DNA of 64,000 nt, taken from NCBI GenBank assembly GCA_019459455.1, contig JAIBEX010000014.1, forward strand, positions 62,001-126,000, read 5' to 3'. A model generated the notes under the pieces. The model had not been told where the DNA came from, ran no database searches, and saw nothing but the letters and a program-made list of their open reading frames with translations. The stretch comes from Weeksellaceae bacterium. Lineage in GTDB: Bacteria > Bacteroidota > Bacteroidia > Flavobacteriales > Weeksellaceae. This document shows, in pieces, positions 1 through 64,000 of this stretch (the stretch's first letter is position 1; the number at the start of each line of letters is the position of its first letter). Position numbers and translations under genes: made by a program.

Positions 1-210
1 TAAATTATGATTTACATCCATCCCGTACCTTGGATCCAGTACCAAACGGTAATCGTAAAGTGCCCCGTTAAGATAAAAACCCCAACTGAATTTCTGCTGG
101 TCAAAACTCTCCAGTTTATCCATCCTGTTGCGGGTTCTGAATTGTGCATCAGCAAAAGTAGCAAATGCTAATGATGTTAAAACCAACGATTTAAATAAAA
201 TTCTATTCAT
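1..210 (-). CDS. porT: PorT-family T9SS outer-membrane protein (N-terminal part, runs off the left edge)
   Basis: Only the first 70 codons are in the window; the gene continues past base 1. The protein opens with a signal peptide (MNRILFKSLVLTSLAFATFADA), followed by a stretch reading KFSWGFYLNGALYDY. That resembles the first beta strand of PorT-type barrels, where a W/F-G-F-x-L-G-x-N-x-x-D-F pattern is usual. PorT is an outer-membrane component needed for type IX secretion and gliding in Bacteroidota. The gene lies 45 bp downstream of menG on the same strand, an arrangement I recall from other flavobacteria that supports the call. Start is the ATG at 208-210. The fold cannot be checked because the rest is missing. 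Confidence 0.7.
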   Translation of the reverse strand, partial: MNRILFKSLVLTSLAFATFADAQFRTRNRMDKLESFDQQKFSWGFYLNGALYDYRLVLDPRYGMDVNHNL

Positions 211-255
211 GTGTAAAATTAATTTTTTATACCTTTTATAATGCTCCTTAGACTT

Positions 256-975
256 CTACTTCGTCGCTTTATAAATGGTGGCAATGCCCAAACTTAGTTT
301 TTTATATTCTACATTTTTAAAACCGGTATCCAAAAGAATCTGCTTCATCTTTTCCCCGAAAGGAAATGCATTCACCGAATCCGGCAGGTAGGTGTATGCC
401 CTGTTATCCTTGGAAACCAGTTTCCCGATCTGCGGCAGTATGTTTTTAAAATAAAACATATAGAAAGGAGCGAGTATACCTTCGACTTTTGAAAATTCCA
501 AAATATAGACACTGTGGTTTTCCTTTACTACCCTTCTCAGCTCTGCCAGTCCTTTTGTCAGATTTTCGAAATTCCGTACACCAAAAGAGACAGAAACTGC
601 ATCGAACCGGTTATCTTCAAAGGGAAGATTTTCCGCATCACCCTTCTGCATGGAAATTCTGCCGTCTAAATTAAGTTTTTTTATTTTAATAATCCCAACA
701 TTTAACATTTGCTGAGATAAATCCAGTCCAACAACCTCTGCCTGCGTGCCTTTTTGAACGGCAATCGCCAAATCGCCGGTACCGGTTGCAACATCCAGCA
801 CTTCCTTTACATTATCTTTCTTCATCCAGTTCACAAGCGTATTCCTCCAGGCAACATCAATCTTCATGGAGAGCAAATGATTCAGCAAATCATATTTAGG
901 AGCGATGTTATCAAACATATCCTCCACTTCACTTTTCTTGCTGGCGTCCGAATTATAGGGTTTTACCTGTTCCAA
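256..975 (-). CDS. menG: Demethylmenaquinone methyltransferase (UbiE/MenG family)
   Basis: This 239-residue class I SAM-dependent methyltransferase should catalyse the last step of menaquinone synthesis, C-methylation of demethylmenaquinone. Flavobacteria use menaquinone rather than ubiquinone, so MenG fits better than UbiE. The family N-terminus (KPYNSDASKK, then MFDNIAPKYDLLNHLLS) and SAM motif I (DVATGTGDLA, residues 61-70) are present, with the family-typical PFEDNRFDAVSVSFGVRN later. The start is TTG at 973-975. An in-frame stop lies a few codons upstream and the first ATG would delete the conserved N-terminus, so TTG is preferred. It sits 9 bp after the upstream membrane-protein gene and 45 bp before porT, which suggests one leftward operon. 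Confidence 0.95.
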   Translation of the reverse strand: MEQVKPYNSDASKKSEVEDMFDNIAPKYDLLNHLLSMKIDVAWRNTLVNWMKKDNVKEVLDVATGTGDLAIAVQKGTQAEVVGLDLSQQMLNVGIIKIKKLNLDGRISMQKGDAENLPFEDNRFDAVSVSFGVRNFENLTKGLAELRRVVKENHSVYILEFSKVEGILAPFYMFYFKNILPQIGKLVSKDNRAYTYLPDSVNAFPFGEKMKQILLDTGFKNVEYKKLSLGIATIYKATK

Positions 976-984
976 ATTTATGTT

Positions 985-1554
985 TTAAAATTGATAATAT
1001 TCTTTATAGTAGTTCAGGAAGTCCTGCTTCCTGTAAATCTTGGTTCTGGCCTCAGTTTTCTGGATATTCTTAATCACTTTATCGAACTCCTGGTCCACAT
1101 TGTAGTAAAAGTCTTCTGTATAAAGGCCTTTAAACAGCTTAGGTGCCCCATGATAGGTCTTGCCGTCAATTATTGTTGTACCCAATGCCAAAAGTAATGA
1201 ATCTTTCTTTACATCATAACCGTAATACTGGGTGTTGATATAATAGTCCTGATGTGCAATATTAACGAGTCCTCTCACTTTATTCACCGTAAATACAGAA
1301 TCATAAAGCTTTTTCTTATTGCTGTCAAAAACCTGTATGCTGTTTTTCCCTTTAGGCATATACATCTTTACATACTGGCCCGAGGTAATTATCCGTTCTT
1401 CCGTGTTGTTTATCTTAAAATAATAGACATCAGGAGTCGGATTGTCAACCAAAATATAATCTTCCTTAGCGAGAAAAAGAAAATACACCCCGAAAGCCAT
1501 AACAACCATAAATACCGAAATTACAAGACCGGTGACGGCGGGATTCTTCTTCAT
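985..1554 (-). CDS. Conserved hypothetical single-pass membrane protein
   Basis: The product has 189 residues. One hydrophobic segment at about residues 8-28 (TGLVISVFMVVMAFGVYFLF) looks like an uncleaved N-terminal anchor, leaving about 160 polar residues probably in the periplasm. The remainder is rich in Tyr and Lys and ends in YYKEYYQF. No catalytic motif or known domain was recognised. It is the first gene of the leftward group membrane protein - menG - porT and ends 9 bp before menG, so co-transcription is likely. Link to T9SS or quinone metabolism is guilt by location only. Confidence 0.7.
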   Translation of the reverse strand: MKKNPAVTGLVISVFMVVMAFGVYFLFLAKEDYILVDNPTPDVYYFKINNTEERIITSGQYVKMYMPKGKNSIQVFDSNKKKLYDSVFTVNKVRGLVNIAHQDYYINTQYYGYDVKKDSLLLALGTTIIDGKTYHGAPKLFKGLYTEDFYYNVDQEFDKVIKNIQKTEARTKIYRKQDFLNYYKEYYQF

Positions 1555-1620
1555 ATTATTACACAGCTATTTTTGCAAATTTACTAATATTTTTGGTTCT
1601 GCCTTATAGATTTTAATTCA

Positions 1621-1628
1621 TACATTTG
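1621..1628 (+). promoter_or_regulatory. Candidate Bacteroidota -7 box for the FabH-like gene
   Basis: TACATTTG matches TAnnTTTG and lies 22 bp before the ATG at 1651. No TTG is seen at the usual -33 distance, so this is a partial match only. Confidence 0.35.
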
Positions 1629-1650
1629 CATTTATATTTTATTTTTAAAG

Positions 1651-2718
1651 ATGCCGAGTACAATCATAATAGGCTCTGGGAGCTATCTTCCGCCCAGAGT
1701 AATAGGTAGAGACCATTTTTTAGACAGTGAGTTTTATACCGATGCAGGCGACAGGATAAATAAACCCAATGGTGAAGTCATTGACAAGTTTGTTGAAATT
1801 ACTGAAATTGAGACAAGGAGGTATGTTGATGACAACCAGGTGAACTCCGATATAGGTCTGGCAGCAGCAAAAGAAGCGATTTACGACGCTGCAATAGACC
1901 CTGAGCAACTGGATTATATTATTTACGCCAGCAACTTTGGGGAGGTGAGCGAAGGTACACGGTCTAATTTCATGCCCAACATGGCAGCCCGGGTAAAAAG
2001 CAAACTGGGTATCAAGAACAGAAAATGTATCACCTACGACATGATCTTTGGATGTCCGGGATGGGTGGAAGCAATGGTAATGGCCAATCACCTTCTGAAG
2101 GCCAATGCCGCGAAAATGATTCTCGTAATCGGATCTGAAACACTGAGCAGGGTCACAGATCCCTACGACAGGAACAGGATGATATTTGCCGACGGAGCTG
2201 GCGCTGTGGTGGTAAAAGCCACGGAAGAGGAAAATGTAGGCATTATCGCTCACAATACGATTTGTGATAATGATGTGGAACTTACCTACCTCGAAAATGC
2301 CCCTTCTTTAAATAAAGAGGCCGATCAGTTTCCTCTTTATGTACGAATGCAGGGCAGGAAAATTTACGAATATGCCCTTAAAAATGTTCCTGTTGCCATA
2401 AAATCGACTATTGAAAGTGCAGGTCTTACCATTGATGATATCGATAAAATCCTTCTTCATCAGGCAAATGCAAAAATGGACCATGCCATCATTGAACGGC
2501 TCATGAAGCTGTATGACAAACCGGAGTATGACCTTGCGATTGCACCGATGACGATTCAATATCTTGGTAACTCCTCTGTAGCTACCGTTCCTACCATGTA
2601 TGACCTTATCATAAAAAATGAGATGAAGGGCCATCAGTTCAAGGAAAAGGGAAATATCGTATTTGCCTCGGTTGGGGCCGGAATGAACATCAACTGCATT
2701 GTATACAGGTTTCCTTAA
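1651..2718 (+). CDS. 3-oxoacyl-ACP synthase III family condensing enzyme (FabH-like)
   Basis: This 355-residue protein has the thiolase fold of ketoacyl-ACP synthase III, which joins an acyl-CoA primer to malonyl-ACP. The Cys-His-Asn triad can be read as Cys135 (MIFGCPGW), His270 (LLHQAN) and Asn307 (YLGNSS), so catalysis should be intact. It is about 30 residues longer than housekeeping FabH, with extra sequence near residues 25-45. The N-terminal region lacks the usual TSDEWI pattern. It may therefore be a FabH paralogue with a special substrate rather than the main initiation enzyme, so no symbol is given. A -7 box TACATTTG lies at 1621-1628. Confidence 0.85.
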   Translation: MPSTIIIGSGSYLPPRVIGRDHFLDSEFYTDAGDRINKPNGEVIDKFVEITEIETRRYVDDNQVNSDIGLAAAKEAIYDAAIDPEQLDYIIYASNFGEVSEGTRSNFMPNMAARVKSKLGIKNRKCITYDMIFGCPGWVEAMVMANHLLKANAAKMILVIGSETLSRVTDPYDRNRMIFADGAGAVVVKATEEENVGIIAHNTICDNDVELTYLENAPSLNKEADQFPLYVRMQGRKIYEYALKNVPVAIKSTIESAGLTIDDIDKILLHQANAKMDHAIIERLMKLYDKPEYDLAIAPMTIQYLGNSSVATVPTMYDLIIKNEMKGHQFKEKGNIVFASVGAGMNINCIVYRFP

Positions 2719-2744
2719 AAACCAGCGGCTTTACACAACATCCC

Positions 2745-2772
2745 GGGCACAGAATTTTTAATTTTTGTGCCC
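2745..2772 (+). terminator. Possible hairpin terminator after the FabH-like gene
   Basis: GGGCACA at 2745-2751 pairs with TGTGCCC at 2766-2772 across a 14-base AT-rich loop, 26 bp after the stop codon. The tract after the stem (TTTAAATTTCC) is only moderately T-rich. Confidence 0.45.
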
Positions 2773-2791
2773 TTTAAATTTCCTAATTGAA

Positions 2792-4000
2792 ATGCAAAAG
2801 AATTTTCTCATAATCACCGTCATCATCTTTATGCTGGAATTTTACGTTTTCCAGGCCTTCAAAAGCATCTTTGACAAACCAACCGCTAAAATCATATACT
2901 GGGTAGTTACCGGTTTAACCTATGCGCTGCTTGTATTTCTGATGCTGACCATGAACCGCGCCGACCGTGAGCACTACCGCATCCAGTTCATTGTTTCAGT
3001 TTTTCTTATTTTCGTTCTACCTAAGCTCTTCATTATTGCCTTTCTTTTAATCGATGACATCATAAGGCTTTTTGAATTTGGGCTTAATTTTTTCAGCCAT
3101 AATAAAACTCAACACTATCCGGAACGCAGAAAGTTTCTCAGCATCATGGGCATGGGTCTGTTTGGCCTTGCAGCAGGACTTTTCACGGACGGTATTCTGT
3201 TTGGAAAGTACCGCCATCGGGCCCGGACAGTAAAACTTAAGATTCCGGGACTCCCGCAGGCCTTTAAAGGATACCGGATTGTTCAGATTTCCGATTTGCA
3301 CAGCGGGAGTTTTTTTAACCCCGAAAAGTTAAGACCTGCTATTGATTTGATTAATGAGCAAAAGGCCGACCTGATCCTGTTTACAGGCGATGCTGTAAAT
3401 AATTTTGCAGAAGAATTCGAAAGGTTCATACCACTGTTTTCACAAATTAAGGCACCGGATGGAAAATTTTCCGTGCTTGGTAACCATGATTACGGCCACT
3501 ATGCCGAATGGGCATCCAAGGAACTGCATAAAGAAAATGTGCCTAAACTTATACGCCTTAAAAGAAGTGCGGGATTTGAGACCTTACTTAATGAACACCG
3601 GATCATTGAGAGAAGTGGGGAAAAACTGTATATCATTGGTGTGGAAAACTGGGGTTTGAAACCCTTTCCCCAATATGGTGACCTGGATAAAGCTTCCCAC
3701 GGAATCCCTCCGGAAGCAATCAAGATCCTGATGAGCCATGATCCCTCTCATTTTGATGAAGTGGTGAAAAACCATGCTGCCAATATACAACTCACCGTTT
3801 CCGGCCACACGCACGGGATGCAGTTTGGGCTTGATTTGAAAAATGTAAAATGGAGTCCGGTGCAGTACCGCTATAAAAAATGGGCTGACTTATACGAAAG
3901 TGCAGGCAAATATCTTTACGTAAACCGTGGATTTGGAGTTATTGCCTATCCGGGAAGGGTAGGAATATTTCCGGAAATCACCCTGTTTGAGCTCAGTTAG
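2792..4000 (+). CDS. Membrane-anchored metallophosphoesterase (YkuE/YaeI type)
   Basis: The product has 402 residues from the ATG at 2792; an upstream TTG at 2765 lies inside the terminator-like hairpin and is rejected. About three hydrophobic segments fill the first 100 residues. Then comes a twin-arginine-like anchor (RRKFLSIMGMGLFGLAAG), followed by a calcineurin-like phosphoesterase domain. Metal ligands are visible as Asp168/His170 (SDLHSG), GDAVNN, Asn231-His232-Asp233 (GNHDYG), a later SHDPSHFD, and His339/His341 (SGHTHG), so the dinuclear metal site looks complete. The active domain should face the periplasm. Relatives hydrolyse phosphodiesters or pyrophosphates of cell-envelope lipids; the true substrate cannot be read from sequence. 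Confidence 0.88.
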   Translation: MQKNFLIITVIIFMLEFYVFQAFKSIFDKPTAKIIYWVVTGLTYALLVFLMLTMNRADREHYRIQFIVSVFLIFVLPKLFIIAFLLIDDIIRLFEFGLNFFSHNKTQHYPERRKFLSIMGMGLFGLAAGLFTDGILFGKYRHRARTVKLKIPGLPQAFKGYRIVQISDLHSGSFFNPEKLRPAIDLINEQKADLILFTGDAVNNFAEEFERFIPLFSQIKAPDGKFSVLGNHDYGHYAEWASKELHKENVPKLIRLKRSAGFETLLNEHRIIERSGEKLYIIGVENWGLKPFPQYGDLDKASHGIPPEAIKILMSHDPSHFDEVVKNHAANIQLTVSGHTHGMQFGLDLKNVKWSPVQYRYKKWADLYESAGKYLYVNRGFGVIAYPGRVGIFPEITLFELS

Positions 4001-4002
4001 AT

Positions 4003-4749
4003 TTACATTACAAAATCCTTCATGGTAGAGGTGGCAACGTCATTGTCATTGATCCAGGTTAGCAAACCGTCCAGCTTTTCTTCCATTTTCAGTCCTGTGT
4101 TATATCTCCTGAAAAAGGGAATATGGATTTTATGATAGGAAAAATCGGTAAATTGAAGCATGTTCAGGTAAACCAAGACATACTCACTGCTTTTCAGCGT
4201 TTCAAAAACCATGTTTTCATAATATTTCATCGGAAGATACTGAAAGATGGTCTCATTGTACGGGAACTGCGTGATGGGTGCAATGCTTTCCGGAATCACT
4301 TCAACGTCGGTGTCGGTATAAATCGAGGTTTTCCGGCTCAACCTCTTAAAAAGGTAGGTAAGTTTCATTTTCTCAACCGGCGAAACGTAATAGAATTTAT
4401 GCGTGCTGATTTCTTTAGCCGAAAAATGATCAAAGACCCTGATTCCTTTTGCACTTTTACCTATAAATTTCACTACAAGCTGCAGAGCCTTTTCCGTATC
4501 ACCCCAGTTTCCGTTATGGTATAAAGCAATCTCGTGTCCCTTGCTGTAAACTTCCTTCGTCAGAATTTCGAGTTCCGGAACCAGATGCGAAGCTATAAAA
4601 AAGGTTGCCGGGACGTCATGATGTTCCAGGACCCGCAGCAACCTTGCCGTATTTTTCATAATGACCTCCAAAAGCTTTTCCGGACCTATTTTCAGTTTAT
4701 TATCTAAAAATAAATCCGAATCTGTAATGTTAAAGCTTAAGAGAACCAT
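4003..4749 (-). CDS. Polysaccharide-deacetylase (NodB)-like protein, active site degenerate
   Basis: The 248-residue protein is recognisable by a NodB-fold core near residues 40-80: VPATFFIASHLV, then KGHEIALYHNGNW. In active enzymes the first strand ends in a catalytic Asp pair (TFDDGP) and the HExxxH region supplies two metal-binding His residues. Here the first strand reads LLSFNITDSD and the helix HEIALYHNGNW, so the aspartate pair and one histidine appear to be missing. Deacetylase activity is doubtful; a binding or structural role is possible. The gene is convergent with the metallophosphoesterase, 2 bp between the stops, and separate from the downstream dehydrogenase. Confidence 0.6.
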   Translation of the reverse strand: MVLLSFNITDSDLFLDNKLKIGPEKLLEVIMKNTARLLRVLEHHDVPATFFIASHLVPELEILTKEVYSKGHEIALYHNGNWGDTEKALQLVVKFIGKSAKGIRVFDHFSAKEISTHKFYYVSPVEKMKLTYLFKRLSRKTSIYTDTDVEVIPESIAPITQFPYNETIFQYLPMKYYENMVFETLKSSEYVLVYLNMLQFTDFSYHKIHIPFFRRYNTGLKMEEKLDGLLTWINDNDVATSTMKDFVM

Positions 4750-4823
4750 GTAAAGTATTTATTGGTTGAAATGTATAAAGGCCTATCTTAAAACAGATTA
4801 TTTAGAAAAAATGAAGCGATGGT

Positions 4824-5786
4824 TTAATTATCAAGTTTGATCCGCAAGTTTTTAATCATGTCCTTTGTCATCTCCGTAATATCAAAATCGTAGGTCAAAT
4901 CCCAGTCTTTTTTCGCAACAGAATCATCGATGGACGATGGCCAGGAATCTGCAATGGCCTGACGGAAATCCGGTGCATAATCGATTTCAAAATCGGGCAT
5001 TTCCTTCTTTATTTCTTCCGCAAGTTCTTTCGGGGTGAAAGATAATCCACCAAGATTATAAGAAGAGTGAACAGTCAGGTTTTCTTTGGGAGCAGCCATC
5101 AGTTTCAGAGTCGCATTGATCGCATCATCCATATAAAGCATCGGCATGGCTGTATCTTCGGAGATAAAACTCGTGTAGCTACCTTTCTCTACCGCTTCAT
5201 AAAAAATTTCAACGGCATAATCTGTTGTTCCTCCTCCTGCAGGAGTTTTCCAGGAAATAAGACCCGGATAACGGATGCTTCTTACATCCACACCGAATTT
5301 GTCATGATAGTATTCGCACCACTTCTCCCCTGCCATTTTGGAAATTCCGTAAACGGTGGTCGGGTTCAGAACTACGTCCTGTCCTACATTCTGCTTTGGG
5401 ATTCCTTTCCCGAATACCGCAATTGAGCTCGGCCAGAAGACTTTTTTCAGTAAACCTTCCTTTGCCATCTCACAGAAATTCAACAGAGGTTCAACATTGA
5501 GTTTCCATGCAAAAAGAGGCTGTTTTTCCGAAGTCCCGGAAAGCAGGGATGCAAGGTGATAAACCGTGGTGATTTCATAATCCTTCACGACCTGTCTTAC
5601 CAGTTGGGTATTGGATACATCCATTCTTTCATAAAACCCTGCGGAAGTCAGGTTCTTGTCCCAGCGGTCCAGTCCTGAAGCGACCACATTTTCAGCGCCA
5701 TGAATTTCAACCAATCTGTTCGTGAGTTCGGTACCAATCTGCCCGAGGGCACCTGTAATCAGGATTTTTTCCGTGTAGGACTCCAT
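4824..5786 (-). CDS. tdh: NAD-dependent L-threonine 3-dehydrogenase, short-chain (GalE-like) type
   Basis: The 320-residue enzyme oxidises L-threonine to 2-amino-3-ketobutyrate, which Kbl (30112-31305) splits into glycine and acetyl-CoA. It belongs to the extended SDR type found in flavobacteria, not the zinc MDR type of E. coli. Visible signs are the Rossmann motif TGALGQIG (11-18), the active-site pair Tyr146/Lys150 in TVYGISK, and the sequence GLISWKTPAGGGTTDYAVE, which is characteristic of this dehydrogenase rather than of sugar epimerases. Start is the ATG at 5784-5786. It is divergent from gamma-glutamyltransferase and stands alone. Confidence 0.9.
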   Translation of the reverse strand: MESYTEKILITGALGQIGTELTNRLVEIHGAENVVASGLDRWDKNLTSAGFYERMDVSNTQLVRQVVKDYEITTVYHLASLLSGTSEKQPLFAWKLNVEPLLNFCEMAKEGLLKKVFWPSSIAVFGKGIPKQNVGQDVVLNPTTVYGISKMAGEKWCEYYHDKFGVDVRSIRYPGLISWKTPAGGGTTDYAVEIFYEAVEKGSYTSFISEDTAMPMLYMDDAINATLKLMAAPKENLTVHSSYNLGGLSFTPKELAEEIKKEMPDFEIDYAPDFRQAIADSWPSSIDDSVAKKDWDLTYDFDITEMTKDMIKNLRIKLDN

Positions 5787-5874
5787 TTGTAATATTTAGA
5801 ATTAGATTTTAGCAAATTTAGAAAATTTGAACTGTTTAAAAAACTATTCTTTACTTTTGATAAAACTTTCCTCA

Positions 5875-7560
5875 ATGAAAAAACTCCTGTTCTTACTCCT
5901 CCTTTCCTCAAATCTTACGTTTTCGCAATTCACCGATATTAACATCATAAAAGAGGTCCGCACCAAAGACAAAGGACTGGTGGTTTCGGCACATCCCCTG
6001 GCCAGCGAAGCAGGGGCAAAGATTCTGAGAATGGGCGGAAATGCGTATGACGCCGTAATCGCGACCCAGCTGGCCCTGGCAGTTGTTTATCCGCAGGCTG
6101 GAAATCTGGGCGGTGGAGGATTTTTAGTAGGAGTTAAGAACAGTGGTGAGAAATTCACGATTGATTTTCGGGAAACCGCGCCTGAAAAATCATCAGGCGA
6201 CATGTACCTTGACAAAAAAGGAAACGCCAACACTGACCTGTCTCAAAACGGGCGCTTAGCAGTAGGCGTTCCGGGTTCGGTTGCGGGATTTTTCGCGACC
6301 CTTAAACATGCAAAACTTCCGATGGAAAAGCTCCTTCAGCCGGCAATAGATTTGGCGGAACAGGGATTTTCTTTAACTGAAAAAGAAGCCGGACTTCTGA
6401 ACAGTCAGATGGAATATTTTAACCAGCATAATAAAACCATGACTGTTTTTCAGCAAAAAGAACAGTGGAAGCAAGGCGATATTCTGGTGCAGAAGGATTT
6501 AGCGCTGACTTTGAAACTGATTCAACAAAATGGAGCAAAAGGTTTCTATGAAGGTAAAACAGCGGAACTTATTATTGCCGAAATGAAGCGCGGAAACGGA
6601 ATCATCACTTTAAAGGACCTGAAAAACTACAAGGTCGCCGAAAGAAAACCGATTGTTTTCGATTATAAAGGGAATGAAATTGTGTCGATGCCGTTGCCTT
6701 CGAGCGGTGGAATTCTGTTGGCTCAAATGCTAAAAATGTCAGGTTTTGAGAATTTGGAAAAATATAAGCACAATTCAGGGGAAGCAGTTCAGATCATGGT
6801 AGAGGCGGAAAGACGGGCTTTTGCTGACAGAGCGGAATACATGGGTGATCCGGATTTCATTAACGATAAAACCCAATTGCTGATCTCTGATGAATATCTG
6901 AAAAGCCGCTGGAAAAGCTTCGACAAGAACCTCGCTACACGAAGTTCAGAAGTTGGAAAAATAATTCCGCAGCCGAAAGAATCCACGGAAACAACCCATA
7001 TTTCTATCCTTGATAAAGAAGGTAATGCGGTGGCTGTAACCACGACATTGAACGGGCTTTACGGCAGCAAAGTCGTGGTTACAGGTGCCGGATTTTTCCT
7101 CAACAATGAGATGGATGATTTCTCAGTAAAACCAGGCGTTCCGAATATGTTTGGCGCAGTGGGCGGCGAAGCCAATTCAATTAAACCCGGTAAACGGATG
7201 CTGAGTTCGATGACGCCAACCATCGTTCTGAAAAACGGAAAACCGTTTATTATTGTCGGAACACCGGGTGGCACCACGATTCCTACTTCGGTGTATCAGT
7301 CCATTGTGAATGTGATTGATTTTAAACTCAGCCCAAATATGAGTGTCAATGCTCCCAAATTCCACCACCAGTGGCTTCCCGAAAATGTATTGGTGGAACG
7401 TCATTTCCCCGAAACCACCATCAAAGCGTTGGAAAAAAAGAATTACAAACTGGAAAGGGTCTCCCAAATCGGCAGGACAGAAATGATTGTAATTGATGAA
7501 AAAGGAAATGCTGTTGCGGTTGCTGATGGGCGTGGTGATGATTCTGTAGGAGTGGAATAG
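5875..7560 (+). CDS. ggt: Gamma-glutamyltransferase (periplasmic, self-processing)
   Basis: From the ATG at 5875 the protein has 561 residues with a clear signal peptide (MKKLLFLLLLSSNLTFSQ). An upstream TTG would bury it, so the ATG is chosen. The enzyme transfers or hydrolyses the gamma-glutamyl group of glutathione and related peptides. The precursor cuts itself before the catalytic Thr, here Thr373 in TETTHISI. Substrate-loop features such as NAYDAVIA, NLGGGGF, DFRETAPE and later PGGTTIP match the family. It is a single gene; the following gene begins 60 bp downstream and has unlike base composition. Confidence 0.95.
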   Translation: MKKLLFLLLLSSNLTFSQFTDINIIKEVRTKDKGLVVSAHPLASEAGAKILRMGGNAYDAVIATQLALAVVYPQAGNLGGGGFLVGVKNSGEKFTIDFRETAPEKSSGDMYLDKKGNANTDLSQNGRLAVGVPGSVAGFFATLKHAKLPMEKLLQPAIDLAEQGFSLTEKEAGLLNSQMEYFNQHNKTMTVFQQKEQWKQGDILVQKDLALTLKLIQQNGAKGFYEGKTAELIIAEMKRGNGIITLKDLKNYKVAERKPIVFDYKGNEIVSMPLPSSGGILLAQMLKMSGFENLEKYKHNSGEAVQIMVEAERRAFADRAEYMGDPDFINDKTQLLISDEYLKSRWKSFDKNLATRSSEVGKIIPQPKESTETTHISILDKEGNAVAVTTTLNGLYGSKVVVTGAGFFLNNEMDDFSVKPGVPNMFGAVGGEANSIKPGKRMLSSMTPTIVLKNGKPFIIVGTPGGTTIPTSVYQSIVNVIDFKLSPNMSVNAPKFHHQWLPENVLVERHFPETTIKALEKKNYKLERVSQIGRTEMIVIDEKGNAVAVADGRGDDSVGVE

Positions 7561-7620
7561 GTTTGGGTTAGAACCATTTGACGTACATTTAAGACCTCAC
7601 GCTATCTGATATTAAAAAAA

Positions 7621-8169
7621 ATGGTCAAGAAACTAAAAACGGTATTAAATTATATAAAATGGATTTCAATTCTAAGTCTTTTACCGGTAATTTTATCCTT
7701 TGGGTTATATCTTCAAATTAGTGATATCAGGAAAAGCAAAAATGATTTCAATATATCCGAAGGAAAAATAGATATCGTGGGATTTACAGATAGAGTTCAT
7801 AAAGGGAATGCCTATAGAAGCTTTTCTATTAAAACTGAAACTAAAGTTCTATTTGTGAAATTAAAAAAAAATGGTAATTTATTTTCCTTCTTCTCTAAGG
7901 ATGCTCAGGTTTATAACCGTCTATTTGCAAATCTTAATGAAAATGACATCGTAAAAATTTATCACGGGCCCCCAAGTGACACCCAGAATACGATTGACAT
8001 TATTCAGCTTGAGAAAAACAATAACGTATTGATCGATAAGTTGATACATGACAACAAATTAATTGGACAAATTAAATTTATTTCGATAATATTATTTATA
8101 TACTTTGCCTTTCCCGTAGTATTTTATATTTTATCCGCAATTGAAGAGAGAAAAGTTCATGGAAGATGA
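7621..8169 (+). CDS. Hypothetical membrane protein, AT-rich gene
   Basis: The product has 182 residues. Hydrophobic segments at about 13-33 (IKWISILSLLPVILSFGLYL) and 148-170 (IKFISIILFIYFAFPVVFYIL) enclose a soluble central domain of roughly 110 residues. That arrangement recalls DUF3592-type proteins, but no signature was certain. Codon use is markedly more AT-rich than in both neighbours (AAA, ATA and TTA are frequent), which hints at separate ancestry. The gene is preceded by an A-rich tract just before its ATG and followed by the convergent end of the carotenoid operon. Confidence 0.55.
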   Translation: MVKKLKTVLNYIKWISILSLLPVILSFGLYLQISDIRKSKNDFNISEGKIDIVGFTDRVHKGNAYRSFSIKTETKVLFVKLKKNGNLFSFFSKDAQVYNRLFANLNENDIVKIYHGPPSDTQNTIDIIQLEKNNNVLIDKLIHDNKLIGQIKFISIILFIYFAFPVVFYILSAIEERKVHGR

Positions 8170-8218
8170 TAAAATACACTTTTTTTGGGACATTTCATTC
8201 CGAAGATTCTAACTGTGC

Positions 8219-9649
8219 TTAACTATTCCCCGTCAGTTTTTTCAGCATCCCATTAAAAATCAAACCATGAAATGGCAGAACTGAATACCAATACAGCCTT
8301 CCGGACAAACCCAGCGGCCGGAAAGTCGCTTCCTGATGAAGGATTCCGTCTTTGATCCTGAACTCCAGCCAAGCTTCGCCCGGAAGTTTCATTTCGGCAA
8401 AGAGCAGCAAACGTTTTTTCTCTTTATCCGCGTAAAGGACCCGCCAGAAATCTACAGAATCACCTGCTTCCAAATTGTTTAAATTTCTGCGGCCCCGTCT
8501 TAAACCGACGCCGCCAAACAGTTTATCCAGAAAACCCCTTATTTTCCAAAGGAAATCAGCATAATACCATCCGGTCTGTCCACCAATACTGAAAATTCTT
8601 TCCACCGCTGCAGTTTCGTTGTCAACTTTCATCGACCGGACATCTTTGAAGCAGCCTTTGGACGGAACTTCCAGATACTGCCAGACATTTCTGGCGTGGA
8701 AGGAACCTGTAAAAGAATCGTACCAACTGGAAAGCACATCATTCTGTTTTATTTTGTCAAAAGCCTGTCTGATTGCTTCTTTGTAAGAAAAAAGATGGAT
8801 GCCGAGATCTTCTGCTAAAGTGTTCTTCTTTGCAATCACGTCTATTTTCATACTGTCTACCAGATTCTGAGCTAAGGAATAGGTGGTGCTCGTAATGAAA
8901 TAAAGCCAGTAAGATGAAAGCTTGGGCGTCATGATCGGAACCATATAGACATACCTTTTTAAACCGCGGACTTCTGCGTACTGCAAAAGCATTTCTTTGT
9001 ACGTCAGGACATCGGTTCCGGCAATATCATAATTTCTATTGTAAGTAAATTCCTTTCCCAAAACGCCCACCAAAAATTGAATTACGTTACGGATGGCGAT
9101 TGGCTGGGCTTGGGTGCTTAACCATTTAGGCGCGATCATTACCGGCAGTTTTTCTACGAGATCCCGGATGATCTCAAAGGAGGCACTTCCCGATCCTACG
9201 ATTATTGCCGCACGCAGGCTGGTAAGGGCATACCTCTCACTTTGAAGGGATTCCTCAACTTTTTTTCTGGACTGCAGGTGTTTTGAAAGTTTTTCTTCAT
9301 TGATGATTCCGGTCAGGAAAATGACCTGTTTCACAGCAGTTTTTTCGAGCGCGCACTTGAAATTTTCTGCAGAGATTCTTTCCTTTTCTTCAAAATCACC
9401 CTCGTTTGATGACATGGAATGAATGAGATAATAAGCAAAATCCACATCCTGCGGAATATTTTCAAGGGTGGAGGTGTTCAGAAAATCATTCTCAATAATC
9501 TCAAGCTGTTCCAGGTGGTTCTGAAAAAGTTTGGTGCTGAATCTGTTGCGGTCGCGTACGGAACAGACGACAGAATGACCTTCTTCCAGAAGCTGTATGA
9601 GCAAGCGCTTGCCTATGTAGCCGGTTACGCCGGTGAGAAAGATTTTCAT
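8219..9649 (-). CDS. SDR-family NAD(P)-binding protein with C-terminal DUF2867 domain
   Basis: The 476-residue protein has two parts. Residues 1 to about 300 form an atypical SDR/NmrA-like Rossmann domain (TGVTGYIGKRLL at 6-17, then DFAYYLIHSMSSNEGDF). Residues from about 325 to the end match DUF2867 by pattern (SFHARNVWQYLEVPS..., WRVLYADKEKKRLLLFAEMKLPGEAWLEF). Similar two-domain proteins occur beside photolyases and carotenoid genes in several light-induced clusters; that is recalled, not searched. Its ATG overlaps the stop of the SRPBCC gene by 4 bp (ATGA), so it is the last gene of the leftward crt operon. Its substrate is unknown. Confidence 0.8.
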   Translation of the reverse strand: MKIFLTGVTGYIGKRLLIQLLEEGHSVVCSVRDRNRFSTKLFQNHLEQLEIIENDFLNTSTLENIPQDVDFAYYLIHSMSSNEGDFEEKERISAENFKCALEKTAVKQVIFLTGIINEEKLSKHLQSRKKVEESLQSERYALTSLRAAIIVGSGSASFEIIRDLVEKLPVMIAPKWLSTQAQPIAIRNVIQFLVGVLGKEFTYNRNYDIAGTDVLTYKEMLLQYAEVRGLKRYVYMVPIMTPKLSSYWLYFITSTTYSLAQNLVDSMKIDVIAKKNTLAEDLGIHLFSYKEAIRQAFDKIKQNDVLSSWYDSFTGSFHARNVWQYLEVPSKGCFKDVRSMKVDNETAAVERIFSIGGQTGWYYADFLWKIRGFLDKLFGGVGLRRGRRNLNNLEAGDSVDFWRVLYADKEKKRLLLFAEMKLPGEAWLEFRIKDGILHQEATFRPLGLSGRLYWYSVLPFHGLIFNGMLKKLTGNS

Positions 9650-10131
9650 GGCTGCAGGATTTTTTCTAAGATCTTGTATCGGCTTTCAAAAATGGTTCTT
9701 ACTTTATTTTTGACCGGCGTTCCCGCAATTAAATCTCCCAAAATCCCGAAAGGCAGCTTGAAATTCACGATGTCCGTCATTTTAACTTTACCGTCCGAGG
9801 TTTCTTCGAAATGATGTTCGTGGTGCCACATGGCATACGGACCGAAACGCTGTTCATCCACAAAAAACTTTTCTTTAACCAAATGGGTTATTTCGGTGAT
9901 CCAGTTGTTCTTAATAAAAGGAAGAATACCTATTTTATAGGTAATGATCTGTCCCTGGTAGGTCTCCGAACCCGGACTGTTGGTGATATGGAAATTCATT
10001 TCGTCCGGTGTGATTTTATCCAGATTGGTGGGAACGGTAAAAAAGTCCCAAGCCTTTTCCAGCGACAGAGGCAGAATCTGTTCAGAAGTTAAGGTATAGA
10101 TTCCGGACTGTTTGTTAATGTTAATTTTCAT
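9646..10131 (-). CDS. SRPBCC-family (START-like) ligand-binding protein
   Basis: The 161-residue protein has the pattern of a polyketide-cyclase/START-like fold. The N-terminal strand reads YTLTSEQILPLSLEKAWDFFTVPTNLDKITP, with LPFIKNNWITEITHLVKEKFFVDEQRFGPYAMWHHEHHFEE in the middle. These small proteins bind hydrophobic molecules in a deep cavity. It overlaps the lycopene cyclase gene upstream by 11 bp and the SDR-DUF2867 gene downstream by 4 bp, so translation is probably coupled. A role with carotenoid or membrane-lipid ligands is inferred from position only. Confidence 0.8.
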   Translation of the reverse strand: MKININKQSGIYTLTSEQILPLSLEKAWDFFTVPTNLDKITPDEMNFHITNSPGSETYQGQIITYKIGILPFIKNNWITEITHLVKEKFFVDEQRFGPYAMWHHEHHFEETSDGKVKMTDIVNFKLPFGILGDLIAGTPVKNKVRTIFESRYKILEKILQP

Positions 10132-10846
10132 GATTTAACGTTGGTGTTGAAGGATAATTCGATTTTTTCTTTAGATATTCAAACAACAGGATGATGCTGT
10201 ACAGAAGGGTAAAACAGTAAAAGCTGTCTTCCAGCGGCATCGTTCCCACACGGATTCCCAGGTTTTCGGCATTATCATAAAACACCACAGGATTTTCGGA
10301 GTAATTTCCTGTCAGCGCATTATTCACAAAATAAAAAGGAATGTAAATCACAATAAAACTGAGGTAAAAACGCTGCGCATCTTTAAGTTTATGAATGATC
10401 TGCAACAGCATGAGGACAGCAAAAAGACCGAAGCTGCAGACGGTGTAGATTTTATCATAATTAAATAACGCGACCAAAAAACCCAATACAAAGAGTACGT
10501 AAGTAATCCACTGTGTTATTTTTTCATTCAACATTAGCTTTGGAAGGAAATACTCCAAAGCATAATGGATAAAGACACTGGCGTAAGGAATCAGCAGAAA
10601 AAACAGATACTCCTCCAGCGGCATTCCGATAATCCTGAATCCGATTAAATACTGGTCGTTGAACCCCCAGACATTCATATACGTGAAGTAAATGTCCCAG
10701 GCGATAAAGAATAAACCTACAAGCAAAATTGAGGTAAAAAAAGGTTTCCAGTATTGGATAAAATGCATCCTTTTACGCTCAAAACTGAAAAGGAATGGCA
10801 CAGTAAAACTAAAAAGATCCAGCAAAAGATAATAGTAAGACTCCAA
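10121..10846 (-). CDS. Lycopene cyclase, membrane CrtYc/CrtYd-type fusion
   Basis: The 241-residue integral membrane protein has about seven hydrophobic segments. The signature PLEE/PLED motif of heterodimer-type lycopene beta-cyclases occurs twice, at residues 76-79 (GMPLEEYLFF) and 204-207 (GTMPLEDSFY). This indicates a natural fusion of the CrtYc and CrtYd halves, as in Bacteroidota, archaea and fungi. The enzyme closes beta rings on lycopene to give beta-carotene. It follows crtZ by 11 bp and overlaps the SRPBCC gene by 11 bp. The calls of crtI, crtB and crtZ upstream make the assignment secure. Confidence 0.9.
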   Translation of the reverse strand: MESYYYLLLDLFSFTVPFLFSFERKRMHFIQYWKPFFTSILLVGLFFIAWDIYFTYMNVWGFNDQYLIGFRIIGMPLEEYLFFLLIPYASVFIHYALEYFLPKLMLNEKITQWITYVLFVLGFLVALFNYDKIYTVCSFGLFAVLMLLQIIHKLKDAQRFYLSFIVIYIPFYFVNNALTGNYSENPVVFYDNAENLGIRVGTMPLEDSFYCFTLLYSIILLFEYLKKKSNYPSTPTLNHEN

Positions 10847-10857
10847 ACCGGCTGTTT

Positions 10858-11325
10858 TTAGGAGGTTGACAATTTGGCTTCGCGGAAATATTTAAGAGGC
10901 ACGAAGAGCATACCGAAACATTCTCCGTGCTCCTTATCCAAATGCTTGTGATGTATTTTGTGTGCTTTTCTTAACCCGCGGAAATACCAGTTGTTGGTCT
11001 TGTCAAACCATTTGAACCGGCGGTGTATTAAAACATCGTGAACCAAAAAATAGGATATGCCATAAAATAAAACGCCCAAACCGACGAAAAACATCCAGTT
11101 AAGACCGTTCCAGGTTCCAAAATAACACAGTAAGATACAGGGAACCGCAAAAACCACGAAAAAGAAATCATTTTTTTCAAAAACGTGCGGGTAACCCGGC
11201 TGGTGGTGGTCTTCGTGAAAATACCAACCGAGACCGTGCATGATGTATTTGTGCGTGAGCCAGGTAACGCCTTCCATTGTTACATAAGTGCCCAAAGTAA
11301 TCAATATATAAAGTACAGCTTCCAT
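10858..11325 (-). CDS. crtZ: Beta-carotene hydroxylase
   Basis: The 155-residue membrane di-iron hydroxylase should convert beta-carotene to cryptoxanthin and zeaxanthin. The histidine clusters that bind iron are complete: His25/His30 (HKYIMH), His37/His40/His41 (HEDHH), His96/His101 (HDVLIH) and His122/His125/His126/His128 (HKIHHKH). Four hydrophobic stretches anchor it in the membrane. It lies 3 bp after the hypothetical secreted protein gene and 11 bp before the cyclase. No ketolase gene (crtW) is in the operon, so the expected end product of this locus is zeaxanthin unless enzymes elsewhere act on it. Confidence 0.93.
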   Translation of the reverse strand: MEAVLYILITLGTYVTMEGVTWLTHKYIMHGLGWYFHEDHHQPGYPHVFEKNDFFFVVFAVPCILLCYFGTWNGLNWMFFVGLGVLFYGISYFLVHDVLIHRRFKWFDKTNNWYFRGLRKAHKIHHKHLDKEHGECFGMLFVPLKYFREAKLSTS

Positions 11326-11328
11326 TCT

Positions 11329-11787
11329 TTACAGTTTTAAATGCATCTTAATTCTTTTAATAAGATCCTGGTCTTTCGATTTTTTATATTCTGCTAAAAT
11401 ATATTTCCGGTCGCTGCTGATGTTCTGACTGTAATTTAATATGCCGGGCGTCTGCTCCTGGGATATGTAGCGCATAAATCTGATTTCCAAATTATGAGGA
11501 TCACTTTTCACTGCATTTTCAAGAGCCCTTTTTCCTTTGTTAAAATACGAATATTTACTTATAGGATTCATTGCATGTTTTGCCATAAAAAAGTTTCCAA
11601 CGGCAAAAAAAGCCTCGTAGATAGGTTTGCCGGTCCTGTCGAAAGCCCGTTTTGAACTTTCCAGCAGCGTTTTGGAGGCGACAGGAGAATCTTCACCTTT
11701 CTGTAAAAGGAACCGGTAGTCCGCCAGTGTCTGCGCATTGAGCAGCATTACAAAAGTGAGAAAAAGGGTAAATAATAGTCTCTTCAT
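11329..11787 (-). CDS. Hypothetical secreted helical protein in the carotenoid operon
   Basis: The 152-residue protein begins with a signal peptide (MKRLLFTLFLTFVMLLNAQ). The rest looks all-helical, with TPR-like spacing in segments such as YFNKGKRALENAVKSDPHNL. No known domain was identified with certainty. Its start codon shares one base with the crtB stop (TAATG) and its stop lies 3 bp before the crtZ start, so it is firmly embedded between biosynthetic genes. A carotenoid-handling or envelope role is only inferred from this place. Confidence 0.75.
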   Translation of the reverse strand: MKRLLFTLFLTFVMLLNAQTLADYRFLLQKGEDSPVASKTLLESSKRAFDRTGKPIYEAFFAVGNFFMAKHAMNPISKYSYFNKGKRALENAVKSDPHNLEIRFMRYISQEQTPGILNYSQNISSDRKYILAEYKKSKDQDLIKRIKMHLKL

Positions 11788-12638
11788 TATATTCGTACGA
11801 GGTTTAAGTTTTTATTCAGCATCATCTCTCCGAAAAGATATATTTTTCTGGCATTTGAAACGCGGATTCTTTTGGTAAGAAGCAGTGCCGGATCGGTCTT
11901 TCTTATCTTCTTAAACAGATTGATATAATACTTGTACGCCATGAACACCGCAAGTCTGCTGGATATAGGCAGCATCTTAATGCCGATGAATGCGTGGGCA
12001 AAGTCTTTGGCGATGTCTTTTTCGATCTCTTTTTTGTCTTCCGAATTGAATTTACTGAAATCTACATTCGGAAAGTAAGTGCGGTTCAGGTCATTAAAAT
12101 CTGCACTGATGTCCCGTAAAAAATTGATTTTCTGAAATGCGGCACCCAAACTCTGTGCGTAAGGTTTCAGTCTTTCATATTCTTCCACTTCACCATTTAC
12201 AAATACCTTCAGGCACATCAGTCCTACCACTTCGGCAGAACCGTAAATGTACTCATTGTATTTTTCGTCGTTTAAACCCTTAATCTCACCCAGATCCATC
12301 TTCATGGAATGCAGAAAAGCATCCACCAAATGCTGCGGGATCTTCTTCTCTCTCTGGGTTACACAGAAGGAATGAAGAATTGGGTTCAGCGAAATGCCGA
12401 TTTCCAAGGCATACCGATAGTTCTGTTCGAATTCATCCATCAGTTTTGCCTTGTCAAAATCGTGGAACGTGTCTACAATTTCATCGGCAAAACGCACAAA
12501 GCCATATATATTGTAAATATGCTGCCTGATTTCGGGCTTGAAGAGCGTAGAGGCTCTTGAAAATGAGGTGCTGTATTTTTCGGTCACCATTTTCGAGGAA
12601 AGTCCGCAGACTTTATTAAAAATTTCCAGGTTATTCAT
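11787..12638 (-). CDS. crtB: Phytoene synthase (squalene/phytoene synthase family)
   Basis: The 283-residue enzyme condenses two geranylgeranyl diphosphates head-to-head to phytoene. Both aspartate-rich diphosphate/Mg-binding motifs are present: DEIVD at 52-56, and DISAD at 176-180 within LRDISADFNDLNRTYFP. The YxxxFxxA-like region around KYSTSFSRAS also fits. It follows crtI by 12 bp and shares a base with the next gene. No geranylgeranyl diphosphate synthase (crtE) is in the operon, so the substrate must come from a prenyl synthase encoded elsewhere. Confidence 0.95.
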   Translation of the reverse strand: MNNLEIFNKVCGLSSKMVTEKYSTSFSRASTLFKPEIRQHIYNIYGFVRFADEIVDTFHDFDKAKLMDEFEQNYRYALEIGISLNPILHSFCVTQREKKIPQHLVDAFLHSMKMDLGEIKGLNDEKYNEYIYGSAEVVGLMCLKVFVNGEVEEYERLKPYAQSLGAAFQKINFLRDISADFNDLNRTYFPNVDFSKFNSEDKKEIEKDIAKDFAHAFIGIKMLPISSRLAVFMAYKYYINLFKKIRKTDPALLLTKRIRVSNARKIYLFGEMMLNKNLNLVRI

Positions 12639-12650
12639 AGTTATGTGTTT

Positions 12651-14120
12651 TTAGAACAGTTGGTGTTTATTTTTAAGAATATAGTCTGTAACTACTTTTC
12701 CCGAAATCAAAGCCGGGGGAACTCCGGGCCCGGGAACCGTAAGCTGGCCGGTGTAAAAGAGATTCTTGATTTTCTTATTGGTGATACTAGGCCTCAACAC
12801 TGATGTCTGCAGCAAAGTATTCGCTAAACCATACGCATTTCCGCGGCAGGAATAATAACGTTCTTTAAAATCCTGAACCCCGAAACTTTTTTTAACGATC
12901 ACGGAATCCCGAAGATTTTCACCCGTGTTTTTTTCAATACGATCCATGATGATCTCAAAATAGCGGTCATGGATTTCTTCTGAATCCTTTAAATCTACAG
13001 CAACGGGAATAAGGAAAAACCCGACTTCCTTGCCTTCCGGACAAAGGTCTGCATCGGTTTTACTGGAGAAATTAGCATAAAAAAGCGGTTTTTCCGGTAA
13101 TGTTTTGGTGTCGTAAATCTCTTCTGCATGACGTTTAAAATCAGTATCAAAAAATAAGTTGTGATGCTGAAGCTGCGGAACTTTTCTGTCAAAGGCCACA
13201 TAATATAAAAAGGAAGACGGAGCGAAGGTTTTCTTCTGCCAGTAATCCGGGGTGTAATTCTGTTCTGTAGATTTCAGCAAGGTTTCGGTATGCGCATAAT
13301 CTGCTCCGGAAATTATGAGGTCTGCTTCAAAAGTACCATTTTCAGTAATAACTGCTTTCGCACTATTGCCTTCTGTACGGATTTCTGTAACTTCTTCATT
13401 TACCAGAAAGGTCACGCCTAATTCTTCGGCTAATTTCTGCATCCCTTTCGCCACCGCATTGAATCCCCCTTTTGGATACCAGGTTCCCATACCGAAATCA
13501 GCGTGGTTCATAAAATTATAGAAAGCAGGCGTGTTGTTGGGTTTCGCGCCTAAAAATAAAACCGGAAATTCTAAAATGCTTCTGAGTTTAGGGTTCTTAA
13601 TGTTTTTCCGGACGGTTTCGGAGATGTTCTGGACAAAGAGTGGAAGCCGTTTTGCAGTTTCTACGCTCACCAACTCCAAAATGGATTTTCCCGGGTTGTA
13701 TACGAGATCCTTCATGGCGATTTCGTAATTGGCTTTGGCTTTCTTCATGAAATCCTGTAAATGTTTACCACTGCCCTTTTCAATTTTTTCAAAAGTTTCT
13801 ATAATTTCTTCCAGCCTGTCAGAAATATCTATAAAATCATTTTTTCCAAAATAGACGCGGTAACCCGGCGAAAGTTTCTCCAAGCTGTAATGATCTGAAA
13901 CTTTTTTTCCAAAATCTCCGAAAAAACGTTCAAAAATATCGGGCATCCAGTACCAACTTGGACCCATATCAAACTTAAACCCATCAATTTCAAGCAGGGA
14001 AGCACGCCCGCCAACCTGTTCATTCTTTTCAAGGACAGTCACCTGAAAGCCCGCCTTAGCCATATAACAGGCGGATGCAAGTGATGAAAATCCTGAACCA
14101 ATAATGATGACTTTTTTCAT
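12651..14120 (-). CDS. crtI: Phytoene desaturase (CrtI type)
   Basis: The 489-residue FAD-dependent desaturase converts phytoene to lycopene. The N-terminal dinucleotide fold (IIGSGFSSLASACYMAKAGFQVTVLEKN at about 5-32) and the family C-terminal signature (NLFYTGQLTVPGPGVPPALISGKVV) are clear, and the length is typical. It is the first gene of the leftward operon, with its ATG at 14118-14120. A -7 box is centred 20 bp upstream, so the leader would be very short. Confidence 0.95.
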   Translation of the reverse strand: MKKVIIIGSGFSSLASACYMAKAGFQVTVLEKNEQVGGRASLLEIDGFKFDMGPSWYWMPDIFERFFGDFGKKVSDHYSLEKLSPGYRVYFGKNDFIDISDRLEEIIETFEKIEKGSGKHLQDFMKKAKANYEIAMKDLVYNPGKSILELVSVETAKRLPLFVQNISETVRKNIKNPKLRSILEFPVLFLGAKPNNTPAFYNFMNHADFGMGTWYPKGGFNAVAKGMQKLAEELGVTFLVNEEVTEIRTEGNSAKAVITENGTFEADLIISGADYAHTETLLKSTEQNYTPDYWQKKTFAPSSFLYYVAFDRKVPQLQHHNLFFDTDFKRHAEEIYDTKTLPEKPLFYANFSSKTDADLCPEGKEVGFFLIPVAVDLKDSEEIHDRYFEIIMDRIEKNTGENLRDSVIVKKSFGVQDFKERYYSCRGNAYGLANTLLQTSVLRPSITNKKIKNLFYTGQLTVPGPGVPPALISGKVVTDYILKNKHQLF

Positions 14121-14491
14121 ACCTATTTTATTGGTACAAAACTATACTTTTAATTTTATAATAGAAATATTTTGTACTATATTTGCAATACAATTTATCA
14201 ATGATCACCATTTGCAACACGCAACATCAAAACTATTTTCTGTAGCGAAAGCCGCTTTCAGGAATGTACTGTAATCTATATCATAGAAACATTGGTGCAA
14301 ATCCCGACACCCAAATATCTCGCCAGTTAATGGTGTGTGAATTTTACGGTCATTTTATTCCGCAGATTTAGTGATAAAAGTATCTTTGCACAACAGGAAG
14401 CAAGTGCATAATGGGGTCAAACATCCTGGGCAGGTTCAGGGGTTTTAAAATGTAAATGAACCGGGTCCAGATAACAAAATTAAAGAAAACC
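14121..14491. promoter_or_regulatory. Divergent regulatory region between crtI and the MarR gene
   Basis: This 371-bp stretch has no convincing gene. Its left part carries GTACAAAA (14134-14141) and the exact inverse TTTTGTAC (14170-14177), 28 bp apart. The left arm overlaps a leftward -7 box TAGTTTTG (14137-14144, minus strand) for crtI. Just right of the right arm is a rightward -7 box TATATTTG (14178-14185), and a second rightward box TATCTTTG lies at 14381-14388. No good TTG at -33 accompanies them. A short hairpin (GAAAG-CCG-CTTTC) occurs near 14250. The symmetry suggests one regulator, most simply the adjacent MarR protein, acting on both directions; this is inference. Confidence 0.55.
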
Positions 14492-15133
14492 ATGGAATTA
14501 CATTTAATTATTGATATTTTAACAGAACTGGATAGTTTTCAGAAAAATCACCCCAACAGCCAACCGAGTCTGGAGGATTTCCGGCTTTACCTGAACCAGA
14601 AAGCATACGAAAAGGAAAATCCGAGAAATTTAACCGAAAAGTTTGATCTTGAGGTTTTCGACCTGGAAAATGAAATCGCTAAACAGGTGATTATGCTGGG
14701 ACGGTATTCTAAACAGCTCATCAGGAAATCACTTGAAAATCATCCGGATTTGGTGAACGAAGATTTCACTTATCTTTTCAGGATGATGGATTACGATAGC
14801 CTGACCAAAATGCAGCTGATTGAAAAAAACGCACACGAAAAACAAACCGGCATCGAAATCATCAAACGTTTGGTAAAAAATGGTTTGTTGGCCGAAAGTC
14901 CGGATGAACACGACAAAAGAAGTACGCGGATTGCCGCAACTGCAAAAGGGAAAAAGGTTTTTTTAGAGTCAATGCAGGATATCACTGTTGTTTCCAAAAT
15001 TATGTGCGGACAACTTACCACCAAAGAAAAGGAAACCTTACTGAACTCGCTGAAGAAACTCAACACATTTCATCATACCGTTTATTCGAATTTCAAAAAT
15101 GAGAACACCTCCGAAATTCTGAAATTACTTTAA
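14492..15133 (+). CDS. MarR-type winged-helix transcriptional regulator
   Basis: From the ATG at 14492 (preceded by the purine-rich TAAAGAAAAC) the protein has 213 residues; an in-frame ATG at 14456 would add 12 residues. The C-terminal two thirds match a MarR domain. The wing region reads LVKNGLLAESPDEHDKRSTRIAATAKGKKVF, with the D-x-R-S/T-x-x-x-x-T-x-x-G pattern typical of the family. The N-terminal 60 residues are an added helical segment. It ends 1 bp before the photolyase start, so the two are co-transcribed, and it is divergent from the carotenoid operon. MarR proteins beside crt genes, such as CrtR of Corynebacterium, repress carotenogenesis; the same role is inferred here. Confidence 0.85.
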   Translation: MELHLIIDILTELDSFQKNHPNSQPSLEDFRLYLNQKAYEKENPRNLTEKFDLEVFDLENEIAKQVIMLGRYSKQLIRKSLENHPDLVNEDFTYLFRMMDYDSLTKMQLIEKNAHEKQTGIEIIKRLVKNGLLAESPDEHDKRSTRIAATAKGKKVFLESMQDITVVSKIMCGQLTTKEKETLLNSLKKLNTFHHTVYSNFKNENTSEILKLL

Positions 15134-15134
15134 T

Positions 15135-16439
15135 ATGCCTCAAAAATTATCCGTTTTTTGGTTCAGAAGAGACTTAAGGCTGACCGATAATCATGGATTA
15201 TATAAAGCCTTAATTTCAGGAAATAAGGTATTGCCGATCTTTATCTTCGACACCGAAATTCTTGAGAAGCTTGAAAACAAGGCAGACCGCAGAGTCGATT
15301 TTATTGTTCAGGCTCTCAAAAAAATTAATGCAGAACTGGAGGAAACCGGAAAATCCATTACAATTTTTCATGGTAAACCTTTAGAAATTTTTAAAGATCT
15401 GATTGCAACTTATAATGTAGAAAAGGTTCTCTGCAATGAAGATTACGAACCTTCTGCCATTAAAAGGGACGCCGCTGTTAAAGACTTTTTACACAAAAAA
15501 AATATAGAATTTCATTCGTACAAAGATCAGGTTCACTTTCATAAAGATGAAATACTGAAAGCGGATCAAACTCCTTACACGGTTTACACGCCCTATTCAA
15601 AACAATGGCATTCAAAATATAATTCGGAGGAAAAACCACATTATCCTTCCGAAGATTTTCTCCAAAACTTAGAAATTGTTGAAAAACAAAATCTTTCATT
15701 GGAAATGATTGGCTTCAAGTCTACGGGTCTCCAGTTTCAAAGTCCTGAAATCAATACCATAATTCTAAAAAACTACCACGAAACCCGGAATTTTCCGGCT
15801 ACCAGGACCTCGGAGATGAGTGTGCATTTACGGTTCGGAACCATCAGCGTCCGTGAACTCGGCAAAACCGCAGCAGCACTCAACGAAACTTATCTGAAAG
15901 AGTTGATTTGGCGGGAGTTTTTCATGCAAATTCTCTATCATTTTCCCAAAGTGATGCATCAGTCTTTCAAACCAAAATACGACCGGATTCCGTGGCTTTA
16001 TGATGAAGAAAGTTTTAGAAAATGGCAGGAAGGAAAAACCGGATTTCCCATCGTTGATGCCGGAATGCGTGAACTGAACGAAACCGGGCTGATGCATAAC
16101 CGGGTAAGAATGGTTTGCGCCAGTTTTCTCATTAAACATTTGCTGACTGACTGGAGAATTGGCGAAGCGTATTTCGCGGAAAAACTTTTGGATTATGATT
16201 TGTCTTCCAATAACGGAAACTGGCAGTGGACGGCAGGATCCGGCTGTGATGCGGCACCGTATTTCAGGGTTTTCAATCCCGAGGAGCAACAGAAAAAATT
16301 TGATCCCGATTTTATTTATATTAAAAAATGGGTAAAGGAATTTGGGACTGCAGCATATCCAAAACCAATGATTGACCACCGATTTGCACGAGAAAGAGCC
16401 CTGGAAAAGTATAAAAACGCATTACAGGAAAATTTTTAA
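15135..16439 (+). CDS. phr: Deoxyribodipyrimidine photolyase / cryptochrome family (class I type)
   Basis: The 434-residue flavoprotein should repair UV-induced cyclobutane dimers using blue light. The N-terminal alpha/beta domain (SVFWFRRDLRLTDNHGL at 6-22) binds the antenna cofactor. The C-terminal domain carries FAD-binding signatures: LIWREFFMQILYHFP, GFPIVDAGMRELNETGLMHNRVRM and NNGNWQWTAGSGCDAAPYFRVFNP. It is translationally close to the MarR gene and overlaps the convergent lipid-kinase gene by 4 bp. With the divergent carotenoid operon it makes a light-damage defence region. Confidence 0.93.
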   Translation: MPQKLSVFWFRRDLRLTDNHGLYKALISGNKVLPIFIFDTEILEKLENKADRRVDFIVQALKKINAELEETGKSITIFHGKPLEIFKDLIATYNVEKVLCNEDYEPSAIKRDAAVKDFLHKKNIEFHSYKDQVHFHKDEILKADQTPYTVYTPYSKQWHSKYNSEEKPHYPSEDFLQNLEIVEKQNLSLEMIGFKSTGLQFQSPEINTIILKNYHETRNFPATRTSEMSVHLRFGTISVRELGKTAAALNETYLKELIWREFFMQILYHFPKVMHQSFKPKYDRIPWLYDEESFRKWQEGKTGFPIVDAGMRELNETGLMHNRVRMVCASFLIKHLLTDWRIGEAYFAEKLLDYDLSSNNGNWQWTAGSGCDAAPYFRVFNPEEQQKKFDPDFIYIKKWVKEFGTAAYPKPMIDHRFARERALEKYKNALQENF

Positions 16440-17284
16440 ATCAAAATTTTAAGGCTTTTTGGAAGCACTTTTATCTTTACCGGTGACTCTATACGGTTAA
16501 ATTCACCATCCAAATGCCAAATATCGGAATCCACGGCAAATTCAATTTCCGGCACCGAGAGGTAATGAATATACTGATTGGGCACCAACTTCTTGGTGAA
16601 CATCCGGTACGCAAAAATTGGCGAGTGTGCTAAGGGGAATTTTTTGACCAGCGCAATTTCAACCAGTCCGTCACTTTTGCTGGCCAGGGGTGCGATGTAG
16701 GCATTATTACCAAACTGCCGGGTATTTGCGATGTTGATCATCAGATATTTGCCGTCAAATTCCCGGAATTTTTCTTCAAATCGGACGGAAATGGGCTTGT
16801 AGTTCAGAAAGGTCCTGATGGAAGTTCTGATATAGTTTGAAAAGCCGCGGGATGTTTTTTCAAAGGCTTCAATCACCGCTCCGTCGAATCCAATTCCTGA
16901 TACATTAATCGACAGTTTGCCATTCACGGTAAACGTATCAATTTCCTTCACCTGTCCCGATTTAAGTTTTTGCAGCAGGGCATCCAGATTTCCGGAAAAA
17001 TTGTTTTCATTTGAAAATCCGTTCCCCGAGCCGGCGGGAAAAATAGCCAACACTTTTGTTGTGTTTATGATGGTTTTGGCCACGGTTGAAATGGTGCCGT
17101 CACCCCCTACTGCCACAAAAACATCCACCTCATTAAAATGTTCCTTTATAAAGTCATCAGTTCCCCGTACAGAATCTGAAATAAGATACAGCGGATCCTC
17201 CACTTTGCTCCTGAGCTCTCTGATAAAGGGCTGGTAATTTTTTTTTGCGGAAAAAGGATTTATAATGAATGCTACATTCTGCAT
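16436..17284 (-). CDS. Diacylglycerol/lipid kinase family protein (YegS/DagK type)
   Basis: The 282-residue protein has the diacylglycerol-kinase catalytic domain. The phosphate-binding start is FIINPFSAKKN, the nucleotide motif is VAVGGDGTISTVAK, and the following PAGSGNGFSNE replaces the usual P-x-GTxNDFA. It phosphorylates a membrane lipid such as diacylglycerol or a sphingoid base; the exact substrate is not readable. Its stop overlaps the photolyase stop by 4 bp in convergent orientation, so no separate terminator fits there. The upstream lipoprotein gene ends 43 bp before its start. Confidence 0.88.
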   Translation of the reverse strand: MQNVAFIINPFSAKKNYQPFIRELRSKVEDPLYLISDSVRGTDDFIKEHFNEVDVFVAVGGDGTISTVAKTIINTTKVLAIFPAGSGNGFSNENNFSGNLDALLQKLKSGQVKEIDTFTVNGKLSINVSGIGFDGAVIEAFEKTSRGFSNYIRTSIRTFLNYKPISVRFEEKFREFDGKYLMINIANTRQFGNNAYIAPLASKSDGLVEIALVKKFPLAHSPIFAYRMFTKKLVPNQYIHYLSVPEIEFAVDSDIWHLDGEFNRIESPVKIKVLPKSLKILI

Positions 17285-17327
17285 GGCTGTAAAAATAAGT
17301 AGGGCTGATGATCCTCCGGCAATTTAT

Positions 17328-18140
17328 CTATTTGATTGACATTCTCGCTTTAAAATCGGGTTTAAGTGCATTGGATATCTGTGCAAACGGAACCGAAATA
17401 TCAATGATCCCTGCTGCATAAGGTCCAATTTCATACTGTCCATATACGAAGGTAATCTCATTTGCATCAAAGTAAAAATTCTGATTGTAGGTGAGCGTAT
17501 TCGGTTCAAAAAGTTCGCTTTTTCTCTGACCAATACTTTTTAGCAGAATGGTGTTCCAATTAACCGCCGAAACATCCACAATATCATTCAGCATTAGTTT
17601 TTTCTGATGTGCGAGGTCAATCACCTGGTAATTTTCATAAGCATAGCCGTGAGCACCGCCTGTATAGCCATCACCGGTAAACTGTACTGTAAGAAAACCG
17701 TTTTTATTGTCAAAAAGATTCATTTCTGAATTCTGATTCCATTTCTGCGGGTGGGCCGGCATAAAATCAGTGAAATCCTTTTTTGATGCGACAAAATATT
17801 TCTGCATCCGCAGCCTTGCAGTCTTGTCCACGGCGGCTTTTGAATATCCCGGAAGTGGTTTACCTTCATCATAGAGTTCACCTTTATAAAGGCTGTCCAG
17901 GACTGGTTTGTTTAAACCTGAAAACACCAGCAGTTTTTTATGGTAATCAAGGGTTAGGGTTTTCGAAATGACCACCGAATCTGCAACGGTTAGCGAATCT
18001 ATATTCGGGGTGGATGCCGTCCGGGATGCTGAAGTTTTGGATTGAATTGCAGGCGTATCCGTTGTTTGCTGAACTTCCTCCTTTTTGCAGCCTGTCAGGG
18101 CTATAAGCACTATCGCCGAAATTAAAAAATGGTTCTTCAT
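17328..18140 (-). CDS. DUF3298 (RsiV-like) domain lipoprotein
   Basis: The 270-residue protein begins with a lipoprotein signal (MKNHFLISAIVLIALTGCKK), so it should be lipid-anchored at Cys18. A low-complexity Thr/Ser linker follows to about residue 50. The C-terminal half matches the DUF4163/DUF3298 pattern: GYTGGAHGYAYENYQVIDL, and near the end FVYGQYEIGPYAAGIIDISVPF. Related extracytoplasmic domains include the lysozyme-binding anti-sigma RsiV, but no sigma-factor gene is adjacent, so regulation is not implied. A strong terminator separates it from gyrB. Confidence 0.82.
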   Translation of the reverse strand: MKNHFLISAIVLIALTGCKKEEVQQTTDTPAIQSKTSASRTASTPNIDSLTVADSVVISKTLTLDYHKKLLVFSGLNKPVLDSLYKGELYDEGKPLPGYSKAAVDKTARLRMQKYFVASKKDFTDFMPAHPQKWNQNSEMNLFDNKNGFLTVQFTGDGYTGGAHGYAYENYQVIDLAHQKKLMLNDIVDVSAVNWNTILLKSIGQRKSELFEPNTLTYNQNFYFDANEITFVYGQYEIGPYAAGIIDISVPFAQISNALKPDFKARMSIK

Positions 18141-18165
18141 GGTCAGAATTTATTTACAGAAAGCA

Positions 18166-18192
18166 AAAAACCGTCCAAGCAGGACGGTTTTA
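18166..18192. terminator. Bidirectional-type hairpin downstream of gyrB
   Basis: AAACCGTCC (18168-18176) pairs with GGACGGTTT (18182-18190) around a 5-base loop, with an A-run on one side and T-run on the other. It lies 16 bp beyond the gyrB stop and before the next leftward gene. Confidence 0.85.
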
Positions 18193-18207
18193 ATATCTAA
18201 TTGTGTG

Positions 18208-20184
<1,977 letters not shown>

Positions 20185-20336
20185 CTATTTTTAAGTATAA
20201 TTTTAATGATTGTTCTGCGGTTTGCAAAGACTTACAAATATCGGAAAAATCGCAGGAATATGAAAGTTAAAAGTGGTTAAAAAAAAAGAAATTTTCCACA
20301 AAAGCAAAGTCGATTTTTCAGCAGTTTATAATCAAA

Positions 20337-21161
20337 CTATTTGGCGCGAAGCATTACTTCCACCCTTCTGTTTTTGGTCCGGTCCAAATCGTTGATTTCC
20401 GGGTAAACGAGAGGATTGAGATGCCCTAAGCCAACAGATTTAATCCTTTGGGCGCTAATCCCTTTTTTGATTAAGTAATCCTGAACTGTCTTTGCTCTGT
20501 TTACTGAAAGATTATATGTTCCCAAATCTAAATCCAACCCGTCAAAATCTTCGTATTCACAACAGATATGTCCCTGAAGTTCAACAGTCATTCTGGGGTT
20601 TGTTTTCAGAATTTCGTAGAGTCTGAGGAGTTTAGAATCAGCTTTTGGCAACCAGACATGACGGCCACCAATAAAATTGATTTCAGGAAGCAAAAAAGTA
20701 TCTTTTACTTTCATTTCATTAACTTTTACGTCGAAAAAACTCGGGAAATTCTTTTTAGAAATTTTTTCGCCCGGTAAGAACTGTTTTTCTATAAAAATAT
20801 CGACTCGGCGGTTTTTTGCAAGTAAAGCTTCTGTACTGTTATCGTTAATCTGTTTTCCTTCGCCCAAACCGACAGAATTTCCCAATTTGACATTTTTCCC
20901 CATTTTAACTTTCAGATATTCACTAACGCTCATTGCCCTGTTTTCTGAAAGTTTTTTGTTGAGTTCTGCGCTCCCTAAAGGATTCGCATTACCAAAAATG
21001 CGAAAGGTAAGATTCGATTTTAACTGCGATAAACTATCCAGTTTTTTTTTGGAACCCGGGCTCAGATCAAAACTGTTGTTCTCAAAATAGACTGAGGTAA
21101 GCATCTGTGAAGAAAATTGCACGGATAGAAAAAAGAAAAAAAGCACAAGAAAAGGTTTCAT
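20337..21161 (-). CDS. Secreted protein with two tandem OmpA-like domains
   Basis: The 274-residue protein has a signal peptide (MKPFLVLFFFFLSVQFSSQ) and two OmpA/MotB-like modules. One spans about residues 22-130 (VYFENNSFDLSPGSKKKLD... LSENRAMSVSEYLK... NRRVDIFIE). The second spans about 165-274 (LLRLYEILKTNPRMTVELQGH... LSVNRAKTVQDYLIKKGI... NRRVEVML). No transmembrane barrel or lipobox was seen. In module two the usual TDxxG loop is replaced by GHICCEYEDFDG with two adjacent Cys. Binding to peptidoglycan is expected for such domains, with specificity uncertain. Confidence 0.82.
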   Translation of the reverse strand: MKPFLVLFFFFLSVQFSSQMLTSVYFENNSFDLSPGSKKKLDSLSQLKSNLTFRIFGNANPLGSAELNKKLSENRAMSVSEYLKVKMGKNVKLGNSVGLGEGKQINDNSTEALLAKNRRVDIFIEKQFLPGEKISKKNFPSFFDVKVNEMKVKDTFLLPEINFIGGRHVWLPKADSKLLRLYEILKTNPRMTVELQGHICCEYEDFDGLDLDLGTYNLSVNRAKTVQDYLIKKGISAQRIKSVGLGHLNPLVYPEINDLDRTKNRRVEVMLRAK

Positions 21162-21248
21162 TTAATCAGTTTTTCTTAAAAACGCCAGCGGATCACTGTT
21201 TATTATAGAATAATGCAATGTTGAAAAACATTAGTCTGGCACTCTCTT

Positions 21249-21434
21249 ATGTTTCTCAGGACAGGTGAAAGCCTGAAACAATTCCGCGCTTTTAATCTCT
21301 TAACCAAAACTTTCCTTAATGACAAGAACTGCTTTCCAATTATTGACCCGTCTTTTACTGACGGTTATTGCAGGGTCCGGATAGGAGATTTGGAGTTCTA
21401 TATTAATGAGGACGGAATAGAATATATCAAATAA
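21249..21434 (+). CDS. Possible small protein (61 residues), unknown
   Basis: This ATG-started small ORF lies in the gap between the OmpA-like gene and lysS, on the opposite strand to both. The product is soluble-looking and ends YCRVRIGDLEFYINEDGIEYIK, which reads like a real beta-strand pattern rather than random translation. Its stop codon is at the first bases of the strong hairpin at 21433-21464, which would terminate it. No promoter with a good -33/-7 pair was found. It may equally be chance. Confidence 0.3.
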   Translation: MFLRTGESLKQFRAFNLLTKTFLNDKNCFPIIDPSFTDGYCRVRIGDLEFYINEDGIEYIK

Positions 21435-21464
21435 TAAATCCTGAAATGTTTTTCAGGATTTATT
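21433..21464. terminator. Strong bidirectional hairpin between lysS and the small ORF
   Basis: A perfect 14-bp stem, AATAAATCCTGAAA (21433-21446) with TTTCAGGATTTATT (21451-21464), closes on a 4-base loop. It lies 33 bp beyond the lysS stop. Confidence 0.85.
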
Positions 21465-21496
21465 GATTAGAATATTTGGTTTGATTTCCCTTATTC

Positions 21497-23194
21497 CTAA
21501 ACTAAAGTCATCAAAAGATTTTCTTCAATTTTCTCCACTTTTACCAAATTATGCTTGGTTAAAACCTTACTCGCTTTGTCCCATTTTTTACCGGAGAGCT
21601 GTGCGCGGGTTTTTACCTCTGAAAGTTCCATGGCCTCTTCCTGAGAGTTCAGGATTTCCAGGATTACCTTCTCATCTTCTCCAAGCTCCACCTGAGGTAC
21701 CGTTTTCTCCGGTTTCATCTGAGGAAAAAAGAGAACTTCCTGAATGGAGGCATTGTTCGTTAAAAACATGATTAAACGGTCCATTCCAATTCCCAGACCT
21801 GATGTTGGAGGCATTCCGTATTCCAGTGCTCTCAGGAAATCGTTATCAATAAACATCGCTTCATCATCACCTCTTTCGGAGAGGGCCAGCTGCGCTTCAA
21901 ACCGTTCTCTCTGGTCTATCGGATCATTAAGTTCAGAGTAGGCATTGGCGACTTCCTTACCACAGATCATCAGTTCAAAACGCTCCGTAAGGCCTTCCTT
22001 GGTCCTGTGTTTCTTAGTTAAAGGCGACATTTCTACCGGATAGTCCGTTATAAAGGTGGGCTGTATGAAATTTCCTTCGCATTTCTCACCGAAAATCTCA
22101 TCGATCAGTTTTCCTTTGCCCATAGTTTCATCGACCTCAATACCGATTGACTTTGCAAAATCAAACAATTCTTTTTCCGATTTTCCGGTGATGTCGAAAC
22201 CGGTGAATTTTTGAATGGCTTCTGTCATCGAAATTCTGGGATATGGCGCTTTAAAATCGATCTCATGCGCTCCAAAAGTGGCTGTAGTGATTCCATTTAC
22301 CTGGACCGCACAGAATTCCAGCAGTTTTTCGGTGAAATCCATCATCCAGTTATAATCTTTGTAGGCCACATAGATTTCCATCGCGGTGAATTCGGGGTTA
22401 TGCGTACGGTCCATTCCCTCATTCCGGAAGTTCTTGGAAAACTCGTAAACCCCGTCAAATCCGCCAACAATAAGCCTTTTTAAATAGAGCTCGTTCGCAA
22501 CCCGAAGATATAAAGGAATATCCAGTGCGTTATGATGGGTGATGAATGGCCGGGCCGCGGCTCCCCCTGGAATGGACTGCAGGATTGGCGTTTCCACTTC
22601 AAAATAACCTGCGTCGTTGAAGAATGTACGCATGGCGTTGAAGAGTTTCGTTCTTTTTACAAACACCTCTTTCACGTGTGGGTTTACCGTTAAATCCACA
22701 TAACGTTGGCGGTAGCGCTGTTCAGCATCGTTGAAGGCATCATGCACTACCCCGTTCTCATCTGTTCGCGGCTGCGGAAGCGGGCGTAATGATTTGGTGA
22801 GGATTTTAAAATTTTTAACCATCACGGTCATCTCACCCACCTGTGTCATAAAAAGCTCACCTTCAATACCGATGATATCACCGATGTCCAGGAGATGTTT
22901 GTAGACCTCATTATACAATGTTTTATCCTCTCCGGTGCAGATTTCGTCGCGGTTGAAATATACCTGAATCCGTCCTTCGGAGTCCTGCAGTTCAGCAAAA
23001 CTGGCCTTACCCTGGATTCTTCTGGTCATCAGGCGGCCGGCAATCTGCACTTTCTTTCCCTCCTCAAAATTCTGTTTTATACCCTTAGTGGTTTCTGATA
23101 TTTTATATTCCTCGGCCGGAAAAGCGTCGATTCCCATTTTCTGAAGGGTCTCCAGTTTTTCTCTTCTGATCAATTCCTGTTCTGATAACTGCAT
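21497..23194 (-). CDS. lysS: Lysyl-tRNA synthetase, class II
   Basis: The 565-residue enzyme charges tRNA-Lys. The N-terminal OB-fold anticodon domain covers about residues 55-155 (IAGRLMTRRIQGKASFAELQDSEGRIQVY). The class II catalytic core follows, with motif 2 (NFRNEGMDRTHNPEFTAMEIY) and motif 3 (GLGIGMDRLIMFLTN). After the core there is an extension of about 65 residues beginning near LGEDEKVILEILNSQEEAMELSEV, rich in charged residues and resembling a small winged-helix tail, as I recall in other flavobacterial LysRS. The gene is monocistronic, with a strong terminator behind it. Confidence 0.96.
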   Translation of the reverse strand: MQLSEQELIRREKLETLQKMGIDAFPAEEYKISETTKGIKQNFEEGKKVQIAGRLMTRRIQGKASFAELQDSEGRIQVYFNRDEICTGEDKTLYNEVYKHLLDIGDIIGIEGELFMTQVGEMTVMVKNFKILTKSLRPLPQPRTDENGVVHDAFNDAEQRYRQRYVDLTVNPHVKEVFVKRTKLFNAMRTFFNDAGYFEVETPILQSIPGGAAARPFITHHNALDIPLYLRVANELYLKRLIVGGFDGVYEFSKNFRNEGMDRTHNPEFTAMEIYVAYKDYNWMMDFTEKLLEFCAVQVNGITTATFGAHEIDFKAPYPRISMTEAIQKFTGFDITGKSEKELFDFAKSIGIEVDETMGKGKLIDEIFGEKCEGNFIQPTFITDYPVEMSPLTKKHRTKEGLTERFELMICGKEVANAYSELNDPIDQRERFEAQLALSERGDDEAMFIDNDFLRALEYGMPPTSGLGIGMDRLIMFLTNNASIQEVLFFPQMKPEKTVPQVELGEDEKVILEILNSQEEAMELSEVKTRAQLSGKKWDKASKVLTKHNLVKVEKIEENLLMTLV

Positions 23195-23344
23195 GTTTTC
23201 TTGCTTTTTAAGAGCGCAAATTTAGTGATTTTTCCTCAATGTAATTCGCGCTGGAAAATAATAAAAGCAGTCCCAGACGACCGCTTAAAAATCATTTTTT
23301 GATGACTTCAACTTACCATGAGAAGTATTGAAGCATCGTCACAA

Positions 23345-23542
23345 TCATTTGGAAGCTGCAGAATCGGTTGCCACTGGATCTACTGTGGAAGTAGCTGTGG
23401 GTGTCGTAACCGTTTGTGTACTATCCACGCTGGTAACTTCAGGCTCCTCCAACATTCTGTTGCTTTCTGTTGATGATTCTTTTTCTGTACAGCTTGTAAG
23501 TATCAAACCGCCGATGAACACAATTACTGATAATTTTTTCAT
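23345..23542 (-). CDS. Small lipoprotein, Thr/Ser-rich
   Basis: The 65-residue product runs from the ATG at 23540-23542. The lipoprotein signal is MKKLSVIVFIGGLILTSCTEK, with the lipid-acceptor Cys at residue 18. The mature part is disordered and rich in Thr, Ser, Val and Asp (VTSVDSTQTVTTPTATSTVD). No function can be read. It stands alone between lysS and a divergent gene. Its style resembles the lipoprotein at 54443-54679. Confidence 0.65.
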   Translation of the reverse strand: MKKLSVIVFIGGLILTSCTEKESSTESNRMLEEPEVTSVDSTQTVTTPTATSTVDPVATDSAASK

Positions 23543-23698
23543 TGTCAATTTTATTTTGGGCAAAAATAGAGTTTTACTTCTTAATGTTCAATTTTAAAGC
23601 AGGCAATTGAAGAATCCGCATCACTTTATTTTTATTTAAAGTAAATACAAATTGCAACTGTCTCACACTTAAACAACTATAATTTGTACCTTTGGAAG

Positions 23699-24085
23699 GT
23701 GAAACGGCCGATTGTTTATTTACTGCTGTCCATTTACCTGCTTTCGTTTACGGAGGTACGGCAGGTAATGAAATTTCCCAATCTGGTGGAGCATTACATT
23801 TCCCATAAACTCACAAACAAAGACACCACACTGTTTTCCTTCCTCAAAATGCATTACCTCGATGACCAGTTGGTGGATTCGGATTACCAGCAGGACATGA
23901 AACTTCCGTTCAAAACACATGAAGCAAATGCCTTTTCCATTAATTTGCTTGCGCTTCCTGACCGTTTTGGATTCCTGATAAAAGTTCCGGAAATATTCCG
24001 GAAAAAAGCACCTATTTTTTCATACAGTCCAAATTATGCTTCCAATTCTTTAGCATCTATATTTCGTCCGCCGATTTTAATTTAA
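23699..24085 (+). CDS. Small membrane-anchored protein of unknown function
   Basis: From a GTG start at 23699 the product has 128 residues. An N-terminal hydrophobic segment (IVYLLLSIYLLSFTEV) looks like a signal or anchor. It is followed by a stretch with FSFLKMHYLDDQLVDSDYQQDMKLPFKTH. I recall similar small Bacteroidota proteins with an MHY...D..DMQLPFK pattern, often near metal-efflux genes, but cannot verify this. A TATAATTTG-like element lies upstream near 23680. The frameshifted membrane-protein gene follows on the same strand. Confidence 0.6.
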   Translation: MKRPIVYLLLSIYLLSFTEVRQVMKFPNLVEHYISHKLTNKDTTLFSFLKMHYLDDQLVDSDYQQDMKLPFKTHEANAFSINLLALPDRFGFLIKVPEIFRKKAPIFSYSPNYASNSLASIFRPPILI

Positions 24086-24110
24086 GTAGTAATCCAGCAT
24101 AAGAAATATT

Positions 24111-24130
24111 TTCAATAAAGCTTTATTGAA
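24111..24130. repeat. Perfect 20-bp palindrome
   Basis: TTCAATAAAGCTTTATTGAA is its own reverse complement with no spacer. It lies 26 bp after one stop codon and 45 bp before the ATG at 24175. It could be a regulator operator or, since a hairpin would need an unpaired loop, a weaker terminator stem. Confidence 0.6.
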
Positions 24131-24174
24131 GAAGTTTCGCATTCAATTATTATTTAAATTATAAAATCAACAAA

Positions 24175-24676
24175 ATGAACAATGCACATCTGCATTTGGT
24201 GGTTAACCATTTGCCCATAATATTTCCTCTTGTAGGAACAGTCCTTCTTGTCATCGGTATTTTTAACTAAAACCGAAATCTCCAAACGGAATGCTTATAT
24301 CACTTTTATTTTAGGTGCTCTTGCATCAATAGCTGCAATGGCAACCGGAGAAGGTGCCGAAGAGGGTGTCGAAAACCTTACCGGCGTTGCCGAAAGTTTA
24401 ATTAAAACACATGAGGAAGCTGCTGAACTATTCGCAGGTCTGTCATATTTTTTAGGGGGAATAAGTACGGTAGCGCTTTTTGCCAGTTTCAAGAACTATA
24501 CTTTTTCTAAAATAATGCCTTTTATTGTAGGCTTATTTGCCTTGGCAACATTGTTTTTTGCTCAAAAAGCCGGTACAACAGGTGGCGAAATCCGTCATAC
24601 GGAAATCAGAAGCGGAGCCGCAATCCAAAACTCCGAAGGAAACGCATCGGAAACGGGCGATCATGATGATGATTAG
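24175..24676 (+). pseudogene. Frameshifted membrane-protein gene (DUF2231-like)
   Basis: Two reading frames together spell one protein. Frame A starts at ATG 24175 (MNNAHLHLVVNHLPIIFPLVG...) and stops at 24268-24270. Frame B continues from about 24258 as TKTEISKRNAYITFILGALASI... to 24676. Joining them at the T5 run at 24260-24264 with one T fewer gives an uninterrupted membrane protein of about 166 residues: four hydrophobic helices, a conserved HLHLVVNHLPI start, a GEGAEEGVENL loop, and a polar His/Asp-rich tail (GDHDDD). The break may be a true mutation, a phase-variable tract, or a base-calling error in the homopolymer. Function is unknown. Confidence 0.7.
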
Positions 24677-24787
24677 TGTCATTTTAAAGCTTTTGAACAT
24701 CATAAAATTATTAAAATGAGCTCATTGGTTCGTAAATTTACTTAGTTGACAGCCCGGAATGCAACGTAATATTGGCTTTGCTTAAGA

Positions 24788-24814
24788 TTGGCAAAGTCTT
24801 TTTTTATATTTTTG
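24788..24814 (+). promoter_or_regulatory. Promoter for the glutamine amidotransferase gene
   Basis: TTG at 24788-24790 and TATTTTTG at 24807-24814 are 16 bp apart, close to the flavobacterial TTG-N17-TAnnTTTG consensus. The ATG follows 4 bp after the -7 box, so the mRNA would be nearly leaderless or begin at the start codon. Confidence 0.55.
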
Positions 24815-24818
24815 CGGG

Positions 24819-25388
24819 ATGAAAATTTTGGTCCTGGACAATTACGACAGTTTTACCTACAACCTGGTCCAAATGACGGAGCAAATAATCGGGAAGCATG
24901 TTTTTGTCTCTAAAAATGATGAGATTTCGCTTGAGGAGGTTGAGAGGTTCGACAAGATCATTCTGTCACCAGGTCCGGGAATACCTTCGGAATCCGGTAT
25001 CCTATTGGAACTGATCCGGAATTTCTACACCAAAAAATCCCTACTGGGAATTTGTCTGGGGCAGCAGGCGATTGCAGAGGTATTCGGTGGAAGCCTTTTC
25101 AATCTCAGGGAAATCTACCACGGTGTCGCCACGGAAGTACAGGTCCTGGGCGCCGACAGTAAACTTTTCCGTAATCTTCCTGAAAAATTTAACGCCGGCA
25201 GGTATCACAGTTGGGCAGTAAATCCGGCCGGTTTTCCTGAAGAACTGGAAATTACTGCGACCGACTCCGAAGGGATGATTATGGCCCTACAGCACCGTAT
25301 CCATGATGTACATGCGGTTCAGTTTCATCCCGAAAGTGTCCTGACTCCACTCGGCAGGCAAATGTTGATGAACTTCATCATCGATTAA
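24819..25388 (+). CDS. Glutamine amidotransferase of chorismate enzymes (PabA/TrpG type)
   Basis: The 189-residue class I glutamine amidotransferase releases ammonia from glutamine for anthranilate or 4-amino-4-deoxychorismate synthesis. The triad is intact: Cys79 (LLGICLGQQ), His170 and Glu172 (VQFHPES). LDNYDSFTYNLVQ at 6-18 and the oxyanion loop SPGPGIP are also typical. No trpE, trpD, pabB or pabC gene is next to it, so the sequence cannot decide between folate (PabA) and tryptophan (TrpG) use. A stand-alone copy makes PabA or a shared role more likely. Confidence 0.9.
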   Translation: MKILVLDNYDSFTYNLVQMTEQIIGKHVFVSKNDEISLEEVERFDKIILSPGPGIPSESGILLELIRNFYTKKSLLGICLGQQAIAEVFGGSLFNLREIYHGVATEVQVLGADSKLFRNLPEKFNAGRYHSWAVNPAGFPEELEITATDSEGMIMALQHRIHDVHAVQFHPESVLTPLGRQMLMNFIID

Positions 25389-25415
25389 TATTCTCTGCAT
25401 AATAAAATTAATCCT

Positions 25416-25423
25416 TAAATTTG
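25416..25423 (+). promoter_or_regulatory. Candidate -7 box for lipB
   Basis: TAAATTTG matches TAnnTTTG and lies 16 bp before the lipB ATG. No clear TTG is found at -33. Confidence 0.4.
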
Positions 25424-25439
25424 ACCTTCAAAATTCAAA

Positions 25440-26162
25440 ATGACAGCAACTCAGAATAAGACTTTAGTGTTTCGGGACCTTGGGCTGATGGACTATATGC
25501 CGGCGTTCGACTACCAGGCAAAGTTAATGCAGGATATCATTGACCTGAAACTCAAGAACCGCTACAGGACCGATGGTGAATATGAGGAAACGCCAAATTA
25601 TCTGCTTTTTGTAGAACATCCACATGTATATACTTTGGGAAAATCCGGAGACGAACATAACATGCTCGCCAATGAGCAGAAGCTGAAGGACATCAATGCC
25701 ACCTATGTTAAAACCAACCGGGGTGGTGACATTACCTATCACGGTTTTGGACAACTCGTGGGCTACCCTGTGTTGGACCTCGACAATTTTAAATCGGACA
25801 TTCATCTCTATATGCGCAACCTGGAGGAAGTGATCATCCGGACGGTTGCCGAATACGGTCTGAAGGGCGAAAGAAGCGAAGGGGAAACCGGCGTCTGGCT
25901 GGATGTGGGGAAACCCTATGCAAGAAAAATATGCGCCATGGGCGTGAAAACATCAAAATGGGTTACCATGCACGGTTTTGCACTGAATGTGAATACTGAC
26001 CTGCGTTATTTTGAATACATTATCCCGTGCGGAATCAGAGATAAGGCGGTGACCTCCCTAAAACGCGAGCTGGAAAGGGAATTTTCTGCAGATGAAATCC
26101 TGGAGGTGAAGGAGAAGATAAAAAACCATTTCAGCCAAATATTTGAGGCAGAACTTATATAG
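25440..26162 (+). CDS. lipB: Lipoyl(octanoyl) transferase
   Basis: The 240-residue enzyme moves octanoate from acyl-carrier protein onto lipoyl domains of 2-oxoacid dehydrogenases and the glycine-cleavage H protein. The family signature is clear: TNRGGDITYHGFGQLVGYP at 92-110, the catalytic Lys163 (ARKICAMGVK) and Cys197 (IPCGIRDKAVTSL). It starts at ATG 25440, 51 bp after the amidotransferase gene, and is followed by a hairpin terminator shared with the convergent monooxygenase gene. Confidence 0.95.
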   Translation: MTATQNKTLVFRDLGLMDYMPAFDYQAKLMQDIIDLKLKNRYRTDGEYEETPNYLLFVEHPHVYTLGKSGDEHNMLANEQKLKDINATYVKTNRGGDITYHGFGQLVGYPVLDLDNFKSDIHLYMRNLEEVIIRTVAEYGLKGERSEGETGVWLDVGKPYARKICAMGVKTSKWVTMHGFALNVNTDLRYFEYIIPCGIRDKAVTSLKRELEREFSADEILEVKEKIKNHFSQIFEAELI

Positions 26163-26165
26163 AAC

Positions 26166-26190
26166 AAAAGAGCGGATGATGCGCTCTTTT
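26166..26190. terminator. Bidirectional terminator between lipB and the ABM gene
   Basis: AAAAGAGCG (26166-26174) pairs perfectly with CGCTCTTTT (26182-26190) across a 7-base loop, followed by more T. It sits between two convergent genes. Confidence 0.88.
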
Positions 26191-26194
26191 TTAT

Positions 26195-26488
26195 TTAAAG
26201 CGTCTTATATCCTTTATAGACCTGCGCCGTTTCTTCAAGGAGCGGAGCCGACAGCCTTCTGAAATCCTGAATATGATCGGTTCCCGTGTGCTTATAATGG
26301 TGCTCCGCGGATTCCCAAAGTTCAACAATGAAAAAAACGCCTTTATTTTCACCGTCTTCCACCAAATCATACTGCAGGCATCCCTCTTCTTTACGGGTTT
26401 CATTTACCAGTTTTTTCAATATTTCAACGGCATCCATAAGGGAATTTTCGCGGAAACGGAAAAGTGCAACGATGTAAAGTTTACCCAT
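26195..26488 (-). CDS. Putative quinol monooxygenase / ABM-domain protein
   Basis: The 97-residue product starts at ATG 26486-26488 (MGKLYIVALFRFR). The antibiotic-biosynthesis-monooxygenase fold is recognised by the pattern KLVNETRKEEGCLQYDLVED, then FFIVELWESAEHHYKHTGTDHIQDF. Such small ferredoxin-like dimers (YgiN type) act on quinols or simply bind aromatic compounds. A longer upstream frame without a credible start was not used. The gene is convergent with lipB and divergent from the DUF4268 gene. Confidence 0.85.
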   Translation of the reverse strand: MGKLYIVALFRFRENSLMDAVEILKKLVNETRKEEGCLQYDLVEDGENKGVFFIVELWESAEHHYKHTGTDHIQDFRRLSAPLLEETAQVYKGYKTL

Positions 26489-26593
26489 AACTTTTAATAT
26501 TTGAACAAAAATACAAAAAGACGCGAAGAATCGCGTTGGCAGCGGTAAATAAAATCCGTATGTTCGTACACACCAACAACATCTCTGCATACT

Positions 26594-27022
26594 ATGTTCT
26601 CAAAACAGGAAGCACAACAGTTAAGAAAAGATTTCTGGATAGCCTTCGGGAAAAGTTTTCCGAGAAAATGGCTGCTTTATGACACCAAGGTCAAGGATTT
26701 CTCCTTTAAATTCTCGGCAGATAATAAAAAAGCGGAGGTTTCCCTGGACATTGAGATGAAGGACGAACTCTTTCGCAACGCATACTACGAAAAAATATGG
26801 TCGCTGGAAAACCTGCTGAAGGAGCATATCGGTGACTTTCAAAAAGACGAATTCTACACGCTGGAAAACGGTAAAGTGATTGCAAGAATCTGGGTGACTA
26901 AGGAAGAAGTTTCCATTTTCAACAAAAATACGTGGCAGGAAATTTTTGAATTCTTTGTGGTAAAGATGGAAGCTTTTGAGCGCTTTTATTACGAGTATGA
27001 AGATTTCATTAAAGACGTCTAG
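26594..27022 (+). CDS. DUF4268-domain protein
   Basis: The 142-residue soluble protein fits the DUF4268 pattern: KDFWIAFGKSFPRKWLLYDTKVKDFSFKF at the start, then SLDIEMKDELFRNAYYEKIWSLENLL, and a C-terminal FERFYYEYEDFIKDV. The domain is sometimes found in restriction- or nuclease-like proteins, but here it is alone and without a visible catalytic motif. It ends 18 bp before the convergent gldG stop. Function is unknown. Confidence 0.75.
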   Translation: MFSKQEAQQLRKDFWIAFGKSFPRKWLLYDTKVKDFSFKFSADNKKAEVSLDIEMKDELFRNAYYEKIWSLENLLKEHIGDFQKDEFYTLENGKVIARIWVTKEEVSIFNKNTWQEIFEFFVVKMEAFERFYYEYEDFIKDV

Positions 27023-27040
27023 ACTGGTATCATCATTTTT

Positions 27041-28711
27041 TTACGCGAATGTTCTTTTTCTGAACCAGAAGAATAAACCTCCCAACAGCCCAATGATTCC
27101 CAAAGGCAGGATAAGGTTTAACCATTGCCAATAACTCTTTTCGTCATCAATCCGCTGTCTGTCCAGTAACCTTGCTTCAATATTCCGGTTACGGAGTTCC
27201 ATAAGATTGGCATCGTCCAGAAGAAAGTCCAGGGCATTACGTAAAAACTGTTCATTTCCATAGGTCTGTTTCGTGAGCAGGTCTTCCCCAAGTGGGAGCG
27301 GTTTGCCTTTCAAAAGTTGGTTCCTGCCAATATCGCCGTCCGAAATCACGATCATCCTGTTATCGGAACTTTCACTTTTAAAGCCAGGGAAGGATTGGGA
27401 CTCAATCCTGGATGCATACGCGGACTTGAATTTTCCCTGCAGCGAAACTGCGAAGATTTTCGGAGCAGAAGGTTTTTCAAACGCGGCTACGGAATCGGCA
27501 CTTACAATCTCGGAGAGGGAAACATAGTTCGGAACCGGTTTTACCATGGTCCTTTCGCTGCTTTCGAAAAGCACGGTCGTCTTTATCCCCGGCCTGCTGA
27601 GCGTGTCTATGGCGGTTGGGAACTCAAATTTAACCGGGTTGATGTTTTTTGTAATGGGATTCTTATTTCCGGCGATACCCAGAGGAAAATACGGCCACAA
27701 AAAGGAGCTGTACTGTGGATTCCCGGCAACTTCACCGGAAACAATGCGTATGAGCGCCGATTTCTTCACGTCCTTTACGAGTCCTGAATTAATCCGAACA
27801 CCGTAATTGAAGAAAAAATCATTCATATTGGTTTCCATGGGATATGCCATAATTTTTTTTGAGCGGAAAAGCGTGTCCATTTCAGCATTCACTGCATCCA
27901 TCATCCAAAGGGTCTTACCGCCGTTCATAATGTACTGGTCCAGGATTACTTTCTCTCCATCTGTGAAAGCCTTACGCGGTTTTGCTATGACCAGGGCATT
28001 CATCTGCTTCAGTTTGGGCACATCGGCCAGACTCAGTTCTGTGCCGTTTTCAGGAATTACCGGGCCCGAATTGTAACTCTGAAGTGCCATCTGCATGAAA
28101 CCCTGAAATTCCTCTGGCCGCAGCTCGTCCTGATTGATGAGGATTCCCACATTCTTCCTGCTGTCCTGCGTGATATCCTTAATGTTTGAAACCAGACTGT
28201 ACTCCAGACCTTCGATTGATTTATTTAACTGCTCCGAAGCCTCAATACCGCTCTGATTTACGATAAGCGGTATCGAAGTCCCGTAGGTATCATATTTTAT
28301 AACTGCATAGGGGAACATGACAATCTGCCGAACTTCCCCGTCCTTCATATCCGGAAGTACAGAAGGCTGCAGCCCCATTGCCATCAGGGTATCCTGGGAC
28401 ATTTTCGTCTTTATGGGATCAATGAATCTGTAATCGACCTTCGGATTGATCTTACGGAACTCTTCAAGCATGAAGCGGGTTTCATTCTGAAGCTGCCTGA
28501 AACTGGCAGGAAAATCACCCTCCAGATACACTTCTACCATCAAGGGCTTCTTGACTGAGTTCAACACCTTTACCGAAGATTCGGAAAGAGTATACCGTTT
28601 TTCCTTGGTCAGGTCCAGTCTTAATGAAAATATTCCGAATACGCCCAATAACAGGACCGTCGCTATGATGATATACAGGATTGAATTCTTATTCATTTTG
28701 TACTTAAACAT
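27041..28711 (-). CDS. gldG: Gliding motility-associated ABC transporter component GldG
   Basis: The 556-residue protein is the extracytoplasmic auxiliary part of the GldA-GldF-GldG transporter required for gliding in Flavobacterium. An N-terminal membrane helix (ILYIIIATVLLLGVFGIFSL) is followed by the ABC-auxiliary domain starting LDLTKEKRYTLSESSVKVL. The KNVGILINQDELRPEEFQGFMQ region and a C-terminal helix (WLNLILPLGIIGLLGGLFFWF) also match. It follows gldF by 2 bp. The ATPase gene gldA is not in the window, which is usual because gldA lies elsewhere. Confidence 0.92.
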   Translation of the reverse strand: MFKYKMNKNSILYIIIATVLLLGVFGIFSLRLDLTKEKRYTLSESSVKVLNSVKKPLMVEVYLEGDFPASFRQLQNETRFMLEEFRKINPKVDYRFIDPIKTKMSQDTLMAMGLQPSVLPDMKDGEVRQIVMFPYAVIKYDTYGTSIPLIVNQSGIEASEQLNKSIEGLEYSLVSNIKDITQDSRKNVGILINQDELRPEEFQGFMQMALQSYNSGPVIPENGTELSLADVPKLKQMNALVIAKPRKAFTDGEKVILDQYIMNGGKTLWMMDAVNAEMDTLFRSKKIMAYPMETNMNDFFFNYGVRINSGLVKDVKKSALIRIVSGEVAGNPQYSSFLWPYFPLGIAGNKNPITKNINPVKFEFPTAIDTLSRPGIKTTVLFESSERTMVKPVPNYVSLSEIVSADSVAAFEKPSAPKIFAVSLQGKFKSAYASRIESQSFPGFKSESSDNRMIVISDGDIGRNQLLKGKPLPLGEDLLTKQTYGNEQFLRNALDFLLDDANLMELRNRNIEARLLDRQRIDDEKSYWQWLNLILPLGIIGLLGGLFFWFRKRTFA

Positions 28712-28713
28712 AT

Positions 28714-29442
28714 TTACTTCTTCTTTTCGACAAAAACTTTAGACAGATACAGAAAAATTCCAATTACGAGAAGGAAATAACTGACATCCCGCAGGTCGAT
28801 CAGCCCTCTTGTAAATCCGAGGAAATGCTGGTAGAACCCGATACGCGATAAAATATAATCTGCTCCACCCAACAGCTTATAACTGGCGAGCTGTTCGATT
28901 CCGAAATAGAGGATGAAACACATAAATACCCCAAACAAGTAAGCCATGATTTGATTCTTAGACAGGGCGGAGGATAAAATTCCAACCGCTGCAAATGCTG
29001 CCACCAGAATGACCAGGCCAAAGTAGCTTCCGAGCGTCGCACCGAAATCGATATTGCCTTGTGGCACACCTAAAACATAAACCGTATACAGGTAAACCAG
29101 GGACGGTATCAGACATAAGATGCCTACCAGCCAAACGGATAGAAATTTGCCCACGATGATATCTGAAATACGTACCGGTTGGGAAAACAGCCAGTTCAGC
29201 GTACCGCCCTGATGCTCCTCTGCCAGTGATTTCATGGAAAGCGCTGGAATGATGAACATCAGAAGCCACGGAACCAGGACAAAATAACTTTGCAGAGTGG
29301 CGGTACCGATATCAAAAATATTTGAATCATTTTCAAAGAAAAAGAGAAACAGCGTTCCGATTAAACTGAAAGCAGCGATGATGATCCACGCACTCCAGTT
29401 TCCGAAATAACTCCAGAGTTCCTTTTTAAATATTGCTGTCAT
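28714..29442 (-). CDS. gldF: Gliding motility-associated ABC transporter permease GldF
   Basis: The 242-residue ABC-2 type permease has six hydrophobic segments. Family features are FKKELWSYFGNWSAWIIIAAFSLIGTLFLFFFE at the N-terminus and IPALSMKSLAEEHQGGTLNWLFSQPVRISDIIVGKFL. That second stretch is the cytoplasmic loop that meets the ATPase. It is immediately upstream of gldG and 28 bp downstream of hemJ on the same strand. The pair gldF-gldG supports each call. Confidence 0.92.
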   Translation of the reverse strand: MTAIFKKELWSYFGNWSAWIIIAAFSLIGTLFLFFFENDSNIFDIGTATLQSYFVLVPWLLMFIIPALSMKSLAEEHQGGTLNWLFSQPVRISDIIVGKFLSVWLVGILCLIPSLVYLYTVYVLGVPQGNIDFGATLGSYFGLVILVAAFAAVGILSSALSKNQIMAYLFGVFMCFILYFGIEQLASYKLLGGADYILSRIGFYQHFLGFTRGLIDLRDVSYFLLVIGIFLYLSKVFVEKKK

Positions 29443-29470
29443 CTGTTTTTAATTATTTGAATCTTTTGGG

Positions 29471-30022
29471 TTATCCTTTATTTTTATTCCTGTTTACCAT
29501 TTTTACGGTCATCATAATGGCCAGGACCAACAATACAAATCCTGTGATGAGCTGCCACCAGAATTCGATCACTGAGGATTTCAAAATCACAGTAAAAACC
29601 ACCAGGAAAAGGATGAAGGTTGAAATTTCATTTGCCTGACGCAGTTTGATATTGGCCGTGGGAAGCTCTGCACCATCCAGGGATTTCATCTGCAGTATTT
29701 TTTTCCAGGACCAGAAGTGGTAGATGCCGAGTCCCAAGAGGAAGGTTAACTTTAAATGAAACCATGGCGTCTTCATCAAACCAAAATTCAGAAGGATTAA
29801 AGCCAGACCGCTCAGCAGCATAATGATCCCCGCGGGTACAGTGATAATATTCCAAAGTCTACGGGCCATGAAAACATACTGTTCCCGGAGAATTTTCCGT
29901 TTGGTTTCCTCAAATCCGTCCGTGTCCTTATAGTACACAAACAGCCGCACAAGGTAAAAAAGCCCTGCAAAATAACTGACCATGAAAATGATGTGAACTG
30001 CTTTGATGACGGTATAAAGCAT
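29471..30022 (-). CDS. hemJ: Protoporphyrinogen oxidase HemJ (CopD-like membrane protein)
   Basis: The 183-residue membrane protein has four to five helices. It matches HemJ, the heme-dependent oxidase of protoporphyrinogen IX found where HemG and HemY are missing. The conserved heme-ligand His10 (IKAVHIIFMVSYFAG) and Lys91 (WFHLKLTF) are present. The CopD name in databases reflects distant likeness only. The gene precedes gldF by 28 bp; this may be transcriptional read-through rather than a shared function. Confidence 0.85.
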   Translation of the reverse strand: MLYTVIKAVHIIFMVSYFAGLFYLVRLFVYYKDTDGFEETKRKILREQYVFMARRLWNIITVPAGIIMLLSGLALILLNFGLMKTPWFHLKLTFLLGLGIYHFWSWKKILQMKSLDGAELPTANIKLRQANEISTFILFLVVFTVILKSSVIEFWWQLITGFVLLVLAIMMTVKMVNRNKNKG

Positions 30023-30058
30023 CGAAAAAATTTAACCGCAAATATAAGCTATTTCTCC

Positions 30059-30092
30059 CAAAAAAAAATGGTGAAACAACCGCTTCACCATT
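30059..30092 (-). terminator. Terminator downstream of kbl
   Basis: On the plus strand AATGGTGAA (30067-30075) pairs with TTCACCATT (30084-30092) around an 8-base loop. The A-run to its left (30059-30068) becomes the U-tract of the leftward kbl transcript, which ends at 30112. Confidence 0.85.
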
Positions 30093-30111
30093 CCTGTTCT
30101 TTAAGGTTGGA

Positions 30112-31305
30112 TTAAATAACATCCAACTCCTTCCCTACCTTCGTAAATGCGGCAATCGCTTTATCCAGGTGTTCCCTGGTATGCGCCGCCGACAGCTGTA
30201 CGCGGATTCTTGCTTTGTCTTTCGGAACGACCGGATAAAAGAAACCGATTACATAGATTCCCTCATCCATAAGTTTTTCTGCCATTTTCTGTGATAGTTT
30301 CGCGTCGTAAAGCATCACCGGGACAATGGCTGCATCGCCATCCGGAACATCAAATCCTTTGGCTTTCATCTCGGTACGGAAATACGCCGCGTTTTCCATG
30401 ACTTTATCGCGCAGTGAGGTGTTATCAGAAATCATGTCCAGTACTTTTATAGCAGCACCTACAATTCCCGGTGCAAGTGAATTGGAAAAAAGATAGGGTC
30501 TGGAACGCTGACGCAGCATGTCAATTATTTCTTTCTTTCCGGAAGTAAATCCTCCGAGGGCACCGCCCAATGCTTTTCCGAGTGTTGAAGTGATAATGTC
30601 TACCCTGTCCATCACGCCGTTCGCCTCATGCGTGCCCCGGCCCGTCTTACCTATAAAACCTGTTGCATGGGAATCGTCCACCATCACCAGACAGTCATAC
30701 TTGTCGGCCAGGTCGCAAACGCCTTTCAGGTTGGCCACAATTCCGTCCATGGAGAAAACTCCGTCGGTTACGATGATTCTGAAGCGGTGGTTTTTTTCGG
30801 ACGCGGCCTTCAGCTGGACTTCCAGGTCTTCCATATTGTTGTTTTTGTAACGGTATCTTGCGGCTTTACACAATCTTACCCCGTCAATAATGGAAGCATG
30901 GTTCAGTTCGTCCGAAATAATGGCATCTTCTTCCGTGAAAAGCGGCTCAAAAACACCTCCGTTGGCATCAAAACATGCAGCGTAGAGGATGGTATCTTCC
31001 ATACCCAAAAAAGTGGAAATCTTCGCTTCCAGATCCTTATGGATATCCTGCGTCCCACATATGAAACGTACAGAAGACATGCCGTAACCATGGCTTCCGA
31101 TCATATCCTGCGAAGCCTTCATCACCTCTTGATTATTGGACAGTCCCAGATAATTGTTGGCACAGAAGTTCAGCAGTTTCTTACCGTTTGCCTCAATCTC
31201 CGCAGACTGTTGGGAGGTAATGATTCTCTCTGTTTTAAAAAGGCCGTCGTTCTTAATGCCGGTAAGTTCGTTCCGGAGGTTCTCAAGATACTTTTGTGAA
31301 ATCAT
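30112..31305 (-). CDS. kbl: Glycine C-acetyltransferase (2-amino-3-ketobutyrate CoA ligase)
   Basis: The 397-residue PLP enzyme of the alpha-oxoamine synthase family cleaves 2-amino-3-ketobutyrate with CoA to glycine and acetyl-CoA. The PLP lysine is Lys244 in [13 protein letters not shown], with [17 protein letters not shown] before it binding the cofactor and [12 protein letters not shown] at the N-terminus. Kbl as opposed to AONS or SPT is supported by close fit along the length and by tdh at 4824-5786. The gene is single, with its own terminator. Confidence 0.93.
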
Positions 31306-31368
31306 TTTCTTTGAATTTTAGAAGTGCTAATTTAAGAAAAAGCGAGGGAAAATGTTCCGGACAGGCCG

Positions 31369-33291
31369 TTATTTCTTAATAAATTTTAAATACTGCCCTT
31401 CAACAGAAATAAAGTATACCCCCGGTGAAAAAGCGGTAAGACTGATGCTGGTTTTAGGTTCATAGCGACCAACCCGTGCCAATTTGCCGTCTGAAAAGTA
31501 GATCTTAAAATCGGTAGAACGGTCGATTCCTCTAATATAAAGTTCATTGCCGGCAGGAACAGGATAGAGTGCTATCTCTTCGTATTGAATCTCCTGGGTT
31601 GACAGATTACTGTCCATTTGGACAGTAGAATTATCTTCGAGGATCTGATGTTCATAATTAAACTCTACAGATGCTACGGTGAAGGTTAAAGGGAAATTGA
31701 AGTACTGATTATTTGCCGTGTGTTCAGGCTTCAGGTACGCCACTTCTCCCAAAGTCCCGTTTACCTTTATAGGCAGAGGCATTTCGTAGAAAGCCACTGA
31801 GGCATGACTTTGGGTTTGCGATGCCTGTATGGTGATGGACTGATTGGTATTCTGCTTCCATTTAATCGTATACGAAGGATATCCCTGCCCATACACCCAG
31901 TCATTAAAAAATTCTGTAAAATTCCTTCCTGTTGAGGTAATAAGAGAAGTGTTCAGATCGCCTGTGCGTACGTAATTATAGGCCAGGTTTGGACGCTGAT
32001 GGTAGTCTTTGACGGCCTGATAAAAAACAGGATCGGTTAAAATCCACTTCAACATTCTGACGATGTATCCACCCTTGGCATAACTAAGACGACCGTTAAA
32101 AATTGTATTAACACTGCCGAGATTCGCATCTGCTACATACACGCTGCCTCCAGGACTGGAGGTAATAAAATCCTTCTGTCCTATCAGATAATTCATGAAC
32201 TGCGTATTGGTCATAATCAGTTTTTCATTCACCAAGTGCTCGCCAAAGGTGGCAAAACCCTCGTTTAGCCAGATGTCGTTCCAGGCGCCACAGGTAACCT
32301 TGTCTCCAAACCACTGGTGGGCAAGTTCATGGGCAATCAGTTGTTTCGTAAAACCTCCCATGGACGACATCGTCTGGTGCTCCATGCCCCCGCCAAACTG
32401 AAACTGCATATGGCCGTACTTTTCGTTTCTGAACGGATAAGTCCCCAAATAAGCTTCAAAAGTGGTCATGGCCTGTTTGGTCCATTCAATATTAGCCATC
32501 GCTGCAGGATCAGCCGCCGTGGACGGATAAATATAGTTGACGAAGGGAAACGGCGGGCTGCCAATGACATCATTCAGTTTTGTATAATTGGTGATGGCAA
32601 TTGCGGCAAGATAAGCTGCCATCGGATACTGGGTGCGCCAAAAGGTTAGTTTCTGGCTGCCCGGAAGCAGCGTTTCAGACATCAGTGTTCCGTTTGAAGC
32701 GACATTATATTGCGCAGGCGCGGTGATTTTTATATCAAATCTTTCAATCTTGTCGTTCAGACTCTGCTTGGTCGGAAACCAGTCCTGTGCGCCATAAGGC
32801 TCTGAAAGGGTGGACAGTATCGCTGTTGAATTCTGTGTATCGAGAGAAAACGCATTATAGCCCACAGCTGGCGCTCCGGAATAATGGATCGTCAGTGAAT
32901 CCAGCGTATTGGTAGGTAATGCAGTGACAAAATCAACTTTTACCTCATTGCTTGGAAGCTGTTGAAAATTAAGACTGTTTCCATGATGGCTCACCTGTGA
33001 AACCGTAAGCTGAGAGGTAAGGTCTAAGTAAATGCTGGATATGGACTGATTGGGTATAAAATGTGAGGTAACACTTCCGCTTACGTGATAAACTGAAGGA
33101 TTAACCGTTAGGTCCAATCGCTGGTATCTCAGATCATAATTCAGCGTATTGGGATTGATGTTACCAACATTCATTTTCTGCACGAAAGCATTCTTTTCCT
33201 TCTCAATGAGTGTTTGGGTATCTGAACTCTGAACCTGAGCAAATGTCTGGATATATAAGAGAGACAGCAAACATATAATACTGTTTTTCAT
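31369..33291 (-). CDS. T9SS-exported M1-family aminopeptidase
   Basis: The 640-residue protein has a signal peptide (MKNSIICLLSLLYIQTFAQ), an M1 metallopeptidase domain and a T9SS type A sorting domain. Zinc ligands are His321 and His325 (HELAH) and Glu344 (WLNEGFATF). The substrate-binding GxMEN motif reads GGMEH at 301-305. The last 70 residues (YPVPAGNELYIRGI... GVYFISVEGQYLKFIKK) form the sorting signal, so the mature enzyme is probably surface-attached or released, using the machinery that includes PorT. It stands alone; a terminator separates it from dacB. Confidence 0.93.
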   Translation of the reverse strand: MKNSIICLLSLLYIQTFAQVQSSDTQTLIEKEKNAFVQKMNVGNINPNTLNYDLRYQRLDLTVNPSVYHVSGSVTSHFIPNQSISSIYLDLTSQLTVSQVSHHGNSLNFQQLPSNEVKVDFVTALPTNTLDSLTIHYSGAPAVGYNAFSLDTQNSTAILSTLSEPYGAQDWFPTKQSLNDKIERFDIKITAPAQYNVASNGTLMSETLLPGSQKLTFWRTQYPMAAYLAAIAITNYTKLNDVIGSPPFPFVNYIYPSTAADPAAMANIEWTKQAMTTFEAYLGTYPFRNEKYGHMQFQFGGGMEHQTMSSMGGFTKQLIAHELAHQWFGDKVTCGAWNDIWLNEGFATFGEHLVNEKLIMTNTQFMNYLIGQKDFITSSPGGSVYVADANLGSVNTIFNGRLSYAKGGYIVRMLKWILTDPVFYQAVKDYHQRPNLAYNYVRTGDLNTSLITSTGRNFTEFFNDWVYGQGYPSYTIKWKQNTNQSITIQASQTQSHASVAFYEMPLPIKVNGTLGEVAYLKPEHTANNQYFNFPLTFTVASVEFNYEHQILEDNSTVQMDSNLSTQEIQYEEIALYPVPAGNELYIRGIDRSTDFKIYFSDGKLARVGRYEPKTSISLTAFSPGVYFISVEGQYLKFIKK

Positions 33292-33321
33292 TGTAAAAAT
33301 TTAGGGTTAAAGATATGAAAA

Positions 33322-33344
33322 AACCCTTCAGGGCATGAAGGGTT
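33322..33344 (-). terminator. Terminator downstream of dacB
   Basis: AACCCTTCA (33322-33330) and TGAAGGGTT (33336-33344) form a perfect 9-bp stem with a 5-base loop. The A-run to its left serves as the leftward U-tract. Confidence 0.85.
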
Positions 33345-33366
33345 AATAATTAATATCTGTTAAAAA

Positions 33367-34842
33367 TTACAGGCTTAAAGTCGGGGCCAGGATCCTTTCC
33401 ATCCTTTGCTTCACCTGCTCCACAGATCCTGCATAATTATTCACCATTAAAGAAAAAACGAGAGTCCGGCCGGTATTGGTCTTTAAATACCCTGCAAGGG
33501 TTTTCACTTTGTTCAGGGTTCCTGTTTTTGCAAAAACCTGCCCATAACCGCTACCCATAAAGGATTTCTTCAGCGTTCCGGTTTGGCCGGCTATCGGAAG
33601 AGAATCGAAGTAGATTTTGTAATACTTTTCATTCATCAGGGCCGTCAGATACTTCACCTGTGCAATGGGAGTAACCAAATTGCTTCTGGAAAGTCCACTT
33701 CCATCATAATAACTTAGTCCTTTCACATCAAATCCAACTTCATGTAAATGACTTACGACAACAGATCTCCCTGAATCCAGGGTCTGGTCGCCTTTTTTCT
33801 GGAACCCTACCATCCGAAGCAGCGCCTCTGCCAGTGCATTATCACTTCTCTGATTGGTATCATATACAATTTCGCCCAAGGTCGGTGACTTATAAGAGGA
33901 AATAAATTTTCTTGCTTCAGGTGCTACTTCGGTGATTCTCGTTTCCACTTTTCCGGAAACCGGAATGCCGTTCTTCACCAGGGATGCTCTTAATGTGTTT
34001 GCCAGCGTAAAAGGTGCATCGGGAATTTTGGTGGCAACTGCTGCTCCATCAAATTTTTCAGCATACACCATTTTATTGATGTAAGGTGAGATATAAAAAT
34101 ATCTTTTAACATCATTTTCGAATGGATTTGCTTTCTTGGCAATCAGTTTTTCGTTTGCAGGATTAATGCCCGCAGTTGCACCGACAGGGAGATAATAATT
34201 CTGATGCTCAAGCCACACAATGTTTTCCGGCAGAAGCGCCACCTTATTTTCCTTGAAGACCGCATTCTGAATGATGATGCTGCCATTCAACTTCTTTATA
34301 CCTGCGTTTTGAAGAGCGTACAGGTAACCGGCTGTAATACCACTGTACGTGCTTGCTCCTGCCTTTCCTGTACCCAAAGACGGGTCGCCGCTTCCTACAA
34401 TATAAAGGTTTCCGTTCAGGACACCCTCCGCGTCTACCTCTCCAGAATGTTCCAACTGGGTAATCCAGCGGAATTTGTCGCCCAATAGACTAAGGGCAGT
34501 TTCTGTGGTCAGAAGCTTCGTTGTAGAAGCCGGAATCAGGGAAGCCGATTCGTTATAGGAGGAAATGACCTTCTTTGTTTTCGGGTCATAAACGACAAAT
34601 CCCCAGTCTGCATTCTTAAGGACCGGATCGTTCATCATACCGTTCAGGTTGATGTCGACAAGTTCTTTGGCGGTTAAAACCACCTTTTCTGCAGCTAAGG
34701 AATTGTTTGAAGGAAGATTGTTTGTCTGGTTTTCATACATTGTCGGGTACTGCTTCACCGAGCTGTTGCTCAACTGGGCAGCCATCAATGCTGAAAACAT
34801 TACCGAGACTCCGGCTATATAATTTTTCAGTTTAATCATCAT
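33367..34842 (-). CDS. dacB: D-alanyl-D-alanine carboxypeptidase/endopeptidase (PBP4 family)
   Basis: The 491-residue periplasmic enzyme trims or cuts peptidoglycan cross-links. The signal peptide lies in the first 23 residues. The serine active site is SxxK at Ser106-Lys109 (IPASTTKLL). SDNALAEALLR provides the SxN motif and FAKTGTLNKVKTLAGY the KTG motif. The long insertion between SxxK and SxN is typical of class C PBP4. Two ATG codons are adjacent at the start; the choice changes one residue. The upstream 160 bp are AT-rich and likely hold its promoter. Confidence 0.92.
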   Translation of the reverse strand: MMIKLKNYIAGVSVMFSALMAAQLSNSSVKQYPTMYENQTNNLPSNNSLAAEKVVLTAKELVDINLNGMMNDPVLKNADWGFVVYDPKTKKVISSYNESASLIPASTTKLLTTETALSLLGDKFRWITQLEHSGEVDAEGVLNGNLYIVGSGDPSLGTGKAGASTYSGITAGYLYALQNAGIKKLNGSIIIQNAVFKENKVALLPENIVWLEHQNYYLPVGATAGINPANEKLIAKKANPFENDVKRYFYISPYINKMVYAEKFDGAAVATKIPDAPFTLANTLRASLVKNGIPVSGKVETRITEVAPEARKFISSYKSPTLGEIVYDTNQRSDNALAEALLRMVGFQKKGDQTLDSGRSVVVSHLHEVGFDVKGLSYYDGSGLSRSNLVTPIAQVKYLTALMNEKYYKIYFDSLPIAGQTGTLKKSFMGSGYGQVFAKTGTLNKVKTLAGYLKTNTGRTLVFSLMVNNYAGSVEQVKQRMERILAPTLSL

Positions 34843-35002
34843 AAATTTTTTGACATTTTATATTTGATTAATACGGTTCGCAATTGTTAAAAGAACTTCT
34901 GGCTTTCTCACGACCATCTAACTAACGGGCCAAAAATATAAATTATTGTTGAATACCAATGTGTTAAATAACATAAATCGCTAAAAAGTCTGTTAAAGTT
35001 TG

Positions 35003-37450
35003 TTAAAAATCCACGAAAATACTCTTTTTGATGCTGTGGTAACCTGAAATCTCATCAAATTCATTTAAACCGACCGTTATATAATTTTTGAATTCTTTAT
35101 ACTTTTTTCCACGCGGGAGCTTAAGAAGAATTTGATAATGGAAAAGTAAATTGATCTTTCCCACGGGTGATTTTTCAGGGCCTAAGATACATTCGGGCGG
35201 CAGATATTTTCTTAAAACTGATCCTAAAAACTGGGAAGCACGGTCCACTTTATCTTCTTTTCGGTGCTTCAGTTCAATCAGGACTGTTTTGGTAAACGGC
35301 GGATAGTGAAACTTTTTCCGTTCTTCCAGGAGGTAACTGTAGATCTTTTGAGGATCATTCTCGCGGATCAGCTGAAAAACGAAATGTTGCGGGTTATAGG
35401 TCTGAATAATGATTTTGCCTTTGCCTGAGACCCTCCCTGCACGTCCGGAGACCTGAGTAATAAGCTGATAGGCACGTTCTTCAGCCCGGAAATCCTGCAC
35501 ATAAAGCATATGGTCTGCCCTGGGAATGGTCACGAGTTCAATATGGTCAAAGTCCAGACCTTTGGAAATCATTTGTGTCCCAACGACAATGTCGGTCTCC
35601 CCTTCCTCAATTTTTTCATACAGCTTTTCATAGGCGAATTTCCTGCGCATGGAATCTACATCCATACGGTCCACTTCAGCATCGGGAAATATTTTAGTCA
35701 GCTCTTCGTGGATCTGTTCTACCCCAACCCCGCGGGTATTCAGGTTTTCGGAAAAACACTTTGGGCAGGCTTTTGGCTTTGCGGTCCTGTGTCCGCAGTA
35801 ATGACATTTAAGCTCATTGGAATATTTGTGGTAAGTCATCACCACATCACAGTTACTGCAGTACGAAACATAACCGCAGGTCTCGCACTCCACCACGTTC
35901 GCATAACCCCTCCTGTTATGTAATACCATGACCTGCTTTTTTTGTTCAATGTTTTGTCTGATTTCTTCCAGAACCTGAAGGGAAAAATTACCGTTCACCT
36001 TTTTGGTTTGCTGGGCTTCCTTAAAATCAACCAGTTCAAATTCGGGGAGGTTTACATTACCGAAGCGCTCACGGACTGCGACATACCGTAGCCTTTCATT
36101 TTTGGCGAGCCAATAGCTTTCCACCGACGGAGTCGCGGATCCTAATATTACCCGCGCAGTAAAAAGATCCGCTAAAATCAGTGCGGCATCCTTTGCATTG
36201 AAATAGGGTGAAACTTCCCTTGGCTTGTATGCTCCGTCATGCTCTTCATCAACGATGATGAGTCCGAGATTCTGGAACGGCAGAAAAAGCGCATTCCGGG
36301 TTCCTATCAGGACCTTAATTTCATTATTCCGAATCTTTCGCCAGACCTCCACCCTTTCAAAATCGGTAAGTTTCTGATGGTAAAACCCCAGTTGTTTCCC
36401 GTACTTCTTTTCAAGCCGCTGAGCAATCTGTTTCGTGAGTGAAATCTCAGGGAGCAGGAATAGGACGTTCTGGCCTGCAGCAAATGTCTCTTCTATTTTT
36501 TCCAGATAGATATGTGTTTTTCCGGAAGAGGTTACTCCGTGAAGCAGCACATTCTTACCTTCCTCAAATGCACGGTCTATTTCAGTTTTTGCCCGTTTCT
36601 GGTCAGCACTAAGCGCTTCCAGCTCTTCCGTTTCCCCCTCATAGGACTGCAGCCGGTCTTTCTGGAGATAATACTCTTCCACCAACCCCTTCTCTTGGAG
36701 GCCTTTTAACTGTGAATGCGCAAAATTGCCCTCTTCGAAGAGGTCCGATTTCCTGATGTTCAGTTCCGGATTCCCTGTCTGTCTTTCGAGGATCAGCAGA
36801 AAGAGTTCCTGCTGTTTTGTTGACCTTTTCAACTGAAGAAGGATTTCCGGTAAATGCATGCGCACCGAGGCTTCATCCTTTAACCTAACAAAGGCAACCT
36901 CTTTCGCTTTATATTTTTCGGCAATCTTTTCGTCGACTTCAATATATTGCAGGTCGATAAGCGAGTTGATTGTTTTTACAATGTCCCGCTTCGGAATGAA
37001 GGCTTCAATCTCCGAAAGGTTGATAAGCTGCCGGACTTCCAATGCCTGAATGAGGTACATTTCATTGACATCGAGATTCTGGAAATCAACCAGAACATTT
37101 GGTTTAAGCTTCAGATACGTCTCACTTTCCAGTTTCAGGGAGCCAGGGAAGGAAAATCTGTAAATCTCGCCTAAATTGCAGAGGTAATATTCTGACAGCC
37201 AGGTCCAGAATGCGAGCTGCTGATCTGGAATAATCGGAGAATCATCCAGAATGCTGATGATCTCTTTCGGAACAAATCCTTCTTCCCTTTCATCATGTAT
37301 CGCGAATACAATTCCGGTATAAATTTTCTTTCCCCTAAATGGAACCAGCACCCGCATACCTATTTCTGTCTTCCCCTGAAGGTCGTCAGGAATGCGGTAC
37401 GTAAAAGTTCCTTTGAGATTGAGAGGAAGAATGATTTGAGCGAAATTCAA
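35003..37450 (-). CDS. priA: Primosomal protein N' (replication restart helicase PriA)
   Basis: The protein has 815 residues from a TTG start at 37448-37450 (NFAQIILPLNLKGTFTYRIP). A longer frame to 37543 has no ATG and would contain the probable -7 box, so the shorter start is preferred. PriA reloads the replisome at stalled forks. Seen in order are the 3'-DNA-binding domain, helicase motif I (GVTSSGKTHIYLE), DEEHD box (IIVDEEHDGAYKP), GSATPS, the zinc-binding cysteines (CETCGYVSYCSNCDVVM and CHYCGHRTAKPKACPKC), and motif VI (QVSGRAGR). All parts are intact. Confidence 0.95.
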   Translation of the reverse strand: MNFAQIILPLNLKGTFTYRIPDDLQGKTEIGMRVLVPFRGKKIYTGIVFAIHDEREEGFVPKEIISILDDSPIIPDQQLAFWTWLSEYYLCNLGEIYRFSFPGSLKLESETYLKLKPNVLVDFQNLDVNEMYLIQALEVRQLINLSEIEAFIPKRDIVKTINSLIDLQYIEVDEKIAEKYKAKEVAFVRLKDEASVRMHLPEILLQLKRSTKQQELFLLILERQTGNPELNIRKSDLFEEGNFAHSQLKGLQEKGLVEEYYLQKDRLQSYEGETEELEALSADQKRAKTEIDRAFEEGKNVLLHGVTSSGKTHIYLEKIEETFAAGQNVLFLLPEISLTKQIAQRLEKKYGKQLGFYHQKLTDFERVEVWRKIRNNEIKVLIGTRNALFLPFQNLGLIIVDEEHDGAYKPREVSPYFNAKDAALILADLFTARVILGSATPSVESYWLAKNERLRYVAVRERFGNVNLPEFELVDFKEAQQTKKVNGNFSLQVLEEIRQNIEQKKQVMVLHNRRGYANVVECETCGYVSYCSNCDVVMTYHKYSNELKCHYCGHRTAKPKACPKCFSENLNTRGVGVEQIHEELTKIFPDAEVDRMDVDSMRRKFAYEKLYEKIEEGETDIVVGTQMISKGLDFDHIELVTIPRADHMLYVQDFRAEERAYQLITQVSGRAGRVSGKGKIIIQTYNPQHFVFQLIRENDPQKIYSYLLEERKKFHYPPFTKTVLIELKHRKEDKVDRASQFLGSVLRKYLPPECILGPEKSPVGKINLLFHYQILLKLPRGKKYKEFKNYITVGLNEFDEISGYHSIKKSIFVDF

Positions 37451-37497
37451 GGTATTGGTTTTCGTGATTTGTTTACTGCTTACGCTGTTTACATCAA

Positions 37498-37505
37498 CAA
37501 AAATA
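37498..37505 (-). promoter_or_regulatory. Candidate -7 box for priA
   Basis: The minus strand reads TATTTTTG here, 47 bp upstream of the TTG start of priA. It lies inside the longer open frame, which argues against a start farther upstream. Confidence 0.4.
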
Positions 37506-37541
37506 GCAATAAAATTCCGCAGGACCGCAGGCTGTAGGGAC

Positions 37542-37569
37542 AAAAAAGGAACGGACCTGAGCCCGTTCC
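37542..37569 (-). terminator. Terminator downstream of proline dehydrogenase
   Basis: GGAACGG (37548-37554) pairs with CCGTTCC (37563-37569). The A-run at 37542-37547 becomes the U-tract of the leftward transcript ending at 37610. Confidence 0.85.
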
Positions 37570-37609
37570 ATTTGCCTTATGATAAAAGCAGAAATCTGTT
37601 TTTCCGAAA

Positions 37610-38779
37610 TCAGTTGCTGTTCCTTCTTTTTAATTCTTTGGCAATCAGTGCCAATTCACGACCAGTCTGTCCCGCAACCGAAGTGTTTTCCTGGGCCCTG
37701 CGTGTAAGATAGGGAACTACGTCTTTCACTGGTCCATAAGGGAGGTATTTTGTTGCGTTATACTTGTTTTCGCCCAGGAAATAAGTGATGTTATCACTCA
37801 TGCCATACAGCTGACCAAAATGAATTTTATCGTGGTCATTAGGAAGTGAGTGTTCGCGCATCCGGTCCATGACCAACTCAGTAGACTTCTCATTATGGGT
37901 ACCGAAAAAGGCGGAAACCCTGTCCATATTCTGCATAACGAAATCAATGGCTGCATTGAAATTGTCGTCCGTCGCCTGCTTATTGGGTTGGATCGGATCC
38001 GGATATTTCATCTCAGCAGCCCTTTCCCTTTCCTTTTCCATGTAAGCACCCCGGACAAATTTGTATCCCAGAAAATAATTTCCTTCAGTCGCTCTTCTAA
38101 GATCCTCCGCCATGTATTCCAGACGGCCTGTTCGGTACATCTGGATGGTATTCCAGACAATAGCCTTCTCTTTATTGAATTCAGCCATCATCTTATTCAC
38201 CAGATCATCCACTGCAGTTTGGATCCAGGTTTCCTCAGCATCGATCATAATGATTACATTCTTCTCGAATGCCAATCTGCAAACTTCTGAATATCGCTTT
38301 ACGACACGCAGCCATTCTTCCTTTTCGCTGGTGGTTAATTCGGAACCCGACTGAACTTCCCGGTAAATCCCCAGCCTTCCAAACCCTGTCGGCTTAAAAA
38401 CAACAAACGGGACGGCCGGGTTGCCTTCCGCGAATTTTATGTTCTGTTTGATTTCTTCACAGGTATGGTCAAAAGTAGCCTCATCTTCCTTTCCCTCAAT
38501 CGCATAGTCAAAGATACTTCCAATGTGGTGTTTGAAAAGCTGATTCACAACCTCCGTGCTCTTCTCGCGCGTCTCACCGCCGGCAAACTGCTCAAAAAGG
38601 GTTTTACGCACAATGCCTTCAACAAAAGGAAAGTTATTGTGTATGGTAAAATTCAGGGCTTTTATTCCAAGATTTGTGACAGTAGGATGCTCTATCGTTT
38701 TAAACATCCAGTAGGCTTTTCTCAGCTGTTCAGTGGTCTTCTCCTGAAAAGCGATTTCGGTATCATTAAATATGGACAT
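37610..38779 (-). CDS. Proline dehydrogenase
   Basis: The 389-residue FAD enzyme oxidises proline to pyrroline-5-carboxylate and passes electrons to the quinone pool. TIM-barrel signatures are seen: VVFKPTGFGR, IMIDAEETW, WNTIQMYRTG, GYKFVRGAYMEKERERA, FGTHNEKS and FGQLYGMSDN. It is monofunctional: the aldehyde-dehydrogenase half of PutA is missing and no P5C dehydrogenase gene is nearby. The gene is single, closed by a terminator, and 58 bp after the UbiA prenyltransferase gene. Confidence 0.93.
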   Translation of the reverse strand: MSIFNDTEIAFQEKTTEQLRKAYWMFKTIEHPTVTNLGIKALNFTIHNNFPFVEGIVRKTLFEQFAGGETREKSTEVVNQLFKHHIGSIFDYAIEGKEDEATFDHTCEEIKQNIKFAEGNPAVPFVVFKPTGFGRLGIYREVQSGSELTTSEKEEWLRVVKRYSEVCRLAFEKNVIIMIDAEETWIQTAVDDLVNKMMAEFNKEKAIVWNTIQMYRTGRLEYMAEDLRRATEGNYFLGYKFVRGAYMEKERERAAEMKYPDPIQPNKQATDDNFNAAIDFVMQNMDRVSAFFGTHNEKSTELVMDRMREHSLPNDHDKIHFGQLYGMSDNITYFLGENKYNATKYLPYGPVKDVVPYLTRRAQENTSVAGQTGRELALIAKELKRRNSN

Positions 38780-38837
38780 AAAATGGTGGAATTTTGTGGT
38801 TCAAATTTAATAATAGTTACCGTAAAAAAAAAGGGTT

Positions 38838-39728
38838 TCAGTACTTCAGCACGATGCCGTCGGTAAGCATCGCTATAATTCCGATGAAAATCCAGATCCG
38901 CAACAGATTCAGGGCAAGGATTTTCGAGTGGTTTTTCCCATCAAAAATCAGATAGATTACTGCGATTATAACTCCGATACCGCACAAAAAATACCACCCC
39001 ATAATTCGGCCTAAGCCCAGCCAGTCCGTGATCAGTGCCGAAACTGCGAAAGCGCAAAGCAACAGAAAAGTGTTTATGGACTGTGCTGGTCGGTCCCCAA
39101 AGAAATTGGGAACCGTAGTATATCCAAACACCTTATCCGCACTTTTCGTAATCGTATCTTTTATGATATCTATCAGTAAAAGCATCAGGAAAAGATAGAC
39201 CGCCATCATGAAAATCTGTACGGAAAAAGTCTGATAATATACCAGCATTCCAAAAAACGGGTAGAGGGTAAGGGCAACAAATGTAAGGTTGTTAATGACT
39301 AGCAAGCGGCTTAATTTATGGCTGTAAAACCACATCATGAACTGGTACACCACGAAAAAGAGCACCACCCTTGGCGAAATCAGGAAAGCAATCCCTAAAG
39401 AGAAAAGATTGAGCGCAAGATAGGCATACAGAAAGTATTTTTGGTCCAAAAACCGCTGGAACCGGGTCCGGAAAGGTTTGATAACATGATCCTTTTCCCT
39501 GTCGTAAAACTGGTTGATGATTCCACCGGCAAGTATGCTCAATACACTGCAGAAAATAATGCCATGTACTTTGAAATCAAAGACGAAATTTCTGAGGCTT
39601 TCTTCCTGATTGAAAAGGAAAAAGGTAGAAACATAAAGGGCGAAGGTGAGCAAAACAGTCATGAAAAAACGCGCACCCAAAAGGAAACCCGTAATCTGCG
39701 AAATTCTGTAAATAATGGGGTTTTTCAT
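38838..39728 (-). CDS. UbiA-family prenyltransferase
   Basis: The 296-residue polytopic membrane protein has about eight helices and the two aspartate-rich motifs that bind prenyl diphosphate and Mg: NQFYDREKD near residue 88 and DIIKDTITKSADK near residue 188. The acceptor cannot be read directly. It lies downstream of mevalonate kinase (62 bp) and resembles the branch of geranylgeranylglycerol-phosphate geranylgeranyltransferases in Bacteroidota more than MenA, but this is a judgement by eye. Carotenoid, quinone and lipid roles remain open. Confidence 0.8.
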   Translation of the reverse strand: MKNPIIYRISQITGFLLGARFFMTVLLTFALYVSTFFLFNQEESLRNFVFDFKVHGIIFCSVLSILAGGIINQFYDREKDHVIKPFRTRFQRFLDQKYFLYAYLALNLFSLGIAFLISPRVVLFFVVYQFMMWFYSHKLSRLLVINNLTFVALTLYPFFGMLVYYQTFSVQIFMMAVYLFLMLLLIDIIKDTITKSADKVFGYTTVPNFFGDRPAQSINTFLLLCAFAVSALITDWLGLGRIMGWYFLCGIGVIIAVIYLIFDGKNHSKILALNLLRIWIFIGIIAMLTDGIVLKY

Positions 39729-39789
39729 AAACTAAAATCATCGCCGCCCGAAAACAGGAAGTTGGTAAATAGCGGATTGCTACAAGATT

Positions 39790-40719
39790 TTAGAATCTGT
39801 AGATTACTTCTTTGTTGAAACCGGTCAGCATTTTTTCAGCTTTCTCATAGTCCCTGGTGAAACCTAAAATGTAACCACCACCTCCGCTTCCGCAAAGTTT
39901 AAGGTAATAGGCATTCGTGTCGATTCCTTTTTTCCAGATTTTATAGATACTTTCCGGAATCATGGGTTTGAAATGCTCATAGGCCCAAACGGAAAGATTT
40001 TTGAGGTTCCTGAATAAAGGATTCATCTCTTTTTTCAGAAAAGCATCTATGCAGGCATTGTTATAACGGATGAATTCTTCCTTAAGGGTCTTACGGAAAC
40101 CTTCTGTTTTCATCTTTTCAAAAAAAATCTGAACCATAGGACCGGTCTCTCCTACCATTCCGCTATCAATAAGGAAAATAGCTCCTTTCTTTCCGTCCAT
40201 GCTTTCAGGGATCGAAACTTTATCTACATTTTCCCTGTTCTCGATAAGGATAGGCAGATTCATATAACAGATCAGTGGATCAATTCCGGAACTTGTTCCG
40301 TGGAAATAGCTTTCCAGCAAACCGAAGACCTTCTTCAAATCCTTCAGTTCGTCTTTTGAAATGGTTTCAGGATTATAATTTTTTAAAGAGTATTTCTCAA
40401 AAATGGCTGCTACAAGAGCCCCTGAGCTGCCTACCCCATAACCCTGAGGAATATTGCTGTCAAAAAACAGATGATTGTCAATGTCTTTAATGAATGCATC
40501 AATATCCAGTTCAAACCCTTCGGGCAGCTGAAGACCCTGCAAATAGGCTGAGTACTTTTTAAGATGTGCATTGGATTTTACCTCGAAATCGGAAAATGAT
40601 TCAGAAAACTTGAGGGTTCCTTTATAGAAACTGTACGGAACCGTAAGGCCCTGCGAATCCTCGATGATTCCGTATTCACCGAAGAGAAGGATTTTGGCGT
40701 AAAATAAAGGATTCGTCAT
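39790..40719 (-). CDS. GHMP kinase, probably mevalonate kinase
   Basis: The 309-residue cytoplasmic kinase has the three GHMP motifs: an N-terminal KILLFGEYGII, the phosphate loop PQGYGVGSSGALVAA, and the C-terminal KLCGSGGGGYILGF. FHGTSSGIDP also matches mevalonate kinase. Mevalonate phosphorylation feeds isoprenoid synthesis, which fits the neighbouring prenyltransferase and the carotenoid operon. Flavobacteria use the mevalonate pathway. The bacterial enzyme is divergent, so databases may list it only as GHMP kinase. Confidence 0.82.
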   Translation of the reverse strand: MTNPLFYAKILLFGEYGIIEDSQGLTVPYSFYKGTLKFSESFSDFEVKSNAHLKKYSAYLQGLQLPEGFELDIDAFIKDIDNHLFFDSNIPQGYGVGSSGALVAAIFEKYSLKNYNPETISKDELKDLKKVFGLLESYFHGTSSGIDPLICYMNLPILIENRENVDKVSIPESMDGKKGAIFLIDSGMVGETGPMVQIFFEKMKTEGFRKTLKEEFIRYNNACIDAFLKKEMNPLFRNLKNLSVWAYEHFKPMIPESIYKIWKKGIDTNAYYLKLCGSGGGGYILGFTRDYEKAEKMLTGFNKEVIYRF

Positions 40720-40826
40720 AGTTTAATTAAATCTCTCATTTCCAATTGCAAAGGTACAAAATTATATTACAGCAGGACGTTGTCATTTTAACAAATTTCA
40801 AGCCATAAATTTGCTGATATTTTAAT

Positions 40827-42317
40827 TTACAAAACCTCCCTTTCCTTGATTATCCTGATTTTGAGGAAACGGATCAGGACGAGTCCAACAGCAAAGAACG
40901 CTGTCATAGACAGAGCGGCATAGCGCATGTTATTGAACTGGTCGATCAGTGTTGCGAAGATGAAGGTTCCTAAAATAATTGCCAGTTTTTCCAGGACATC
41001 ATAAAAACTGAAATAAGTGGTGTTGTCGTTGCTTTCTTCCGGCAGCAACTTGGAGTAGGTTGAACGCGACATGGCCTGCAAACCGCCCATCACGAGTCCA
41101 ATAATCCCTGCCACGGCATAAAACTGATATTCCACATAGGGATTTTCATTGTTAAGAAAATACGCGGACAGGCAGGCTACCATCCATAGTACAATTGCAA
41201 TCGATATGACATTCTTGTTTCCTATGCGCCTTGATAACCGTGAAAAAATAACCGCTCCGATAATGGCCTCAATCTGGATAATCAAAAGTGTGGCGATGAG
41301 TTTTCCCTGATCCAGGTTTATTTCACTTTTACCGAAAAGCGTGGCCATTAAGAAAATGGTCTGCATTCCCACACTGTAAAAGAAAAAACTGGACAGGAAG
41401 AATTTCAGATTTGTATCTTTGAAAAGCGTTTTTCCGACCTTGAAAAGCTCGTTGAAACTCTCCTTGCCCACATCGATGTAGAAGCTGGCATTATCTTTTA
41501 AAACCTCCCAGAATCCTCCCTGCTCTTCATGTTTCTTGAAGATATTCTTATAGTTCAGAAGTACAAGATCCTTCGGAAGCTGGTCTTTTACATTACCGAA
41601 CTGCGGAAGATGTCTGAACGTATACTGCGCAAAACCAAACCACCAGGCACCGGTTAGAAGAAAAGAAATCCGGGTATACATTTTTGCCTGTTCCGCATTC
41701 TTGGCAAGCACCTGAATGAGGACAAGGCAAATGATGACGAGAACCACAGAACCAATATAACCGTACACATACCCTCTGGCAGAAAGTGCATCCTGTTTGT
41801 CCCGGGTTGCAATGTCGGGCAGAAAGGAATTGTAAAAAACAAGGCTTCCCCAAAATCCTACACTCGCCGTAATACTGAAGAGCAGGCCAAGGAAAACGTT
41901 GTTCATGCCGGTGAACATGGCCAGTCCCATACAGGAAGTCGCACCCAGATAGCAGAAAAACTGCAGGAAGGATTTCTTGTTCCCAATCGTATCTGCCAAA
42001 GAAGACAGAAAAGGCGAAAGCAGGACGACAATGAAGAAAGAAATGGTCAACGAGTACCCATAAATTGCATCCGGGTGATAGGTATCCCCAAAAAGGTTGA
42101 TTTGATGCCGTACCGGAACATTAATCCACTCGCCGGTCTTTTCCACAAATTCTTTCTTTTCCGAAATGGTGGTCAGGATAGCGTAATAAATCGGAAATAT
42201 GGTAGAGGTAATCACCAGGGAATAAACGGAATTAGCCCAGTCGTAGGAGGCCCACGCCTTCATGATTTTCGGGTTGTTCTTAATGTTTTTTGGTGGGTTT
42301 GGATTTCTTTCCTGCAT
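40827..42317 (-). CDS. MFS transporter of the UMF1 (Atg22-like) family
   Basis: The 496-residue protein starts at ATG 42315-42317 (MQERNPNPPKNIK). A more upstream ATG at 42351-42353 is rejected because a -7 box lies between the two. About 11-12 transmembrane helices are seen. The start KAWASYDWANSVYSLVITSTIFPIYY is the signature of UMF1 permeases, and the loop GGLQAMSRSTYSKLLPEE is also typical. These are proposed to export amino acids or small molecules; the substrate is unknown. The gene is single, starting at the thiolase terminator. Confidence 0.88.
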   Translation of the reverse strand: MQERNPNPPKNIKNNPKIMKAWASYDWANSVYSLVITSTIFPIYYAILTTISEKKEFVEKTGEWINVPVRHQINLFGDTYHPDAIYGYSLTISFFIVVLLSPFLSSLADTIGNKKSFLQFFCYLGATSCMGLAMFTGMNNVFLGLLFSITASVGFWGSLVFYNSFLPDIATRDKQDALSARGYVYGYIGSVVLVIICLVLIQVLAKNAEQAKMYTRISFLLTGAWWFGFAQYTFRHLPQFGNVKDQLPKDLVLLNYKNIFKKHEEQGGFWEVLKDNASFYIDVGKESFNELFKVGKTLFKDTNLKFFLSSFFFYSVGMQTIFLMATLFGKSEINLDQGKLIATLLIIQIEAIIGAVIFSRLSRRIGNKNVISIAIVLWMVACLSAYFLNNENPYVEYQFYAVAGIIGLVMGGLQAMSRSTYSKLLPEESNDNTTYFSFYDVLEKLAIILGTFIFATLIDQFNNMRYAALSMTAFFAVGLVLIRFLKIRIIKEREVL

Positions 42318-42335
42318 TTGGAATGGAATATTTAA

Positions 42336-42393
42336 CAAAAATAAAAAAACCATTAAGAAAACTGTTAAAATTAACTTTAATTCTTAATGGTTT
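42336..42393 (-). terminator. Thiolase terminator overlapping the UMF1 gene promoter
   Basis: AAACCATTAAGAA (42347-42359) and TTCTTAATGGTTT (42381-42393) form a 13-bp stem; its loop holds a smaller stem (GTTAA/TTAAC). The adjacent A-run gives the leftward U-tract. On the minus strand the same run contains TATTTTTG (42336-42343), a -7 box for the next gene. Confidence 0.75.
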
Positions 42394-42413
42394 CTGCTTA
42401 TGAGATGTTTGGC

Positions 42414-43595
42414 TTACTGCATGTTTTCGATCACAATGGCGGAAGCTCCTCCACCACCGTTACAAATCGCTGCCGCGCCATATTTACCGTTGTTCTGCTT
42501 TAAAACATTTATTAAAGTGACGATGATTCTGGATCCTGAACTTCCGAGTGGGTGACCGAGTGAAACAGCGCCGCCGTTCACGTTAACCTTTTCGGAATCA
42601 AGACCCAGGATCTTGTTGTTTGCCAGCCCAACTACTGAAAAAGCTTCGTTAAACTCGAAGAAATCGACGTCCGATACTTCCAGGCCTGCTTTTTTCAAAG
42701 CGATGGGAAGGGCTTTGGCAGGTGCCGTGGTAAACCATTCAGGTTCGTGTGCGGCATCTGCATAGGAAACGATTCTCGCAAGCGGTTTAAGGCCCAGTTC
42801 TTCCATTTTCTCACCGGACATCAGGACCAGTGCCGAAGCACCGTCGTTCAGTGTGGAGGCATTGGCTGCAGTTACGGTTCCGTTATCTTTCTGAAAAACC
42901 GTAGGCAAAGTTCCAATCCGCTCGAAGTTTACAGACTTGTACTCTTCATCCTCGGCAAAAACCCAAGGGTCGCCTTTTCTCTGCGGGATTTCTACAGCAA
43001 CGACTTCATCGGCGAACTTACCTTCGGTCCAGGCTTTTGCAGAACGCTTGTAAGATTCAACTGCGAAATTATCCTGGTCCTCTCTTGAAAATTCATATTC
43101 CGCGGCACATTTTTCAGCGCAGACGCCCATGTGCACTTTGTTGTAAACGTCAGTCAGGCCGTCCAGCACCATTCCGTCCTGCATTTTCACATCGCCCAGT
43201 TTGGTTGCGTTCCTTGCATTGAAATAATGAGGTACCGCCGACATGTTCTCCATTCCACCGGCAACGATGATGTCCTGATCTCCAGCTTTTATGGATTGTG
43301 CAGCCATCATGACCGCCTTCATTCCTGAAGCGCATACTTTATTGATTGTGGTTGAAGGGGTTTCGTTGGAAAGACCGGCTCCAAGTGCAGCCTGTCTTGC
43401 GGGCGCCTGGCCCTCACCTGCCTGAAGGACATTTCCCATGTACACTTCCTGAACCGCTTTCGGGTCGAGGTTAATCTTTTCTAAGGCCCCTTTAATTGCC
43501 GCAGCACCTAATTTTGTTGCCGGAACAGTGGACAAACTTCCCATGAAACTTCCGATTGGCGTTCTTGCCGCAGATACGATGAATACTTCTTTCAT
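42414..43595 (-). CDS. Acetyl-CoA C-acyltransferase (thiolase)
   Basis: The 393-residue thiolase joins or cleaves acetyl-CoA units. The nucleophile Cys88 ([12 protein letters not shown]), the His of [13 protein letters not shown] and the C-terminal Cys378 (CNGGGGAS) are all present, and the length is that of biosynthetic/AtoB-like thiolases. It could serve fatty-acid oxidation with EtfAB or start the mevalonate pathway; the sequence alone does not decide. The gene is single with its own terminator. Confidence 0.93.
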
Positions 43596-43741
43596 TTGTA
43601 AAAAATTATTTATTTGAGGGCACGCAGTCCTGTGCCGCTGAATGTTATTTGGAACCGCTAATTTACGAAAAAAAACACACCTGTAAAAGGGTGCTTTTCA
43701 CTATAGTAAAGGTATTGGATTAAGCTCATTCCGATCTGAGA

Positions 43742-43756
43742 GAGCAATAATTGCTC
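43742..43756. repeat. Inverted repeat in the thiolase upstream region
   Basis: GAGCAAT and ATTGCTC flank a single A. It lies about 150 bp upstream of the leftward thiolase gene and may be a regulator site or stray stem. Confidence 0.35.
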
Positions 43757-43782
43757 AAAAAAGCAAGAGCACCATACGTTTC

Positions 43783-43811
43783 AAAAAAATTGCACTTAAA
43801 ATAAAGTGCAA
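43783..43811 (-). terminator. Terminator downstream of the secreted hypothetical gene
   Basis: TTGCACTT (43790-43797) pairs with AAGTGCAA (43804-43811) around a 6-base loop. The A-run at 43783-43789 makes the leftward U-tract. It closes the nuclease - transporter - hypothetical gene group. Confidence 0.82.
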
Positions 43812-43844
43812 GGTATATGCTTAATTATTCAACTGAAAAAGAGA

Positions 43845-44621
43845 TCAGGCTTCAGACATCTTCGTATATTCGAAAACAAGCCAACTGAAATGCTCCCATT
43901 TTACGGCATCGTAAGGATACTTTTTCATGAACTCCGCATTGTCGCCAAAAAGAAAATTGTAATGCTCTTCAAAATCACCTTTCTTCAGCCAAATGACTTT
44001 ATCATTTTTTCTAACATAAAACGACTTGGTAACTCCGCCGCCAACCTGAGGACTGGAAAGTGGACCGACGCTAAAGGTCATACCACCGGTTTCGGCCGCA
44101 ATTGGATCGGCATAAACCTCAATGATACCGCTGAACTCCGGATTGATGAGCTGCATAAGATACTCCTTTTGCGCCTTTTTGTTTTTCAATGACACCATCT
44201 GGTTACGCAGGTACACTTCGTCTTTATTCGTAATCTTGGAAGGGCTTTTTCTGCTCCAGTTATTAATTTTGTTGAAATAATTGGCGGTACGCATCCCTTT
44301 CTCAAAACCTGAAACGGGAAGATACATTTCCGCAATATTCTCAGCGTTGAAGGTTTCATCTTTCCCGCTTGCGGAGTTTCGAACTTTTATGGAATAGATC
44401 TGTCCTTTCTTTCTGTCCACATCTTTGGCAGGGCCTTCCACTGTAGTGGCATCTTTCAGGATGACCCTGGCGTTTTTCTTTGGAGAAAAACCGGTGAACA
44501 TTTCTTCAAAAAGATAATTGTCCATGTCCTTCAGTTCCTCTTTGGAATATTTCACTTTCTGGCCGAATGACAGGCCGGTAAACAACACTAAAGACAGTGC
44601 GGCAAGTCTGAATTTCATCAT
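43845..44621 (-). CDS. Hypothetical secreted protein
   Basis: The 258-residue protein has a signal peptide (MMKFRLAALSLVLFTGLSFGQ). The mature part is charged and shows SPKKNARVILKDATTVEGPAKDVDRKKGQIYSIKV, which resembles small beta-rich proteins that mention a modifiable attribute, but no domain was certain. It follows the nucleoside-transporter-like gene by 21 bp, so it is the last gene of that operon. A periplasmic role is likely; function is unknown. Confidence 0.72.
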   Translation of the reverse strand: MMKFRLAALSLVLFTGLSFGQKVKYSKEELKDMDNYLFEEMFTGFSPKKNARVILKDATTVEGPAKDVDRKKGQIYSIKVRNSASGKDETFNAENIAEMYLPVSGFEKGMRTANYFNKINNWSRKSPSKITNKDEVYLRNQMVSLKNKKAQKEYLMQLINPEFSGIIEVYADPIAAETGGMTFSVGPLSSPQVGGGVTKSFYVRKNDKVIWLKKGDFEEHYNFLFGDNAEFMKKYPYDAVKWEHFSWLVFEYTKMSEA

Positions 44622-44642
44622 TTTTATTATGTTAGTGGTAAT

Positions 44643-45902
44643 TTAATGTTTTACTTCTGCAACTTGGGTGGGATCGTGTTTGTGTTTGAACATCACTGCA
44701 AAAAGAAGGGCAATAACAAGGGCATAACCTGCGAAAACGAGCCAGATCTCGTGCCACATTTTATCGCCGTTTTCTAGGGTAAAGTAAGTCGCAATCAGCC
44801 ATCCACTCACCAGACTTCCCATAATAGCACCAAAACCGTTCGTCATCATCATGAAAAGGCCCTGGGCGGAAGAACGTATCTTGTAATCGGTAGTAGTTTC
44901 CACAAAAAGAGAGCCTGAAATATTAAAGAAATCAAAGGCCATTCCGTATACGATACATGAAAGAACAATGAGTCCGAGACCGAAACCTACCGGAACCCCG
45001 TAGGCAAAGAGCCCAAAACGTAGGACCCAGGCAAACATCGAAATCAGCATAACATTCTTGATTCCATAGCGTTTCAGGAAGAAGGGAATGGCAAGAATGA
45101 ACAGTGTTTCCGATATCTGAGAGATGGACATGATTAATGTGGATCTCTTCACTACGAAACTGTCTGCATATTCCGGAATCTTACCAAAATCCGAAAGATA
45201 GGTGTCGCCATACATGTTGGTGAGCTGGAGCGCCGCACCCAAAAACATGGAGAACAGAAAAAAGAGCGCCATTTTGTAATCCTTGAGCAGGGAAAAGGCA
45301 TTCAAACCCAGTTTCTCGGACCATGGGGCATTTTTCGGTATCAGGTTTTGTGGCGGACATTTGGGAAGGGTAAATGCGTAAATGCCGAGAAGAACTGCAA
45401 AGATTGCTGCTATGTAGAACTGGTTACCGGAGTCTTTATTGCCGGACAGGTTCGTAATCCACATGGCTACGATGAAACCTATTGTTCCCCAAACCCTGAT
45501 GGGTGGGAACACCTTCACGACGTCGTAATCGTTATTTTTTAAAATGTAATAGGCAATTGAATTGGAAAGCGAAATGGTAGGCATGTAGAACATCATCGCG
45601 AGAAGCATCACCCAAAAGAAATTGTCCGGTGTAGTGACCTGCGGCAGGAAGAAAAGCGTGACACCGTAGAGGATGTGAAGAATTCCAAACAACTTCTCTG
45701 CATTCATCCAGCGGTCTGCAATGATTCCGGTAAGGGCAGGCATAATAAGGGATGCAATACCCAAGGTCGCAAATACTTTTCCAAACTGCTCACCTCCCCA
45801 CTGTTTCGTCCCAAACCAGTACACGCCAATCGTAATGAGCCATGCGCCCCAAACAAAAAACTGCAGAAAACTCAGGATGGTGAGTCGTAATTTCAAATTC
45901 AT
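44643..45902 (-). CDS. MFS transporter, nucleoside:H+ symporter (NupG-like)
   Basis: The 419-residue protein has 12 hydrophobic segments. The N-terminal LRLTILSFLQFFVWGAWLITIGVYW, then PALTGIIADRWMNAEKL, PTISLSNSIAYYIL and FPPIRVWGTIGFIVAMW match the nucleoside:proton symporter family (NupG/XapB). Uptake of nucleosides or related sugars is expected. It lies 16 bp after the bifunctional nuclease gene and 21 bp before the secreted hypothetical gene, so the three form an operon. Together with a nuclease, a nucleic-acid scavenging theme is conceivable but not proven. Confidence 0.86.
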   Translation of the reverse strand: MNLKLRLTILSFLQFFVWGAWLITIGVYWFGTKQWGGEQFGKVFATLGIASLIMPALTGIIADRWMNAEKLFGILHILYGVTLFFLPQVTTPDNFFWVMLLAMMFYMPTISLSNSIAYYILKNNDYDVVKVFPPIRVWGTIGFIVAMWITNLSGNKDSGNQFYIAAIFAVLLGIYAFTLPKCPPQNLIPKNAPWSEKLGLNAFSLLKDYKMALFFLFSMFLGAALQLTNMYGDTYLSDFGKIPEYADSFVVKRSTLIMSISQISETLFILAIPFFLKRYGIKNVMLISMFAWVLRFGLFAYGVPVGFGLGLIVLSCIVYGMAFDFFNISGSLFVETTTDYKIRSSAQGLFMMMTNGFGAIMGSLVSGWLIATYFTLENGDKMWHEIWLVFAGYALVIALLFAVMFKHKHDPTQVAEVKH

Positions 45903-45918
45903 AGTTTATTTATAAAGA

Positions 45919-46515
45919 TTATTCAATTTTCTTTTTTCTCCTTTTAATTTCTTCCTGAATTTCCATTGCAGTGTCAAAATCTTCATCCTTTACTGCATCT
46001 TCCAGCAGTTTCTGAAGTTCTTCCATGGAAAGGGCGCTGAGGCTCTGGTCTGATGCAAGCTCGCTAAAAACCGGATCCTCTGCAGGCTTCTCTTCTATTT
46101 CCAGCAGAATACCCGCTTCATTCAGTACCTCTTCGGTAGTAAAGATCGGGGCGTCAAAGCGCACCGCCATGGCTACCGCATCTGAGGTCCTTGCATCAAG
46201 TACAAGCGGATGACCTGTCTCGTCGTTCAGGAGGTTGATATTTGAAAAGAAAACCCCATCAACAATCTGATAAATAATCACATTAGCAATAGAATGCTTC
46301 GTTTCTATTATGAATTTTGTAAAAAGATCATGGGTGAGCGGACGTGGCGGGTGAATATCCTTCTCCAGACCCAGGGAAATAGACTGAGCTTCAAAATTTC
46401 CAATTACTACAGGAAGTTTTACGTTGGTCTCCTCGTGCTCCAACAACAGTGCATAAGCCCCCGACTGGGTCTGACTGTATGAAATTCCACGGATGACAAG
46501 TTGCTTTAAATCCAT
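45919..46515 (-). CDS. Bifunctional nuclease domain protein (DUF151)
   Basis: The 198-residue cytoplasmic protein has a DUF151/bifunctional nuclease domain at about 5-135: LPVVIGNFEAQSISLGLE, RPLTHDLFTKFI, LDARTSDAVAMAVRFDAPIFTTEEVL. A C-terminal charged coiled tail (MEELQKLLEDAVKDEDFDTAMEIQEEIKRRKKK) looks like a UVR motif, as in other Bacteroidota members. DNase and RNase activity is reported for the plant founder; bacterial roles are unclear. It is the first gene of a three-gene leftward operon. Confidence 0.88.
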   Translation of the reverse strand: MDLKQLVIRGISYSQTQSGAYALLLEHEETNVKLPVVIGNFEAQSISLGLEKDIHPPRPLTHDLFTKFIIETKHSIANVIIYQIVDGVFFSNINLLNDETGHPLVLDARTSDAVAMAVRFDAPIFTTEEVLNEAGILLEIEEKPAEDPVFSELASDQSLSALSMEELQKLLEDAVKDEDFDTAMEIQEEIKRRKKKIE

Positions 46516-46583
46516 AACTACAAATATAAATTAAAATTAATATTTAAAGTTAGATATTGCCCAGATTTTGCGCTGAAAATAAA

Positions 46584-46608
46584 ACAGTCCGGATAAAATC
46601 CGGACCGT
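46584..46608 (-). terminator. Terminator downstream of etfA
   Basis: GTCCGGAT (46587-46594) pairs with ATCCGGAC (46598-46605) around AAA. It separates the etfBA operon from the nuclease operon. Confidence 0.8.
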
Positions 46609-46629
46609 GTTTTAAATAAGTCATTCCTG

Positions 46630-47577
46630 TTATCCTTTCAGTGCCTTTATTTTCTGCGTCAGTGCAGGGATAATCTGGAAGGCATCGCCAACGATACCGT
46701 AATCTGCAGACTTAAAGAAAGGTGCTTCGGGATCGCTGTTAATCACCACGATGGTCTTGGATGAGTTCACACCCGCCAGATGCTGGATCGCTCCGGAAAT
46801 TCCGACCGCAATATACAGATTTGGAGAGATTGCCTTTCCAGTCTGCCCCACGTGTTCTGTATGCGGCCTCCATCCAATATCCGAAACCGGTTTGGAACAG
46901 GCAGTCGCGGCGCCTAGGGTGTTTGCAAGGTCTTCAATCATACCCCAGTTTTCAGGACCTTTCATTCCACGTCCTGCTGAAACCACAATCTCTGCTTCCT
47001 TCAAATCCAGTTTTCCTGAACTCTGCTCGTGGGAAAGTACTTTGGTATCTTCATTCGCAACCGTAAGGTCTTTCACTTCCTCGGAACCGGTTACCGGATT
47101 CTCCTTCACACCGAAGGCATTCTGAGAAACGGTCACAATCACTCCCTGGGCGTCAGCTTTTGCATGCATGAATCCTTTTCCGGAGAACGCTCTTCGTTTA
47201 ACCTGAAACGGCGTAATGCTTTCAGGAGCTTCCAGAACATTGGTAATCAGGGAATAATCCTTCATAATCGCCAGCATGGGCGCTACAGATGACGCGTCGG
47301 TGGTATGAGGGAATATCAGGATATTTCCGTTTGCGACCTCGTTCACCGCCTGAGCGTAGGCTTTGGCACTGAAGTTCTTCAATCCCTCATCCTTGATGTT
47401 GATTACCTGGTTTGCACCGTATTTATAGAGGGAATCTGAGGAGTCGGTCGGGTTTACAGCAATTGCAGTAACCGTATCGCCCAACTGATCGGCGATGGTC
47501 TTTGCATAGGATACTGCTTCAAAGGCGGCCTTTTTATAAACTCCATTTATATTTTCTGCATATACGAATATTGCCAT
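46630..47577 (-). CDS. etfA: Electron transfer flavoprotein alpha subunit
   Basis: The 315-residue FAD-binding subunit pairs with EtfB to carry electrons from acyl-CoA dehydrogenases to the quinone pool. The C-terminal FAD motif is clear: VVSAGRGMKGPENWGMIEDLANTLGAATACSKPVSDIGW, then QTGKAISPNLYIAVGISGAIQHLAG and INSDPEAPFFKSADYGIVGD. It follows etfB by 28 bp and is closed by a terminator. Confidence 0.95.
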   Translation of the reverse strand: MAIFVYAENINGVYKKAAFEAVSYAKTIADQLGDTVTAIAVNPTDSSDSLYKYGANQVINIKDEGLKNFSAKAYAQAVNEVANGNILIFPHTTDASSVAPMLAIMKDYSLITNVLEAPESITPFQVKRRAFSGKGFMHAKADAQGVIVTVSQNAFGVKENPVTGSEEVKDLTVANEDTKVLSHEQSSGKLDLKEAEIVVSAGRGMKGPENWGMIEDLANTLGAATACSKPVSDIGWRPHTEHVGQTGKAISPNLYIAVGISGAIQHLAGVNSSKTIVVINSDPEAPFFKSADYGIVGDAFQIIPALTQKIKALKG

Positions 47578-47605
47578 TTTATAGTTTTTAAATTAAGATT
47601 AGAAA

Positions 47606-48352
47606 TTAAATCACTTTTGCTTCTTCGTGCAGTAACCTTACGAGTTCATCAATATTATCTGCTGATACCATTTTTACAGCGGCTCTGGCCGGAACGGAAT
47701 CATAGGAAACCCCTTCCACTCTAACTTCAGTAGCAACCGGCTCCTGGACCTGTAGCGGTTTTGTACGTGCGGACATAATTCCCCTCATATTCGGGATAAT
47801 CAGGTCTTTCTCATCTACCATTCCTTTCTGTCCGGCAATGACGGCAGGAAGTTTTACGGAGATGGTCTCCTTACCCCCTTCAATCTCGCGAACCGCCTGA
47901 ACTTCAGAACCGTTCACTTCAAGACCTACACACGCATTTACAAAAGGTTGGTTAAGCAGTTGAGCCACCATACCGGGAACGGCACCACCATTATAATCAA
48001 TGGATTCCTTACCGCAAAGGATCAAATCATAACCTCCGTTCTGAGCGATGTGTGCAATCTCTTTTGCCACAGAAAAACTGTCCTTTGGATCTGCATTCAC
48101 CCTTACCGCATCGTTGGCACCTATGGCCAGAGCTTTTCTGATCACAGGCTCGGCGGCGGTCTCTCCCACATTTACCACAGTGACCGTTGCTCCCTGCGAT
48201 TCCTGAAGCTTAACAGCTTTTGTTAATGCAAATTCGTCCAGGGGGTTAATGACCCATTGGATGCCTGTTTTGTCGAATGCAGATTTGTCTGCCGTAAAAT
48301 TAATTTTTGAAGTAGTATCCGGAACACTACTGATACAAACTAATATTTTCAT
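47606..48352 (-). CDS. etfB: Electron transfer flavoprotein beta subunit
   Basis: The 248-residue subunit binds AMP and forms the heterodimer with EtfA. Family features: MKILVCISSVPDTTSKI, WVINPLDEFALTKAVKL, LILCGKESIDYNGGAVPGMVAQLL and the C-terminal IPNMRGIMSARTKPL. It is the first gene of the etfBA operon. Its upstream 182 bp hold an inverted repeat GCACAC/GTGTGC (48375-48398) close to the ATG. Confidence 0.95.
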   Translation of the reverse strand: MKILVCISSVPDTTSKINFTADKSAFDKTGIQWVINPLDEFALTKAVKLQESQGATVTVVNVGETAAEPVIRKALAIGANDAVRVNADPKDSFSVAKEIAHIAQNGGYDLILCGKESIDYNGGAVPGMVAQLLNQPFVNACVGLEVNGSEVQAVREIEGGKETISVKLPAVIAGQKGMVDEKDLIIPNMRGIMSARTKPLQVQEPVATEVRVEGVSYDSVPARAAVKMVSADNIDELVRLLHEEAKVI

Positions 48353-48374
48353 GTGTAATTATTTTTAATTTAAG

Positions 48375-48398
48375 GCACACCTACCATTTCATGTGTGC
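48375..48398. promoter_or_regulatory. Inverted repeat upstream of etfB
   Basis: GCACAC (48375-48380) and GTGTGC (48393-48398) flank 12 bases, 22 bp before the etfB start. The position suits an operator, but no regulator gene is adjacent. Confidence 0.3.
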
Positions 48399-48534
48399 AC
48401 TTATTTTATTTGTTAAGACACCGTATCCCAATGGGTTCAGATGCCGTGATTTGAAGCTCTTTAATTTCGCTAAGATAAAAAATAAATATTATGCATGCAT
48501 AGTATCATACCGCTTTTAATATTTATTACATAAA

Positions 48535-49242
48535 TTAACCGTTGGGATTGGAGGGTCTGATTTCGATTTTACTTGGCAGGGAGCGGGGATTCATCTTCAG
48601 GATATCCAGGACCAGGTCGCCGATATCTTCGGGCTGGATTTTCCAGGCATCTTTCTCCGACGGTTCATTTCCGTTGAAATTGGTAGATACGGAACCCGGC
48701 ATAATGGTCGATGCCTTGATGTTGTACTTCCTTAAATCAATCATGGCAGCCTGCGTAAAGCCAACAGCTCCAAACTTGGAGGCATTGTACCCGGCTCCTT
48801 TTTCAAAGAAATTAGTACCCGCCAGACTTGAAATCGTGATAAAATATCCTTCCGTTTTTTTCAGTTCCTCTACCGATGCCTTCAGCGTATGAAAGATGCC
48901 TGTAAGATTGGTGTCGATCATATCGTTCCATTCACTAAGTTCCATTTCGTCTACCGCCTTGAAAATTCCCAGACCTGCGTTGGCAATAACAAAGTCCAGC
49001 CGGCCAAACTTTTTTATGATTTCTGAAACCGCATTTTTTTCATCTTCAAAGCTCCTGACATCAGACGCGATACCAAAAACTTTGGTCTCATCCAATGATA
49101 AAATCCTTGCGGCCTCCTCGGCATCTTCCTGATTTCTTCCCGAAACAGCGACTTTAATGCCCTCTTTCAGTAAAACCTTTGCAATTCCGAAACCGATTCC
49201 CTTGGTTCCGCCCGTTATATAAGCCACTTTGTCTTTATGCAT
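48535..49242 (-). CDS. Short-chain dehydrogenase/reductase
   Basis: The 235-residue classical SDR has the cofactor loop TGGTKGIGFGIA at 10-21, NAG at 88-90, the catalytic Ser138/Ser139 (ITISSLAG) and Tyr152-x-x-x-Lys156 (GYNASKFG). The Arg36 after the second strand (SGRNQED) suggests NADP(H). The substrate is unknown. It is a single gene with about 180 bp of non-coding DNA before etfB. Confidence 0.88.
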   Translation of the reverse strand: MHKDKVAYITGGTKGIGFGIAKVLLKEGIKVAVSGRNQEDAEEAARILSLDETKVFGIASDVRSFEDEKNAVSEIIKKFGRLDFVIANAGLGIFKAVDEMELSEWNDMIDTNLTGIFHTLKASVEELKKTEGYFITISSLAGTNFFEKGAGYNASKFGAVGFTQAAMIDLRKYNIKASTIMPGSVSTNFNGNEPSEKDAWKIQPEDIGDLVLDILKMNPRSLPSKIEIRPSNPNG

Positions 49243-49407
49243 TACGCTAAATTTTTGTGGCCTAAAGATAAAAAAAACGCCCCATTCAGAAGTGTTTTTA
49301 AAAAAGTTTATCAGAAAATCGGTTTTGGGTAATTTTGAATCAGCTCCATACCGAATTCACCTTGTTCAAATTTTGTCATAAACATTGATGTCAAATTCAA
49401 ACAAAAA

Positions 49408-49430
49408 AAACGCCTCAAAAAGAGGCGTTT
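49408..49430 (-). terminator. Terminator downstream of the T9SS protein at 49450
   Basis: AAACGCCTC (49408-49416) pairs with GAGGCGTTT (49422-49430), loop of five A. The A-run to its left gives the leftward U-tract. Confidence 0.85.
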
Positions 49431-49449
49431 CAAAATTGGTTATTATAAT

Positions 49450-50895
49450 TTATTTCTTAATAAATTTCTGGGAAGTTTTTCCGTTCGCAGTCTCTATGTT
49501 GATGATATAGGTTCCGGATTGAAGCGCTCTTACATCAACTGTATTGTTGATAAGTCCGGCTTCAATTCTTCTTCCGGACATGTCGGTAAGAGAAACTGCA
49601 TTTACTTTATCCTTAGATTTAATGTTCAGAATATCTGATGTAGGATTTGGATAAACTGATATAGTGCTGTTATCAGAAACAATATCATTAACACCCAAAG
49701 CACCAGTGATCGTAAATGTGTCCAGAGCTAGCGAAACTGCACTCGCCTGAACTCCTGAAAAATGATTGAATGCTAAAAAGTAGGTGCCATTTGACGGTGG
49801 AGTGAAGGTCGCACTGTACTGAGTCCACGTAGTGCCTGCAACAGTACTGGAAGTCCAAACTGTAGTTGTTTGTGCCGCTTCAGTATTGTCAGTTCCATAG
49901 GTTAATTTTATACTCTGTGGTGGAGGTGTTGCACCAAACAATCTTAAATAGAATGTAACCGTATAGATTTTATTGGCAGCTAAATATAGAGGAGCGGAGT
50001 ACAGCCATCTGTTTGTAGCCAAAGTTGTACTGTTGTTTGAGAATACCATTTGAGTCCCAGCCTGCGGGTTGCCGGCCGTAGCATTAGTAGACCAACTGCC
50101 TGACCAACCGTTAGCAGGATAACCGGCTGCGTTATCGAAGCCGTACGCATAAGATGGAGTTGGATCCGTTGCTGTAAAAAATTGGTAAGGACCAACCCAC
50201 GTACTTTGGCTGGATCCACAATTATTCCTCACATAATATTGATATCCGGTACCAGCTGTAAGACCGCTTATCGTTGCGCTGGTCGTCGCTGTATTAATAA
50301 CAGTTCCGGTTCCTTGTACAAACCCTGGTGCACCATATTCGATATCGTAAGAAGCCGCTCCAGATACAGCAGTCCAGCTAAGTGTTGCTGATGTAAAGGT
50401 TTCATTTGTAACATTCAAAGTACTACCGTTAACAGGCAAACAAGAAACAGGAGTAAAAGCAAGACTCCATGTGAAACCAGCAGCTGACCACCGGTCATCC
50501 CACTGGATATAATAGGTTGTCCCGGCTAAAACTGTAACCGTAAGGGTAGATAGATAGTTAGTTGCACTAATGTCATCATTTCCACCTACACAAGTTAGGG
50601 CAGCACAGGTACCAGAGTATATTGACACACGGGTATCGTCGCTTAAGGGAGCAACATTCGTAGAGATATTGGAGGAAACCACCAACTGTCCGTTTGAAGT
50701 TGGAGTATAGGAATACCAAATTCCTGTCGGTGCGGCCTTATCACCATTCGATTGGTCACAACTCGTAACATACGTTCCCGTTATTGCTGGTGCAGTGTGC
50801 GTACCGGGAGTCACAGCCGTAGCTGTCGCGCAGGTTAGCTGGGCTATGGCAAACTGCGAAGCTGCCAGCATTAAACCTAGTAAAAGTTTTTTCAT
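49450..50895 (-). CDS. T9SS-secreted fibronectin type III adhesin-like protein
   Basis: The 481-residue protein has a signal peptide (MKKLLLGLMLAASQFAIAQ) and a Cys-containing beta domain (about 20-150). One fibronectin type III module follows at about 160-240 (ATLSWTAVSGAASYDIEYGA... GTGYQYYVRNNC), then a jelly-roll-like domain at 250-400. The T9SS sorting domain at about 410-481 ends NTVDVRALQSGTYIINIETANGKTSQKFIKK. It should be placed on the cell surface by the T9SS. It is paralogous in its C-terminus to the next gene (51049-52731). No enzyme motif was seen. Confidence 0.88.
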   Translation of the reverse strand: MKKLLLGLMLAASQFAIAQLTCATATAVTPGTHTAPAITGTYVTSCDQSNGDKAAPTGIWYSYTPTSNGQLVVSSNISTNVAPLSDDTRVSIYSGTCAALTCVGGNDDISATNYLSTLTVTVLAGTTYYIQWDDRWSAAGFTWSLAFTPVSCLPVNGSTLNVTNETFTSATLSWTAVSGAASYDIEYGAPGFVQGTGTVINTATTSATISGLTAGTGYQYYVRNNCGSSQSTWVGPYQFFTATDPTPSYAYGFDNAAGYPANGWSGSWSTNATAGNPQAGTQMVFSNNSTTLATNRWLYSAPLYLAANKIYTVTFYLRLFGATPPPQSIKLTYGTDNTEAAQTTTVWTSSTVAGTTWTQYSATFTPPSNGTYFLAFNHFSGVQASAVSLALDTFTITGALGVNDIVSDNSTISVYPNPTSDILNIKSKDKVNAVSLTDMSGRRIEAGLINNTVDVRALQSGTYIINIETANGKTSQKFIKK

Positions 50896-50992
50896 TTTGT
50901 TAATATTTTAAATTGTTTGTTGTAAAATTAAATATAAATTCTTAATTGACAATACTTTTTAAAATATTTACTTATCATATAATTACATATAA

Positions 50993-51019
50993 AAAGACCT
51001 GACATAATGCCAGGCCTTT
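50993..51019 (-). terminator. Terminator downstream of the T9SS protein at 51049
   Basis: AAAGACCTG (50993-51001) and CAGGCCTTT (51011-51019) pair with one position that is G-U in the leftward RNA. A-rich DNA lies to the left. Confidence 0.7.
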
Positions 51020-51048
51020 AAGGTAATAAGGGTTATATTCTAAAAATC

Positions 51049-52731
51049 CTATTTCTTAATGAATTTCTGAGAAGAGTTCCCGGCCTCAGTCACCACGTTT
51101 ATTATGTATGTTCCTGACTGAAGTCCTCTCACATCAACTGTATTGTTGATCACTCTGGCTTCAATTCTTTTTCCTGACATGTCGGAAATAGAAACAGCAG
51201 TAACTTTATCCTTAGATTTAATGTTTAGCATATCCGAGGTTGGGTTGGGATAGATTGCAATAGCATTTTCGAACGATACCAAGTCGTTAACTCCCAATTG
51301 GCTCGATGTAACTGTCACCGTATCAATGAAAATATAATTAGCAGTTGTTATTGCTGTTCTCGCAGGGGTATTGTTATTGAAACCAATGTAATAATTACCG
51401 GTAGTTGTAGGGGTATACTGTAAGGTTTCTGTCGCGTACGTTAAATTGTTATAGTTTGTATGCGATGCCAAAATGGTCGCTCCCGTACCGCTGTTAGTGG
51501 AATTAATTCCAACTGAAAAATTCACCGGCGCGGTCGTAGCAGCCGTACTAAAAGTCCGGTAATAGTATTGGATGCTATAGGTAACACCTGCCGTCATAGC
51601 CAGTGGACGTGAAAAAATCCAGGCATTCTGCGCAGTAGTAGCTATTTGACTGCCAATAAAATATGTGGGACTATGAGCATAATCATTCGCAGTATTTCCA
51701 TCCGTAGCGTCGTCAGAAAACCAACCCCAGGTACCCACATTTCCTGTAGGTTGATTCCCCCAGCCTAAATTGAAGATATAATTCTGATCTGCGGCCGGTT
51801 CAAAATTCATAGCATAAGGATAGGTTGATACCGGTGCTGAATTTGTTGTGCCAACAGTAATTTTTCTCCATTCACTTAAAAGGCCTCCCCCACAGTCTGC
51901 ACGGATATACACATCATACGCTTTTCCTGGTGCTAAACCAGTCACTGTATAGGTGGTACCGTTTGTAACAGTGGCACTAGATCCGCCTCCTCCTTGAGCA
52001 TAAGGTTTTAGTCCCCATTCAATCTGAGCATTAACTGCGGGACTCCAGGTAATTGATGCGGAATTTTCCGTGTATGCCGTCATTGACAGATTGTTAATTG
52101 CCGCACATGGAACAGATTTAGCAAAGTAGGTGGCTGGCCTAAAGTTAGAAACTGTCAGTGTTGTTGGTAATACCGTAAGACTTTGTGCACCTTTAAGACC
52201 TCCTACTAAAGAGGTATTACATAGTGCTATGTTCCCTGTGGTTGCCAAAGTCCCAGTGGCATTCTCGTATTCGAACGCTACGTAAACAGCGCCTCCGGTG
52301 TAGGTAAAAGGACTTCCTCCCATAAACGGAAAATTTACCTGCCCCGTGGTAGCCGGTATCGTAATTGTCGAATTGCTAGCTAGAGTCATGCCTGTAATTG
52401 CAGTGGTCCAATCTGTGCTTTTTGTATTCGTAGCGTCCGTACTGTTTTGCAAATACACCTTCAGGGTACCCGTCGTAGCAACGTTTTGTGCTGAGGAATA
52501 TAAAAAACCTATCCCAGCCAGTGCGTTTCCGCTGGTTAGTCCTGAACCAGCCATTTCAGCTGCAGTGATAATATAAACAGTTCGTGCATAACGAGTTGCC
52601 CCCTGCGGAGCCCTGGAATTTGCGGAGGTTGATCCATTGTCGGGTAAAGACAACTCCCACTGCAAGGCTTGGCCATAAAAGATTGTCGCCGTAAAAAATA
52701 CTAGTAACAAAGAGAATAGAGTTCTTTTCAT
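51049..52731 (-). CDS. T9SS-secreted fibronectin type III protein, paralogue
   Basis: The 560-residue protein has a signal peptide (MKRTLFSLLLVFFTATIFYGQ) and an N-terminal beta domain (RYARTVYIITAAEMAGSGL...). A fibronectin type III module lies near 215-295 (ASITWSPAVNAQIEWGL... GKAYDVYIRADCGG). A jelly-roll-like region follows, and then the sorting domain (NPTSDMLNIKSKDKVTAVSISDMSGKRIEARVINN...). The last about 65 residues are nearly the same as in the 49450 gene, while the N-terminal domains differ. It is probably a surface adhesin. It has its own terminator, so it is expressed separately. Confidence 0.88.
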   Translation of the reverse strand: MKRTLFSLLLVFFTATIFYGQALQWELSLPDNGSTSANSRAPQGATRYARTVYIITAAEMAGSGLTSGNALAGIGFLYSSAQNVATTGTLKVYLQNSTDATNTKSTDWTTAITGMTLASNSTITIPATTGQVNFPFMGGSPFTYTGGAVYVAFEYENATGTLATTGNIALCNTSLVGGLKGAQSLTVLPTTLTVSNFRPATYFAKSVPCAAINNLSMTAYTENSASITWSPAVNAQIEWGLKPYAQGGGGSSATVTNGTTYTVTGLAPGKAYDVYIRADCGGGLLSEWRKITVGTTNSAPVSTYPYAMNFEPAADQNYIFNLGWGNQPTGNVGTWGWFSDDATDGNTANDYAHSPTYFIGSQIATTAQNAWIFSRPLAMTAGVTYSIQYYYRTFSTAATTAPVNFSVGINSTNSGTGATILASHTNYNNLTYATETLQYTPTTTGNYYIGFNNNTPARTAITTANYIFIDTVTVTSSQLGVNDLVSFENAIAIYPNPTSDMLNIKSKDKVTAVSISDMSGKRIEARVINNTVDVRGLQSGTYIINVVTEAGNSSQKFIKK

Positions 52732-52835
52732 GTTTTTAAAGATTTAAGAATTTAATTATTGTAAAAGTATATATAAAATACTAATTAGCAAATATTAAAC
52801 ATAAAATTTCTTTACTCTATAATAATTCATAAAAA

Positions 52836-52861
52836 AAAACCCGGAATTATTGCCGGGTTTT
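52836..52861 (-). terminator. Terminator downstream of the M20 dipeptidase
   Basis: AAAACCCGG (52836-52844) and CCGGGTTTT (52853-52861) form a perfect 9-bp stem with an 8-base loop and a long A-run to the left. Confidence 0.88.
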
Positions 52862-52882
52862 CAGTTCTACCAGACCTAAATC

Positions 52883-54265
52883 TCAATTTTTTGCATAATT
52901 CTCAAAAAACAGCGGAATGCTCTCGATGCCCTTGTAAAAATTATAAAGTCCGTAATGTTCATTTGGCGAGTGTATGGCATCCGAAGCAAGCCCAAAACCC
53001 ATCAAAACCGACTTTGCACCCAATACCTGTTCAAACATAGCGGTTATCGGAATACTGCCTCCACTTCTGTAGGGCAATACTTCTGTTCCGAAAGCGGTTT
53101 CCATTGCTTTTTTGGCGGCGGCAAACTCTTTGGAATCACTTGGCAGCACGTAGGGCATACCGCCGTGGTGCGGATTCACCTTCACCTTCACATTTTCAGG
53201 TGCTATTTTTTCGAAGTATCTGGTAAATTTCTCCGTAATCTCGTCCGGAGTCTGATAGGGAACCAGACGCATAGAAATTTTTGCAAAAGCCTTAGATGGA
53301 ATCACCGTCTTGGCGCCTTCGCCTGTGTAACCGCCCCAGATTCCGTTGCAGTCCAGTGTCGGACGGATAGAAGTTCTTTCCAGGGTGGTATATCCTTTCT
53401 CGCCTTCAACACCGCTTAAACCAATGGAAGTTTTAAAGGCTTCCTGATCATCTTTCAGTTTACCCATTGCTGCACGCTCTTCCGAAGAAACTTCCTCTAC
53501 ATTATCGTAAAAACCGTCAATGGTGATGTGTCCGTTCTCATCTATCAGATCCGCAATCATCCTGCTCAAAACATGAATCGGGTTTGGAACCGCCCCGCCG
53601 TATAGCCCAGAGTGAAGGTCCCTGTTCGGGCCTTCCACTTCAACTTCCACATAGCTCAGTCCACGAAGACCGGTGGTCACCGTGGGTTGTTCCTTTGAGT
53701 ATAAACCCGTATCCGAAATCAGGATACAGTCGCAGGCAAGTTTTTCCTTATTTTCATTCACGAAATCCCCCAGGCTTTTTGAACCCACTTCTTCTTCCCC
53801 TTCGATGATAAACTTAACATTACACGGGAGGGTATTGGTTTTCATCATCGCCTCAAAAGCCTTGATATGCATAAAGAACTGGCCTTTATCATCGGCTGAA
53901 CCCCGGGCGAATATAGCACCGTCGGGGTGGATTTCCGTTTTTTCAATATACGGTTCAAAAGGCGGCTTCTTCCAGAGATCCAGCGGGTCAGGCGGCTGAA
54001 CGTCGTAATGTCCGTACACCAACACCGTAGGAAGATTTTTGTCGATGAGTTTTTCTCCGTAAACAACCGGATAGCCTTTGGTTTCGCAAACCTCAACCAA
54101 ATCGGCACCTGCATTTTTCAGGTGTTCGGCACATTTGTCGGCGCACTTCAAAACTTCGTCCTTATAGGCCGGATCGGCTGAAATTGATGCGATTTTAAGG
54201 AGTTCAAAAAGTTCGTCCAGATAACGCTGTTTATTTTCATTGATGTAACTAAGGGTTTCTTGCAT
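52883..54265 (-). CDS. M20-family dipeptidase
   Basis: The 460-residue metallopeptidase matches the carnosinase/CNDP-like branch of M20. Metal-site residues are visible as His86 (VYGHYDVQPPDP), Asp125 (RGSADDKGQ) and the Glu pair in EGEEEVGS (155-161). The family dimerisation insert runs about 200-310. It cleaves dipeptides in the cytoplasm or, if exported, outside; no signal peptide is seen. The gene is single. The octamer repeat at 54275-54310 lies just upstream of its start. Confidence 0.92.
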   Translation of the reverse strand: MQETLSYINENKQRYLDELFELLKIASISADPAYKDEVLKCADKCAEHLKNAGADLVEVCETKGYPVVYGEKLIDKNLPTVLVYGHYDVQPPDPLDLWKKPPFEPYIEKTEIHPDGAIFARGSADDKGQFFMHIKAFEAMMKTNTLPCNVKFIIEGEEEVGSKSLGDFVNENKEKLACDCILISDTGLYSKEQPTVTTGLRGLSYVEVEVEGPNRDLHSGLYGGAVPNPIHVLSRMIADLIDENGHITIDGFYDNVEEVSSEERAAMGKLKDDQEAFKTSIGLSGVEGEKGYTTLERTSIRPTLDCNGIWGGYTGEGAKTVIPSKAFAKISMRLVPYQTPDEITEKFTRYFEKIAPENVKVKVNPHHGGMPYVLPSDSKEFAAAKKAMETAFGTEVLPYRSGGSIPITAMFEQVLGAKSVLMGFGLASDAIHSPNEHYGLYNFYKGIESIPLFFENYAKN

Positions 54266-54274
54266 GATTTTATA

Positions 54275-54310
54275 TTGTAAAGTTGTTGAGTTGTTGAGTT
54301 GTGAAGTCGT
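54275..54310. repeat. Octamer tandem repeat (first copy)
   Basis: The plus strand reads a partial unit TTGT then AAAGTTGT, TGAGTTGT, TGAGTTGT, GAAGTCGT: a period-8 array. On the other strand the unit is ACRACTYN. The same unit recurs at 58310-58341. It sits 10 bp upstream of the dipeptidase start. Confidence 0.7.
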
Positions 54311-54370
54311 TATTGTTGAGTACAGTTTGGGATTAGTACGAATGTGAAAACTGTAACTGTAAAAATAAAA

Positions 54371-54396
54371 AAAATGCCCCGCACAGGCAAGGCATT
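54371..54396 (-). terminator. Terminator downstream of the small lipoprotein
   Basis: AATGCC (54373-54378) and GGCATT (54391-54396) enclose a 12-base loop, next to a long A-run on the left. Confidence 0.6.
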
Positions 54397-54442
54397 GGTC
54401 TATTATTAAGCAAATTCCAATGAATTTTAAGAAAACTTCAGT

Positions 54443-54679
54443 TTAAGGTTGAACCTGAGCGGAGTCTTTAGCAAGTGCAGCTTCCGGGGCTGCAGCAGTG
54501 CTGTCCTTTGCAACCGGAGTTACTTCCACGGTCGCATGCTGTGGTGCTCTGGTCTCATGCGCGTCGTAGCGGTCGGCACCTTCCTCAATTCTTAAAACTC
54601 CCTGATTTCCGCCGGCCTGCACCTTTTTACAGCTAACAGCTAATGCGGCCACAGACAATACCAATACCAATTTTTTCAT
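54443..54679 (-). CDS. Small lipoprotein, Ala-rich
   Basis: The 78-residue product runs from the ATG at 54677-54679. The lipoprotein signal (MKKLVLVLSVAALAVSCKK) puts the lipid Cys at 17. The mature part is disordered (GNQGVLRIEEGADRYDAHETRAPQHATVEV, then Ala/Pro/Asp-rich). No domain is known. It lies between the dipeptidase and the THUMP-like methyltransferase, with its own terminator, so it is likely an independent transcript. Confidence 0.68.
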   Translation of the reverse strand: MKKLVLVLSVAALAVSCKKVQAGGNQGVLRIEEGADRYDAHETRAPQHATVEVTPVAKDSTAAAPEAALAKDSAQVQP

Positions 54680-54745
54680 ATCTAATTTTCTTCCTGGATT
54701 ATATGCGGCCAAAATTAAGAAATATTGCGTGTTTTTACAAAACTT

Positions 54746-55894
54746 TTATTTTGATTTCAGAATTATTTTGCCTGCCACCGACTGCGTAAAAATAAGGTAG
54801 CTTGTGCCGCCGTCTAAAACCTTGTACTTTTTTCTGATTTCGTCCGGACTCAACGGATGGTTTTTAGAGACCAAATTATACTTTTCCCCTTTCTTAATAG
54901 ACTTTGCAGCCACAACTTCCACTTGCAAAATTCGGCCCGGAAATTCCTGAAGCAGATTTTCCGAAGTGTAGAAGTGCGTATTCGGGTGCAGTTTTTTCAG
55001 GCTGAATCTTTCAGCTATGAGGTTAAAAGCACCGGATTTAAAGACCGCACTGTTCGGAATATAGAGGTATCGTGCCGGAGCGGAAAATACAGATACTGCG
55101 GAAGCTTCTTCCTCCGGATTGAAAACAAAATCCGGTTCCGCACTTTCCAGATTTACGCAAACCACTTTCGTTTTCCTGTTCTCTGCCTCCAGGTAAACCA
55201 CCAGTTCCTTCACTTCATTTTTAACCGCAATGATTTCAATTTTCGACAAGTTTCGGAGCACGGACCACAGATACGAGATATCAATCAGCGGCGAAAGTTT
55301 GATGATAATTTTGTCAGAAATGGTTAAAAGTCGGTCCTGGATCTCAAGCAAGTTTGGGGTCAGGTCCCCGAGCAGGAATTTCTTATTGTTCTTCCCGTCA
55401 CGCCTGGCCGGATCCAAGTAGACGGTATCAAACCTGTGCGTATTCCATTCAAGAAATGTTTCGAGTGTTTCATTAATGAACGTCGCTTTCCTGCCTAAGA
55501 CACTCCAGTTGTGTTTTACGGTATCGAGAAGTTGTGTATTATGTTCTACCAGAGTGACTTCCTCAAAATGAGAAGAAAGAAACAAGGCATCAATTCCAAA
55601 ACCGCAGGTGAGGTCCAGAAAGCTCTTCCCCTGGAGATTTGTAGCCTTATAGTCAGCAGTAGCCTGCGAAGAAGCCTGTTCAAGGTTCAGGTTGGGTGGA
55701 AAAATGATCCCTTCCTTCACGAGAAAGGGAAATTTCCTGCCTGCCACTTTCCTACCTTTCACCTGCTGGGCAATTTCCTGTATGGTCACCTGTGGAAAGG
55801 GGGTTTTCTTCAGCAACAAAGCGTGCAAATCCGTTTCCAGATTTGCACTGATGAAGTCCTGTACTTCTTTCCTTAGGATAGGTTTTTTCAGCAT
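54746..55894 (-). CDS. SAM-dependent methyltransferase with THUMP-like domain
   Basis: The 382-residue protein starts at ATG 55892-55894 (MLKKPILRKEVQDFISANL). A class I methyltransferase core is seen with SAM motif I FLDLTCGFGIDALFLS and catalytic-type DPARRDG, as in N-methylating enzymes. A C-terminal module (HPLSPDEIRKKYKVLDGGTSYLIFTQ) matches THUMP-like proteins that act on tRNA or rRNA. The base it modifies is unknown. The upstream mutase gene ends 31 bp before it. Confidence 0.85.
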   Translation of the reverse strand: MLKKPILRKEVQDFISANLETDLHALLLKKTPFPQVTIQEIAQQVKGRKVAGRKFPFLVKEGIIFPPNLNLEQASSQATADYKATNLQGKSFLDLTCGFGIDALFLSSHFEEVTLVEHNTQLLDTVKHNWSVLGRKATFINETLETFLEWNTHRFDTVYLDPARRDGKNNKKFLLGDLTPNLLEIQDRLLTISDKIIIKLSPLIDISYLWSVLRNLSKIEIIAVKNEVKELVVYLEAENRKTKVVCVNLESAEPDFVFNPEEEASAVSVFSAPARYLYIPNSAVFKSGAFNLIAERFSLKKLHPNTHFYTSENLLQEFPGRILQVEVVAAKSIKKGEKYNLVSKNHPLSPDEIRKKYKVLDGGTSYLIFTQSVAGKIILKSK

Positions 55895-55925
55895 AATGTT
55901 ACCAAACCTGAGCAATAGGCTTAAG

Positions 55926-57092
55926 CTACTCAAACATTTCGGCCAGACGAACCCTTTTGATTTGGTCGGGTCCATAAAGGTCCTCGGTGTTCTTTGTCTT
56001 TTCCAGTTTTGGATAAAGATTTACTCCGATGAGTTTAATTCTGCCTTCTTCCACCCATTTCTGCTCGGCGACCGCCTGTTCAAAAATCTTTTTCTGTATC
56101 GTCCCGTTTTTCAGCATGGCACAGTAACCTCCTTCTTCCTCGGTTTCAAGGAAAAACTGCCAGGCTTTGTCTGCAAATTGCTGAGTGATTTCTTCCACAT
56201 AATAACTTCCGTTCGCAGCATCATCAAATACATTAATTATGCTTTCATACGCCAGCACAATCTGCTGTTTGAATGAAATCTCTTCAGAAAGTGGATTACC
56301 CTCATCCAGTTTATAGTTGTTTGAAAATACTGCATCGGCACCGCCAATCAATGCTGCTGAAAGTTCTACCGTAGAGCGGATCAGGTTGTTTTCCGGATCA
56401 TTTTTAGACTTGTTCCGAAGGGAACTCTCTGCAAAAATATAAGGAATGCTGTCCATCCCAAATTCTTTGGAAAGCAGGTTGAAGAGGAGTTTGAAAGCCC
56501 GCAGCTTGGCTATTTCGAAAAAATAATTTCCACCTACTGCAAACCTGAAGACCAGTTTGTCAAGAATTTCTGGGCCAAATAATTCCGTAAGGTCCTTTGC
56601 TTTCGCGAGTGCAATTCCCAACTGCTGATAAATTGCAGCCCCTGAGTTCTGGTGCAGGGAAACATCGGCACAAATGTTCCTGTCAAAGGATTTTGCAAGC
56701 AGTTCTTTTCCCAGATTCTCATCAATTTCACCATTCCGATCGTCCGAAAACAGGTCGATGAGTGAATAATAACTGTTTGTTTCAATGGCGGAAATGTGTT
56801 CTGCGAGGTCTTTGTTGTTTATAAAGATTGCTTTTTCTTCCAGATTTTCAACATTTTCATCAAGCAGAAAGGCAATCACATCATCTTCCATGTTTTCCTG
56901 ATAGCGTGCCACCAACTGCGTTGATTCTTCCACTTTGGGAAGGTTCCGTAGGGGCGTGGAGACGGCACTGTAGTATGGTTTCACCAAAATGCCTTCCAGG
57001 TTTTCCTTTTCCAGTACAGCATAGATGTCCTCTGTTTTCAGTTGCTTTTGAACCAGGTTCTCCCAGTCCAGATATGAGGTTTTTGCGAACAT
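55926..57092 (-). CDS. Methylmalonyl-CoA mutase small (beta) subunit
   Basis: The 388-residue protein matches the non-catalytic small subunit (MutA): SAVSTPLRNLPKVE, SVDVSLHQNSGA-like ADVSLHQNSGAAIYQQLGIALAKA, DKLVFRFAVGGNYFFEIAKLRAFKLLF, SIINVFDDAANGSYYVEEIT. Large-subunit B12-binding motifs (DxHxxG) are absent, as expected. What is odd is that the large-subunit gene (mutB) does not follow; the next leftward gene is a methyltransferase. It must lie elsewhere or be lost. It follows ftsB by 25 bp. Confidence 0.9.
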   Translation of the reverse strand: MFAKTSYLDWENLVQKQLKTEDIYAVLEKENLEGILVKPYYSAVSTPLRNLPKVEESTQLVARYQENMEDDVIAFLLDENVENLEEKAIFINNKDLAEHISAIETNSYYSLIDLFSDDRNGEIDENLGKELLAKSFDRNICADVSLHQNSGAAIYQQLGIALAKAKDLTELFGPEILDKLVFRFAVGGNYFFEIAKLRAFKLLFNLLSKEFGMDSIPYIFAESSLRNKSKNDPENNLIRSTVELSAALIGGADAVFSNNYKLDEGNPLSEEISFKQQIVLAYESIINVFDDAANGSYYVEEITQQFADKAWQFFLETEEEGGYCAMLKNGTIQKKIFEQAVAEQKWVEEGRIKLIGVNLYPKLEKTKNTEDLYGPDQIKRVRLAEMFE

Positions 57093-57117
57093 TTCAATTT
57101 TTTAAAGGTGTTTGCGT

Positions 57118-57480
57118 CTAGTTTTCAGTTGACTTTTTTATATGCGTACTGTCCACCACCAGAATGAAGATCTCTTCATTTGGTTTTTTCATAAAATAAT
57201 TTTCCCTTGCATACTTTTCCTTTTCATCCTTGTTGTTCATCAGTTTGCGGTAGAAATCATCATTCTTTTTATATTCCGATTTGTAGTACGCCAGTTGGTC
57301 TTCATATTTGTTGATCTCGCTGTTCATCTCGTTGATCACAAGGAACGAAGTGCTGTCGAAAAAGACCATCCAGACCAGGAAAAGGAAAACAGTCACGAAA
57401 TACTTGTCAATGATGTATTTCCTGAAAAATTTCATAGCCGGTGATTTCGGCTTGATTGGTTTTATTAAATCATCATCCAT
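57118..57480 (-). CDS. Septum formation initiator (FtsB/DivIC)
   Basis: The 120-residue bitopic protein has a cytoplasmic N-terminus (DDDLIKPIKPKSPAMKFFRKYI), one membrane helix (TVFLFLVWMVFFDSTSFLVI) and a coiled coil (MNSEINKYEDQLAYYKSEYKKNDDFY). The FtsB/DivIC end is YARENYFMKKPNEEIFIL. It connects FtsL/FtsQ in the divisome. It lies 2 bp after udk, a gene order common in Bacteroidota, and 25 bp before the mutase subunit. Confidence 0.9.
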   Translation of the reverse strand: MDDDLIKPIKPKSPAMKFFRKYIIDKYFVTVFLFLVWMVFFDSTSFLVINEMNSEINKYEDQLAYYKSEYKKNDDFYRKLMNNKDEKEKYARENYFMKKPNEEIFILVVDSTHIKKSTEN

Positions 57481-57482
57481 GA

Positions 57483-58100
57483 CTAGTGTGTTTTTTTAAG
57501 GGTGTTGTTGATAACCGTTGAAAGAAAATCGATTGCCACGGTATTATGTCTCATGTTCGGTACAATGAGGTCGGCTTCATTCTTTGAAGGTTCTATGAAT
57601 TCCTGGTGCATCGGTTTCAGTGTATTCTGGTACCGGTGCAGCACTTCCTGCAAGTCCCGGCCCCGCTCCTGGGTATCGCGGCGGATTCTCCGGATGAGTC
57701 TTTCGTCGGAATCTGCGTGCACAAAAACCTTAAGGTCGTATTCTTTCAGAAGTTCCGCGTTGGTGAGGACCAAAATACCTTCAACAATCAACACATTCTT
57801 AGGCTCAATCTGGACATGGTCGCCCGTTCTGGAGTGTGTTACAAACGAATACACCGGCTGCTCGATCGGTTCATTGTTTTTAAGCATCTTTACGTGTGCA
57901 AGCAGCAGTTCAAAATCAATGGATTTCGGGTGGTCGTAATTAAGAACCTCCCTCTCTGAAAGCGTAAGATGCTGATTGTCATGATAATAATTGTCCTGAG
58001 AGAGGACATTCACCCCTTCCGTATTCAGTTGCTGCAGAATTTTGTTTACCACGGTCGTTTTTCCTGATCCTGTTCCGCCTGCAATTCCGATAACGAGCAT
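57483..58100 (-). CDS. udk: Uridine kinase
   Basis: The 205-residue P-loop kinase phosphorylates uridine and cytidine in the pyrimidine salvage pathway. Walker A GIAGGTGSGKTTVV is at 5-18, then SQDNYYHD, YDHPKSIDF and ERLIRRIRRDTQERGRD fit the family. It heads the leftward group udk - ftsB - mutase subunit. Its upstream region (58101-58323) holds a large hairpin and no other gene. Confidence 0.95.
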   Translation of the reverse strand: MLVIGIAGGTGSGKTTVVNKILQQLNTEGVNVLSQDNYYHDNQHLTLSEREVLNYDHPKSIDFELLLAHVKMLKNNEPIEQPVYSFVTHSRTGDHVQIEPKNVLIVEGILVLTNAELLKEYDLKVFVHADSDERLIRRIRRDTQERGRDLQEVLHRYQNTLKPMHQEFIEPSKNEADLIVPNMRHNTVAIDFLSTVINNTLKKTH

Positions 58101-58233
58101 ATAGTTTTGTTTTTACAAATATAATATTTTACTTTATTGATTACCGCACGTCCAACGTATTTTTCGGAAAATGAAAACATAATTACAACCTGTTGTGTTA
58201 AAGGAAGCCGGCCGGAAAATTCACCATGCTGGT

Positions 58234-58286
58234 AAGAAAATCCGAAGACCACCTTTAGGGCCGGGGTAAAGGATTCGGATTTTCTT
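58234..58286. repeat. Large hairpin between udk and the S24 repressor gene
   Basis: AAGAAAATCCGAA (58234-58246) and TTCGGATTTTCTT (58274-58286) are perfect 13-base inverted arms. Inside them CCTTTA (58252-58257) pairs with TAAAGG (58267-58272) around a G-rich loop. It lies 38 bp beyond the repressor stop codon, so terminator or mobile-repeat origin are both possible. Confidence 0.7.
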
Positions 58287-58309
58287 TGGGAATCATTTAA
58301 TACGCCTTC

Positions 58310-58341
58310 ACGACTTTACAACTTTACGACTCCACGACTTT
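58310..58341. repeat. Octamer tandem repeat (second copy)
   Basis: Four units, ACGACTTT, ACAACTTT, ACGACTCC, ACGACTTT, run in period 8. The array covers the last five codons and stop codon of the leftward repressor gene. The unit matches the array at 54275-54310 read on the opposite strand. Confidence 0.75.
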
Positions 58342-59103
58342 CACCACCTTCCCCAGTTCCCGGATCTCCCTCCTGATATCAAACAGCAGCTCCCTTACCG
58401 GTTTGCTGTTCACATCTTCCGGCTCGGATGCTGCGGTGGAGATGCTGCAGGCGTATTCCCAGATTTCCAGGATGTCGGAGGACTTCAGCTCATAGGGTTC
58501 GTAAAAGGTATTGTCGGAGGCGACTTTCAGTGTTTTTGCGTTCTTCTCCAGGAGCCTTTTGTACACGATCCCCTCATTTCTCGTGATGAAGATATAGGTC
58601 TTCTTTTTCTTCAGGTCGGCAATGGACTCGGTATATTTCCCGATAATGTAGGTTCCCTCGTTATAGGGCGGCATGGAATCTCCTTCCGCAGGGAAAGCCC
58701 TGTATTTTCCGTTCCTCAGGAAGGGCAGCGAGATCTGCTGCAGGCTTTCAATATACTCCGGGTCGCTGTAGCCCGTCAGGTAACCCATCCGCGCCTTGTG
58801 CGGAATCACCTCGATCCTGTTTTCCCCAGCCGAATCTACGGTTACGGGCAGGACAATCCTGTTGTCCGGGAGCCTCATTATTTTGTCGATGGGGTATTTC
58901 CTGAGGTCCACGGAAACCAGGAGGTCTATGCTCACATGGAAGTATTTGGAGATCCGGAGCAGCAGATCGATGGGCGGCTCGGTAGCCCCGTCTTCATATT
59001 TGGCATACCGGCCGCGGGTGATTGCGAGGCTGTCCGCTGTTTTCTGTTGGGAATCCCCGAGCTGAGCCCGCAGATACCGCATGTTTTCTGATAAAACTGA
59101 CAT
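58324..59103 (-). CDS. LexA-like repressor: XRE helix-turn-helix plus S24 peptidase domain
   Basis: The 259-residue protein has an XRE DNA-binding domain at about 8-65 (NMRYLRAQLGDSQQKTADSLAITRGRYAKYEDG) and an S24/LexA-type domain at about 100-210. The Ser/Lys dyad is Ser143 (EGDSMPP) and Lys182 (IVYKRL), 39 residues apart as in LexA. The scissile position in front of GYLTGY is Met106-Gly107 rather than Ala-Gly. A C-terminal basic helix (PVRELLFDIRREIRELGKVV) is added. It is divergent from two DNA polymerases with an inverted-repeat operator between, so self-cleavage after DNA damage is the likely trigger. Its stop codon lies in an octamer repeat. Confidence 0.88.
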   Translation of the reverse strand: MSVLSENMRYLRAQLGDSQQKTADSLAITRGRYAKYEDGATEPPIDLLLRISKYFHVSIDLLVSVDLRKYPIDKIMRLPDNRIVLPVTVDSAGENRIEVIPHKARMGYLTGYSDPEYIESLQQISLPFLRNGKYRAFPAEGDSMPPYNEGTYIIGKYTESIADLKKKKTYIFITRNEGIVYKRLLEKNAKTLKVASDNTFYEPYELKSSDILEIWEYACSISTAASEPEDVNSKPVRELLFDIRREIRELGKVVKVVES

Positions 59104-59143
59104 TGCTACAATTTATAGCAACAAATATACTTCTTTTTGCTAT
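59103..59143. promoter_or_regulatory. Putative operator between repressor and polymerase genes
   Basis: TTGCTA (59103-59108) and TAGCAA (59116-59121) are inverted across 7 bases, overlapping the repressor start codon region. A further TTGCTAT half-site lies at 59137-59143. The location in a 61-bp divergent gap suits autoregulation by the repressor. Confidence 0.6.
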
Positions 59144-59152
59144 AAAACATAA

Positions 59153-59160
59153 TAGTTTTG
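59153..59160 (+). promoter_or_regulatory. Candidate -7 box for the polymerase operon
   Basis: TAGTTTTG matches TAnnTTTG and ends 4 bp before the ATG at 59165, which predicts a leaderless or very short-leader mRNA. The TTGCTAT half-site is just upstream. Confidence 0.45.
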
Positions 59161-59164
59161 CAGT

Positions 59165-60322
59165 ATGGAAAGAGCGATTGTGCATATGGATCTGGATACC
59201 TTTTTTGTGTCATGCGAACGGCTTCACAATTCAAAACTCGACGGAATCCCTGTGATCATCGGAGGTGGAGACCGTGGCGTGGTGGCCTCCTGTTCCTATG
59301 AAGCCCGCCATTTCGGGGTGCGCTCCGCCATGCCCATCCGCATGGCCCTCCGGCTCTGTCCGCAGGCGAAAGTGGTGCGCGGAGACCATGAAATGTACTC
59401 TGCCCTTTCGCACACGGTGACCGAAATCATCCAGGAAAAAGTACCGCTGCTGGAAAAAGCCAGCATCGATGAATTCTACCTGGATCTTTCCGGTATGGAC
59501 CGCTTTTTCGGCTGCTACCAGTGGACGACGGAAATTGCCGAAGCCGTGACCAAAGAATCCGGGCTGCCCATCAGTTTCGCCCTCTCCACCAACAAAACCG
59601 TCTCCAAGATCGGCACCGGGGAAGCCAAACCCGTGGGCAGGCTGCAGATCCGGGCTCCGGAAGTCAAACCTTTTCTGAACCCGCTCTCCATCCGCAAGAT
59701 TCCCATGGTGGGCGATGTTACCTTCCAGCTCCTTTCCCGCATCGGCATCCGCAACATCCAGACTTTGGCAGAGATGCCCGTGCCCGTGCTTCAGCAAATG
59801 ATCGGCAAGAATGGCGGCGAACTCTGGAAAAAAGCCAACGGCATCGACGAAAACCCCGTCGTTCCTTATTCCGAAAGGAAATCAATCTCCACCGAACGTA
59901 CCTTCACCAACGACACCATGGACCTCCCGGCGCTGCGGGGAATCATTACGGGCATGGCCGAACACCTGGCCTATCAGCTCCGCAAAGAGAAATGGCTTAC
60001 CTCCACGGTCGTACTCAAGATCCGCTATGCCAATTTTGATACCGAGACCAAGCAGTGCCGTGTGGCCTATACCGCCGCCGACCATACCCTGTCGCGCTGC
60101 GCCCTCGACCTTTTCACGAAACTCTATACCCGGCGCATGCGCATCCGGCTCGTTGGCCTCAGGTTTACCGGCCTCGTGCACGGCAACCACCAGATGGACC
60201 TGTTTGAGGATACCGAGGAACTCATGAACCTCTACCAGACCATGGACCGCCTCAAGAACCGTTTCGGAAACACGGCGGTGGGCCGCGCCTCGGGGTTTGA
60301 ATTCGAACCGTTCAAAGGATAA
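59165..60322 (+). CDS. dinB: Y-family DNA polymerase (DNA polymerase IV type)
   Basis: The 385-residue translesion polymerase copies damaged DNA with low fidelity. Catalytic acidic residues are Asp9 (HMDLDTFF) and Asp102-Glu103 (KASIDEFYLDLSG). Steric and finger motifs CSYEARHFGVRSAMP are present, followed by a complete little-finger domain. A clamp-binding motif QMDLF at 343-347 should dock it on the beta sliding clamp. It is followed after 18 bp by a DnaE-type gene and is divergent from a LexA-like repressor. GC content and third-base G/C use are clearly higher than in the rest of the window. Confidence 0.93.
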   Translation: MERAIVHMDLDTFFVSCERLHNSKLDGIPVIIGGGDRGVVASCSYEARHFGVRSAMPIRMALRLCPQAKVVRGDHEMYSALSHTVTEIIQEKVPLLEKASIDEFYLDLSGMDRFFGCYQWTTEIAEAVTKESGLPISFALSTNKTVSKIGTGEAKPVGRLQIRAPEVKPFLNPLSIRKIPMVGDVTFQLLSRIGIRNIQTLAEMPVPVLQQMIGKNGGELWKKANGIDENPVVPYSERKSISTERTFTNDTMDLPALRGIITGMAEHLAYQLRKEKWLTSTVVLKIRYANFDTETKQCRVAYTAADHTLSRCALDLFTKLYTRRMRIRLVGLRFTGLVHGNHQMDLFEDTEELMNLYQTMDRLKNRFGNTAVGRASGFEFEPFKG

Positions 60323-60340
60323 AATATAAATCCGTGTACC

Positions 60341-63300
60341 ATGTTTCTGAACTGTCATACCTTTCACAGCCTGCGTTACGGCACCCTACCGGTGGAAGAA
60401 CTGGTAAGGCAGGCCGCGGAATACGGCGTCACCGAACTCGTGCTTACCGACATCAACACGGTAACGGCCATCTATGATTTCAAAAAGGAATGCGAGGCAC
60501 AGGGCATCAAACCCATCGCGGGGGTGGAGATCCGGAAGGAAAACCAACTGCTGTATATCGCCATTGCCCGCGAACAGAGCGGCATCGGCGAGATCAACCG
60601 CCTGCTTACGGACCACAACTGTTACGGTGCCGACCTGCCCGAAACCGCGCCGGACTTCAGGCACGTCACCGTCATCTATCCGCTCAGCAACCTTCCGGAA
60701 ACCCTCAAACCAAACGAATACATCGGGCTTCGGGAAGAAGAGGTGAACCTCCTCATCCGCCCCGCACTGAAAGCGCTGACCGGCAAAATGGTCATCCTGC
60801 ACCCCGTGACCTTCAGCACCAAAAAAGAATACAACCTGCACCGCGTACTGAGAGCCATTGAGGGCAATACCCTGATTTCAAAACTCACCCCCGCCGACTG
60901 CTGCGCGCCGGATGAGGTCTTTAAACCGGTGGAAGCGCTTTTAGCCAAATTTGAAAGGTATCCGGAGATTGCACAAAATACCCGGAACATCCTGCAGGAC
61001 TGCCACTTCCACTTCGATTTTTCCGCACCGAAGAACAAACAGCATTTCACGGGCAGCCGGGAGGAGGATGAAGCGCTGCTGCGTAAACTGGCTTATGAAG
61101 GCCTGAAGAAAAGATATGCGGAACATGATAAAGCCGCCCTGAAACGGGTAGAAAAGGAACTGGAAGTCATCACCGAACTCAAATTCAGCGGGTACTTCCT
61201 CATCACCTGGGACATTGTTCAGTACAGCACCCGCATGGGGTTTATGCATGTGGGTCGCGGCAGCGGGGCCAACAGCATCGTGAGTTACTGCCTTGGCATC
61301 ACCGACATCTGCCCCATTGAACTGGACCTCTATTTCGAGCGCTTCCTGAACTCACACCGCAAGTCCCCGCCCGATTTCGACATCGACTGGAGCTGGCAGA
61401 ACCGCGATAACATCCTGGAGTACATCTTCAGCCGCTACGGCCGGGACCATGTGGCCTTCTGCGGCACCAATGTGGAATTTAAATACCGCTCCATCTTCCG
61501 CGAGGTGGGCAAGGCTTTCGGTTTACCCAAAGAAGAACTCGACGCCCTGGCCACGAAACCCATGGAAACCCACGACCCGAATGCCGTGGTGCGCCTCGTA
61601 CACCAATACGGGAAACTGCTGGAGAAATTCCCGAACCAGCGGAGCATGCACTCCTGCGGCATCCTGATTTCCGAAGAACCCCTTACGAACTTCACCGCGC
61701 TCGAAATGCCGCCAAAAGGCTTCCCCATCGTACAGTTCGACATGCATGTGGCGGAGGATATCGGCTTTGAGAAATTCGACATCCTTTCCCAGCGCGGCCT
61801 GGGCACCATAAAGGATGCGGTAAACCTCATCCGCAGAAACAAGGGCATCACCGTCGACATCACCGATACTTCCCTCTCCAAGGATGAACCCATGGCCAAT
61901 GAATACCTGAGCCGCGGAAAGACCATTGGCTGTTTCTATATTGAAAGCCCTGCCATGCGGGGCCTGCTGCGGCGGCTGAAATGCGGCGACTACCGGACCC
62001 TCGTCGCCGCCTCCTCCATTATCCGCCCCGGCGTGGCCCAGAGCGGCATGATGCGCGAATACATCTTCCGCCACAACCACCCCGATAAGTTCGAATATTT
62101 CCATCCCGTCTTCGAGGCGCACCTCGGTGACACCTACGGCATTATGGTCTATCAGGAAGACGTCATCAAGATCGCTCTGCATTACGGCGGGGTCTCGGCC
62201 GCGGACGGTGACATCCTGAGGCGCGCCATGAGCGGCAAGACCCGTTCCCTGAAGAAACTTCAGGAAGTAAAGGACCATTTCTTCGAATGCTCGGCCAAAC
62301 AGGGACACCCGGAGCAGCTTTCGCGGGAAGTCTACCGGCAGATTGAGTCCTTTGCCGGTTATTCCTTCTGCAAGGCGCACTCGGCGTCCTATGCGGTGGA
62401 GAGTTACCAGAGCCTCTACCTTAAGGTGTACCACCCCATCGAGTTTATGGTGGCGGCCATCAACAATGGCGGAGGTTTTTACCGTACGGAGGTCTATGTG
62501 CACGAATGCCGCATGGCCGGCGCCGAAATCCTGAATCCGTGTGTAAACCGGAGTGAGGTGGAAACCACGGTATACGGCAGACAGGTTTTTTTGGGACTGA
62601 TGCATATCGAGAAGCTGGAGTCGCGGCTTACGCAGTTCATTCCGGAAGAGCGGAAGAAAAACGGCGGCTATACCTCGCTGGAGAACTTCATCCGCCGCGT
62701 GCCCGTGGGTGTGGAAACCCTTCAGATCCTCATCTTCATCGGCGCCTTCCGTTTTACCGGAAAGCAGAAGAATGAGCTCCTTATCGAAGCGCGCATGCTG
62801 ATGGTGAACTTCAGGCCCGAACACCGTTTCGCCTCTATCTTTGAGGAGCCTGTGCGGGAGTACAGTCTGCCCGAGCTGAAGAGGAGTCCTTTTGAGGATG
62901 TCTTTGACGAGATTGAGATCCTGGGCTTCCCGGTCTCCTGTTCGCCCTTCGACCTCCTGCAGACGCGCTACCGGGGCGATGTGACGGCCTCCGGTTTACT
63001 GCCCCACCATAAGAAGCAGGTGAAGATGCTGGCTTACCTGATCTCGCGCAAGCAGGTGCCCACCAAAAAGGGCACCATGTATTTCGGGACGTGGATCGAT
63101 GCCGAAGGCGAATATTTTGATACGGCGCATTTCCCCGACAACCTGAGGCAGTATCCTTTCCAGGGCGGCGGCTGCTACCTGCTGCTCGGCACGGTGGAAG
63201 TGGATTTTCATTTCCCGACCCTTACCGTCCTGAAGATGGCGAAAATGCCCTTTATTCCCGACCCGCGTTACGCCGCCGACCAAAAGAAACAGTACGAGAT

Positions 63301-63394
63301 CCACCAGCAGCTCCGCGAAGACGTAAGCGCCACCCAGCGCCTGCCCTACCCGCAGGAACACGAGATTGGACTGCCGAGGGGGAAGATGGTATGA
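60341..63394 (+). CDS. DnaE-type DNA polymerase III alpha subunit, second (mutagenesis-type) copy
   Basis: The 1017-residue C-family polymerase is shorter than replicative DnaE (about 1150-1500 in Bacteroidota). The palm is intact: GRGSGANS, then Asp345 and Asp347 (PPDFDIDW) and Asp480 (EKFDIL). The PHP domain at 1-220 looks degenerate: the HxH pair is N4/H6 (NCHTFHS) and the TDH motif is TDI (36-38). The C-terminus has an OB-like strand set (GTMYFGTWIDAEGEYFD). It is co-transcribed with dinB under a LexA-like repressor, which fits an ImuC/DnaE2-like translesion role, although no imuA was seen. The gene is very GC-rich for this genome. Confidence 0.9.
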   Translation: MFLNCHTFHSLRYGTLPVEELVRQAAEYGVTELVLTDINTVTAIYDFKKECEAQGIKPIAGVEIRKENQLLYIAIAREQSGIGEINRLLTDHNCYGADLPETAPDFRHVTVIYPLSNLPETLKPNEYIGLREEEVNLLIRPALKALTGKMVILHPVTFSTKKEYNLHRVLRAIEGNTLISKLTPADCCAPDEVFKPVEALLAKFERYPEIAQNTRNILQDCHFHFDFSAPKNKQHFTGSREEDEALLRKLAYEGLKKRYAEHDKAALKRVEKELEVITELKFSGYFLITWDIVQYSTRMGFMHVGRGSGANSIVSYCLGITDICPIELDLYFERFLNSHRKSPPDFDIDWSWQNRDNILEYIFSRYGRDHVAFCGTNVEFKYRSIFREVGKAFGLPKEELDALATKPMETHDPNAVVRLVHQYGKLLEKFPNQRSMHSCGILISEEPLTNFTALEMPPKGFPIVQFDMHVAEDIGFEKFDILSQRGLGTIKDAVNLIRRNKGITVDITDTSLSKDEPMANEYLSRGKTIGCFYIESPAMRGLLRRLKCGDYRTLVAASSIIRPGVAQSGMMREYIFRHNHPDKFEYFHPVFEAHLGDTYGIMVYQEDVIKIALHYGGVSAADGDILRRAMSGKTRSLKKLQEVKDHFFECSAKQGHPEQLSREVYRQIESFAGYSFCKAHSASYAVESYQSLYLKVYHPIEFMVAAINNGGGFYRTEVYVHECRMAGAEILNPCVNRSEVETTVYGRQVFLGLMHIEKLESRLTQFIPEERKKNGGYTSLENFIRRVPVGVETLQILIFIGAFRFTGKQKNELLIEARMLMVNFRPEHRFASIFEEPVREYSLPELKRSPFEDVFDEIEILGFPVSCSPFDLLQTRYRGDVTASGLLPHHKKQVKMLAYLISRKQVPTKKGTMYFGTWIDAEGEYFDTAHFPDNLRQYPFQGGGCYLLLGTVEVDFHFPTLTVLKMAKMPFIPDPRYAADQKKQYEIHQQLREDVSATQRLPYPQEHEIGLPRGKMV

Positions 63395-63685
63395 AGGCAG
63401 CCACTTCCTCATCCCTCCTGTTCCGTTGCACTGCATCATCAGTTTTTCCATGACTTTAATGTTCGGGGGTTTTTAACGGAACAAAGTTGGGAAATTTGCG
63501 AACCTGTTTTTAAAACGGGCAAAAACTTTCCAGAATTTTCCATTCTTTTCCATTAAAGGGAACAAAAAAGCATTTTTGGTCAAAACAGGGACTGGCAAGG
63601 CAGGTGCTTGATCATTTGCAAACGCCTTTTATCAGGCGGATTAAGAGCAGATTGGGCAGGTGGGAACGCAAAAATAAATTTGCAT

Positions 63686-63772
63686 TTCTATATCCCTTCT
63701 ATATCCTTTCTTCGATAGTTCTATATCCATTCTATATCCGTTCTATATCCACTGTTCGTATACTGTTCGATG
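63686..63772. repeat. 11-bp periodic repeat array
   Basis: TTCTATATCC plus one variable base occurs at 63686, 63697, 63719, 63730 and 63741, with a degenerate unit at 63708. Two ACTGTTCG units at 63751 and 63762 keep the same 11-bp phase. Eight units therefore share one period, close to a DNA helical turn. Confidence 0.8.
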
Positions 63773-63944
63773 GTTGGGGCCGGAAAAGGGTCAGAATTGA
63801 AGGCAAATTTGTATGATTTGGATCATATTTCCGGATTTTTACCAGAATTGCTATGGGGCAGATCGCACGATGAGCCATCAAAATTATGAGCGAAATGGGC
63901 GGTGGGGAATTGCGATTTTTTATTTATTGCGTGTTTGGGGGCAC

Positions 63945-63990
63945 GGATTACAAATCCGCGACATCGGGGTTACAAATTCGCGATATCGAG
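63945..63990. repeat. REP-like repeat pair
   Basis: TTACAAATCCGCGACATCG (63948-63966) and TTACAAATTCGCGATATCG (63970-63988) are 22 bp apart and differ at two of 19 bases. The first contains a small hairpin GGATT-ACA-AATCC. The form resembles intergenic repeats linked to REP-associated transposases in Bacteroidota; the array may continue past the window. Confidence 0.65.
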
Positions 63991-64000
63991 CGCCGAAAGC

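Follow-up and report, generated by a model that had tools for sequence, protein, structure and literature searches.

A conserved pair of TAGTA-N8-TACTA sites between the carotenoid and marR-photolyase genes of a Weeksellaceae bacterium, a candidate double operator for a MarR-family protein

What is known of light control over carotenoid synthesis in bacteria comes mostly from CarH/LitR and actinobacterial CrtR, and the crt locus of a Weeksellaceae bacterium raises the question of which element, read by which protein, could control pigment genes and a photolyase gene from one intergenic region. In the stretch of 64,000 nucleotides analysed here (the window, from a genome of 2.59 Mb in 22 contigs), the crt cluster runs leftward from crtI, and a MarR-family gene followed by a photolyase-family gene runs rightward (Table 1). 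The first-pass annotation, made from the letters alone, had proposed that two inverted octamers, GTACAAAA and TTTTGTAC, form the operator by which the MarR protein or a light-responsive factor would control both sets of genes. The octamers are present, exact and with a spacer of 28; as described there, the left arm overlaps the crtI -7-like box TAGTTTTG, the right arm abuts the rightward box TATATTTG, and pigment and photolyase genes do lie on the two sides of the control element. The -7 box consensus is TAnnTTTG. For marR, a start at 14456 was rejected and 14492 taken, because the orthologues begin there. The photolyase-family protein scores below the NCBIfam cut-offs of the named subtypes, and two conserved proteins of the crt cluster (window 11329-11787 and 9646-10131; 152 and 161 aa) have no Pfam match.

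Table 1. Features of the crt-marR region (window coordinates)
Feature	Position	Strand	Basis or remark
Lycopene cyclase	10121..10834	-	Pfam Lycopene_cyc
FA_hydroxylase protein (probably crtZ; inferred name)	10858..11325	-	Pfam
crtB, phytoene synthase	11787..12638	-	Pfam SQS_PSY
crtI, phytoene desaturase	12651..14120	-	NCBIfam CrtID, above cut-off
Operator-like site L, TGGTACAAAACTATACTT on + (AAGTA-N8-TACCA on -)	14132..14149	-	8/10 half-site positions; contains the crtI -7 box
Left octamer arm GTACAAAA	14134..14141	+	Exact; part of site L
crtI -7-like box TAGTTTTG	14137..14144 (read 14144-14137)	-	Match to consensus
Operator-like site R, TAGAAATATTTTGTACTA	14162..14179	+	9/10 half-site positions; runs into the rightward -7 box
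Right octamer arm TTTTGTAC	14170..14177	+	Exact; part of site R
Rightward -7-like box TATATTTG	14178..14185	+	Position conserved in relatives
Second -7-like box TATCTTTG, nearer marR	14381..14388	+	Match to consensus
MarR-family regulator, 213 aa	14492..15133	+	Pfam HTH_27; model against MarR structures; orthologue starts
Photolyase/cryptochrome-family gene, directly 3' of marR	15135..16439	+	Pfam DNA_photolyase and FAD_binding_7

We collected 50 crtI upstream regions, of which four were dropped (G118, at a contig end; G016 and G059, with no block; G192, with a spacer of 10 instead of 9), and the remaining 46 collapse to 41 distinct blocks. Among these, full 8/8 pairing of the octamers is found in one, the window's own, and 7/8 pairing in two, and the arm-to-arm matches (202) are fewer than the mean of 213 obtained with right arms shuffled between genomes. 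The exact GTACAAAA/TTTTGTAC pair has a single occurrence in the window and is absent from all of 100 shuffles, a test picked after the string had been seen; exact 8-bp inverted pairs of any kind with spacers of 20-36 number 49 in the window, and when the 335-bp region 14121-14455 was shuffled by mononucleotides 1,000 times, one or more such pairs turned up in 119 cases. With 49 such pairs in the window and conservation in one block of 41, we rejected the octamer palindrome as an operator. The alignment with related genomes upheld the conservation of the interval and not that of the two octamers together: the interval is much more conserved than its flanks because two operator-like sites (L and R) lie inside it, and the symmetry axis given for the octamers, 14155.5, is correct because their arms are parts of these sites, between which the axis runs.

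Sites L and R are 18 bp each, of the form TAGTA-N8-TACTA, with centres 30 bp apart (about three helical turns). When the half-site motif was slid along the 41 distinct blocks, site R was the best of 91 aligned offsets (14162; mean 8.68/10) and site L the second best (14132; mean 7.61/10), and none of 2,000 column permutations reached the score of either, a result that holds with 18 thinned genomes. A spacer of 8 between the half-sites beat all others from 4 to 14 in the aligned blocks. The motif was derived from a second MarR clade and, in some relatives, from the right site itself, which makes the score of site R partly circular; site L took no part in defining it. Within the 64-kb window, site R is the only site scoring at least 9, and L and R are the only pair scoring at least 16/20. 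Mean column identity is 0.76-0.98 over the parts of the block versus 0.57-0.58 in the flanks, the spacing of the block is fixed, and the six fixed positions of the crtI -7 box are invariant. The right part forms a perfect 18-bp palindrome, TAGTAAAATATTTTACTA, in five relatives; among the matches listed, G063 and G079 each have one exact copy of this string, located at the crt promoter. Site R alone, as a single-palindrome operator, was our first candidate and was given up. A dyad centred at 14144.5 did well for short half-lengths; the position of the left block is better matched by the N8 motif. Judged from the alignment, the interval 14132-14179 is a strongly conserved putative control block, and the two sites are its conserved units.

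The regulator next to this block scores 36.5 bits against Pfam HTH_27 (cut-off 22.2) and 23.1 bits against MarR_2, below the cut-off of 27, and its predicted structure (pLDDT 73.9, pTM 0.49) matches MarR structures over about 124 columns (best E 2.5e-6); by both measures, it is a member of the MarR family with the winged-helix fold. The protein was found in 23 named relatives, 19 of them Kaistella or Chryseobacterium. The photolyase gene lies directly 3' of marR in 25 of 30 fetched marR loci, and crtI is divergent from marR within the 1,500-base flank in 11 (the window and 10 of the 29 others, directly divergent). All eight long loci have an operon ORF1(TetR_C_23)-UbiB-...-marR, followed by the photolyase gene, that diverges from crtI; the genome search gave no ORF1 match in the window genome, and so marR-photolyase adjoins crtI there. 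Genome G031, likewise lacking ORF1, has marR and crtI directly divergent and site R intact, and in G022 and, by look, G113 the block is found away from crtI, between ribA-SDR2867 and SDR-marR. Upstream of ORF1-UbiB-marR in Flavobacterium UBA7665 (L183), two sites scoring 10 and 9 of 10 lie 31 bp apart, a distance also seen in pairs of G086 and G022. MarR loci L127, L132 and L184 have no clear site nearby; for operons with marR far from the promoter, the promoter is mostly outside the fetched sequence.

Immediately ahead of another crtI gene lies the gene of a second MarR clade (26-31% identity with the window protein), and TAGTA-N8-TACTA precedes its own start. Of 20 regions, 15 were scanned (L146 and L150-L153 were left out), and the best site scored 10/10 in three, 9 in six and at most 8 in six, one of the 9/10 sites being 108 bases away. 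In G086 the first-clade protein is lost and the crt sites are kept, which would be explained only by the second-clade MarR of that genome, itself preceded by a 9/10 site; a further site pair is located there between ORF1 and ribA. Both clades share the stretch N-x-H-(E/D)-K-x-x-G-x-x-I-I-x-R-L over the predicted recognition helix (helix 117-129 of the predicted structure) in 12 of 12 sequences; another alignment shows departures from it, at the H and at one I, in individual first-clade sequences. By sequence comparison, then, the element appears to follow MarR genes, also where these do not adjoin crtI, and the two 18-bp sites are probably bound by the adjacent MarR protein. The idea of joint pigment and photolyase control keeps its main part, in that the element covers both divergent promoters and goes with the MarR gene; its choice of the octamers as operator does not survive. 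Control of the photolyase gene is less certain in the window genome, because the second promoter-like box at 14381-14388 stands before marR, and near this box there is no TAGTA-N8-TACTA site scoring at least 7. The TATCTTTG box recurs close to marR, at the same place, in relatives without ORF1, as if the marR-photolyase unit had gained its own promoter in these. Just downstream of the rightward -7 box, several ORF1-less genomes (L033-L035) have a short inverted repeat like TTATCAATGATAA, weaker in the window (14197-14210).

Genome-wide, we searched for two sites 30 or 31 bp apart with at most 3 mismatches in 20, and the window genome gave two matches, the crt promoter and, on another contig, the promoter of a fasciclin gene. 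This second pair (G000:C1:272459-272506; L193:1501-1548) ends 29 bases before the ATG of a gene (L193:1578-2528) whose 316-aa product contains two fasciclin domains and what looks by eye like a lipoprotein signal. The pair is found in 13 of 13 orthologues of at least 72% identity (own genome included), starting 74-78 bases before the gene start; each of the 13 lies beyond 200 of 200 shuffles, and nine are outside the matches of the searches that led there. By eye, the site nearer the gene extends into a -7-like box, in the register seen at site R. Three orthologues of 65-66% identity (Chryseobacterium-type, L223-L225) are without the pair, and two further copies of 64%, without a locus, were left out of the count. 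Among four distant homologues, L228 and L229 pass the pair scan and L226 and L227 fail; of ten single-domain or partial controls, scanned from the match start and not from a known gene start, one passes (L231 of G008, itself a pattern match). All 20 genomes with a two-domain fasciclin protein have crtI, versus 73 of 120 overall, kinship being ignored in this count, and in G107 the gene order is MarR2-crtI-fasciclin. At three loci where the fasciclin gene is missing, L256 (G182), L258 (G102) and L259 (G111), the pair persists beside the usual neighbour gene.

The same search gave 25 pair matches in 18 genomes, 19 of them at crt, marR, ORF1-UbiB, ribA or fasciclin genes (two of the 19 at the distant G008 fasciclin homologues, one about 320 bp upstream), with the rest before an EgtB-like gene (one, L197), inside genes (two, L195 and L207) and in other gaps (three, L187, L203 and L204). 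In 20 further genomes, 34 matches comprised 12 at crt, 15 at the fasciclin locus (including the three in G102, G111 and G182), one at ribA, one at a rhodopsin/beta-carotene dioxygenase promoter (L248), one at an EgtB-like gene (L265), three inside genes (L262-L264) and one in another gap (L266). Raw pair counts are below those of the reversed-pattern control (16 versus 35, 9 versus 13, 34 versus 44), and so the case rests on which genes the matches precede. Genome-wide, single-site patterns are swamped by chance matches in AT-rich sequence; when one mismatch was allowed in TAGTA-N8-TACTA, its reversed control was commoner in 10 of 10 genomes. In relatives the pair recurs at marR, crtI, ribA, ORF1-UbiB and fasciclin promoters, and its place in front of genes other than crt points to a small light-protection gene set. 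In one genome, the pair at L248:1501-1548 (G165:C1:525628-525675) is flanked by genes for a rhodopsin (PF01036) and a beta-carotene 15,15'-dioxygenase (PF15461), a promoter that would be a further light-related target. Two genomes have a pair before the same gene (L197:1501-1548, G174:C2:732433; L265:1427-1474, G188:C6:370826), which in L197 encodes FGE-sulfatase and DinB_2 domains and which we take to be EgtB-like; the next gene in L197 looks like EgtD, and the EgtB-like gene is a possible ergothioneine-type antioxidant target.

In our view the adjacent MarR-family protein probably uses the interval as a double operator and would repress in both directions until a signal releases the dimers. 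MarR dimers would bind site L, over the crtI -7 box, and site R, into the rightward -7 box, and block RNA polymerase at both promoters, so that repression would fall jointly on the crt operon and on the marR-photolyase unit to which the regulator itself belongs; in the window genome the fasciclin gene would be repressed by the MarR protein likewise. Release would come from a signal, probably light, acting via a product of photo-oxidation or of isoprenoid metabolism; light is suggested by the gene content and by two actinobacterial systems. The binding, the sign of control, the inducer and the share of the rightward promoter in driving the photolyase gene are the parts that we infer.

The block could instead hold no operator and be conserved only as two overlapping divergent promoters. 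The invariant positions of the left half do include the full -7 box, and site R has two bases in common with its own; however, the half-sites of site R are conserved outside the -7 box, the second MarR clade has the same half-sites and spacing with the -7 box in another register, and the same half-sites recur in fasciclin promoters, which face one direction only and in which the half-sites (0.94, 0.83) are more conserved than the N8 stretches and spacer (0.73, 0.73, 0.61), all of which makes this explanation improbable. Another binder is conceivable in the TetR_C_23 protein (ORF1), whose gene is divergent from crtI in many relatives and is the first across the promoter in all eight long loci, yet we regard it as very unlikely: 12 of 20 genomes, the window genome included, have no ORF1 match, and the crt block persists where crtI is present; seven ORF1-less genomes (G000, G001, G002, G028, G072, G127, G132) have the fasciclin pair; and the motif is present at second-clade MarR-crtI operons whose fetched piece contains no ORF1. 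CarH/LitR sites contain TGTAC. Just as unlikely is a reading in which the GTACAAAA/TTTTGTAC pair would be recognised by a different light regulator, for instance a B12-dependent protein of the CarH/LitR type, the known light switches of crt genes in non-phototrophic bacteria (PMC6739363): the two octamers are not kept together in relatives, and it is MarR genes that the conserved element follows. In the adjacent regulator, Pfam matched only HTH_27 and MarR_2, and not the MerR and B12-binding domains of the CarH type.

Beyond the double operator at crtI, we tentatively propose, as a possibility short of even chances, a Weeksellaceae photoprotection regulon in which MarR proteins would read paired TAGTA-N8-TACTA sites about three helical turns apart in front of genes for carotenoid synthesis, photolyase, ribA (flavin supply), a UbiB-type kinase and a surface fasciclin lipoprotein, joined in single lineages by rhodopsin with retinal synthesis and by an EgtB-like enzyme; the fasciclin protein would then take an active part in carotenoid photoprotection, perhaps by holding carotenoids. 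Bacteroidota would gain a candidate MarR system whose operator is exact enough to be tested and whose list of targets is short. A search of the open-licence literature, with most subscription journals outside it, found nothing on such a MarR regulon in this phylum. The fasciclin target is unexpected, and the common promoter element together with the MarR-crtI-fasciclin row of G107 offers a link of fasciclin proteins to light or pigment that can be tested in harmless bacteria.

The closest known systems are actinobacterial. In Corynebacterium glutamicum, whose crt genes are light-inducible, the MarR-type CrtR is encoded divergently from crt and represses the crt operon and its own gene (PMC6739363, PMC5401885); its footprint extends over the -10 and -35 of crtE and the -10 of crtR and, at 52 bp, is longer than usual for MarR proteins, whose binding sites are inverted repeats of 16-20 bp (PMC6739363). 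The window has a similar layout, with a MarR-type gene divergent from crt and an element over both promoters. Unlike CrtR, which needs a TTAA motif and for which a small regulon is reported (PMC6739363, PMC5401885), the system described here has two TAGTA-N8-TACTA copies and further predicted targets; TTAA occurs at window 14150-14153, where the consensus of the 41 blocks is TTAT. The C. glutamicum photolyase gene phrB is not light-induced (PMC6739363). By analogy of layout, and with another operator motif, the window system would be CrtR-like and not CrtR.

AstaP, a carotenoid-binding fasciclin protein of green algae, is similar in tying a fasciclin-domain protein to carotenoids; carotenoid binding was proposed to be special to algal AstaPs, a cyanobacterial homologue having failed to bind (PMC10147662), and the link here, unlike that of AstaP, is drawn from promoter element and gene neighbourhood alone. 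In Mycobacterium kansasii, the 14 genes induced by 20 min of light are those of the crt locus with crtR and of a photolyase locus, two genes with fasciclin domains and a single PE gene (PMC9861118). CrtR is there the MarR-type crt repressor, with its control of the photolyase and fasciclin genes not established; the fasciclin genes have putative SigK sites, and according to the authors nothing had been reported that ties the secreted fasciclin proteins to light or pigment (PMC9861118, section 2.6). Here, in a different phylum, genes of these kinds carry the paired element or lie in operons behind it, and the likeness may be a coincidence. If the regulon proposed above is real, it would, together with the light-induced crt, photolyase and fasciclin genes of M. 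kansasii, represent a recurrent module across phyla.
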